34,894 bases of DNA from Desulfovibrionaceae bacterium (GTDB lineage Bacteria > Desulfobacterota > Desulfovibrionia > Desulfovibrionales > Desulfovibrionaceae), in the NCBI GenBank assembly GCA_031082225.1, contig JAVHLG010000040.1, forward strand, positions 1 to 34,894, written 5' to 3'. A model generated the notes under the pieces. That model was not told where the DNA came from. It searched no databases and saw only the letters and a list, made by a program, of their open reading frames with translations. Below are positions 1 to 34,894 of this stretch, in pieces. Within the stretch, counting starts at the first letter, position 1; every line of letters begins with the position of its first letter. Made by a program: the position numbers and the translations under genes.

Positions 1-164
1 GGCGCGAATACCTGGGGCTGACCCAGGAGGCGGTTGCGGCCAGGGCGGGGATTTCGCGCGGCGCATACGCCCAGATGGAAGCCACGGGGGCCAGGCCACG
101 CCGGGCGACCCTGCTCAAGATTGCCCAGGCTCTGGAAGTCCGACCCGAGCAGTTGACGGAATAA
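1..164 (+). CDS. XRE-family helix-turn-helix regulator, 3' end only
   Basis: Only the last 53 codons are inside the window; the reading frame starts at base 3 and ends with TAA at 162-164. The peptide contains a Cro/C1-type helix-turn-helix: LTQEAVAARAGISR forms the two DNA-binding helices and GAYAQMEATGARPRRATLLKI follows in family order, ending with a short tail after EVRPEQL. Such short XRE proteins are often antitoxins of type II toxin-antitoxin pairs or small repressors, and any partner gene would lie left of the window. It sits on the far side of an AT-richer gap from a tRNA-Leu gene, so it could belong to an island or to an ordinary locus. The fold assignment is firm; the role is not known. 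Confidence 0.8.
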   Translation, partial: REYLGLTQEAVAARAGISRGAYAQMEATGARPRRATLLKIAQALEVRPEQLTE

Positions 165-430
165 ACGCCCTTCCTGCCTGGGAATGAGGGCTCCGTATGT
201 TCCTCAAACTCAGTCAGCCCGGCCTAACGACTTGGGAGAGTTCAATCTCGGGAGAATTCCGTCTGCCTCATCCCGGGACAGCAGCAACGTCCTGGGACCA
301 TTTCACGCAGAAGCTTTTCCGGAAGGTGTTTTTTTTGAGGTGGCGAGCGCTCCACCGTCGCAGCCGCTTGCGCGTCCACACGAAAAGATGCAGCCTAATC
401 GGCTACAACGAAAGTGGGGCCAGATTCAAA
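165..430. other. Intergenic stretch, no gene recognised
   Basis: About 270 bp between the XRE gene and the tRNA terminator. It is visibly richer in A and T than the flanking coding DNA. Short open frames exist but show no recognisable protein and do not have the codon bias of the neighbours. One inverted repeat (arms 271-279 and 289-297, nine pairs with one G-U) could be a weak RNA hairpin but is not followed by a T-run. A run of eight T residues lies near 330 without a convincing stem before it. No repeat or mobile element was recognised. Confidence 0.5.
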
Positions 431-471
431 CGAAAAGAAAAGACGGGATACGGTGATATACCGTATCCCGT
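431..471 (-). terminator. Intrinsic terminator after tRNA-Leu
   Basis: A perfect 12-bp inverted repeat (443-454 and 460-471) encloses a 5-nt loop. Read on the minus strand it is followed by a T-rich tail (431-442, two runs of four T). It begins 11 nt past the CCA end of the tRNA, as expected for a monocistronic tRNA. Confidence 0.8.
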
Positions 472-481
472 TGACATTGCT

Positions 482-568
482 TGGTACCGGGAGAGGGACT
501 CGAACCCTCAAGGCCTTGCGACCGCCGGATTTTGAGTCCGGTGCGTCTACCAATTCCGCCATCCCGGC
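482..568 (-). tRNA. tRNA-Leu, anticodon CAA
   Basis: The minus strand reads as an 87-nt tRNA with an encoded CCA end (482-484). The acceptor stem is GCCGGGA with TCCCGGT (one G-U pair) and discriminator A. The D-arm contains GGTAGACGCA. The anticodon stem CCGGA/TCCGG closes the loop CTCAAAA, giving anticodon CAA, which reads UUG leucine codons. A long variable arm (class II tRNA, as for Leu) and the T-arm GGTTCGAGTCC follow. A promoter candidate lies upstream and a strong terminator downstream, so it is probably transcribed alone. Confidence 0.95.
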
Positions 569-584
569 ATCTGGGATCAACGTC

Positions 585-611
585 TCTATGCGGATGCCGC
601 CGTCCTGTCAA
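585..611 (-). promoter_or_regulatory. Probable tRNA-Leu promoter
   Basis: The minus strand has a perfect -35 box TTGACA (611-606), a 15-nt spacer and a weak -10 box CATAGA (590-585). The predicted start is about 10 nt before the mature tRNA 5' end. The -35 is convincing; the -10 and the short spacer are weaker. Confidence 0.45.
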
Positions 612-694
612 GACGCCGTCCGCGACCCTTGCCCTCCCCGGGGGGAACTGCTACAGCCCTGCCCTCCCGCGGCTTTCGCGACCAAGGAGCGAGC

Positions 695-1378
695 ATGATC
701 CCCGTCGGCTCCCTGACCAACGCCGCCGCCATCATCGTCGGCGGCACGGTCGGGCTTTTGCTTCACGGCAGGTTTCCCGAAGGCGTCAGAACCATCGTGT
801 TCCAGGCCCTGGGCCTGTGCGTGGCGGTCATCGGCCTGCAGATGGCCCTTTTGATGTCCAAGCCCCTCCTGGTCATCTTCAGCCTTATCCTGGGCGGCGT
901 AGTCGGAGAGCTTGTCGACATCGAATCCCGCCTGGAACGCCTGGGCGACCGGGTCAAGGCCCTGGCCCGCTCCAAAAACACCCTGTTCACAGACGGCTTC
1001 GTCACCGCCTCCCTCATCTATTGCGTGGGCTCCATGGCCATTTTGGGCTCCTTCGACGAGGGCCTGCGCGGCGACCCCGCCATTCTTCTGACCAAGGCCA
1101 TGCTCGACGGATTCGCCTCCGTGGCCCTGGCCTCCACCTATGGCGCGGGCGTCCTTTTTTCAAGCGTCCCGGTGTTTTGCTACCAGTACGGCCTGACCCT
1201 TGTGGCCGGGGCCTTCCAGGGCTTTTTCACCGAGGCCCTCATGGCCCAGATCACGGCCGTGGGCGGCATCCTGATCCTGGGCATCGGCATCAACCTGCTG
1301 GGCATCCTCAAAATCCGGATATCAAACCTGCTGCCCTCCCTGGTCGCCATCGTGATCTTAAGCCTCGTCTTCCTGTAA
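695..1378 (+). CDS. DUF554 family membrane protein (YdfK-like)
   Basis: The 227-aa protein is almost entirely hydrophobic, with about six or seven membrane segments and short polar loops, matching the DUF554 family of inner-membrane proteins in length and pattern (start IPVGSLTNAAAIIVGG, then GLCVAVIGLQMAL and the C-terminal GILILGIGINLLGI). Its substrate or function is not established. The start at 695 is chosen over an in-frame codon at 629 because a clean AAGGAG ribosome site (684-689) precedes it by five bases and the protein then begins as the family does. hypA follows after 63 bp on the same strand. No link between the two is known to me, so co-transcription is only possible. Confidence 0.85.
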   Translation: MIPVGSLTNAAAIIVGGTVGLLLHGRFPEGVRTIVFQALGLCVAVIGLQMALLMSKPLLVIFSLILGGVVGELVDIESRLERLGDRVKALARSKNTLFTDGFVTASLIYCVGSMAILGSFDEGLRGDPAILLTKAMLDGFASVALASTYGAGVLFSSVPVFCYQYGLTLVAGAFQGFFTEALMAQITAVGGILILGIGINLLGILKIRISNLLPSLVAIVILSLVFL

Positions 1379-1404
1379 TTCCCCGTCAAAAAGGGCGGGA
1401 TTTC

Positions 1405-1433
1405 TTTACGCCGCGCCCCAAATCCGGTACAAC
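1405..1433 (+). promoter_or_regulatory. Weak promoter candidate for hypA
   Basis: TTTACG (1405-1410) and TACAAC (1428-1433) are separated by exactly 17 bp, each matching four of six consensus bases. The predicted start falls at about 1440-1442, on the hypA ATG. No Shine-Dalgarno sequence precedes that ATG, so the two observations fit a leaderless transcript, but such weak boxes arise by chance. Confidence 0.25.
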
Positions 1434-1441
1434 CCCCGCCC

Positions 1442-1810
1442 ATGCATGAACTTTCCATTGCCCAAAGCCTTCTGGCCATCATCCGCGAAGAGATGCAAAA
1501 GCACGGCTCTCCGCGTCTGATCTCCGTCAAGGTCAGACACGGCCGTTTGTCGGCCATTGTCCCCGACGCCCTGGCCATGTCCTTCGAGGCCCTGACCATG
1601 GACACCGCCCTGGCCGGGGCCCGCCTGGACACGGAGGAAATCCCCCTGGTCCTGGCCTGCCGGGCCTGCGGCACGAAGTTCTCGCCGGAATCGAGCGACT
1701 ACGTGTTCGCCCCCTGCCCGGCCTGCGGCGAGGAACTGGGGCATACCGTGGTCTCCGGCAAGGAACTCTACATCGAATACCTGGAACTCGACGAAGCACA
1801 AGGAACGTAA
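1442..1810 (+). CDS. hypA: Hydrogenase maturation nickel metallochaperone HypA
   Basis: HypA (with HypB) delivers nickel to the large subunit of [NiFe] hydrogenases in the cytoplasm. The 122-aa product starts MHELSIAQSLL, giving the conserved nickel ligand His2 with Glu3. It carries the zinc site as two CxxC pairs, CRACG near residue 74 and CPACG near residue 97. Length and motif order are those of ordinary HypA/HybF. hypB starts four bases after the stop, so the pair is translated together. No Shine-Dalgarno is visible before the ATG (the preceding bases are C-rich), which is unusual here. The hydrogenase structural genes are not in the window. Confidence 0.95.
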   Translation: MHELSIAQSLLAIIREEMQKHGSPRLISVKVRHGRLSAIVPDALAMSFEALTMDTALAGARLDTEEIPLVLACRACGTKFSPESSDYVFAPCPACGEELGHTVVSGKELYIEYLELDEAQGT

Positions 1811-1813
1811 GCC

Positions 1814-2470
1814 ATGCAAATCCCCGTCGTCCGCAACATCCTTGAGGCCAACGCCCGCGTCTCCGACGATCTGAAAACGCTGTTCGCCCAAAAGGGCATC
1901 CTGGCCCTCAACCTCATGAGTTCCCCCGGGGCCGGCAAGACCACCCTGCTCGAACGCACCCTCACGGACCTGGCCTCCGAATTCTCCATGGCCGTCATCG
2001 AGGGCGATCTGCAGACCGACAACGACGCCCAGCGTGTGGCCGCCACCGGGGCCCAGGCCGTGCAGATCAACACCGAGGGCGGCTGCCACCTGACCAGCGC
2101 CCAGGTTCTGGCGGCCTGCAAAGAGCTTTCCCTTGACGGTCTGGACATCCTTTTTATTGAAAACGTGGGTAATCTGGTATGCCCGGCGGAATTCGACGTG
2201 GGTGAGGACCACAAGATCACCCTGCTCTCGGTCACCGAGGGCGACGACAAGCCGGAAAAATACCCGCTGATGTTCAACATCTCCTCGGCCCTTGTGCTCA
2301 ACAAGACCGATCTGCTGCCCTATGTGGATTTCAGCCTGGAGCGGGCCTCGAATTTCGCCCGGGGCTTAAACGCCGACATCCGGATCTTCCCCGTGTCCTG
2401 CCGGGCCAGGGAAGGCCTCGACGCCTGGTACGACTGGCTGCGCGCCGCCCGGGCGGCAAAAAAACGCTGA
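1814..2470 (+). CDS. hypB: Hydrogenase maturation GTPase HypB
   Basis: HypB hydrolyses GTP to drive nickel transfer from HypA into [NiFe] hydrogenase. The 218-aa protein has the P-loop SSPGAGKTTLLE (about residues 36-47), the family segment EGDLQTDNDAQRV, the metal-binding GGCHL motif at the dimer interface (Cys and His ligands), the ENVGNLVCPAEFDVGE segment, and the guanine-specificity motif NKTDLLPY. It lacks the N-terminal CxxCGC nickel site and the histidine-rich stretch found in some HypB proteins, so it is the short form. A ribosome site (AAGGA) overlaps the end of hypA, with a 3-bp gap between the genes, indicating one operon. Its partner HypA is immediately upstream. Confidence 0.95.
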   Translation: MQIPVVRNILEANARVSDDLKTLFAQKGILALNLMSSPGAGKTTLLERTLTDLASEFSMAVIEGDLQTDNDAQRVAATGAQAVQINTEGGCHLTSAQVLAACKELSLDGLDILFIENVGNLVCPAEFDVGEDHKITLLSVTEGDDKPEKYPLMFNISSALVLNKTDLLPYVDFSLERASNFARGLNADIRIFPVSCRAREGLDAWYDWLRAARAAKKR

Positions 2471-2537
2471 CCGCCGCGCCGCGATTCCCAGGCGGCAGGG
2501 CCTCCGGCAACGGATGGCGGAAGGTCACGCAATCGCC

Positions 2538-2566
2538 ATGACACTCGGCGGAGACTCGGATAGGGT
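2538..2566 (+). promoter_or_regulatory. Possible promoter of the amphi-Trp gene
   Basis: ATGACA (2538-2543, five of six consensus) and TAGGGT (2561-2566, three of six) are 17 bp apart, with a predicted start about 35 nt before the ATG. The 138-bp gap after hypB leaves room for a separate promoter. The -10 box is poor. Confidence 0.25.
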
Positions 2567-2608
2567 CGGTTGAATCGGCAACTTCAAGCCCGCCAGGAGA
2601 AAACCACC

Positions 2609-2860
2609 ATGAGCGACAAAAACGTGCTGTACGAATCCGAAGGCAAGGCCCTGACCTACGACGCCGGGGTGCTGTTGCGCCGTATCGCGGACGGCCTGTG
2701 CAAGGGACGGATCGAACTCGACGGGGAGTCGGAAGCTGTCTGCATCCCTCTGAGCGACGACGTGTCCATGGAGATCAAAATCAAGGACAAGGCCAAAGAC
2801 GAGGCCATCAAGCGGGTTATGGAAATCGAGATGAAGTGGCTGGTTCCGAAGCCCGAATAG
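2609..2860 (+). CDS. Amphi-Trp domain protein
   Basis: An 83-aa protein starting MSDKNVLYESEG. It matches the small amphi-Trp domain family (TIGR04354 type): a predicted beta-rich body with IELDGESEAVCIPLSDDV, then a charged segment ending in the family-defining amphipathic EIEMKWLVPKP with its tryptophan. The biochemical function of this family is unknown to me. I chose 2609 over the in-frame ATG at 2570 because AGGAGA (2595-2600) lies eight bases before it and the upstream 13 residues look non-conserved. It is followed within 30 bp by an intrinsic terminator. It is downstream of hypB, but the 138-bp gap argues for an independent unit. Confidence 0.8.
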   Translation: MSDKNVLYESEGKALTYDAGVLLRRIADGLCKGRIELDGESEAVCIPLSDDVSMEIKIKDKAKDEAIKRVMEIEMKWLVPKPE

Positions 2861-2889
2861 AGAACGTCCGAGAGCATCCAGGTCTTTGC

Positions 2890-2923
2890 GGCCGTCCTGT
2901 CGTCATGACGGGGCGGCCTTTTT
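2890..2923 (+). terminator. Intrinsic terminator after the amphi-Trp gene
   Basis: A 12-bp stem (2890-2901 with 2907-2918, two G-U pairs) with a 5-nt loop is followed directly by five T residues (2919-2923). It overlaps the last codons of the convergent sensor kinase gene. Read on the minus strand it has no T-run, so it serves the plus strand only. Confidence 0.8.
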
Positions 2924-5227
2924 CTCGTCCGGCCCGCCAAGGCTGTCGCCCACGCGGGGGGACAGGCACTGGACGGGCAAAAAGACATGGAACGCACTTC
3001 CCCGGCCGACCTCGGATTCGGCCCAGATGCGTCCGCCGTAGTGCCGGATGATATTGCGGCAGATGGCCAGTCCAAGGCCCGTCCCCCGCGGCTTGTTCTC
3101 CAGGATGTCCCCCTGGGTGGACTGGCGGAATTTCCCGAAGATCGACTCCAGATCCTCCCTGGGGACGCCGATGCCCTCGTCGCTCACGGTCAGCCGCAGG
3201 CCGTCGCCGTCACGGGCGGCCATGATGCGCACCACCCCTTTGTCCGTGAATTTGGCGGCGTTGGAAAGCAGATTGATGAGCACCTGGAGCATGCGGTCCG
3301 GGTCGGCGTAGAGGTCCGGCAGATCGTCAGGCACATCCAGGGCCAGGCAGATGCTGTGCTTGTCCTCGAAAAGACCGCGCACCGCGTCCACGCTCCTGGC
3401 CACCAGGTCGGAGACGGGGAGCCTGGCGTCGCGCCACTCCATCCGCCCGGACTCGATCTTGGACAGATCCAGGAAGTCGTTGAGCAGCATGGTCAGGCGG
3501 TCGCTTTCGGTGATGATGATATTGAGGTTGTCGTCGATGCGCAGGTATTTGCCGGTCACCGCCTGGCTGGTCTTGGCCATGCGCGACAGATCCTTGCGAA
3601 TGAGCGTGGCGAACCCCCGGATGGAGGTCAGGGGGGTGCGCAGTTCATGGGAGACGCTGGACAAAAACGCGGACTTGAGCCGATCCAGCTCCAGGAGCCT
3701 TTTGTTGGCCTCGACCAGTTCCCTGGCCTTGTCCTCCAGGGCGCCGGTGCGCTCGGCCACCAGCCGCTCCAGCTTGCGATTGAATTCGGCCAGGGCCTCC
3801 TCGGCCCGCTTGCGGTCGGTGAGGTCGATCATGGACACGATGCACAGGTCCGTCCCGGCGATCATGGCCACGGTCAGGGACACGTAGCGGATATCCTGGT
3901 CGCGTCCCACGAACCGGCAGTCGATGGCCCCGGGCAGGGAAGGTTCGGAGATGGCCCGCCTGCGGAAAAAGTCCTCAATGGCCAGGGCGTCGAAATCCAG
4001 GGTGAATTCCTTCCATTTCTTCCGGTGCTCCACTTCCTCCCGGGAAAACCCCGACAGCCGCTCGAATTCCGCGTTCGCCAGCTCAATCAGCGACGTCTCG
4101 GTGTTGACCAGGATCATGGCCGTGGCCGTGTTCAAAAACAGGGAGCGGTATTTTCCCTCGGAGATTTCCAAGGCCTCCTGGGTCTTTGCCAGACGGTCGA
4201 GCATGTCGTTGATGCTGTCGGACAGGCGGGCCAGTTCGTCGTTGCCGGACAAGGCCACACGCCGCTCCCCCTCGCGGCGGACGCCGATGGCGCGGGACTG
4301 CCCTTCGAGGATTCCCAGGCGGGAAATCACCCGACGCTCCAGAAAGGCCAGAAGCACGAGGGCAAAGACCAGACCGGCCAGAAAAATGACGGCCAGGGTG
4401 TAGTGCAGCATGTCCTGGCCCTGACGGTAGATGTCCCGGGGCATGGTCATGGACAAAAGCAGGGCGGGCGCCCCGAAGAGGTCGCGAATCAGGGCGTACC
4501 CGGCCGTTTCCGTCTCCTTCGGGAAGGTGCGCACCACGGGCTCCGGTCCGTCCGCGCCACGCAGGGCCTCGGTCGTCGCGGGGTCCTGGGCGGCCTCGGC
4601 CACGGGGACGAAGGACAGGTCAAGCCGGGTGATCTGGGACAACCGGGACATCTCCGCATCCCCGAACTGGCTGGCCATGAGCAGATAGCCACGTCGGGGG
4701 CCTGTGGCGTCGCTTTTGAGGATGGGATGGATGGCCGCCAGATAGGCCCCCTGGGGAAGCATCAGAATGCCTTCCCTGGCCGCCCCGTCCCCCCCGTGAA
4801 AAAGACGCTGCACCGCGGATTCGAACGTCTCCCGCAGGGCCGTCGGCAATTCCCCTGATTCCGGCTGGCCAGGCGCCCGGAACCGGCCCCAGACCAGGCC
4901 GCCGTCGGCATCGAAGAACAGGATGGCGTCGAGGCCCTGATTCGCAAAGGTTTCCGGGGTCAGGTTGCTCTGAATGAACGCCTCGCCGGGATCGGCCACG
5001 AAGTCATAGGCGTCGTCCCAGTTGGCCCAGTCCGTGACCAAAAGCCCCAACTGGGCCTGGCGCGCCATCAGGGCGTTGACGCCACGCTCCACGTTCTGGC
5101 GGGCGATGTCGTTTTCCAGGGAAAGAAAGCGGTCAAGGATGATGAACCGGGATGCGGCGTACAAGGCCACAAGCAATACGGCGAGGGTCAGCCCGGTCAG
5201 AAGGATGGTCGCGCGGCGAAGACCCAT
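2903..5227 (-). CDS. CHASE4-HAMP-PAS sensor histidine kinase
   Basis: A 774-aa membrane sensor kinase. Membrane helices at about residues 8-30 and 276-297 enclose a periplasmic CHASE4-like domain with its signature DWANWDDAYDFV (66-77). A HAMP linker (about 297-350), a PAS domain (355-470), a coiled coil (474-518) and the kinase core follow. The phosphorylated His527 lies in SSVSHELRTPL, then come the N-box LINLLSNAAKFT, G1 DEGIGVP and G2 GTGLGLAI. There is no receiver domain and no response regulator beside it, so its partner is elsewhere. The ligand is unknown. The start at 5227 puts the first membrane helix at the N-terminus; an in-frame start at 5347 would add 40 residues of uncharacteristic sequence. 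Ribosome site evidence is weak (GGGCAGG). Confidence 0.9.
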   Translation of the reverse strand: MGLRRATILLTGLTLAVLLVALYAASRFIILDRFLSLENDIARQNVERGVNALMARQAQLGLLVTDWANWDDAYDFVADPGEAFIQSNLTPETFANQGLDAILFFDADGGLVWGRFRAPGQPESGELPTALRETFESAVQRLFHGGDGAAREGILMLPQGAYLAAIHPILKSDATGPRRGYLLMASQFGDAEMSRLSQITRLDLSFVPVAEAAQDPATTEALRGADGPEPVVRTFPKETETAGYALIRDLFGAPALLLSMTMPRDIYRQGQDMLHYTLAVIFLAGLVFALVLLAFLERRVISRLGILEGQSRAIGVRREGERRVALSGNDELARLSDSINDMLDRLAKTQEALEISEGKYRSLFLNTATAMILVNTETSLIELANAEFERLSGFSREEVEHRKKWKEFTLDFDALAIEDFFRRRAISEPSLPGAIDCRFVGRDQDIRYVSLTVAMIAGTDLCIVSMIDLTDRKRAEEALAEFNRKLERLVAERTGALEDKARELVEANKRLLELDRLKSAFLSSVSHELRTPLTSIRGFATLIRKDLSRMAKTSQAVTGKYLRIDDNLNIIITESDRLTMLLNDFLDLSKIESGRMEWRDARLPVSDLVARSVDAVRGLFEDKHSICLALDVPDDLPDLYADPDRMLQVLINLLSNAAKFTDKGVVRIMAARDGDGLRLTVSDEGIGVPREDLESIFGKFRQSTQGDILENKPRGTGLGLAICRNIIRHYGGRIWAESEVGRGSAFHVFLPVQCLSPRVGDSLGGPDEKKAAPS

Positions 5228-5534
5228 ACAAACCTGCCCACAATCGGATGTCGAAACCCAGGCGACGCACGGGACATTCCCGTCCTCCCCGCTCACGCCG
5301 CCCCGCCATCGCCGGACGGCCGCGCAGGCGGCGGGCGGCATCCGCATCCAACGCCTGCCCCGCCCACAACCGCCGGGCAGGCATCGCTATACGGCACAGC
5401 GGCGACATTGACCAGGGCCTGGGAAAAAAAATGACGTCTTTTCTGGCCGACATTCTCCGGGAAGGCCGCGCCGTCAGGGCGGATCACCGTGCCCGGCGCC
5501 GTACGGGAAAACCCCCGGGGGAGAGGGAACGCAG
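5228..5534. other. Intergenic region upstream of the sensor kinase
   Basis: Roughly 300 bp of non-coding DNA between the kinase start and the rpsT terminator. On the minus strand a TATAGC at 5391-5386 with a poor -35 (TGGTCA, 17 bp upstream) is a possible kinase promoter. Long open frames cross the region on both strands but none has a recognisable product or ribosome site. Nothing else is identified. Confidence 0.4.
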
Positions 5535-5571
5535 AAAAACCGGGGAATCGAAACATGTTTCGATTCCCCGG
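5535..5571 (-). terminator. Perfect 32-bp palindromic terminator downstream of rpsT
   Basis: 5540-5571 is an exact palindrome of 32 bp; as RNA it gives a 14-bp stem with the loop CATG. On the minus strand it is followed by five T residues (5539-5535), the form of a strong intrinsic terminator. It lies about 155 nt past the rpsT stop codon, which is far for an S20 transcript and leaves an unexplained RNA segment before it. Confidence 0.8.
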
Positions 5572-5690
5572 CTGTGCAGACGTCACGAACCCGAGGCGTC
5601 CCCTCGCGGGGCAGGCACCTTAGTGTTGCCTTTGGTACTTTCCGTTATGCTTTAACAAACAGCAACGCCGTGCATTTCTAATTTGTATTC
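5572..5690 (-). other. Untranslated segment between rpsT and its distal terminator
   Basis: An AT-rich block (about 5620-5690) and a short CCCC-GCGA-GGGG hairpin with a GNRA-type loop (around 5600-5611) lie between the rpsT stop and the palindromic terminator. No protein is encoded on the minus strand. It could be a long 3' untranslated region or a small RNA ending at the terminator. I could not match it to 6S, SRP or tmRNA, and no clear promoter was seen. Confidence 0.3.
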
Positions 5691-5716
5691 ACAAAAAAAC
5701 AGGCATGTTTTTTTGT
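5691..5716 (-). terminator. AT-rich hairpin just after rpsT, possible weak terminator
   Basis: An 11-bp inverted repeat (5691-5701 with 5706-5716, loop of four) made mostly of A-T pairs begins 10 nt after the rpsT stop and contains a run of seven T on the minus strand. The stem is weak, so it may only slow polymerase, or act as a processing or stability element. It could also be a bidirectional signal because both arms carry homopolymer runs. Confidence 0.35.
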
Positions 5717-5726
5717 AAACGCCACA

Positions 5727-5996
5727 CTAGGCCGTTTTCAGCGAGTTGACGGCCACGGTCAGGCGGGAGATGTTGCGCGCCGCCTTCTTCCAGTGGATGA
5801 CCTTCTTGGTGGCGGCCCGGTCCAGCACCGAGGAGGCGGACAACAGGGCCTTTTCAGCGGCCTCGGCGTCCTTCCCGGTCACGGCCTGGCGCACGGCCTT
5901 GATGGCGTTCTTGACCCGGGTCTTGACCATGCGGTTGCGGTCACGGGCTTTTATGCTTTGCTTGTGCCTTTTGATCGCGGACTTATGATTAGCCAA
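5727..5996 (-). CDS. rpsT: 30S ribosomal protein S20
   Basis: S20 binds 16S rRNA early in 30S assembly. The 89-aa product (M)[20 protein letters not shown] has the typical very basic N-terminal helix, followed by [15 protein letters not shown] and the C-terminal [19 protein letters not shown]. The start is TTG at 5996, because the protein then begins exactly as S20 does and a GGAGGA ribosome site lies eight bases upstream. The in-frame ATG at 6011 overlaps that ribosome site and would add five non-conserved residues. A promoter is found just upstream and terminators downstream, so it is a single-gene unit between glyS and the sensor kinase. Confidence 0.95.
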
Positions 5997-6037
5997 GGAT
6001 ATTTCCTCCATTCATTGCGTGCTTGAAAAAAAGGTCA

Positions 6038-6064
6038 TTTATAAAAAACAGCATGGCCTGTCAA
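6038..6064 (-). promoter_or_regulatory. rpsT promoter
   Basis: The minus strand has TTGACA (6064-6059) and TATAAA (6043-6038) with a 15-bp spacer; TAAATG two bases further gives 17. The block is strikingly AT-rich between GC-rich genes, and the predicted start is about 30-40 nt before the rpsT TTG codon. Confidence 0.55.
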
Positions 6065-6116
6065 GAGCGCCGCCGCCTTTCTTCCATGAAAAACCGTTTC
6101 CCGGGCCATGCCCCCA

Positions 6117-8210
6117 TCACACCTGCAGCGCCGCAAAATCCGCCAATCGGGACAGTCGCGACACCAGGGACATGAGCAGATTCAGGCGGTTGGTCCGCAA
6201 GGCCGCATCCTCGCACATGACCATCACCGAATCGAAAAAGGCGTCCACAAAGGGCCGCAGTTCGTGGAGCAGATCGAAGAGCGCCCGGTAGTCGTCGGCG
6301 GCAAAAAGCGCGTCCATGCGCGGAAAGACCTCGACGAACTTGTCGTGCAGCCGTTTTTCGGCCTCCTCGGCCAGAAGCGACGTGTCCACCGCGCCGGTCA
6401 GGGGATGTCCGGCCTCGGCCCCCTGTTTGCGGATGATGTTGGCGGCCCGCTTGAAGGTTAAAACCGCCTGTCCGAAATCCGCAGCGGCCGCAAAGGCGGC
6501 CAGGGCGTCGATGCGGGCCGAAAGGGCGAAGATGTCTTCGTATCCCGCCCCGACAGCCGCTTCCACCACCAGGGTGTCCCGGCCAAGGCCCGTAAAATAG
6601 GCCCGCAGCCGCTGGCCGAAAAAGTCCAGGAGCCTGGCCAGGGCATGGGTGGGGGTGGTCTTGAAGGACACCCCCTGGTAGCCCTCGAAGGCCGCCTGGA
6701 TCAGTTCCGGAAGGTTCAGGCGCAGTCCGTGCTCGATGACGATGCGGCAGATGCCCAGGGCCTGGCGGCGCAGGGCATAGGGGTCGGCCGCCCCGGTGGG
6801 CGCCAGATCCATGCCGAAGCATCCGGCCAGGGTGTCGATCTTGTCGGCCACGGCCGCCAGCGCCCCGCAGACGGTGGCCGGAATGGGGCTATCCGGGCCG
6901 ACCGGCAGATAGTGTTCGGCCACGGCGGCGGCCACGGCCTCGTCCTCGCCCTTTTTCCGGGCATAGATGCCGCCCATTATCCCTTGCAGTTCGGCGAATT
7001 CCCCCACCATCTCGGAGACCAGATCGGCCTTGGCCAATCGTCCGGCCCGGGCGGCCTGCGCGGCCAGGGGCGGATCGACCATCCCGGCCAGACGGCCGCA
7101 CAGCGCCTCCAGGCGGCGGGACTTGTCCCCCATGCTGCCAAGCCCGGCCAGAAAGACCACGCTGTCCAGGCGGCCGAGCCACGCGTCCAGGCCAACGGCC
7201 AGATCCGCCTCCCAGAAGAACCGGGCGTCTTCCAGGCGGGCCCGCAAGACCCGCTCCCAGCCCTTGCGCACAACATCCAGGCTGTCGCCCGGATCAAGCC
7301 CGAGGGTGGTCAGAAAGCAGGGGAGAAGCCGTCCCTGTGCGTCCTCGATCCCGAAGCTTTTCTGGTGGCTCTCCATGCTGGTCAACAGCACTTCCTTGGG
7401 AACCTCCAGGAATTTTTCATGAAAACGCCCCATGGCCACCACCGGGTATTCCGTAAGGCCCGTGACTTCCGTCAACAGCGCGGGTTTGACGATGGCCCGC
7501 CCTCCGATCTCACCGGCCAGGGTTTCGGCCTGGGAACGGATGACGGACTCACGCTCGTGCGGATCCACGATCACCCGGCCCTGGTCCCGGATGATGGCCG
7601 CATACCCGTCGGCATGGGGCACGTCGAAGGGCCCCGGCCCCATGATGCGGTGCCCCCGGGTGGTCCGCCCCGAGGCCACGCCCGCGATCTCGAAGGGGAT
7701 CACGGCCTCGTCCAAAAGGGCCACAAACCAGTGGATGGGACGGCCGAAGGCGAAATCGCCGCTGCCCCAGCGCATTTTCTTGGGGAAGGACAGCCCCTTG
7801 ACGCATCCGGCGCAGATGTCCGGCAAAAGCGCTTCGGCGGCCTCGCCGCCGGTGGTCTTGCGCACGGCCAGATACCGGCCCTTGTCCGTGGCAAGGACAA
7901 AGGCCTGGGCCATGTCCACCCCCTGGGTGCGGGCAAACCCCAGGGCGGCCTTGGTGGGCGCCCCGTCCGGGCCGAAGGCCGCCTTCTCCGGCGGGCCGCT
8001 GACCACCACCTCCTCGCGGCGGGTCACGGGCGTCATGCCCGTGACGGACACCCCGAGGCGTCTGGCGGTGACAAAGGAACGGATGCGGTCAAAACCGATC
8101 CCGGCCTGGGTCAGGCGTTCGGAAAACATCGTTTCGATCTCCGAGGCAAGCCCTGACAGGAAACGGGCGGGCATCTCCTCGAAACCGATCTCGAAAAGAA
8201 AATGGGGCAT
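6117..8210 (-). CDS. glyS: Glycyl-tRNA synthetase beta subunit
   Basis: Beta chain of the bacterial alpha2-beta2 glycyl-tRNA synthetase, which binds tRNA-Gly. The 697-aa protein begins MPHFLFEIGFEEMPARFL, the usual GlyS N-terminus, contains the HGHR-like segment TRGHRIMGPGPF, and ends in the anticodon-binding-like helical region with VMVMCEDAALRTNRLNLL, typical of GlyS and ArgRS. The length matches the family (about 690). The start at 8210 has AAAGGA upstream; an in-frame codon at 8237 would add nine residues and overlap glyQ. It begins 16 nt after glyQ, so the two subunits are co-translated in equal amounts. Confidence 0.96.
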   Translation of the reverse strand: MPHFLFEIGFEEMPARFLSGLASEIETMFSERLTQAGIGFDRIRSFVTARRLGVSVTGMTPVTRREEVVVSGPPEKAAFGPDGAPTKAALGFARTQGVDMAQAFVLATDKGRYLAVRKTTGGEAAEALLPDICAGCVKGLSFPKKMRWGSGDFAFGRPIHWFVALLDEAVIPFEIAGVASGRTTRGHRIMGPGPFDVPHADGYAAIIRDQGRVIVDPHERESVIRSQAETLAGEIGGRAIVKPALLTEVTGLTEYPVVAMGRFHEKFLEVPKEVLLTSMESHQKSFGIEDAQGRLLPCFLTTLGLDPGDSLDVVRKGWERVLRARLEDARFFWEADLAVGLDAWLGRLDSVVFLAGLGSMGDKSRRLEALCGRLAGMVDPPLAAQAARAGRLAKADLVSEMVGEFAELQGIMGGIYARKKGEDEAVAAAVAEHYLPVGPDSPIPATVCGALAAVADKIDTLAGCFGMDLAPTGAADPYALRRQALGICRIVIEHGLRLNLPELIQAAFEGYQGVSFKTTPTHALARLLDFFGQRLRAYFTGLGRDTLVVEAAVGAGYEDIFALSARIDALAAFAAAADFGQAVLTFKRAANIIRKQGAEAGHPLTGAVDTSLLAEEAEKRLHDKFVEVFPRMDALFAADDYRALFDLLHELRPFVDAFFDSVMVMCEDAALRTNRLNLLMSLVSRLSRLADFAALQV

Positions 8211-8226
8211 GGCCGGTCCTTTTTCG

Positions 8227-9096
8227 TTAGGCGACAAGCATGGGATAGCCGAGTTCCTGGCGCTGAGCGGCGTACAGACGGGCCAGGGACGAGGCCAGGG
8301 CGCGCACCCGGGCGATGTAGCCCGTGCGTTCGGTGATGGAGATGGCCCCCCGGGCCTGGAGCATGTTGAAGGCGTGGGAGCACTTCAGGCAATAGTCGTA
8401 GGCCGGCCAGGGCAGCGCAAGCCCGCACAGCCGACGGCATTCGGCCTCGCAGGCGTTGAAGAAGGACAAGAGCATGCCCGCGTCGCTTTCCTCGAAGTTG
8501 TATTTCGAATGCTCGAATTCACCCCGGTGGTGCACATGGCCGTACGTCACCTTCCCGTTCCAGGACAGGTCGTAGACCGACTCCTTCTCCTGGAGGTACA
8601 TGGTCAGGCGCTCCAGGCCGTAGGTCAGCTCCACGCTGACCGGGGACAGGTCGAGGCCGCCCACCTGCTGGAAATAGGTGAACTGGGTGACCTCCATGCC
8701 GTTGAGCCAGACCTCCCAGCCCAGGCCACTGGCCCCCAGGGTGGGCGATTCCCAGTCGTCCTCCACGAAACGGATGTCGTGGTGCGAGGGATCGATGCCC
8801 AGGGCCTTCAGGCTGTCCAGATACAGTTCCTGGACATTCCCGGGCGACGGCTTGAGGATGACCTGGAATTGGTAGAAATTCTGGAGCCGGTTGGGGTTCT
8901 CGCCGTAGCGGCCGTCCGTGGGCCGTCGTGAGGGCTCTACATAGGCCACCCGCCAGGGCTCGGGACCGATGACCCGGAAAAAGGTGGCCGGGTTGAAGGT
9001 TCCGGCCCCCACCTCGATGTCGTAGGGCTGGGCCACCACGCATCCGGCGTCGGCCCAGAAACGCTGCAAGGTCAAAATGACGTCCTGAAAATGCAT
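8227..9096 (-). CDS. glyQ: Glycyl-tRNA synthetase alpha subunit
   Basis: Catalytic alpha chain of the class II tetrameric glycyl-tRNA synthetase. The 289-aa protein starts [19 protein letters not shown], as the family does, and carries the class II motif-2 region [20 protein letters not shown] and the conserved [15 protein letters not shown]. Two starts are possible: ATG at 9096, with GGAG six bases upstream, is preferred; ATG at 9108 would add four residues (MEKG) with a ribosome site too close to it. It lies between recO and glyS on the same strand with short gaps and probably shares their transcript. Confidence 0.96.
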
Positions 9097-9142
9097 TCCC
9101 TTCTCCATGCTCCCACGCCGGATCTCCCCGGATGCGGCAGCG

Positions 9143-9886
9143 TCAGTTTTTGACAAAGGTTCCGTGTTCCCAGGAAAGCCCCAGGTGATAGGCGACAAAC
9201 CGATCCAGCAACCGGGAAAACTCCCCCGCCGCCGTCGGCGACGGGTCGCACCCGGCCCAGGCCTCCGGCCCTGTATGGCGCACGGCCTCCAGAAGGGCCA
9301 CCGTCTCCCGCCCAAGCCGGACGAAGGTTCCACGTCCCGGCAGATGGCAGGCCGGACACAGAAAACGCCCTTCCTCCACATGAAACACGGCCCCCGGCAG
9401 ATCGACGCAGGCCGCGCCGCAGTGATGGCAGGCGGCCAGCGAGGGGAAAAAACCCTGATCGCAGGACACCCTGGCCCGGAAATACAGGGGGAAAAGCCTG
9501 GGCGGCTCGGATTCGCCCGAAAGGGCGGCCAGGGTCGCCAGCAGCAGGTCGTGGGCCGCCCGGGCCCCCGGAGGGGCGACCTCCACGGCCTCGCAGAACT
9601 TCAGGCAGTTGACGGCCATGCCCAGACGGCCGGGCGTGGTGCGCAGGGTCGCGTGCCCGTTGACAAGCTGTCCTTCCAGCAGGGTGTGGTAGGTGCGGCC
9701 GGACCTGACCTTGAAATGGACATGGTTGAAGACGTCCAGACACCCGCAGAAGCGGCGGCGGCTGCGGCAGCCTCCGAAGGCGAAGGCGGTGTAGACGCCG
9801 CGCGAGGGCGAAAAAAGCCGCACCCAGGCGTCTATTTCCCGAAAACGGCCCACCCGCAACACGAGAGCCTTCTCGGAAAACTCCAT
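9143..9886 (-). CDS. recO: DNA repair protein RecO
   Basis: RecO helps RecR load RecA on SSB-coated single-stranded DNA in gap repair. The 247-aa protein shows the N-terminal OB-fold ([27 protein letters not shown]), the helical middle part, and a zinc-finger module with CHHCGAAC (about residues 155-162) and CPAC further on, as in zinc-containing RecO proteins. Length is normal. A GAGGAG ribosome site lies 10 bases before the ATG. recO is followed by glyQ after about 46 bp and preceded by the RodZ-like gene after 150 bp, so it may be read with the glycyl-tRNA synthetase genes. Confidence 0.92.
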
Positions 9887-10036
9887 GCTCCGCTCCTCGC
9901 CGCCACAGCGGCCGCGTCAATGCCCGCACCCCATCCGGACATCATCCGGCCCCGTGCGGACCCGGCAACCGCAGTCTCTTTTCCAGAACAACCAACCCCA
10001 AACGCCGACAACGCCCCACCACCTGACAACAGGACC

Positions 10037-11503
10037 TCACGGCGTGGGGAAACGCACGGTCTTGACCTCGCCCCGCTGGGTGCTCACGGGCATTTCCTGT
10101 CCCTCGTGGCGGAACACCACGCTGCTGGGGTTGCCGAGCCGGACCTCGATCTTCTCCTTGTACGGCTCCGTGAGCGTCTGGCCCTTCTTGATGAACACCT
10201 CACGCGATTTGCCTCCATCGGCGGTGATGATGACCCAACTGCCGTCGGCCCCGACGATGTCCAGGCTTCGGGAACCCGCCGGGCGGGAAGCCGCGTCCTC
10301 GGCTGGTTTCGTCCCTGTCGCCGGATCGGGGACGGCAGGCGGGGTCGTCGGAACCGTCCCGACGGTCGGCAGCGCGGCCGGGGGCGTCGTCGGAACCGTC
10401 CCGACGGCTGGCGGCGCGGCCGGGGGCGTTCCAGCGGTCGTTTTGGGACTGACAGGCACCTGGGTGGCCAGGGAGGTGGCGTGGGCCTGGGGCACTTCTC
10501 CATTTGTTTTTGTCACGAATTTCAATGTCTTGACTTCGCCTGACGCAGCCTGAAGCGGATACGCCTTGTCATCGTAGGAGATTTCCACGTCCCCGGCGTT
10601 GCCGAGGCGGATCAGCAGGGATTCGTTGAAGCGGCCGATGAACCGTTTCCCCTTGGTCAGCATGATCCCCTTGGTGATGCCGCCATCGACCGAAACGTCG
10701 ATCCAGCATTCGGCCAGGGCCACAATGGTGACGTGATGCGCGCCATGTTCCCCGATGACGACGTCAGGGGAGAGGGATGGATCGGCAGGCTCCTCCGCAT
10801 CCGCCCCTGCCGCATCCGAAACCGGGGAGGAGGAAACGGATTCCGACGCTCCCGCAGCACCGGCCGGAACGGAGGGAAGGGGCGTCTGCCCCCCGCCGGG
10901 GGACGACTCGGACGCCGCTGGAATCTTTGCCGACGCCTGTCCCGGTTCAAGGGCGGACTGCCCGGTGGCCTTCGGTTCCGTTGCGGATCCGGACATGTTC
11001 CCGGGGCCGGACTGGGCCCCGTGTCCCGGCAAAACGCCCGGGCCAGCGGCGGGAAGGGATGTTCCGGACGATGGCGCGGGAGGTGTCGGCCGCCCGATAT
11101 CAAAGGGCAGCAGGGAAAAAAACCACAATGCGCCGACAACGACGAGCAAAATGACCGCCGCGACAAGGATGTAACGCAGATAACCGCCGTCACCGCTGCG
11201 GATCGTGGTCTGGGCCACGGGTTCATGCAGTTCGTGCTGCGGCATGATGTTGGATTCCTGGACGACGCCTGCCGCCAGGGAGAACGCCTCCCCCAGCTCT
11301 TCCGGATCCAGACCAAGCAATTTGGCGTAGTTTTTTATGAATCCCTTGGCGTAAACGGGATGCGGCAGACCGCTCTGGTCGCCTTCTTCAATGGCCGTCA
11401 GACAGGCGCGCCCGATCTTGATCCTGTCGATGACGTCATTGTCCGACAGACCTTGTCGTTCGCGCTCGGCTTTCAGCAAAGCACCTAATTCACGTAACTC
11501 CAT
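10037..11503 (-). CDS. RodZ-like membrane protein with two DUF4115-type domains
   Basis: A 488-aa protein with the RodZ plan: an N-terminal helix-turn-helix of the HTH_25 type (residues about 1-80, with AERERQGLSDNDVIDRIKI and PVYAKGFIKNYAKLLGLD), one membrane helix (109-131), a long Pro/Ser/Gly/Ala linker, and C-terminal periplasmic domains. Known RodZ has one DUF4115 domain; here two are visible, at about 257-331 (ECWIDVSVDGG, LLIRLGNAGDVEISYD, GEVKTLKF) and 412-487 (GSWVIITADGG, IEVRLGNPSSVVFRHE, GEVKTVRF). RodZ tethers MreB to the membrane and supports rod shape; this role is inferred. The linker between the domains contains a 14-residue duplication. The start at 11503 has a GGGAG site; an upstream start at 11563 adds non-family residues. 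surA and a PPIase lipoprotein gene are upstream. Confidence 0.85.
   Translation of the reverse strand: MELRELGALLKAERERQGLSDNDVIDRIKIGRACLTAIEEGDQSGLPHPVYAKGFIKNYAKLLGLDPEELGEAFSLAAGVVQESNIMPQHELHEPVAQTTIRSGDGGYLRYILVAAVILLVVVGALWFFSLLPFDIGRPTPPAPSSGTSLPAAGPGVLPGHGAQSGPGNMSGSATEPKATGQSALEPGQASAKIPAASESSPGGGQTPLPSVPAGAAGASESVSSSPVSDAAGADAEEPADPSLSPDVVIGEHGAHHVTIVALAECWIDVSVDGGITKGIMLTKGKRFIGRFNESLLIRLGNAGDVEISYDDKAYPLQAASGEVKTLKFVTKTNGEVPQAHATSLATQVPVSPKTTAGTPPAAPPAVGTVPTTPPAALPTVGTVPTTPPAVPDPATGTKPAEDAASRPAGSRSLDIVGADGSWVIITADGGKSREVFIKKGQTLTEPYKEKIEVRLGNPSSVVFRHEGQEMPVSTQRGEVKTVRFPTP
10344..10427. repeat. 42-bp tandem duplication in the RodZ-like linker
   Basis: Two near-identical 42-bp copies (from 10344 and from 10386) encode VGTVPTTPPA-type 14-residue repeats in the Pro/Thr linker between the two C-terminal domains. 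The reading frame is preserved. It looks like recent slippage in low-complexity DNA. Confidence 0.75.
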
Positions 11504-11650
11504 AGACTCACTCCCTGAACGTAAGCGCGTGGAAATCCAGGGGCTCTCCACGTCGCTTCGCATGTCTTCGGGGCATCATCCCGGAAGCGTCGATGTGCCG
11601 CCTGTCGCGGGCGGACCATCCTTCCGGGCTTTGCAGCGGCCCAAGGCGTC

Positions 11651-12646
11651 CTACAAGCGGACGTCGACAACCGCCTTGGAGCGCAGGTCGTTCATGTATT
11701 CCTGAAAAAGCTTTTCAAATTTGGCGCGGAAAAGCATCTCGTATATCTGGGCCCGGGCTTGCTGAAACGACTGGGAGGATGTCGTCGCCGGGGCCGGTTC
11801 GGCCGCCGCCGCCGCGACGTCGCCCTTGTCCTTGCGGATCAGCAGCACGGCCTTGCCCTCCAGGGAGATCGGCTTGGTGACCTGTCCGGCGGGGGTCTCC
11901 TGCAGGGCCGCGCGCAAGGGCGGGGCCAGATCCTCCACCACCACGTCGCCGCCCAATTCCCCGCCCTGTTCCCTTCCCGGACCGATGGAATGCTTGCGGG
12001 CCGCATCCGCAAAAGACATCTGCCCCGAGGCGATCTTCTGCCGCAGGGACTCCGCCTCGGCCATGCTGCCGACCATGATGAAGCCGATGGTTCCCGGGGT
12101 CCGCCGCGTCAGGTTGGCCTTTGGGTCGGGAATGTTGCCCCCCATCTGGTCATAGTACTGCTGCAACTCTTCGTCAGTGACAAGGATGCGCTTATTGACC
12201 ATGAAGCCGAGAAGCTGATGCTTTATCGCTTCCGTTTCAAGTCCTTTTTCAAATTCTTTCCGCGTCAGGCCCTCCTGGGCAAGCTGCTTGCGGAACTGCT
12301 CCTCATTCATGCCGTTCTGTTTTTTTAATTCATTAATTTTCGTAACAATTTCCGTCTCTGAAACGGTGATCCCCAACTTCTCTGCGGCCTGTTTGATCAA
12401 AATGTCGTTTATCATGGAGTCGAGAACCCGGCGTTGCAGTTCGACGTATTCGGGATCGTTGGGTGAAATACTGATGCCCTGCGCCTGCGACAGCAGTTTT
12501 TCAAGCTTCTCGTTGAGTTCGAAAAGGGTGATGAGCTGGCCGTTGACCACGGCCACCACTCTATCAACAAGTTCAGCAGCCTGGCTCTGTGCAGAAAAGA
12601 CGACCAGACACAGGGCCATCACAAGGGAGGAGAACGCGCGGGACAA
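11651..12646 (-). CDS. surA: SurA-like periplasmic chaperone / peptidyl-prolyl isomerase
   Basis: A 331-aa exported protein with a signal peptide (hydrophobic to about residue 20, cleavage near SQAA-EL). A SurA N-terminal chaperone domain (VVAVVNGQLITLFELNE through about 150) and one parvulin (PpiC) domain at about 185-275 (SFADAARKHSIGPGREQGGELGG) follow. E. coli SurA has two parvulin domains; this form has one. It would help outer-membrane protein folding in the periplasm. Translation starts at TTG (12646), because GGAGGA lies three bases upstream and the signal peptide begins there; no closer ATG is available. A promoter candidate lies in the 190-bp gap before it. The RodZ-like gene follows 147 bp later. 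Confidence 0.88.
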   Translation of the reverse strand: MSRAFSSLVMALCLVVFSAQSQAAELVDRVVAVVNGQLITLFELNEKLEKLLSQAQGISISPNDPEYVELQRRVLDSMINDILIKQAAEKLGITVSETEIVTKINELKKQNGMNEEQFRKQLAQEGLTRKEFEKGLETEAIKHQLLGFMVNKRILVTDEELQQYYDQMGGNIPDPKANLTRRTPGTIGFIMVGSMAEAESLRQKIASGQMSFADAARKHSIGPGREQGGELGGDVVVEDLAPPLRAALQETPAGQVTKPISLEGKAVLLIRKDKGDVAAAAAEPAPATTSSQSFQQARAQIYEMLFRAKFEKLFQEYMNDLRSKAVVDVRL

Positions 12647-12770
12647 GGTATCCTCCGGCAGACCGGGCTTCCCGGCCTGTATCAGGTTTGTTCCATAGAA
12701 AAAACGGGCAATGGCGACATGCCCCTTGCCTCATTTGGCGTCCGCCCCTGCGGAAAGCTTGCCCGGCAAA

Positions 12771-12799
12771 GCTATAGACGCTTTTGACAGGACAGGCAA
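12771..12799 (-). promoter_or_regulatory. Candidate promoter for surA
   Basis: The minus strand shows TTGCCT (12799-12794) and TATAGC (12776-12771) with an exact 17-bp spacer, four of six matches each. It lies in the longest gap of the mfd-to-rodZ run, about 120 nt before the surA start, and would separate surA from the upstream lipoprotein gene. Confidence 0.4.
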
Positions 12800-12836
12800 T
12801 CCGCTCCCGCCCTCCTGGCGCACTTGGGACGCATCC

Positions 12837-14540
12837 TTACGGGAAATCCACGGTTTTCACCTCGCGGGCCGACGATTCCACACGCTCCTGGCGATCCTTG
12901 AAGCGATAGCTGACGTCGCTTGGACTGCCAAACCGCACGGACAATTTCCTGGCGAAGGAAACCACGTGTTTTTTCCCGCCCTTGAGGTACAGCCGCTCTT
13001 CCTGCCCGTCATCAATCCTGAAGGTGATCCAACTGGCCTTGTTGGCCAAAAACTCCACCTCGCCCGGTCCGGTCTGGGCCGTCGGGACGCTGGCCGAAAC
13101 GCCCCCGTCCGGGGCGCTCGGCGACGGACCGGCCTGATCCGGAAGGGACACGGACCCGGCGGCCTCCTCCGTCCTGACCGGAGAGGCGGCGGCCTCCGTG
13201 CCCGAAAGGGGCGTTTCGGCAACGGATTCCGCCTGGGGGCGGGTCGGCTCTGGCTGGGATATCTCCTGGTCCGCTGAGGTCGTCCGGGGCACGGCTTCTG
13301 GTTCATCGGCGGACTCAAGGGACGGCACCAGCCGCAGAATCTCAGGCCTGCCGACGCCCTCCGCCAGGGTCTCGCCGGGGGTGACGTCCGGCGTCGCCGT
13401 GGGTATGCCTGGGGCATCCCCGGCCGTCGCCTGCGGCCCGGCCTCCGATTCCGGGTCTTTTGCATCAGGCTGGCTGGCGAACCTGTCCCCCAGGGATTTG
13501 GAGACCTCCCCGGTCTCGGCCAAAAGCGCGGCGTGCTCGCCCGCAGGCGCCCCGACGCCGGGAAACTCCTTTTTGAGGATGTCCGGCGAAGGCACTTCCG
13601 AAACCGTCGCCCTCCCGTCGTCCACCAGATGGGCGCTGATCCGGATGTCGGCTGCGGCCACGGCCCCGGCCAGCCAGGCGTCAAACGCCGCATTGCGTTT
13701 TTTCTCAGCCAGGGCCTGCTCCACCAGAGGATAGGCGGCGGCCGGATCCAGGGTATGGGTCGGCGTCTCTCCCACCAGAACCAGGGCCATGGCCTCATGC
13801 CTTTCCTGGATCACGGGGCTGGCCTGGCCGGGTTGCAGCTTCGCCAAAAGCGCCCGCCAGGATTCGGGAATCGCCTCCTTGGGAAGGTGCGCCTCCTGGA
13901 TGGAGGCCTCATCCAGGGACGGCTCCCGGGGAAACGCCCTGCCCGAGTCGCGCTGCCGCAGGGCCTCCTCCACCAGTTTTTTGTCCGGCCCGCGCACCAA
14001 AAGAAACGTCGTCTGGGCCGGCCGCCTAAACTCCGCCACATGCTCCTTGTAATAATCGGCGGCCTCCTGGACCTCTACCCTGGCCCGATCCTTGAGCACC
14101 AGGTCGGCGAAGGCGTCCATGACCGCCCGGGTCCGCAGGCTCTCCCGCCACTTGTGCGGATCAATGCTCTCCTCGAAGAGCATGCGGTCAAAGACCTCCG
14201 GCGGATAGTCGGCCCGAATCACCTTCTCCAGGCGGGCCACCGTCTCGTCCGTAACCGGACTCCCGATCCTGGCCAGTTCCTCAAGCATCAGCTCCCTGAT
14301 GATCAACTCGGCCATGATCCGCCCGTAATCCCGCCGCAGTCCCTCCACCGTGGGATTTTCCATGGCCACGAGGCCCACCCCGCGCAGGTCGTGATCGAAT
14401 TCGAGTTGGCCCAGGGTCAACGGACGGCCGTTGACCGTGGCCACGACGCCGGGAGGTTCCGCATTCCGGTCGCAGGCCCACAGCAGGGCCACGGCCGAAA
14501 AAAGGATCAGGAAGCGGAGATATCGGGGGAAAAACGTCAT
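12837..14540 (-). CDS. SurA/PpiC-type lipoprotein with C-terminal DUF4115-like domain
   Basis: A 567-aa probable lipoprotein. The hydrophobic N-terminus ends in the lipobox LWAC with Cys23. Asp24 follows, the inner-membrane retention signal in E. coli. Residues 30-165 resemble the SurA N-terminal chaperone domain (VVATVNGRPLTLGQLEFD), and 160-300 a degenerate parvulin region (HVAEFRRPAQ, LQPGQASPVIQ). A Glu/Pro/Ala/Ser-rich linker runs to about 490. The C-terminus (about 493-567) reads ASWITFRIDDGQ, RKLSVRFGSPSDVSYRFKD, REVKTVDFP, strongly like the two C-terminal domains of the RodZ-like protein two genes away. I know no named family with this whole layout. The start at 14540 has GGAAAG inside the end of mfd and lies five bases past the mfd stop. 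Confidence 0.75.
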   Translation of the reverse strand: MTFFPRYLRFLILFSAVALLWACDRNAEPPGVVATVNGRPLTLGQLEFDHDLRGVGLVAMENPTVEGLRRDYGRIMAELIIRELMLEELARIGSPVTDETVARLEKVIRADYPPEVFDRMLFEESIDPHKWRESLRTRAVMDAFADLVLKDRARVEVQEAADYYKEHVAEFRRPAQTTFLLVRGPDKKLVEEALRQRDSGRAFPREPSLDEASIQEAHLPKEAIPESWRALLAKLQPGQASPVIQERHEAMALVLVGETPTHTLDPAAAYPLVEQALAEKKRNAAFDAWLAGAVAAADIRISAHLVDDGRATVSEVPSPDILKKEFPGVGAPAGEHAALLAETGEVSKSLGDRFASQPDAKDPESEAGPQATAGDAPGIPTATPDVTPGETLAEGVGRPEILRLVPSLESADEPEAVPRTTSADQEISQPEPTRPQAESVAETPLSGTEAAASPVRTEEAAGSVSLPDQAGPSPSAPDGGVSASVPTAQTGPGEVEFLANKASWITFRIDDGQEERLYLKGGKKHVVSFARKLSVRFGSPSDVSYRFKDRQERVESSAREVKTVDFP

Positions 14541-14545
14541 GCTGT

Positions 14546-17500
14546 TCACTTTCCGTCCGGAGGTGTGGCGCACAGCGCGGCCAGTTCCCGGGCCGCCTCG
14601 GCCAACCCGGTGCGCAGGCCGCCTTCGGAAAGGCGCATCTCCAGTTTCGCCGGGGGCACGAGCCGCGCCCGGTCGCCGTGGGTATTGACGAACGCCACCA
14701 GGCTTTCGGCCGAAACCGCACCCACCGCGCCCGGCCGGGTTTCCCAGGACAGGGACAGTTTGGACGCGGTCACATCGGCGCGGGCCACTTGAAGCCTGGC
14801 CAGAACCTGCTTGAGGGCCAAAACGGAGATGAAGTTCTCAACCTCCTCGGGCAAGGCCCCGAACCGGTCGCGCATTTCGGCGGCCATCTCGGCCAGACCC
14901 GACTCATTGTGTGCCGTGGACAGGGCTTTGTAAAGCCGCAGCCGATCCTTGGGGTCGGACACGTAGCCTTCCGGGATGCGGGCCGACACGGCGATGGTCA
15001 ATTCCGGATCCGTGCGCTCGTTTTGCGGCTCGCCGCGCAGCCGCTTGATCTCATCGTCGAGCATCTCCAAAAACATGTCCAGCCCGATCCGTGAAATCTG
15101 GCCGGATTGCACCTCGCCCAGGATGTTTCCCGCGCCGCGCAGCCGCAAGTCCTCCATGGCCACCTGGAAGCCCGCCCCCAGATAGTCCATGTCCTGGATG
15201 ATCCGCAGCCTTTTGCGGGCCGTCTCCTGAATGCCGTCCAGGGAGGGGACCACGAAATAGGCGTAGGCCTGCAGCGACGAGCGCCCCACCCGGCCGCGCA
15301 ACTGGTAGAGCTGGCCCAGGCCGAACATCTGGGCCTGGTCCACGACGAGGGTGTTGGCCCGGGGGAAATCCAGGCCCGACTCGATGATGGCCGTGCACAC
15401 CAAGATGTCGATCTCGCCATGCCAGAATTCGTGCATGGCCTTTTCCAGCGCCCCCTCGGCCATCTGGCCGTGGGCCATGGCCACCCGGGCCTCGGGAACC
15501 AGCCGTTTGACGAAGGCCGCCGTCTCCTCCAGGCCGCGCACCCGGTTGTGCACCCAAAACACCTGCCCCTGGCGCTCCAGTTCCCGGCGCACCACGGTAC
15601 GCAAAAAATCCGGGTCGCGCTCGACCAGAACGGTCTCCACAGCCTTGCGCTCCGGGGGCGGGGTCTCGATGACGCTTAGGCCCCGGATGCCGGAAAGCGA
15701 CAGTTGCAGGGTGCGGGGAATGGGGGTGGCCGTGAGCGTCAGGACGTCGATGTTTTTACGCAGGGCCTTGAGCTTTTCCTTGTGCTTGACCCCGAAACGC
15801 TGCTCCTCGTCCAGGATGAGAAGCCCCAGGCGGGGGGCCTCCACGTCCTTTGACAGCAGACGGTGGGTGCCGATCAGGATGTCGATTTCCCCCCTCCTGA
15901 CCCCATCCGTCACCACCTTCTGGCGTTTGGGCGGCACAAACCGGCTCAGCATCCCCACCCGGACCGGAAAATCCCCCAGGCGCTTGCTGAAATTCTGAAA
16001 ATGCTGTTCGGCCAAAACCGTGGTGGGACACAGCATGACCACCTGCTTGCCGTCGAGCACGGCCCGAAAGGCGGCGCGCAGGGCCACCTCGGTCTTGCCG
16101 AAGCCCACGTCGCCGCATACCAGGCGGTCCATGGGCTCAGGCCGCTCCATGTCGGCCAAAACGTCGGCAATGGCCTTTTCCTGGTCCGGGGTCTCCTCGA
16201 AGCCGAATCCGGCCTCGAACTCCCAGTACAGCTCGTTGAGCGGGCCGTAGGCATAACCCTTGGCGACCTTGCGAAAGGCGTACATCTCCACCAGATCCCG
16301 GGCGATCTTCTCGATGGCCTTTTTGGCCTTTTCCCGGCCGAGTTTCCAGCGGTTGCCGCCCAGGCGGTCCAGGGCCGGATCGATCCCGTCGGGCCCCTTG
16401 AACTTCTGGATGAGCGACATGCGGTCCACGGGCACGTACAATCGGTCCTCGCCGTCAAAGTGCAAAAGCAGGTAGTCCCCGCCCGCGCTGTCCACGGTCA
16501 TCCGGGCCAATCCGTCGAATCGGGCCAGCCCGTAGTCGCGATGCACCACCAGATCCTCCGGGGCGATCTCGTCCTTCGAGGCGATCCCCTTGAAGCCGCG
16601 CACCCGTGCGGCCCGCCCGGCCTCCTCCCCGCCCTCGGGTCGCAGCACATCTTCGGACAGGATGAGCGTCCGGTTCCAGGCCAGCTCCATGCCCTGGCGA
16701 AGCGGCGACACCAGGGCAAAAAGGCCTGTCGTTCCGGGATGGTACGTGGTGGAGAGGGAGATGCCCTCGTGCTCGATCATCTTCAAAAACTTGGTGCGCG
16801 AACGCTCCCCGTGAAACGACAGCACCACCTGCCGTTTGGACACGGCCCAGTCCCGCAGCCCGGACATGAGCGCCGACCACGGGCGCTTGTCCTCCCCCGG
16901 TTTCCAGAACAGGTCGGAGAACCGTTCCACGCCCTTCTCGGGCATGTCCGGGCCATGCTTGCCGTGCCCCAGCACCAGATCCTCGAAAAGCACCTGCCGC
17001 CCGGCCAGCCACATCTTGCGGGCCATGCCCCCGGGCCAGCACAGCCGGGGTCCGGGCCAGCCGAATCCCCGCTGTGCGCTCTCGGCCTCCAAAAACTGCT
17101 TCCAGGCGTATTCCACCTCCTCCAGGCGGGAGCGCAGGCGCGAGGCGTCATACAGCATGTACACGGCGTCCCGGGGCAGATGCTCGGTCAAGGACGCGGG
17201 TTTTTCATAAAAAAGACCAGGCCAGATGGTTGCATCCCCGGCGTCGAGCTTGTTTTCCAGGGACGCCTTGGCCTCACGGCGCAGTTCGCCGGTCACGGCC
17301 ATGGATTCCCACAATTCCCGGGCTGCGGCGCGCGAGGCGTCGGTGAGCACGACCGGGGCCACGGGCAAAAGCTGCACGTGCGGCAGGTCGGCCTGGGAAC
17401 GCTGGGTGGCGGGGTCGAAGGTGCGGATGTTCTCGATGGTGTCCCCAAAAAACTCGAAGCGCAGGGGCAACGCATACCCCGGGGCGAAGATGTCCAGCAC

Positions 17501-18013
17501 GTCGCCGCGCACGGCCACCTCGCCGGGAGACTCCACCATGGGCTGGCGGCGGTATCCCCACAGGGCGGCCTGCTCCAAAAGAAGCTCCCGGGACATGTCC
17601 TCCCCCGCCGCAAGCTCGATGGAGCTTTCCTCGATCACCTGCCTGGGCGGCCATTTGGGCAACAGGTTGTCCACGGTCAACAGGCACAGGCGGGGCTTTG
17701 CGGTGGCGGTCGCGAAATTAAGAAAGGCATGCCGCGCGGCCCAGGCCGAAAGGGACGGCGCCCCTGGAGGATAGGGCGGCAGGGCCCGCCAGGGGGCATC
17801 GGCCAGGGAGTCGTCCCCCGGGGACAACAGCAGGGAAAAAAGGGATTTGAGCCGGGCCAGTTCCGGCGCTCCCGGCACGATGACCACCACGCAGGAGCCT
17901 GCGGCCAGCATGTCGGCGGCCAGAAAGGCCAGGGTGCCGGGTCCGCTTTTATACACGCCAAGCGAACTCCCCCGGCCTTTCAGAAAATTCGCAATCTCAG
18001 ACGGATACTGCAA
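14546..18013 (-). CDS. mfd: Transcription-repair coupling factor Mfd
   Basis: Mfd removes stalled RNA polymerase at DNA lesions and recruits UvrA for nucleotide excision repair. The 1155-aa length is that of the family. The UvrB-like N-terminal region (GSCVVVIVPGAPELARL, WGYRRQPMVESPGEVAVRGD) is followed by the polymerase-interacting domain (GLARFDGLARM). The RecG-like translocase has Walker A CGDVGFGKTEVALRAAF and the DEEQ box LILDEEQRFGVKHK, with TATPIPRTLQLSL and the later QLRGRVGRS. The C-terminal TRCF domain closes it. The start codon is TTG at 18013, with AAGGAG nine bases upstream. It is followed at once by the PPIase lipoprotein gene, so both are probably one transcript. A terminator separates it from cheW. 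Confidence 0.97.
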   Translation of the reverse strand: MQYPSEIANFLKGRGSSLGVYKSGPGTLAFLAADMLAAGSCVVVIVPGAPELARLKSLFSLLLSPGDDSLADAPWRALPPYPPGAPSLSAWAARHAFLNFATATAKPRLCLLTVDNLLPKWPPRQVIEESSIELAAGEDMSRELLLEQAALWGYRRQPMVESPGEVAVRGDVLDIFAPGYALPLRFEFFGDTIENIRTFDPATQRSQADLPHVQLLPVAPVVLTDASRAAARELWESMAVTGELRREAKASLENKLDAGDATIWPGLFYEKPASLTEHLPRDAVYMLYDASRLRSRLEEVEYAWKQFLEAESAQRGFGWPGPRLCWPGGMARKMWLAGRQVLFEDLVLGHGKHGPDMPEKGVERFSDLFWKPGEDKRPWSALMSGLRDWAVSKRQVVLSFHGERSRTKFLKMIEHEGISLSTTYHPGTTGLFALVSPLRQGMELAWNRTLILSEDVLRPEGGEEAGRAARVRGFKGIASKDEIAPEDLVVHRDYGLARFDGLARMTVDSAGGDYLLLHFDGEDRLYVPVDRMSLIQKFKGPDGIDPALDRLGGNRWKLGREKAKKAIEKIARDLVEMYAFRKVAKGYAYGPLNELYWEFEAGFGFEETPDQEKAIADVLADMERPEPMDRLVCGDVGFGKTEVALRAAFRAVLDGKQVVMLCPTTVLAEQHFQNFSKRLGDFPVRVGMLSRFVPPKRQKVVTDGVRRGEIDILIGTHRLLSKDVEAPRLGLLILDEEQRFGVKHKEKLKALRKNIDVLTLTATPIPRTLQLSLSGIRGLSVIETPPPERKAVETVLVERDPDFLRTVVRRELERQGQVFWVHNRVRGLEETAAFVKRLVPEARVAMAHGQMAEGALEKAMHEFWHGEIDILVCTAIIESGLDFPRANTLVVDQAQMFGLGQLYQLRGRVGRSSLQAYAYFVVPSLDGIQETARKRLRIIQDMDYLGAGFQVAMEDLRLRGAGNILGEVQSGQISRIGLDMFLEMLDDEIKRLRGEPQNERTDPELTIAVSARIPEGYVSDPKDRLRLYKALSTAHNESGLAEMAAEMRDRFGALPEEVENFISVLALKQVLARLQVARADVTASKLSLSWETRPGAVGAVSAESLVAFVNTHGDRARLVPPAKLEMRLSEGGLRTGLAEAARELAALCATPPDGK

Positions 18014-18040
18014 TGTCCCGCACTCCTTCGGCCAATACGA

Positions 18041-18072
18041 GGAAAAGCCGCCGTCGCGAAAACGACGGCGGC
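18041..18072 (-). terminator. Intrinsic terminator after cheW
   Basis: A perfect 10-bp GC stem (18047-18056 with 18063-18072) with a 6-nt loop is followed on the minus strand by four T residues. It lies 82 nt past the cheW stop and 28 nt before the mfd start, so mfd must have its own start site or rely on read-through. Confidence 0.7.
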
Positions 18073-18153
18073 CGTGATGTCAATGGCGGCGAAACCCTCC
18101 GCAGCCGGAGCGTGTTGCGCGCACGATGGCGAGGCGAGGCGAAACGCCGGAAA

Positions 18154-18630
18154 CTAGACGCCCGTCAAGACATCGCGCTCTTCGCCGGACAACAGGCGGT
18201 CCAGATCAAGCAGGATCAGCAGGCGATCCTCAAGTTTGCCCACGCCGCTGATGTATTCCGACTCGAGTCCCGAAACCACGGGTGGCGGCGGCTCCACCGT
18301 GTTGGAGGGTATGCGCAGCACCTCGGACACGGAATCCACCACGAATCCCACGATCATGTTGTTGATCTCAATGACGATGATCCGGGTGTGCTTGTCGTGG
18401 TCCCTGGTGATCAGGCCGAAACGCTTGCGCAGGTCGATGATGGGGATGACCTTGCCGCGCAAATTGATGACCCCCTCCACAAAGTCCGGGGCACGCGGCA
18501 CCTTGGTGATTTCCATCATCCGGATGATTTCCTGAACCTTCAGGATGTCAACGCCGAATTCCTCCTCACCGATGCTAAACGTCACAAGCTGCATCAGTTC
18601 GGCGTCCTGCTTCTTCTGGGTTTCTTCCAT
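18154..18630 (-). CDS. cheW: Chemotaxis coupling protein CheW
   Basis: CheW links chemoreceptors to the CheA kinase in the cytoplasmic signalling array. The 158-aa product matches the family along its length: LVTFSIGEEEFGVDILKVQEIIR, the loop VPRAPDFVEGVINLRGKVIPIIDLRKRFG, and GFVVDSVSEVLRI, ending in the LLILLDLDRLL strand. No other chemotaxis gene is nearby, so it is an orphan coupling protein that may serve receptors encoded elsewhere. A good promoter lies upstream and a terminator downstream, so it appears to be monocistronic. Confidence 0.95.
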   Translation of the reverse strand: MEETQKKQDAELMQLVTFSIGEEEFGVDILKVQEIIRMMEITKVPRAPDFVEGVINLRGKVIPIIDLRKRFGLITRDHDKHTRIIVIEINNMIVGFVVDSVSEVLRIPSNTVEPPPPVVSGLESEYISGVGKLEDRLLILLDLDRLLSGEERDVLTGV

Positions 18631-18656
18631 CGGGCCTTCCCCTTCTCCGGATTACC

Positions 18657-18696
18657 GGCGCATGCGCCATTGTACCAACAAGTCCCGAAATCTCAA
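18657..18696 (-). promoter_or_regulatory. cheW promoter with a palindrome at the start site
   Basis: The minus strand has TTGAGA (18696-18691) and TACAAT (18674-18669) with a 16-bp spacer, each five of six matches. Immediately after the -10 box lies the perfect 12-bp palindrome GGCGCATGCGCC (18668-18657), covering the predicted start site. That is where a repressor would bind, but no regulator is known. Confidence 0.6.
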
Positions 18697-18752
18697 GTCA
18701 CTTATTCCTAGCCCGTTTCATCTTCCCTGGCAATGCTTGAAGGTCCGAAAAA

Positions 18753-19232
18753 TCACTGCCCGGAACGCTCCTTGGCCAACTCCTCCGGGGTCATGCTCCA
18801 GAAGGGAAAACCGTCTTTGGTCCGGCGCACCTTGAGCTCCACATCCTCGGCCTTCTTGATCTTGATGGCCAGGATGACATCCTTGCCGTCCACCTCGGCC
18901 CAGGCCCCCACCACCTTGACCATATCCCCTTCCTTGAGCCCGATCACGGACAAATCCACAGCGGACTTGGGCCCCAGGTGCACGGTCTCCTTGCGCTTGT
19001 CCTTTTTGTCCTCAATGACCAGGCCAATCCCCGGGGCCATGCCCGGCATGGGCACGATCTCCTGAATCTCCAGCACCTTGCCCTTGAAGGAATCGGACTC
19101 GGTGACATCGAAAAGCGTGTCGTAGACGCCGCCCTTCTCCCATCCGGCGATACCGGGTTCCGCAGCATGGGCCGCAACCCCGATCATCAGAAACAGCACC
19201 GCCGCAACCATTTTTGCCGTCGCGTGTCTCAT
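18753..19232 (-). CDS. Small exported protein of unknown function
   Basis: A 159-aa protein with a clear signal peptide (basic MRHATAK, hydrophobic core, cleavage near AHA-AEPG at residue 23). The mature part has short alternating strands: SFKGKVLEIQEIV, GIGLVIEDKKDKRKETVHLGP, LKEGDMVKVVGAWAEVDGKDVILAIKIKK, the spacing of a small OB-like barrel. It ends in a charged tail (TPEELAKERSG). I do not recognise a named family; the OB-like reading is inference. The start at 19232 has AGGAGA eight bases upstream; an upstream in-frame codon (19280) would disrupt the signal peptide. It lies 72 bp after the M29 aminopeptidase gene and may be read with it. Confidence 0.75.
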   Translation of the reverse strand: MRHATAKMVAAVLFLMIGVAAHAAEPGIAGWEKGGVYDTLFDVTESDSFKGKVLEIQEIVPMPGMAPGIGLVIEDKKDKRKETVHLGPKSAVDLSVIGLKEGDMVKVVGAWAEVDGKDVILAIKIKKAEDVELKVRRTKDGFPFWSMTPEELAKERSGQ

Positions 19233-19304
19233 TGTCGTCTCCTGTGCTCCGGGCCGTCGCCGCACCCGGGTCATGACCAAGCCCCGAGTCCTTCCGGGGA
19301 GTTC

Positions 19305-20516
19305 CTAATTTTTAAAAACCCCGTCCTCATAGACGGTGACGGCCGATCCGTCCGGCAGGACCGCCCGGACCCGCTTGTTCTCCGTGTTGACCAGATCCCA
19401 GTGCAGGGCCGAGTCGTTGAACCCCAGTTCCGCCTTGCGTTCGGCGGTCAGTTCCCCCGGGTCGCCGTCGTAGGTGTCGGAATAGGAGCTTCCCACGGCG
19501 ATGTGGCAGTTTCCCCACGCGCCGCCGTAATTTTCGTCGAACAGGGTGTTGGCCATGAAGGTGTCGATTTTCGAAAACCGTTTGTCGGTCAGGGAGAATT
19601 CCCCGATCCGGCAGGCCCCCTTGTCCATGGCCAGTTGCTTGGCCACAAAGGCCGCCCCTTCCTCGGCCTCCGAGGCCACGGCCTCGCCGTCCCGGAACTC
19701 CAGGCGCACCCCGCGCACATAGTTGCCGCTGCGGTACGACGGCTGGTCGGCATAATAGACCCCCTGCACGCCGCGCCAGTCCGGGGAGAGAAAAAGTTCG
19801 AAACTGGGAATATTGTGCCCGGAAATGCCGATCCACCGCCGCTTGTCCCCCGGGGTGACCTTCAGGTCCACATGCTCCGACTCCACATGATAGTAGGCGG
19901 GCTTGACGGAATTGAGCCAGGCCTTGATCCCGGCGGCCTCGGCGTACAGGGTCTTCCATCTGCCCACCGGATCGGCGTCCATAAGGAAGCAGGCCTTCTT
20001 GATCTGGTCGGCGTACTGATTGACGGACAGCCCGGCCTTGGCCGCCAGTTCCGGGGTGGGATGCATGCACAGCGTCCAGCCGAAATCCCCGGCCTCCTCG
20101 CGGGCCACCAGGATGTCGCGCAGGGGCTTGCGGGCCACGGCGGCCTTGGCGATGCGCTTGGGGTCGATGTCGCTTAAATGGGTCAGGGATTCCGGGGCCA
20201 GGACATGGATGGCCCCATGCAGGTTTTCGTTGAGGGTGGCCTGGCCGGGAACCTGGAAGACCAGTTGCCCTTCGTCGGCCTTGGCGTAGAAGGCATGCTC
20301 CATGCGGAAGGTCGGGATCATGCGGGCCACAGGATGCATGCCCCGGTCCATGATCCGGGCGAACAGGGCCTCGGCCAGGGTCACGGCGGCCAGGTCGTAC
20401 TGCAAAAGGATCACGTCGCCCTTGTGAAATCCCGAAGTCCGGGAGGTTTCCAGGCCCCACATGAGCACGTCGGCGTATTTTTCGATCTGGGTCTGGGTGA
20501 ACACTCGGCGCTCCAT
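19305..20516 (-). CDS. M29-family metallo-aminopeptidase
   Basis: A 403-aa cytoplasmic aminopeptidase of the thermophilic AmpS/PepS/AmpT (M29) family, which trims N-terminal residues using two metal ions. The C-terminal half holds the metal-site segments in family order: a glutamate in IGEFSLTDKRFS, GGAWGNCHIAVGSSYSDTY (His and Tyr), and ALHWDLV, whose HxD pair is a metal ligand. The substrate-cleft segment GHNIPSFELFLSPD lies before them. Length is typical of the family. A strong AGGAAGGAG ribosome site lies just before the ATG. The next gene on the opposite strand begins 144 bp away, so the promoter regions are shared and divergent. Confidence 0.92.
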   Translation of the reverse strand: MERRVFTQTQIEKYADVLMWGLETSRTSGFHKGDVILLQYDLAAVTLAEALFARIMDRGMHPVARMIPTFRMEHAFYAKADEGQLVFQVPGQATLNENLHGAIHVLAPESLTHLSDIDPKRIAKAAVARKPLRDILVAREEAGDFGWTLCMHPTPELAAKAGLSVNQYADQIKKACFLMDADPVGRWKTLYAEAAGIKAWLNSVKPAYYHVESEHVDLKVTPGDKRRWIGISGHNIPSFELFLSPDWRGVQGVYYADQPSYRSGNYVRGVRLEFRDGEAVASEAEEGAAFVAKQLAMDKGACRIGEFSLTDKRFSKIDTFMANTLFDENYGGAWGNCHIAVGSSYSDTYDGDPGELTAERKAELGFNDSALHWDLVNTENKRVRAVLPDGSAVTVYEDGVFKN

Positions 20517-20659
20517 TTTTTCTCCTTCCTATCCTGAACATGTCCAGGCATCAAGGGGCCGTCCGCCCTGCGGCTCGTCACCCGGCCGTAACCTGCCTAT
20601 CGGATACTGACGGCCAGTCTCAACCAGGACCGGCCCATTTTGGCATCAAGGACCACGGC

Positions 20660-21817
20660 ATGCTCGTTTTCGCCCAATCCGGCTATTTCCATGACCTGTT
20701 GGACAGCTTCGCCCTGGGGGTGGTCATCTTAAACGCCCGGGGACGCGTCTATGCCGCCAACACGGCCGCTGCGGCCCTGCTCGGCCACTCCCGGGAAGCA
20801 CTCATCTCCGATCCGGCCGTGGGCTCGGACGTCTTTCGCCGGACGGACGATCCCATGGCCCTGCGCCGCTATCTGCGCGCGGCCCTGCGCCGCGATCCCC
20901 CCGGCGGCCCGCTTCGGCTGCGCTACCAGACCACGGCCGGGGAATCCCTGCACCTGTCCCTGACCTTTTCGCATCTTGTGGAGAACGAAAAAATCTTCGG
21001 GGTCATGCTCCAGATCACGGACGTGACCGAGATCATCGCCCTGCATGAACGGGAACAGCGCATCCTCGCCGAAAAATACCGCGTGGAGCGCGAACGGGTG
21101 GAGAGCCTGCGCGCCCTGTCCTCGGCCGTGGCCCACCAGTTGCGCAACCCGGCCATGTCCATCGGCGGGCTGACGGGCCTTTTGCTCAAAAAAAGCCCCC
21201 CGGGCGACCCGGCCCGGCCCTTTCTCCAGGCGGTCCTGGAGGAATCCAAACGCCTGGAGACCATCGTGGCCGCCGTGGGCGAGGCCACCCTGCCCCTGTC
21301 CCCCCGGACATCCTGCTTCTCCCTGCGGGACATGGTCGCCTCCCGACTGGCCCACGTCCAGGCCATGGCCGCCGAACGCGGGCTGTCCGTCGTCTGGAGC
21401 CTGCAGGGGGAGGACGGCCGCCTGTGCCTGGACGGCTCGCTTTTGGGGCAGGCCCTGGACGAGATCCTTCTCAACGCGGCCGAGGCCTCGCCCGGAGGGG
21501 GTCGGGTGGATGTGGCTCTTTCGCCGCGCCTTGCGGCCGACAGCCACGCCGACCAGGCGGCCATCACCGTCCGGGACCAGGGGCCGGGCATCGCCCCGGA
21601 CATCGCTGCCTATCTTTTCGATCCCTTTTTCACCACCAAGGCCGTGGGGGTGGGCATGGGCCTGTGCCGGGCCAAACGCATCATGGCCGCCCTTGGCGGC
21701 GAGATACGGGTGGAAAACCATCCCGACGGCGGAGGCGTGGCCAGCCTCCAGGTAACGGGCGGGGCCGCGCCCGGGGGCGAGCCCGGGGCAAAGGCATCCC
21801 CGGACACAGCCGACTGA
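20660..21817 (+). CDS. PAS-domain sensor histidine kinase, soluble
   Basis: A 385-aa kinase with no membrane segment, so probably cytoplasmic. It has an N-terminal PAS domain (about 8-125; [21 protein letters not shown]), a coiled linker (about 126-150), a dimerisation helix with the phosphorylated His159 in [18 protein letters not shown], and an ATPase domain (about 265-370) with N-box [11 protein letters not shown]1 DQGPGIAP and the [13 protein letters not shown] lid. The histidine box is of the NtrB-like kind. No regulator gene adjoins it. The start at 20660 has AAGGA seven bases upstream; the in-frame codon at 20540 would add 40 residues without family likeness. The C-terminus has a short Ala/Gly/Pro tail. 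Confidence 0.88.
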
Positions 21818-22119
21818 TCCGTTTCAAACGCCATGGCGCTTCCCCCCGGGGACGTCTGGCCGGGCCGGGGGCGGGCAGAATCAAGGCCTCCTTCCCGGGC
21901 CGGGACTTTTCGCCCCCCCATCCCTTGCTGGACCTGCCCCACGCTGTGGCTGCCGCCCCCTTCCGGGCCGGGACTTTTCACCCGGCAACCCTTGCTTTTC
22001 TGGACCAAATGGATATGATGCCATGTTCAAGCCTGACGCCGAGAGTCCGGACGGACGGGATGCGTCGCGCCCTTGTGCGCCAATGGGGCCTTTCAGACAC
22101 CGGATCAGAGGGAGAATAT
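21818..22119 (+). promoter_or_regulatory. Leader and promoter region of infA
   Basis: The 302-bp gap before infA contains a promoter candidate: TTGCTT (21992-21997) and TATGAT (22014-22019), 16-bp spacer. The predicted start leaves a leader of about 95 nt. An imperfect direct repeat precedes it: an exact 17-bp core occurs at 21895-21911 and 21963-21979, followed in both copies by a CCCTTGCT...GGACC element. The second copy forms the -35 box. The copies may be a duplicated binding site; no protein is identified. Confidence 0.45.
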
Positions 22120-22338
22120 ATGCCCAAGGAAGATGCGATTGAAGTCGACGGCATCGTCGAAGAGGCGTTGCCCAACGCCATGTTCCGCGTAAAACTGGAA
22201 AACGGCCACGGGGTTCTGGCCCACATCTCCGGAAAAATGCGCAAGTTCTATATCCGCATCCTGCCCGGCGACCGGGTCAAGTGCGAACTGTCGCCCTACG
22301 ACCTCACCCGGGGACGCATCACCTACCGCCTCAAGTAG
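22120..22338 (+). CDS. infA: Translation initiation factor IF-1
   Basis: A 72-aa S1/OB-fold protein, the usual IF-1 length. It blocks the ribosomal A site and aids 30S initiation. It contains [59 protein letters not shown] and the closing RGRITYRLK, all close to the family consensus. An in-frame longer frame starts at 21424, but the real start is the ATG at 22120 with GAGGGAG just before it, because only this gives the family N-terminus. It converges on the metallohydrolase gene 61 bp away. No T-tailed terminator was seen between them. Confidence 0.97.
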
Positions 22339-22399
22339 CGGCCCCGGGCCTGGATCGAAACGCCCGCCGGGCAGGCGCTCCCGGCGTCGGGAACCTGCA

Positions 22400-24007
22400 T
22401 CATATCTCCGACAAGAGTTCCGTCAGATCCCTGTTCACCTCCAAAAGCCGCTGCCTGATGTCGGTCTGATCCGTCCAGGGCTTGGCCGACAGGTCGTCCA
22501 GGCGCTGGCGCAGGAGCGCGAACTTGCCTTCCGTGTCCGAGAGCAGATACGGCCAGTCGATGCGCGGCCAGGCCTTTTCCGGGTCGGCGGCGACCTTGGG
22601 CTCGGCCCCGGGCTGCAGGGTATATTCCTCCAGATAGTCGGGAACCCGCACGGACACCTTGTATTTTTCCCGAATAAGCCCGGCCAGGGTGTTCAGGGCC
22701 TTTGTCTCGCCGTGGATCAAAAAGATTTCCCTGGTTCCGTCTTTTAAGTGGTCGAGCCATTCCATGATCTGGCTTTGCCCGGCGTGGGAGGAAAAACCGC
22801 CAATGGTGTAAATCTTGGCGGCAACGGCCACATCCTCGCCCAGGATGCGGATAAACGGCGCGCCGTCCACGATGCGCCGTCCGGGCGTCCCCATGGCCTG
22901 ATAGCCCACGAACACGATGCTGGCCCCGGGCCGCCACAGATTGTGGCGCAGGTGGTGCTTGATGCGTCCGGCGTTGCACATGCCGCTGGCGGAGATGACC
23001 ACGGCCGGACCGTCCAGGTCGTTGATGGCCCGGGACTGGTCCGTGCTCTGGGTGAAACGCAGATTGGGCAGGGCCAGCGGGTCTTCCCCCCGGTCGAAGA
23101 CGGCCCGGGTCTGGTCGTCCATGTATTCAGGATGGCGGCGGAAGATCTCCGTGGCCTTGATGGCCAGGGGGCTGTCCACGAAGACCGGCATGTCCTCGGG
23201 GAGCTTTCCCTCCTTGCGCAAAAGGTGCAGGCAGAAAATGATCTCCTGGGTGCGCTCCACGGCAAAGGCCGGGATGATGACCTTCTCCCTCAGGCCGTAG
23301 CTGCGGGCGATGGCCTCGGCCAGTTCGGCCCGGCTCTGGGTCTCGTTTTTGTGGTTGCGGTCGCCGTAGGTGCCCTCCACAAACAGGTAGTCGGCGTGGG
23401 CCACGGTGCTGGGGTCGTTGACCAGAAGCTGGTTGGGGCGTCCCAGGTCGCCGGAAAAGACCAGCTTGGTGTCCCTGCCGTCCTCCTTGATCCACAGTTC
23501 CACGAAGGCCGAACCCAGGATGTGCCCGGCGTCGCTGAAGCGGGCCGTGATCCCCTTTGCCGGGGAAAAATCCTGGCCATAGGGCACGGGTTGCAAAAGC
23601 GGCATCACGGCCCGGGCGTCGGCCATGGTGTACAGGGGTTCGGCCCGCCTTCCGCCCCGGCGGCGGCTTTTTCGGTTTTTCCACTCGGCCTCGGACTCCT
23701 GGATGTGGGCGCTGTCGGCCAGCATGATCTCCAAAAGGTCGCGGGTGGGCGGGGTGACGTAGACGGGACCGGAAAACCCGGTCTTGACCATGCGCGGCAA
23801 AAGCCCGGAATGGTCCATGTGGGCATGGGTGATGATGAAAAAATCCATCTGCCCGGGATGGTAGACCGACGTGTCCAGATTGCGCCGCTCAATGGCCTCG
23901 TTGCCCTGATGCAGGCCGCAGTCGATGGCGAAACGGCTGCCGGCCGCTTCGAGGGCATGACAGGAACCGGTGACCGTCCCGGCCGCGCCCAGAAATTTGA
24001 TCTTCAT
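22400..24007 (-). CDS. Beta-CASP metallo-beta-lactamase RNA hydrolase
   Basis: A 535-aa ribonuclease-like protein of the CPSF73/Ysh1-type prokaryotic family (as TTHA0252), cytoplasmic. The metallo-beta-lactamase motifs are present: HAHMDHSG (motif 2, about residues 60-67), SDAGHILGSA (motif 3) and SGDLGRP (motif 4). The beta-CASP insertion carries DSPLA and the ISASGM segment, and the closing motif is FSSHAGQ. These residues bind two zinc ions and RNA. The substrate RNA in this organism is unknown. The start at 24007 has GAGGGAG upstream and gives the standard MKIKFLGAAGTVTGSCH beginning; an in-frame start at 24127 would extend it by 40 unlike residues. infA converges on its 3' end. Confidence 0.92.
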   Translation of the reverse strand: MKIKFLGAAGTVTGSCHALEAAGSRFAIDCGLHQGNEAIERRNLDTSVYHPGQMDFFIITHAHMDHSGLLPRMVKTGFSGPVYVTPPTRDLLEIMLADSAHIQESEAEWKNRKSRRRGGRRAEPLYTMADARAVMPLLQPVPYGQDFSPAKGITARFSDAGHILGSAFVELWIKEDGRDTKLVFSGDLGRPNQLLVNDPSTVAHADYLFVEGTYGDRNHKNETQSRAELAEAIARSYGLREKVIIPAFAVERTQEIIFCLHLLRKEGKLPEDMPVFVDSPLAIKATEIFRRHPEYMDDQTRAVFDRGEDPLALPNLRFTQSTDQSRAINDLDGPAVVISASGMCNAGRIKHHLRHNLWRPGASIVFVGYQAMGTPGRRIVDGAPFIRILGEDVAVAAKIYTIGGFSSHAGQSQIMEWLDHLKDGTREIFLIHGETKALNTLAGLIREKYKVSVRVPDYLEEYTLQPGAEPKVAADPEKAWPRIDWPYLLSDTEGKFALLRQRLDDLSAKPWTDQTDIRQRLLEVNRDLTELLSEI

Positions 24008-24050
24008 CCCCGCTCCCTCGTGCCTGGCGCGGCATGATGCGCCCGGCGGC

Positions 24051-24079
24051 TTGAAATGCGGACGCATTACGGGCACAAT
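24051..24079 (+). promoter_or_regulatory. Promoter of the LOG-family gene
   Basis: TTGAAA (24051-24056) and CACAAT (24074-24079) are spaced by 17 bp. The predicted start near 24086 leaves a leader of about 93 nt that includes the hairpin at 24132-24160. Confidence 0.45.
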
Positions 24080-24131
24080 GCCCGGCGATGCGTCTATGGG
24101 CCTGATATCTATCCCACAGCGCGGCAAATGA

Positions 24132-24160
24132 AAAGCCGCCCCGGCGGCCGGGGCGGCTTT
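24132..24160. repeat. Perfect 13-bp hairpin in the LOG-gene leader
   Basis: Arms 24132-24144 and 24148-24160 pair completely around a 3-nt loop, starting in AAA and ending in TTT. It ends six bases before the LOG ribosome site (24166-24173), so it could affect translation, act as an attenuator, or be a bidirectional terminator between divergent genes. A T-run beyond the stem is absent. Confidence 0.6.
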
Positions 24161-24178
24161 GCCCCAAGAGGAGCGTAC

Positions 24179-24835
24179 ATGAACGGTTCCCGGCAGTATC
24201 TCATCGACGACCTGTCCATGAAGGAGTCTTGGCGGCTTTTCAAAATCATGGCCGAACTCGTGGACGGCTTTGACTCGTTAAGCGACATCGGTCCGGCCGT
24301 GTCCATCTTCGGCTCGGCCCGCATGACCGCCGAAGAGCCCTTGTACCAGCTCACCGAGAAACTGGCCGGGCTTCTGGCCAAGACCGGGTACACGGTCATC
24401 ACCGGCGGCGGCCCGGGGCTCATGGAGGCCGCCAACAAAGGGGCGGCGGCGGCCGGAGGCACCTCCGTGGGCCTGCACATCCACCTGCCCTTCGAACAGA
24501 AATACAACCAGTTCCTCAACCTGCGCTGCGACTTCCGCTATTTCTTCGTACGCAAGGTCATGTTCGTGAAATACGCCATGGCCTACGTGGCCATGCCCGG
24601 CGGTTTCGGCACCCTGGACGAACTCTTCGAGGCCTTGGTGCTCATCCAGACCCACCGCATCAAGCCCTTCCCCATCATCCTCATGGGCTCGGACTATTGG
24701 GGGGGGCTTGTGGACTGGCTCAAAAAAGAGGTCATCAGCCGCAAGTTCCTGGGTGAGGACGACCTGGATCTGTTCCGCGTCTACGACACCCCCGAGGAGG
24801 TGGTGGCCTTCATCAAGCGGCACGTCATCGTCTGA
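24179..24835 (+). CDS. LOG family (TIGR00730) protein
   Basis: A 218-aa Rossmann-like protein of the lysine-decarboxylase-like LOG family, several members of which are cytokinin-type phosphoribohydrolases that cleave nucleotide monophosphates to base and ribose phosphate. The signature GGGPGLMEAANKGA and PGGFGTLDELFE (phosphate/ribose binding, with the catalytic Arg/Glu region) are intact. Its physiological substrate in bacteria is usually not known. The start at 24179 has AAGAGGAG just upstream; a longer in-frame start at 24056 crosses the hairpin and is not supported. The acetyltransferase gene begins eight bases after the stop, so the two form an operon. Confidence 0.88.
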   Translation: MNGSRQYLIDDLSMKESWRLFKIMAELVDGFDSLSDIGPAVSIFGSARMTAEEPLYQLTEKLAGLLAKTGYTVITGGGPGLMEAANKGAAAAGGTSVGLHIHLPFEQKYNQFLNLRCDFRYFFVRKVMFVKYAMAYVAMPGGFGTLDELFEALVLIQTHRIKPFPIILMGSDYWGGLVDWLKKEVISRKFLGEDDLDLFRVYDTPEEVVAFIKRHVIV

Positions 24836-24843
24836 GGTCCGGC

Positions 24844-25338
24844 ATGGAAACGCACCTTCGCATCCGGGACGCCGGGCCGGGATCAGGCCTGGACATGGTC
24901 AGGGAGCTTTTTCGGGAATACGCCGCATCCCTGGATTTTGGGCTGGAGTTCCAGGACTTCGATGCGGAACTGGCCGGGCTGCCGGGGCGCTATGCCCCGC
25001 CCGGGGGATGCCTGCTTGTGGCCGAGGCCGGGGGCGGACCGGTGCGCTTCGGGGGCTGCGTGGCCCTGCGTGATCTGGGCGGCGGCGTGTGCGAGATGAA
25101 ACGGCTGTATGTGCGGCCCTGGTTCCGAGGCCAGGGGCTGGGCAGGCGGCTGGCGGCAGCAGTCATCTCCCGGGCTGAAAGCATGGGCTATTCCCGGATG
25201 CGCCTGGACACCATCGCCACCATGGTCCAGGCCGACGGCCTGTACCAAAACCTGGGGTTTTCCCGCATCCCGGCCTACTGCCAAAATCCCGTCCCGGGGG
25301 CCCGCTTTTACGAACGGCGTCTGACGCCCGCCTCCTGA
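24844..25338 (+). CDS. GNAT-family N-acetyltransferase
   Basis: A 164-aa acetyltransferase of the GNAT fold. Motif A is visible as EMKRLYVRPWFRGQGLGRRLA (about residues 90-110), whose RGQGLG loop binds the pyrophosphate of acetyl-CoA. A later GLYQNLGFSRIPAYCQNP fits motif B. The acceptor is unknown and the family is very broad. It follows the LOG gene by eight bases, and a GAGG ribosome site overlaps the LOG stop. Its last 31 bases overlap the 3' end of uvrC on the opposite strand. Confidence 0.88.
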   Translation: METHLRIRDAGPGSGLDMVRELFREYAASLDFGLEFQDFDAELAGLPGRYAPPGGCLLVAEAGGGPVRFGGCVALRDLGGGVCEMKRLYVRPWFRGQGLGRRLAAAVISRAESMGYSRMRLDTIATMVQADGLYQNLGFSRIPAYCQNPVPGARFYERRLTPAS

Positions 25339-27311
25339 ATGGCCATGGCGTCCCCAGGGGCCTGATCCGGGCCGTCCGGCGCCTGCAACCCCGACAGCCG
25401 TTCGCTGATCTTTCTGGCCTTGGTGATCCCGAAGCCGGGAAGGGCCGCCAGATCCTCCAGGCTGGCCCGGCGCATGGCCGCCACCGTCCCGAAATGCGTA
25501 AACAACAGCTTCGCGGTCTTGGGGCCGACCCCGGGCAGGCTTGCCACCTCGCTTTTCAGGGCCGTCTTTTTGCGCGCCCGGCGCTGCCCGCCCAGGCAAA
25601 AGGCGTGGGCCGCGTCGCGCAGGCGTTGCAGAAAAAGCAGCTCCGGGCTGCCCGGGGACAGGTTCACGGGATTTTTACGTCCCGGCAGAAACACCCGGTC
25701 CTCCATATCCGCCGCGCTGCGGCCGGACTTGGCGATGGAGGCCAGGGGAAACAGCCCGGACTGTCCGGCCTCCTGCATGGCCCGCTCCACGGCCCGGATC
25801 TGCCCCTTGCCGCCGTCGATGAGCAGAAGATCGGGAAACGGCGGGCCAGAGGCCAGACGCCGGGGCACGAAACTGGCCAGGGAGAGGTAGTCGTCCGAGG
25901 AGCCCTGAAGCTCGGGAAAGGCGTAGAGGCGGTAATCGGATTTTTTTGGTCGGCCGTCCTCGAAGACCACGCAGCCCACCCGGACCTCCTGCCCGCCCAG
26001 ATGGGAGACGTCCACGGTCTCGATGCGCCGGGGCGGTTCCGCCAGATGCAGGGCCTTGGCCAGCCGGGCGGACATGGCCGCAAAATCCGCCTCCCGCCCC
26101 CTCTCGGCAAAGGCCCGGGCCGCGTTGACCTCGGCCAGCTCCATGAGCTTGCGCTCGTTTCTGCCGCGTGGCCCGGCCAGCCGGACCGGCCCGCCGCGCA
26201 GATCCGCCAGGGTCTCGGCCGCAAGCTCCCACCCGCCGTCGCCGTCCTCGCCGGTACCGGCGGACGCGGCAACGGCCGCCTCGGGCAAAAGGATGCGCGG
26301 CGGCACATAGCTCCCGGCGCGATAAAACTGTCCCAGAACGCCCCGAACGGCCTCGGCCGCGTCGGCCGGGTCCAGGTTCGACCAGTAGAAATCCCGCTTG
26401 TCCAACAGCCGCCCCTGGCGCACGAAAAGGATGCTGGCCCCCAGTCCCCGGGGGGCCTCCTCCCCGGCCTCGGAACCGTCCAGGGCCGTCGCCCGGCCGC
26501 CGCCCGGACCGGCGGACAACCCCAGCACGTCCAGATCCACCGGGTCCGGCAACACCGCCGCCTGCCCCTCCACGGTCTTTTTCACCGCCCGGATGAGGTC
26601 GCGCAGCTTGGCCGCCCGCTCGAAATCCAGAGTCTCCGAGGCCGCCAGCATCTCCCGCTCAAGGCCCCGCAACAGTTCGCCCGAGCGGCCGGACAAAAAG
26701 GCCTCCACCCGGCGCACCAGCTCCATGTATTCGTCCCGGGGCACCACATTGATGCACGGGGCCAGACACTGGCCGATGTGCTGGAACAGGCACGGCCTGA
26801 CCCGGTTGGCCAGGGCCTTGTCCGAGCACTTGCGCAGGGGGAAGGCCCGGCCGATCTCCTTCCAGGTGCGCCTGGCGGCGGCGGCCGAGGTGAAGGGACC
26901 GAAATAGGCGCTCCCGTCGCGCTCCACCTTGCGGGTAAAGGTCAGGCGGGGATAGGCGGCGTTTTTGTCAAGCTTGAAAAGGATGTACTGCTTGTCGTCC
27001 TTTAAGACCACGTTGTAGCGCGGCCGGTGCTTCTTGATCAGGCTCGACTCGAGCAGAAGGGCCTCTTTCTCCGTGGCCGTCAACAGCACGTCCACGGTCG
27101 CAATGCGCGCCACCAGGGCCCTGGTCTTGGGGGTGTGCCCGGAATCGGCCCGGAAATAGGACGAAAGCCTGGCCCGCAGGCTCTTGGCCTTGCCCACATA
27201 GAGGATTTTCCCCTGCGTCCCCTTCATGAGGTAGACGCCCGGGGAGGCGGGAAAGGCCGTGGGATCGAAGTGGAAGGACCGGGAGCTCATGGCCGAGGGC
27301 CGCGACTCCAT
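25308..27311 (-). CDS. uvrC: Excinuclease ABC subunit C
   Basis: UvrC makes both incisions around a UvrB-bound lesion. The 667-aa protein has an N-terminal GIY-YIG nuclease (ASPGVYLMKGTQGKILYVGKA), a UVR segment (ELLRGLEREMLAASETLDFE) that contacts UvrB, the RNase H-like second nuclease (VDVSHLGGQEVRVG, LLLIDGGKGQIRA), and two C-terminal helix-hairpin-helix motifs (LPGVGPKTAKLLFTHFG, LPGFGITKARKISERL). Start choice: ATG at 27311 has AAGG from the preceding stop codon close upstream; ATG at 27290 begins MSSRSFHFDPTAF, which is the usual UvrC-like start but has no nearby ribosome site. The SGNH hydrolase gene ends eight bases before 27311, so the two are probably coupled. A promoter lies upstream of both. 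Confidence 0.95.
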   Translation of the reverse strand: MESRPSAMSSRSFHFDPTAFPASPGVYLMKGTQGKILYVGKAKSLRARLSSYFRADSGHTPKTRALVARIATVDVLLTATEKEALLLESSLIKKHRPRYNVVLKDDKQYILFKLDKNAAYPRLTFTRKVERDGSAYFGPFTSAAAARRTWKEIGRAFPLRKCSDKALANRVRPCLFQHIGQCLAPCINVVPRDEYMELVRRVEAFLSGRSGELLRGLEREMLAASETLDFERAAKLRDLIRAVKKTVEGQAAVLPDPVDLDVLGLSAGPGGGRATALDGSEAGEEAPRGLGASILFVRQGRLLDKRDFYWSNLDPADAAEAVRGVLGQFYRAGSYVPPRILLPEAAVAASAGTGEDGDGGWELAAETLADLRGGPVRLAGPRGRNERKLMELAEVNAARAFAERGREADFAAMSARLAKALHLAEPPRRIETVDVSHLGGQEVRVGCVVFEDGRPKKSDYRLYAFPELQGSSDDYLSLASFVPRRLASGPPFPDLLLIDGGKGQIRAVERAMQEAGQSGLFPLASIAKSGRSAADMEDRVFLPGRKNPVNLSPGSPELLFLQRLRDAAHAFCLGGQRRARKKTALKSEVASLPGVGPKTAKLLFTHFGTVAAMRRASLEDLAALPGFGITKARKISERLSGLQAPDGPDQAPGDAMAIQEAGVRRRS

Positions 27312-27318
27312 AAGGGCC

Positions 27319-27855
27319 TTACAACTGGTTGACGATGAGTTTTTTCCACAGGGAATAGGCGTTTCGGGTGAGGTGGATGCCGTCTTCGGTGAAGTTGGGG
27401 CCGAGCTTGCCGTCGTCGGCCACAAAGGCCGGATACAGATCCAAATACTTCACGAACGAATTGAATTTTTTGCACATATCCGAAAGCTTGCGGTTGACGG
27501 CCACGATGTCGTCGTTGTTGATGCGGGAAACCCGGGTGGGCAGGATGCTTTGCACGTAGACCTTGGTGTAGGGGGAAACTTCCTGTACGCGCCGGATGAT
27601 CTTTTCGTAGTTCTCCACGATGCGTTGCCCGGCCCCGATCTCGTTGACCCCGATCATGAGGAACATCTTCTGGGGCTTGCGCGCGGCGATGGGCTCGACC
27701 CGGCTCAGAACGTCGGCGCTGGTGGAGCTGTCGATGCCCTGAACGTAGACGCGCTCCTGGCCATCGAAGATCTTGTAGTGCTCGAAGCCCCTGGTGAGGC
27801 TGTCCCCGCAAAAGACGATCTGGAGGGACATAAGAAGGGGAACGATGGAATTCAT
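27319..27855 (-). CDS. SGNH/GDSL-family hydrolase
   Basis: A 178-aa small hydrolase or esterase. Block I is FCGDSLTRGF with the catalytic serine, block II carries the GIDSSTSADVL glycine, block III reads GVNEIG with the asparagine of the oxyanion hole, and block V is DGIHLTRNAY with catalytic Asp and His. All four SGNH residues are therefore present. The substrate is unknown; family members act on lipids, acylated sugars or esters. The N-terminus is only mildly hydrophobic and is not a clear signal peptide. A weak GGGAG site lies 10 bases upstream of ATG 27855. It is transcribed from the strong promoter at 27993-28021 and is followed at once by uvrC. Confidence 0.85.
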   Translation of the reverse strand: MNSIVPLLMSLQIVFCGDSLTRGFEHYKIFDGQERVYVQGIDSSTSADVLSRVEPIAARKPQKMFLMIGVNEIGAGQRIVENYEKIIRRVQEVSPYTKVYVQSILPTRVSRINNDDIVAVNRKLSDMCKKFNSFVKYLDLYPAFVADDGKLGPNFTEDGIHLTRNAYSLWKKLIVNQL

Positions 27856-27992
27856 CGGGAAACGGCTCCCTGAGGTCGCGAGGTGGACATCCTGATTGTG
27901 GCGAATCCGGTCGGCCGGGCGGCAAATCCAGGGCCGACGCCGGGTGGGCCCGTGGAACAGGCACGCAAAAAAGCGACCCTGTCCGTTTTGTC

Positions 27993-28021
27993 AGTATAGG
28001 TCGCCATGGCGGGCTGGTCAA
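27993..28021 (-). promoter_or_regulatory. Strong promoter for SGNH hydrolase and uvrC
   Basis: The minus strand has TTGACC (28021-28016) and TATACT (27998-27993) separated by exactly 17 bp, each five of six matches to consensus. The tandem repeat array begins 19 bp upstream of the -35 box. Confidence 0.65.
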
Positions 28022-28040
28022 GACCACGCCATGGAGCCCG

Positions 28041-28206
28041 CATATGGCCGATGGCTGCGCATATGGCCGATGGCTGCGCATATGGCCGATGGCCGCGCAT
28101 ATGGCCGATGGCTGCGCATATGGCCGATGGCTGCGCATATGGCCGATGGCCGCGCATATGGGCCGATGGCTGCGCATATGGCCGGATGGCTGCGCATATG
28201 GCCGCC
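28041..28206. repeat. 19-bp tandem array, eight full units plus a fragment
   Basis: Units follow the pattern CATATGGCCGATGGCTGCG. Units 1-6 are exact in length (28041-28154); units 3 and 6 have C instead of T in the GGCTGCG part, giving a TTC-TTC order, i.e. a 57-bp block repeated twice. Units 7 (28155-28174) and 8 (28175-28194) carry one inserted G each, and a ninth stops after about 12 bp at 28206. Each unit has a CATATG core. The array is non-coding and lies just upstream of a promoter. Confidence 0.9.
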
Positions 28207-28256
28207 AGCGGCGGGCCGGCCGGGGAAGGCCGTCCTGGCCGTGGACAGGCAGGCGG

Positions 28257-28901
28257 CTACTTTTGGACCTTTTCCCAGTCCTTCATGAAGGTCTCAAGGC
28301 CTTTGTCCGTCAAGGGATGCCGCGCCAGCTCCCGGATGACCGCAAAGGGAATGGTGGCCACGTCCGCGCCGCACAGGGCGGCCTCCAGCACGTGCATGGG
28401 ATGCCGCACGCTGGCCACCAGCACCTGGGTGGCGAAGCCGTAGTTTTTGAAGATTGCCACGATCTGTTCCACCACCTCCATGCCGTTTTGCGACAGGGCG
28501 TCCAGGCGGCCCACGAAGGGGCTGACGTAGGTGGCTCCGGCCTTGGCCGCCAGAAGCGCCTGCAGGGGATGGAACACCAGGGTCACGTTGGTGTCGATGG
28601 CCTGGGCGGTCAGTTCCTTCACCGCCGCCATGCCCTCCAGGGTCATGGGGATCTTGACCACCACGTTGGGGCCGATCTTCACCAGCTCGTTGGCCTCGGC
28701 GATCATCTCCGCCGCAGTCTGCCCGATGACCTCAAGGCTTACGGGCCCCGGCGTCTCGCGGCAGATCTGCTCGGCCAGGGTGCGCCACTCCCCGGACTCC
28801 CGGGAAAACAGCGTTGGGTTGGTGGTCACCCCGTCGATGAGACCGTAGGCCCGGGCCTGGCGTATCTCGTCCGGATTGGCGGTATCGAGGAAAAATTTCA
28901 T
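28257..28901 (-). CDS. fsa: Fructose-6-phosphate aldolase / transaldolase-like
   Basis: A 214-aa protein of the small transaldolase subfamily (TalC/FSA/MipB). It begins MKFFLDTANPDEIRQARAYG, has GVTTNPTLFSRE, and carries the Schiff-base lysine as Lys83 in VVVKIPMTLEG, aligned with Lys85 of E. coli FSA. NVTLVFHPLQALLAAKAGATYVSPFVGR completes the barrel signature. It could act as true transaldolase or as fructose-6-phosphate aldolase; sequence alone does not decide, and the name here is the family name. A GAGAGGA ribosome site precedes the ATG. The gene lies about 140 bp after a small YHS-like gene and 50 bp from the repeat array on its 3' side. Confidence 0.9.
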   Translation of the reverse strand: MKFFLDTANPDEIRQARAYGLIDGVTTNPTLFSRESGEWRTLAEQICRETPGPVSLEVIGQTAAEMIAEANELVKIGPNVVVKIPMTLEGMAAVKELTAQAIDTNVTLVFHPLQALLAAKAGATYVSPFVGRLDALSQNGMEVVEQIVAIFKNYGFATQVLVASVRHPMHVLEAALCGADVATIPFAVIRELARHPLTDKGLETFMKDWEKVQK

Positions 28902-29040
28902 GTGAAATCCTCTCCGGTTGGCTCGCAGGCGTCACGGCTGCGGCAGGACGGAATCCACGCCACGGGGATGAACGCCGAGGCCATGGGCACGCGCATCAGA
29001 CGTTCGCGTCTCTATGCCGCACGAACATTTCAGAATCGTG

Positions 29041-29346
29041 TCACGACGCGTTGTTTTTCTCGTCCCCGCTCCCGGACCCGACGGCCGCCGTGTCCCCCTG
29101 GAGCATCTTCACGTATTTGTCCCGGCATTCGTAGCTGCAGAAATAATGCACCTTGTCGCCCTCGCGCACCCGGATGTCGCCGTCCTTGGAGACAAAGGCC
29201 CCGCACATGGGATCCTTGACCATCTCCCCGGTGACCAGCAGGCTTTCCTTTTCCTCTTTCTCCTGGGCTTTCTTGCGCTTCTTGTCCCCCGTGAAAAGCT
29301 TCCACAGGATGAAACCGGCCAGGAGGAGGATGAGCCATCTATACAT
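29041..29346 (-). CDS. Small membrane-anchored YHS-like (TRASH-like) protein
   Basis: A 101-aa protein with one N-terminal membrane helix (MYRWLILLLAGFILWKLF), a strongly basic/acidic stretch (DKKRKKAQEKEEKES), and a small cysteine domain with DPMCGAFV and HYFCSYECRDKYVKML. This matches YHS or PP0621-like proteins, in which cysteines may bind a metal ion. The C-terminal tail is low-complexity. Function is unknown. AAGGAAGG precedes the ATG. It is downstream of folK and probably in the same operon as dapL and folK. Confidence 0.75.
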   Translation of the reverse strand: MYRWLILLLAGFILWKLFTGDKKRKKAQEKEEKESLLVTGEMVKDPMCGAFVSKDGDIRVREGDKVHYFCSYECRDKYVKMLQGDTAAVGSGSGDEKNNAS

Positions 29347-29380
29347 GACGCCTTCCTTTTCGTTTCAAAAAAAAGACCCT

Positions 29381-29872
29381 TTACGGACCCTGAAATATGC
29401 TATTCCCCTCGATTTTGAAAGGGATTTTCGCAAGCGCCGCGCCGATTCCCTCCCCGTCCGGGAAGACCAGGGCCGGGGCGATGTCGCGCAGGGGAACCAG
29501 CACGAAGGCCCGGCGGCGCATGCGCGGATGGGGCAGGGTCAGTTCCGGGGTGTTCCGCCGCTGATTCTCGAAAAGCAGCAGATCCAGGTCGATGGGCCGG
29601 GGCCCGAACCGCTCCCGGACGCCCTCCGGGGGGCGGCCCATGGCCGCCTCCATCTCCTGGAGCGCGGCCAGGAGGGATTCCGGGGTCCAGGAGGGACCAA
29701 GGGCCAGGGCCGCCGCCTGGTTGTGGAACCAGGGCTGGTCGGCCCTGTCCTGGGGTTCGGTGACATAGCAGGGGGAAACCGCCGCGACATGCACCCCGGG
29801 CAGTTCCCCCAGTCGGCGCAGGGCCTCGTCCAGGGCGGCCCGGGCGTCGCCCAGGTTGGCCCCCAGCCCCAC
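29381..29872 (-). CDS. folK: 2-amino-4-hydroxy-6-hydroxymethyldihydropteridine pyrophosphokinase
   Basis: HPPK attaches pyrophosphate to the pterin in folate synthesis. Family segments are clear: GLGANLGDARAAL, SPCYVTEPQDRADQPWFHNQA, the signature RFGPRPIDLDLLLFEN, and LPHPRMRRRAFVLVPL. Length from GTG at 29872 is 163 aa, normal for the family, but that start drops the residues (VTAY) that usually precede GLGANLG. The frame upstream stays open inside dapL without an ATG, GTG or TTG near the expected place, and no ribosome site is seen, so the true start is uncertain. It begins eight bases past the dapL stop, so translational coupling is likely. Confidence 0.88.
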   Translation of the reverse strand: MGLGANLGDARAALDEALRRLGELPGVHVAAVSPCYVTEPQDRADQPWFHNQAAALALGPSWTPESLLAALQEMEAAMGRPPEGVRERFGPRPIDLDLLLFENQRRNTPELTLPHPRMRRRAFVLVPLRDIAPALVFPDGEGIGAALAKIPFKIEGNSIFQGP

Positions 29873-29880
29873 GTAGGCGG

Positions 29881-31050
29881 TTACATGATGGACGCGATGC
29901 GTGACAGGGCCTCCTCCAGGCGCTCCTTGCCCACGGTCAGGGCGATGCGGAAAAATCCCTCGCCGGGCGCGCCGAAGCCGTTGCCCGGGGTGAGCACCAC
30001 GCCGGTGTTTTTGAGCACCCTGGACACGAACCCGGCCGAGGTCTCCCCCGCCGGGACGCGGCACCACAGATAGAACGAGGCCTCGGGAACGCGGCAGTCG
30101 AGTCCCATCGTGCGCAGGGCGGGCACGGCGATGTCCCGGCGTTCCTTATAGATGGCCCGAAACGAGGCGGCATGCGGTTCGCCCTTGGTCAGGGCCGCCA
30201 CCCCGGCCTCCTGCACGGCCTGGAAGATGCCCGAATCCACGTTTTCCTTGATTTTTCCAAGGCCTTTGACCAGACTTTCATTGCCCACGGCCATGCCGAT
30301 GCGCCAGCCGGTCATGTTGTAGGTCTTGGACAGGCTGTGGAACTCCACGGCCACCTCCCTGGCCCCTTCGATCTCCAGGATGGACAGGGGCTTTTTGGCC
30401 GGGTCATAGTACATCTCGGTGTAGGCCGCGTCGGACACTACGATGGTCCCCGTCTCCCTGGCCTTTTTCACCAGCTTCTCGTAGAACTCGCGGGGAGCCG
30501 TGGCCCCGGTGGGGTTGTTGGGATAGTTGACGAAGATCATCCTGGCCCGGTCCCACTGGGCGTCAGTCACGGCGTCCAGGTCCGGCAGAAAGTCGTTGTC
30601 CGGGGTCAGGGGCAGTATCAGCGACTCCCCCCCGGCGAATCCCGTGGCCACCGGATAGACCGGATAGTTGGGCGAGGCGATAAGCGCCAGATCCCCGGGA
30701 TCGATGAAGGCCAGGGGAAAATGGGCGATGCCCTCCTTGGATCCGATGAGGCTCACCACCTCGTTGTCCGGGTCCAGGTCCACGCCGAAGCGGGTGGCGT
30801 ACCAGTCGGCCACGGCCCTGCGGAAGGACATAAGGCCCGTATACGAGGGGTATTGATGGTTTTCCGGCTTTTTGGCCGCTGCGTGCAGGGCCTCGATGAT
30901 GAAATCCGGGGTGGGCAGGTCCGGATCGCCGATGCCCAGGGAAATGATGTCCATGCCCTGGCTTTTGACTTCCGCCTTGAGCCGGTCGATTTCGGCGAAA
31001 AGGTATGGGGGAAGTTTGGCCACGCGGTCGGCGAGTCGAAACTGGGTCAT
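29881..31050 (-). CDS. dapL: LL-diaminopimelate aminotransferase, DapL type
   Basis: A 389-aa pyridoxal-phosphate aminotransferase of class I. The Schiff-base lysine is Lys242 in FHSLSKTYNMTGWRIGMA; other marks are YPSYTGLMSFRRAVADWY, IFVNYPNNPTGA and the C-terminal GNGFGAPGEGFFRIALT. The whole sequence resembles the Desulfovibrio LL-DAP aminotransferase, which makes LL-diaminopimelate directly from tetrahydrodipicolinate for lysine and peptidoglycan. An aspartate aminotransferase function cannot be excluded from sequence alone. AAAGGAG lies nine bases before the ATG at 31050; a longer in-frame start (31338) runs into xerD and is rejected. Its promoter lies between it and xerD, which is divergent. 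Confidence 0.9.
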   Translation of the reverse strand: MTQFRLADRVAKLPPYLFAEIDRLKAEVKSQGMDIISLGIGDPDLPTPDFIIEALHAAAKKPENHQYPSYTGLMSFRRAVADWYATRFGVDLDPDNEVVSLIGSKEGIAHFPLAFIDPGDLALIASPNYPVYPVATGFAGGESLILPLTPDNDFLPDLDAVTDAQWDRARMIFVNYPNNPTGATAPREFYEKLVKKARETGTIVVSDAAYTEMYYDPAKKPLSILEIEGAREVAVEFHSLSKTYNMTGWRIGMAVGNESLVKGLGKIKENVDSGIFQAVQEAGVAALTKGEPHAASFRAIYKERRDIAVPALRTMGLDCRVPEASFYLWCRVPAGETSAGFVSRVLKNTGVVLTPGNGFGAPGEGFFRIALTVGKERLEEALSRIASIM

Positions 31051-31122
31051 GCGGTCGCTCCTTTCCAGCGGGATGTCGCGCCCTGGTGCAGGGAAATGCT
31101 CCGGCGTGCGGCGCGGTGTGGC

Positions 31123-31152
31123 TTCATAAAAAGAGGTGGCGTCCCGTGTCAA
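31123..31152 (-). promoter_or_regulatory. Candidate dapL promoter overlapping the xerD start
   Basis: The minus strand has a perfect TTGACA (31152-31147) and TATGAA (31128-31123) with an 18-bp spacer. The -35 box shares bases with the xerD start codon region. Confidence 0.4.
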
Positions 31153-32111
31153 TGAAAAGGCCGCCCGGCCCCCCCCCGGCGCGACGCCCGGAGGCAGCCG
31201 CCGTCCACCCCATGGTGGACCGCTACCTGGAGCACCTCCTGGTCGTGAAGGGCCTGTCCGAAAACAGCCTGTCCGCCTATTCCCTTGATCTCGACTTCTT
31301 CCAGCGCTTTCTGGCCGAACGCGGCGGCGATGTCGCATCCGTCACCGACGAGACCGTCTTCCTCTATCTCATGCACCTGCGCACGCGCGGCCTGTCCAGC
31401 CGGTCCATGGCCCGGCACCTGTCCGCCCTGCGCGGATTTTACGCCTTCGCCGCCGACGAGGGTTTCCTGGCCGAAAGCCCGGCAGCCCTGGTGGAAAGCC
31501 CCAAACTGCCGCGCCTTCTGCCCGACGTCCTGACCACGGACGAGGTGGCCCGGCTGCTTTCCGCCCCGGACATGGACACCCCCCTGGGCTTTCGGGACAA
31601 GGCCATGCTGGAATTGCTCTACGCCGCCGGGCTGCGGGTCTCGGAACTGGTGACCCTGGCCCCGCTGGACTTCGACGCCCAGACCGGGCTGCTCAGGATC
31701 TTCGGCAAGGGCGCCAAGGAACGGCTGGTGCCCATCCACTACCTGGCCCAGGACATCTGCATCCGCTACCTGCACAGCGTGCGCGGGGCCTTCAAGCCCG
31801 TGGAGCGCTATTTTTTCCTCAACCGCTCGGGCAAGGGCCTGACCCGGCAGGGGGTCTGGAAGCTCATCAAGCGCTACGCCCTCCAGGCGGACATCCAAAA
31901 GGCCATCAGCCCCCACAGCCTGCGCCACTCCTTCGCCACCCACCTGCTCGAAGGCGGCGCGGACCTGCGCACGGTGCAGATGCTGCTTGGCCACGCGGAC
32001 ATCAGCGCCACGGAAATCTACACCCACGTCCAGGCCACACGGCTGCTGGCGGTCCACGACGCCTACCACCCCCGCTCCCGCATGGCCCTGAAACACGACC
32101 GGCAACCTTGA
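31152..32111 (+). CDS. xerD: Tyrosine recombinase XerD
   Basis: A 319-aa site-specific tyrosine recombinase of the XerC/XerD kind, which resolves chromosome dimers at dif. The N-terminal core-binding domain (VDRYLEHLLVVKGLSENSLSAY) precedes the catalytic domain with GLRVSELV (first Arg), KGAKERLVP (Lys), HSLRHSFATHLLEGGAD (His/Arg), LGHADIS and the nucleophile tyrosine in TEIYTHV. This sequence order and length are XerD-like, not phage-integrase-like. Two starts are possible: ATG at 31152, or GTG at 31146 with GAGG nine bases upstream. The DHH-CBS fusion gene starts seven bases after the stop, so they are one operon. Confidence 0.95.
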   Translation: MKRPPGPPPARRPEAAAVHPMVDRYLEHLLVVKGLSENSLSAYSLDLDFFQRFLAERGGDVASVTDETVFLYLMHLRTRGLSSRSMARHLSALRGFYAFAADEGFLAESPAALVESPKLPRLLPDVLTTDEVARLLSAPDMDTPLGFRDKAMLELLYAAGLRVSELVTLAPLDFDAQTGLLRIFGKGAKERLVPIHYLAQDICIRYLHSVRGAFKPVERYFFLNRSGKGLTRQGVWKLIKRYALQADIQKAISPHSLRHSFATHLLEGGADLRTVQMLLGHADISATEIYTHVQATRLLAVHDAYHPRSRMALKHDRQP

Positions 32112-32118
32112 AGGATCT

Positions 32119-34812
32119 ATGCCCCTATCCCTCCCCTCTCCCACCGTCGTCATCACCGGGCACAGCAACGCCGACTTCGACTGCCTGGCGGCCATCGTGG
32201 CCGCCGGCAAGCTCTATCCCGGCGCGGCGCTCGTTTTTCCCGGCAGCCAGGAAAAAAACCTGCGCCACTTTTTCATCCAAAGCGCCACGTATATGTTCAA
32301 TTTCAAAAATTTCAAGGACATCGACACCAGCCAGACGACCACCCTGGTCATGGTGGACACCCGCCAGAAAAACCGGGTGGCCCACGTGGCCCCGCTTTTC
32401 GACAGGCCGGACCTGATCGTCCACTGCTTCGACCACCATCCCGATTCCGACGACGACGTCGCCGCCGCCGTCTCCCTGGTCAAGCCCTGGGGCTCCACTG
32501 CGGGCATCCTGGTCAAGGAGATCCGCGACCGGGGCCTGACCGTGACCCCGGACGAGGCCACCATCATGGGCCTGGGCATCTACGAGGACACGGGCTCCTT
32601 CACCTTCAACTCCACCACCGAGCACGACCTGGCCGCCGCCGCCTGGCTGCGGGCCTCGGGCATGGATGTCAACGTCATCGCCGACCTCATGACCCGGGAA
32701 CTGAGCAGCGAACAGATCACCATCATGAGCGGGCTCATCGAGACCGCAGCCACCCACGACATCAACGGCGTGGAGGTGGTGGTGGCCGAGGCCTACTGCG
32801 AACGCTACGTGGGCGACTTCGCCCTTCTGGTCCACAAGTTTCTGGACATGGAGAACATCCGGGTGCTCTTCGCCCTGGGGATGATGAACGACCGGGTGCA
32901 TCTGGTGGCCCGCTCCCGCAGCCCGGACGTGGACGTGGGCCGCATCTGCTCCTCGCTTGGCGGCGGCGGACACGCCTACGCGGCCTCGGCCTCGATCAAG
33001 AACAAGACCATGACCCAGGTCAAGGAGGAGCTCTTCGCCCTGCTCTATTCCCAGATCAACCCCCAGATACGCATCCGCCAGCTCATGAGCCGCCCGGCCA
33101 TCAGCGTGGCCGAGGACGAGCGCATCGACAAGGCCGCCGAGATCATGACCCGCTACGGATTGAAGGCCCTGCCCGTGGTCCGCCCGGGCACAAAGATCTG
33201 CGTGGGGGTGCTTGAGCACGACATCATGGACAAGGCCGTCAAGCACGGTCTGGGCGAATTCGCCGTGGACGAATACATGATCCGCGACCCGGCCACGGTC
33301 TCCCCGGACACGGATCTGTATCCCCTCATGGAGATCATCCTGGGTCGGCGGCAGAGGCTGGCCCCGGTGGTGGAGAACGGAGAGCTGGCGGGCGTGGTCA
33401 CCCGCACGGACCTGGTCAACACCCTGGTCCAGGAACCCGCCCGCATCCCGGAGTCGCTTCTTCCTGAACGCAAGCGCGAACGCAGCGTGGCCGCGCTTTT
33501 GCGCGAACGGCTGCCCAAGGAGCTGTGCGCCCTGCTCAAGGAGATCGGCGAACTGGGCCAGGCCCGGGGCGTGGCCGTATATGTGGTGGGCGGCTTCGTG
33601 CGCGACCTGATGCTGCACCAGCCCAATTTCGACGTGGACCTGGTGGTGGAGGGCGACGGCATCGCCTTTGCCGAGGCCATGGCCCAGGCCTACGGCGGAC
33701 GGGCCAAGTCCCACCCCAAGTTCAAGACCGCCGTGGTGGTCCTGGGCGACGGCCGCCGCATCGACGTGGCCACGGCCCGCCTGGAATACTACGAATACCC
33801 CGCCGCCCTGCCCACGGTGGAGCTTTCCTCCATCAAGATGGACCTCTACCGCCGCGATTTCACCATCAACGCCCTGGCCGTGCATCTCAATCCCGGCCAC
33901 TTCGGCGATCTGGTGGACTTTTTCGGGGCCCAGCGCGACATCAAGGACCGGGTGGTGCGCGTCCTGCACTCCTTAAGCTTCGTGGAAGACCCCACCCGCA
34001 TCCTGCGGGCCATCCGCTTCAGCGAACGCTACGGATTCCGCATCGGGGCCCAGACCGAGCGCCTGATCAAAAACGCCCTGCAGCACAACTTCTTCCACAA
34101 GCTCTCCGGCGCCCGCCTGTTCCACGAAATCTCGCTGATCCTCAGCGAGGACAACCCCCTGGCCTGCCTGCGCCGCATGCAGCACTACAAGCTTCTGGCC
34201 GCCATCCACCCCCTGCTCAACCTCGACCCTCCCAAGGAGGCCCTGCTCACGGCCACGGACAACGTCATCAAGTGGTTCCGGCTGCTGTACATCGAGGCCG
34301 CGCCGCGCATCTGGCTGGTCTTTTTCCTGGCCCTGTGCTCCGGGCTGGATGACGAACAGTTCGAAATCATCGCCAGACGCCTGGGCTTCTCCAAAAAGGT
34401 GCTGGCCGACATCAGCGGCCTGCGCCACGCCATACGCCAGACCGCCCACCGCCTCTACAACTGGGAATATCTCAGGCTGCCCGTCAGCGAGCTGTATTTC
34501 CTCCTGGGTGCCCTGCCCCTGGAAGGCCTGCTCTACCTCATGGCCCGAAACCCCAAGGAATCCATCCAAAAACACATTTCGCTCTACCTGACCAAACTTC
34601 GGGACACCCAGATCGAGATCACCGGCGACGACCTCCAGTTCATGGGCGTGGACCCCGGCCCTCGCTACGGCCGCATCCTGCGCGCCGTCACCGCCGCCGC
34701 CGTGGACGGCGTGGCCACCAGCCGCGAACGACAACTGGAACTGGCCGGACGCCTGGCCCGGGGCGAGATATCCGACGAGCCGCCCGTGTGGGACATGCCC
34801 GAGGCCCAATAA
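32119..34812 (+). CDS. DHH-CBS-CBS-poly(A) polymerase/tRNA nucleotidyltransferase fusion
   Basis: An 897-aa multidomain protein. Residues 1-305 form a DHH phosphoesterase-like domain (HCFDHHPDSDDD, and GGGGHAYAASASIK of the DHHA1 part). Two CBS domains follow at about 315-443. The class II nucleotidyltransferase head starts near 488 (YVVGGFVRDLMLHQPNFDVD, with the DxD metal site) and continues with FVEDPTRILRAIRFSERYGF and the C-terminal tRNA-binding body. This architecture is known from deltaproteobacteria, Aquificales and Thermotogae, where it adds A or CCA ends to tRNA. Which nucleotides are added here is not clear from sequence, because a second enzyme could share the task. AAGGA precedes the ATG. 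A 23-bp repeat array begins directly after the stop. Confidence 0.92.
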   Translation: MPLSLPSPTVVITGHSNADFDCLAAIVAAGKLYPGAALVFPGSQEKNLRHFFIQSATYMFNFKNFKDIDTSQTTTLVMVDTRQKNRVAHVAPLFDRPDLIVHCFDHHPDSDDDVAAAVSLVKPWGSTAGILVKEIRDRGLTVTPDEATIMGLGIYEDTGSFTFNSTTEHDLAAAAWLRASGMDVNVIADLMTRELSSEQITIMSGLIETAATHDINGVEVVVAEAYCERYVGDFALLVHKFLDMENIRVLFALGMMNDRVHLVARSRSPDVDVGRICSSLGGGGHAYAASASIKNKTMTQVKEELFALLYSQINPQIRIRQLMSRPAISVAEDERIDKAAEIMTRYGLKALPVVRPGTKICVGVLEHDIMDKAVKHGLGEFAVDEYMIRDPATVSPDTDLYPLMEIILGRRQRLAPVVENGELAGVVTRTDLVNTLVQEPARIPESLLPERKRERSVAALLRERLPKELCALLKEIGELGQARGVAVYVVGGFVRDLMLHQPNFDVDLVVEGDGIAFAEAMAQAYGGRAKSHPKFKTAVVVLGDGRRIDVATARLEYYEYPAALPTVELSSIKMDLYRRDFTINALAVHLNPGHFGDLVDFFGAQRDIKDRVVRVLHSLSFVEDPTRILRAIRFSERYGFRIGAQTERLIKNALQHNFFHKLSGARLFHEISLILSEDNPLACLRRMQHYKLLAAIHPLLNLDPPKEALLTATDNVIKWFRLLYIEAAPRIWLVFFLALCSGLDDEQFEIIARRLGFSKKVLADISGLRHAIRQTAHRLYNWEYLRLPVSELYFLLGALPLEGLLYLMARNPKESIQKHISLYLTKLRDTQIEITGDDLQFMGVDPGPRYGRILRAVTAAAVDGVATSRERQLELAGRLARGEISDEPPVWDMPEAQ

Positions 34813-34894
34813 GCGTCGGGGCTGCCGCCCCGCCCTGCGTCGGGGCTGCCGCCCGCCCTGCGTCGGGGCTGCCGCCCGCCCTGCGTCGGGGCTG
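34813..34894. repeat. 23-bp tandem repeat, cut by the window end
   Basis: Units of GCGTCGGGGCTGCCGCCCGCCCT start immediately after the stop codon: a 24-bp first unit (34813-34836, one extra C), two exact 23-bp units (34837-34859, 34860-34882) and 12 bases of a fourth. Each contains a short GGGGC-TGCC-GCCC inverted repeat. The number of copies beyond the window is unknown. Confidence 0.9.

Follow-up and report, generated by a model that had tools for sequence, protein, structure and literature searches.

RodZ proteins of the known type combine an HTH_25 domain, a transmembrane helix and a RodZ_C domain (PF13464, formerly DUF4115). The closest known counterparts of the lipoprotein described below are periplasmic chaperones of the SurA, PrsA and Cj1289 type, of which PrsA also carries a lipid anchor. 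The role of the periplasmic domain of RodZ in Escherichia coli is disputed: it is held to contact wall-synthesis enzymes and to be needed for cell shape (PMC6052060), or to be largely dispensable for rod shape (PMC6946637). In Gram-positives that have lost PrsA, secreted proteins of cell division and wall assembly change in abundance (PMC12826049).

We analysed a 34,894-nucleotide stretch of DNA from a Desulfovibrionaceae bacterium (GCA_031082225.1, contig JAVHLG010000040.1; the window), in which a SurA/PrsA-like lipoprotein encoded near rodZ ends in a RodZ_C-type domain. The arrangement is new, while its parts are known; no report of it was found among the open-licence papers listed, as judged from titles and the beginnings of abstracts.

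The rodZ gene cluster and its products

The relevant features, all on the minus strand, are as follows, with the three RodZ_C-type domains designated d1, d2 and d3.

14546..18013, minus strand: mfd (transcription-repair coupling factor), adjoining the lipoprotein gene upstream and sharing its orientation
12837..14540, minus strand: SurA/PrsA-like lipoprotein gene, 567 aa (Pfam and structure comparison)
14472..14474, minus strand: lipobox cysteine Cys23, LLWAC followed by DRN (by eye)
13611..14471, minus strand: chaperone core of SurA-type fold, with a parvulin domain matching Rotamase_2 only (Pfam, AlphaFold, Foldseek)
13062..13610, minus strand: low-complexity linker of 183 residues, mostly predicted disordered (predicted structure)
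12840..13061, minus strand: d3, the RodZ_C-type domain with which the lipoprotein ends, residues 494-567 (Pfam, trees, predicted structure)
11651..12646, minus strand: SurA-like periplasmic chaperone gene, between the lipoprotein gene and rodZ (Pfam)
10037..11503, minus strand: RodZ-like gene, 488 aa, with HTH_25, one hydrophobic (presumably transmembrane) stretch and two RodZ_C domains (Pfam)
11294..11479, minus strand: HTH_25 of RodZ, residues 9-70 (Pfam)
11114..11173, minus strand: presumed transmembrane segment of RodZ, hydrophobic, at about residues 111-130 (by eye)
10514..10735, minus strand: d1, canonical RodZ_C domain, residues 257-330, with the G-N-A-G loop kept (Pfam and loop comparison)
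10268..10513, minus strand: linker between d1 and d2, 82 residues, rich in Pro, Thr and Ala
10046..10267, minus strand: d2, second RodZ_C domain, residues 413-486, with the loop altered to G-N-P-S-S (Pfam and loop comparison)

As the preliminary description had it, the lipoprotein gene lies two genes upstream of rodZ, with surA between them, and the three genes occur together in all 21 operons read. Counts of promoter-like sites (3, against 1.2 in shuffles, sd 1.2) and terminator-like sites (8, against 9.9, sd 3.8) at positions 9000-18300 are near shuffle level, and therefore neither was used. MreB and MreC are both encoded in the same genome.

The RodZ-like protein has the HTH_25 domain at its N-terminus (74.2 bits, cut-off 24.6), the hydrophobic stretch and RodZ_C (76.4 bits and E 1.6e-21 for the whole protein, in two stretches; cut-off 23.9), and its d1 keeps the canonical loop of the known type. 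It differs from that type by the extra C-terminal domain d2 with an altered loop, which ends two residues short of the C-terminus. The two domains that had been read from the sequence are thus recovered by Pfam, at about residues 257-330 and 413-486. Scores against the two NCBIfam RodZ equivalog models (40.9 bits versus a cut-off of 375, and 35 versus 208) are below both cut-offs.

The core of the lipoprotein, a putative chaperone and isomerase, resembles SurA and PrsA. Foldseek retrieves 34 PDB chains at E <= 0.001 (range 1e-9 to 5e-5), including Cj1289 (1e-9), SurA (4.5e-8) and PrsA (3.1e-7), with modest target TM-scores (no higher than 0.54 in the top rows). Its parvulin domain is recognised by Rotamase_2 (31.9 bits, cut-off 27) and has no Pfam match to PF00639 at E <= 1, a family that the SurA neighbour does match; SurA_N_3 is not reached either (12.6 bits, cut-off 27.2). 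The lipoprotein shares the overall core fold of SurA, PrsA and Cj1289 but differs from them by its long disordered tail ending in d3. An Asp directly after the lipobox Cys is a Lol-avoidance signal in E. coli. This Asp is found in 3/3 rows of the window's genus, 0/8 rows of genus g26 and 2/10 other rows; since the position varies, a conserved inner-membrane retention signal, and with it a common inner-membrane location of the lipoprotein, is unsupported.

Homology of the three domains and probable closer kinship of d2 and d3

A third RodZ_C/DUF4115 domain had been claimed for the end of the lipoprotein, and the profile search, far from finding that end unrelated, connects it to RodZ_C (residues 498-560, E 9e-4; 19.6 bits for the whole protein, below the cut-off of 23.9). 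The score of d3 is 21.3 bits in the genome scan and 22.5 as a domain alone, both just under the same cut-off. Its orthologue in another genome of the same genus (G001) passes the cut-off with 24.7 bits, those of G002 and G027 fall below it (15.7 and 16.4), and each of the 11 d3 sequences gives a RodZ_C match at E <= 1, the strongest being 1e-5. A scan of the organism's own genome at E <= 0.001 finds RodZ_C at three places only, namely d1, d2 and d3. At E <= 0.1 the scan yields a fourth, weak match on another contig (C12, E 0.013).

The three domains align pairwise without gaps (scores 98-117) and have key residues in common; in 5000 shuffles of each pair such scores never arose (z 18-22). This bears out the common pattern put forward in the preliminary description, except for its Trp-Ile element, as the second domain has Trp-Val. 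The Trp was also misplaced in the first strand: in the d3 model (pLDDT 93.8, eight strands) Trp (residue 15) lies in the second, the strands spanning residues 4-10 and 14-20. Given five aligned lipoproteins and no RodZ rows, AlphaFold again predicts these eight strands. Searches of the PDB with a profile of the three domains returned only two chance-level chains (E 1.1 and 2), and Foldseek with the d3 model retrieved neither PDB chains nor viral models at E <= 0.001. The Pfam matches, the shuffles and the predicted structure of d3 support homology of d1, d2 and d3, the lipoprotein end included. A chance resemblance between beta-rich sequences would fit the subthreshold Pfam scores of d3 and of two of the three orthologues scored, but it is ruled out by the Pfam search with its above-threshold G001 orthologue, the gapless alignments and shuffles, and the RodZ-free structure prediction; with the loop characters and trees added, its probability is close to nil. 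Compared with RodZ_C in general, d3 differs by its score and by a host protein without HTH_25 (no HTH family at E <= 1 in Pfam).

The canonical signature loop of RodZ_C is G-N-A-G-G-V (in 35 single domains, N in 35, A in 31, and the two G that follow A in 32 and 34). It is absent from d3, which has G-S-P-S-E/D in all 11 sequences, and P-S replaces A-G in both d2 and d3 (11/11 each). Phylogenetic trees place d2 and d3 on one branch, with support of 99/97 in a 41-row and 100/98 in a 68-row tree; for the latter the tool warns of long branches coming together at d3 and at d2+d3. Clades of d1+d2 (p 0.105), d1+d3 (p 0.172) or d1+d2+d3 (p 0.52) are not rejected by AU tests. The 41-row tree has no row for L077 and L083, which do not match RodZ_C with the A1 profile; neither the column table nor the 68-row tree includes the G027 locus or three single domains that were duplicates. 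On the shared branch and the shared loop change, the lipoprotein probably bears the type of RodZ's extra domain d2 rather than that of the canonical d1. As d2 by itself has support of only 84/65 and 89/70 as a clade in the two trees, respectively, copying may have run from d2 to d3 or from d3 to d2. Since d3 lacks the canonical loop, the partner of an ordinary RodZ_C is not to be presumed for it.

Distribution and constraint

We surveyed 348 genomes of the order and found d3 in 16, namely 3/3 of the window's genus and 13/14 of g26 (identified as Solidesulfovibrio), in all of which d1, d2 and d3 co-occur. Across the 17 genomes of both genera the single miss is a 69%-complete genome, and d3 is absent at E <= 1e-9 from the remaining 331 of the 348. 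The pairing looked for in relatives is therefore present in close ones and is not family-wide; occurrence throughout the family or order is ruled out by the survey, and the RodZ/lipoprotein pairing is lineage-specific, confined to two related genera of sulfate-reducing bacteria. In the operon tree, the d3-bearing operons, 11 of the 21 rows, group as a single clade (support 100/100). These data support a history in which RodZ gained d2, and the same-type d3 joined the lipoprotein tail, in an ancestor shared by the window's genus and Solidesulfovibrio.

Within a sample of the phylum, 62 of 66 RodZ_C matches lie in HTH_25-bearing frames. The other four are a fragment (G231; a frame of 48 residues that follows an HTH_25 match on the same strand by about 400 bases), two small proteins (G223 and G188) and the window lipoprotein. 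The G223 and G188 matches are below the cut-off and, with a weak G030 match, look by eye like one small secreted family that does not resemble RodZ; no further RodZ_C proteins without HTH_25 were found in this sample. Viral contigs gave 26 pattern matches to d3, of which 0 were confirmed.

Within genera, the dN/dS of d3 (NG86) is 0.08-0.25 in eight pairs, that of its linker 0.29-0.62 and that of the chaperone core 0.10-0.36, ranges that omit three between-genus pairs (one without computable dS). The linker exceeds d3 in 8/8 pairs, and 24 of 74 d3 columns show no change among 11 sequences drawn from the two genera. Retention of both d2 and d3 under purifying selection is supported.

Possible roles of the lipoprotein domain

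Tentatively, and at somewhat less than even probability, we suggest that d3 docks the lipoprotein chaperone where d2 of RodZ docks, beside the wall-elongation complex. At the end of a disordered tail, d3 would act as a docking module, which the lipid anchor, together with some 130-220 residues of tail, would allow to reach the periplasmic site of d2. Its target may be the same ligand as that of d2, or d2 itself. This would keep the chaperone core close to the wall-elongation (Rod) complex, and there the core could aid the folding of newly exported elongation proteins, for example PBP2 or MreC (the client being a guess). More doubtful is an extension of this proposal, in which wall elongation would have a dedicated SurA/PrsA-like chaperone on a lipid anchor, brought to the ligand of d2 by its copy of a RodZ domain, with the altered d2/d3 loop as the binding face. 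Other genera manage without d3, an observation against docking.

The most probable rival, if unlikely in itself, is that d2 and d3 bind a general envelope surface (peptidoglycan, lipopolysaccharide or an outer-membrane protein) and anchor two proteins with nothing else in common, so that domain ancestry alone would tie RodZ to the lipoprotein. Loss of the canonical loop in both domains and the variable residue after the lipobox Cys would fit such binding, as would the lipoprotein of another genus (G016), whose tail has likewise received small domains, two PEGA stretches (Pfam E 3.5e-11). These belong to another family than d3 (PF08308) and indicate that other beta-rich add-ons are tolerated on this tail. 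Against a general surface stand the close neighbourhood of source and recipient in one gene cluster and the near-confinement of the domain to RodZ in the phylum sample. Direct, homotypic binding of d3 to d2 (or d1) appears distinctly less probable; d2 and d3 stand closest to each other in the trees, and a second-look aligner gives TRAP, which forms rings via its beta sheets, as the closest solved fold of d3 (Z 8.3; 62-65 residues, rmsd 2.1-2.5), with its own caution that unrelated structures often reach a best Z of 7 to 8. However, the periplasmic self-interaction of E. coli RodZ is ascribed to its disordered part (PMC6946637). Least probable of these is that d3 is a duplication leftover, which passively caps a disordered tail and serves no function itself. 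The lipoproteins of other genera lack d3, 22 of 23 ending in tails of 17-137 residues that are low-complexity by eye, but the lower dN/dS of d3 than of its own linker, its invariant columns and its retention in 16/17 genomes argue against a passive remnant.

A shared partner of RodZ and the lipoprotein, or a module tying cell shape to folding, had been suggested for this locus; either may apply, as the arrangement hints, short of proof, that cell shape and the folding of envelope proteins are connected. If the docking proposal is true, a Gram-negative bacterium would fold its elongation proteins in spatial connection with the machinery that shapes the cell. The loop lost from d2 and d3 marks a candidate binding face, and the two domains are two baits for fishing whatever both bind. 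A lineage with a second copy of the domain in RodZ and another on a neighbouring chaperone offers a natural handle on the role of the periplasmic domain of RodZ.

The lipoprotein and its gene cluster

The minus strand of the window carries, in this order, mfd, the lipoprotein gene, surA, rodZ, recO, glyQ, and glyS.

14546-18013, minus strand: mfd
12837-14540, minus strand: lipoprotein gene
14472-14474, minus strand: lipobox Cys of the lipoprotein (by eye)
11651-12646, minus strand: surA
10037-11503, minus strand: rodZ

RodZ combines HTH_25 and a hydrophobic stretch with two RodZ_C domains (PF13464), d1 (residues 257-330) and d2 (413-486). In the lipoprotein, the lipobox Cys identified by eye precedes a SurA/PrsA-like core; a low-complexity linker of 183 residues then leads to d3, a RodZ_C-type domain formed by the final 74 residues. 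By Foldseek, the lipoprotein core is similar to Cj1289 (E 1e-9), SurA (4.5e-8), and PrsA (3.1e-7), with modest TM-scores, and we class the protein as SurA/PrsA-like and not as a RodZ. The core matches Rotamase_2 without PF00639, whereas the neighbouring SurA matches PF00639, which makes isomerase activity of the lipoprotein doubtful. Because the residue at lipobox position +2 varies (the window's genus has Asp, whereas rows of g26, identified as Solidesulfovibrio, have Gly, Lys, or Leu), the lipoprotein was assigned to neither membrane; its membrane may differ between the two genera.

Elsewhere in the window, a tyrosine recombinase gene (31005-32111, plus strand; Phage_integrase and SAM-like N domain) that could be XerC/D-like immediately precedes a gene (32119-34812, plus strand) whose product combines DHH and DHHA1 domains with two CBS stretches and a poly(A) polymerase head domain in a single chain, a predicted CCA-adding-type enzyme fused to a DHH phosphoesterase.

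A divergent RodZ_C-type domain on the lipoprotein

The preliminary description held that d1, d2, and d3 are homologous, and several results establish this. Their pairwise alignments are gapless, with scores reached by none of 5000 shuffles per pair. All 11 aligned d3 sequences, from two genera, match RodZ_C at E <= 1. The profile check of the lipoprotein end thus finds it related to RodZ_C, yet the window's own d3, as a single sequence, narrowly misses the Pfam cut-off (19.6-22.5 versus 23.9 bits). The d3 orthologue of genome G001 lies above this cut-off, and those of G002 (15.7 bits) and G027 (16.4 bits) lie below it. AlphaFold predicts eight strands from a mixed 16-row alignment (pLDDT 93.8) and the same eight from five lipoproteins without RodZ rows (block means 77-88); the linker before d3 has block means of 27-55 in the latter alignment. 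In our classification d3 is of RodZ_C type but divergent, and is not a canonical RodZ_C. A fourth, weak RodZ_C match (E 0.013, below the cut-off) lies elsewhere in the window's own genome (G000:C12:4496-4633).

Across eight within-genus pairs, dN/dS is 0.08-0.25 for d3, 0.02-0.21 for d1, and 0.02-0.31 for d2, values that are rough at 73 codons per domain; it is 0.10-0.36 for the lipoprotein core and 0.29-0.62 for the linker, the last only indicative owing to poor alignments. The d3 value is below that of its own linker in all eight pairs, so d3 is conserved as a working domain would be, on a fast-changing tether (131-221 residues across 11 operons).

Distribution and origin of the pairing

In a profile search of 348 genomes of the order, including the window's own (E <= 1e-9), d3 matched in 18, and d3 proper is present in 16 of these (3/3 in the window's genus and 13/14 in g26, where the same fraction has d1, d2, and d3 together). 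The 69%-complete g26 genome G176 has only a weaker, d2-like match, and the match in G007 is the canonical domain of that genome's own RodZ. The sequence before d3 was read as a chaperone core in 11 of the 16 genomes that carry it and also in four of five named loci (four Solidesulfovibrio, one Desulfovibrio sp. DV), the fifth being broken by a contig end. The lipoprotein gene, surA, and rodZ are consecutive in all 21 family operons read, namely the window and 20 loci picked for presence of the lipoprotein. In a 21-row tree built from the lipoprotein core concatenated with SurA and the N-terminus of RodZ, an operon tree and not a species tree, the 11 d3-bearing operons form a single clade (support 100/100). 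The RodZ/lipoprotein pairing put forward earlier is real, but it was found in two genera only, their operons forming that one clade; the profile search at E <= 1e-9 gave no d3 elsewhere among the 348 genomes.

Among 23 lipoprotein tails read from other genera, two of them also checked with Pfam, 22 span 17-137 residues and look low-complexity by eye. The remaining tail, in genome G016 (loci L084/L059), is 234 residues long and carries two PEGA stretches (PF08308, E 3.5e-11), added separately at the position that d3 occupies in the two genera. Of the 66 RodZ_C matches in a 118-genome sample of the phylum, 62 share a frame with HTH_25; the other four are the window lipoprotein, one fragment near an HTH_25 match, and two small proteins judged unrelated by eye. 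The weak RodZ_C matches of a small secreted family (L123, L124, and L125; motif H[TS]xLCxCFDNGDGTITCxGGFSDGSSAAGV) are apparently false. In genome G012, RodZ_C also exceeds the cut-off at a second site (G012:C13:98049-98228), on a different contig from the operon copy.

Since its C-W (10/11 rows) and G-N-A-G (9/11) agree with most single RodZ_C domains (C in 31, N in 35, A in 31, and G in 32 of 35), d1 is an ordinary RodZ_C domain. S-W plus P-S in the signature loop occurs in 11/11 d2 and 11/11 d3 sequences. The lipoprotein's d3 groups with RodZ's extra domain d2, not with canonical RodZ_C, on one branch supported at 99/97 (41 rows) and 100/98 (68 rows), with little signal in the 74 columns. 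For the 68-row tree, the tool warns that long branches meet at this point, and AU tests leave unrejected d1+d2 (p 0.105), d1+d3 (p 0.172), and a d1+d2+d3 clade (p 0.52). Likely, RodZ gained one extra copy and the lipoprotein another, both before the genera diverged.

Possible role of the shared domain

According to PMC6052060, the periplasmic part of RodZ is considered to contact wall synthases, and truncating it leads to fewer MreB polymers; according to PMC6946637, E. coli can largely do without that part for its shape. In Gram-positives, secreted proteins of cell division and wall assembly are reported to change in amount when PrsA lipoproteins are lost (PMC12826049). MreB and MreC are encoded in the window's genome. 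Our tentative reading is that d3 would dock the lipoprotein chaperone to the same target as d2, near the Rod complex; the main alternative, generic envelope anchoring, is somewhat less likely. The shared binding partner or shape-folding module proposed in the preliminary description is plausible but unproven. The RodZ/lipoprotein layout puts known parts together in a new way.
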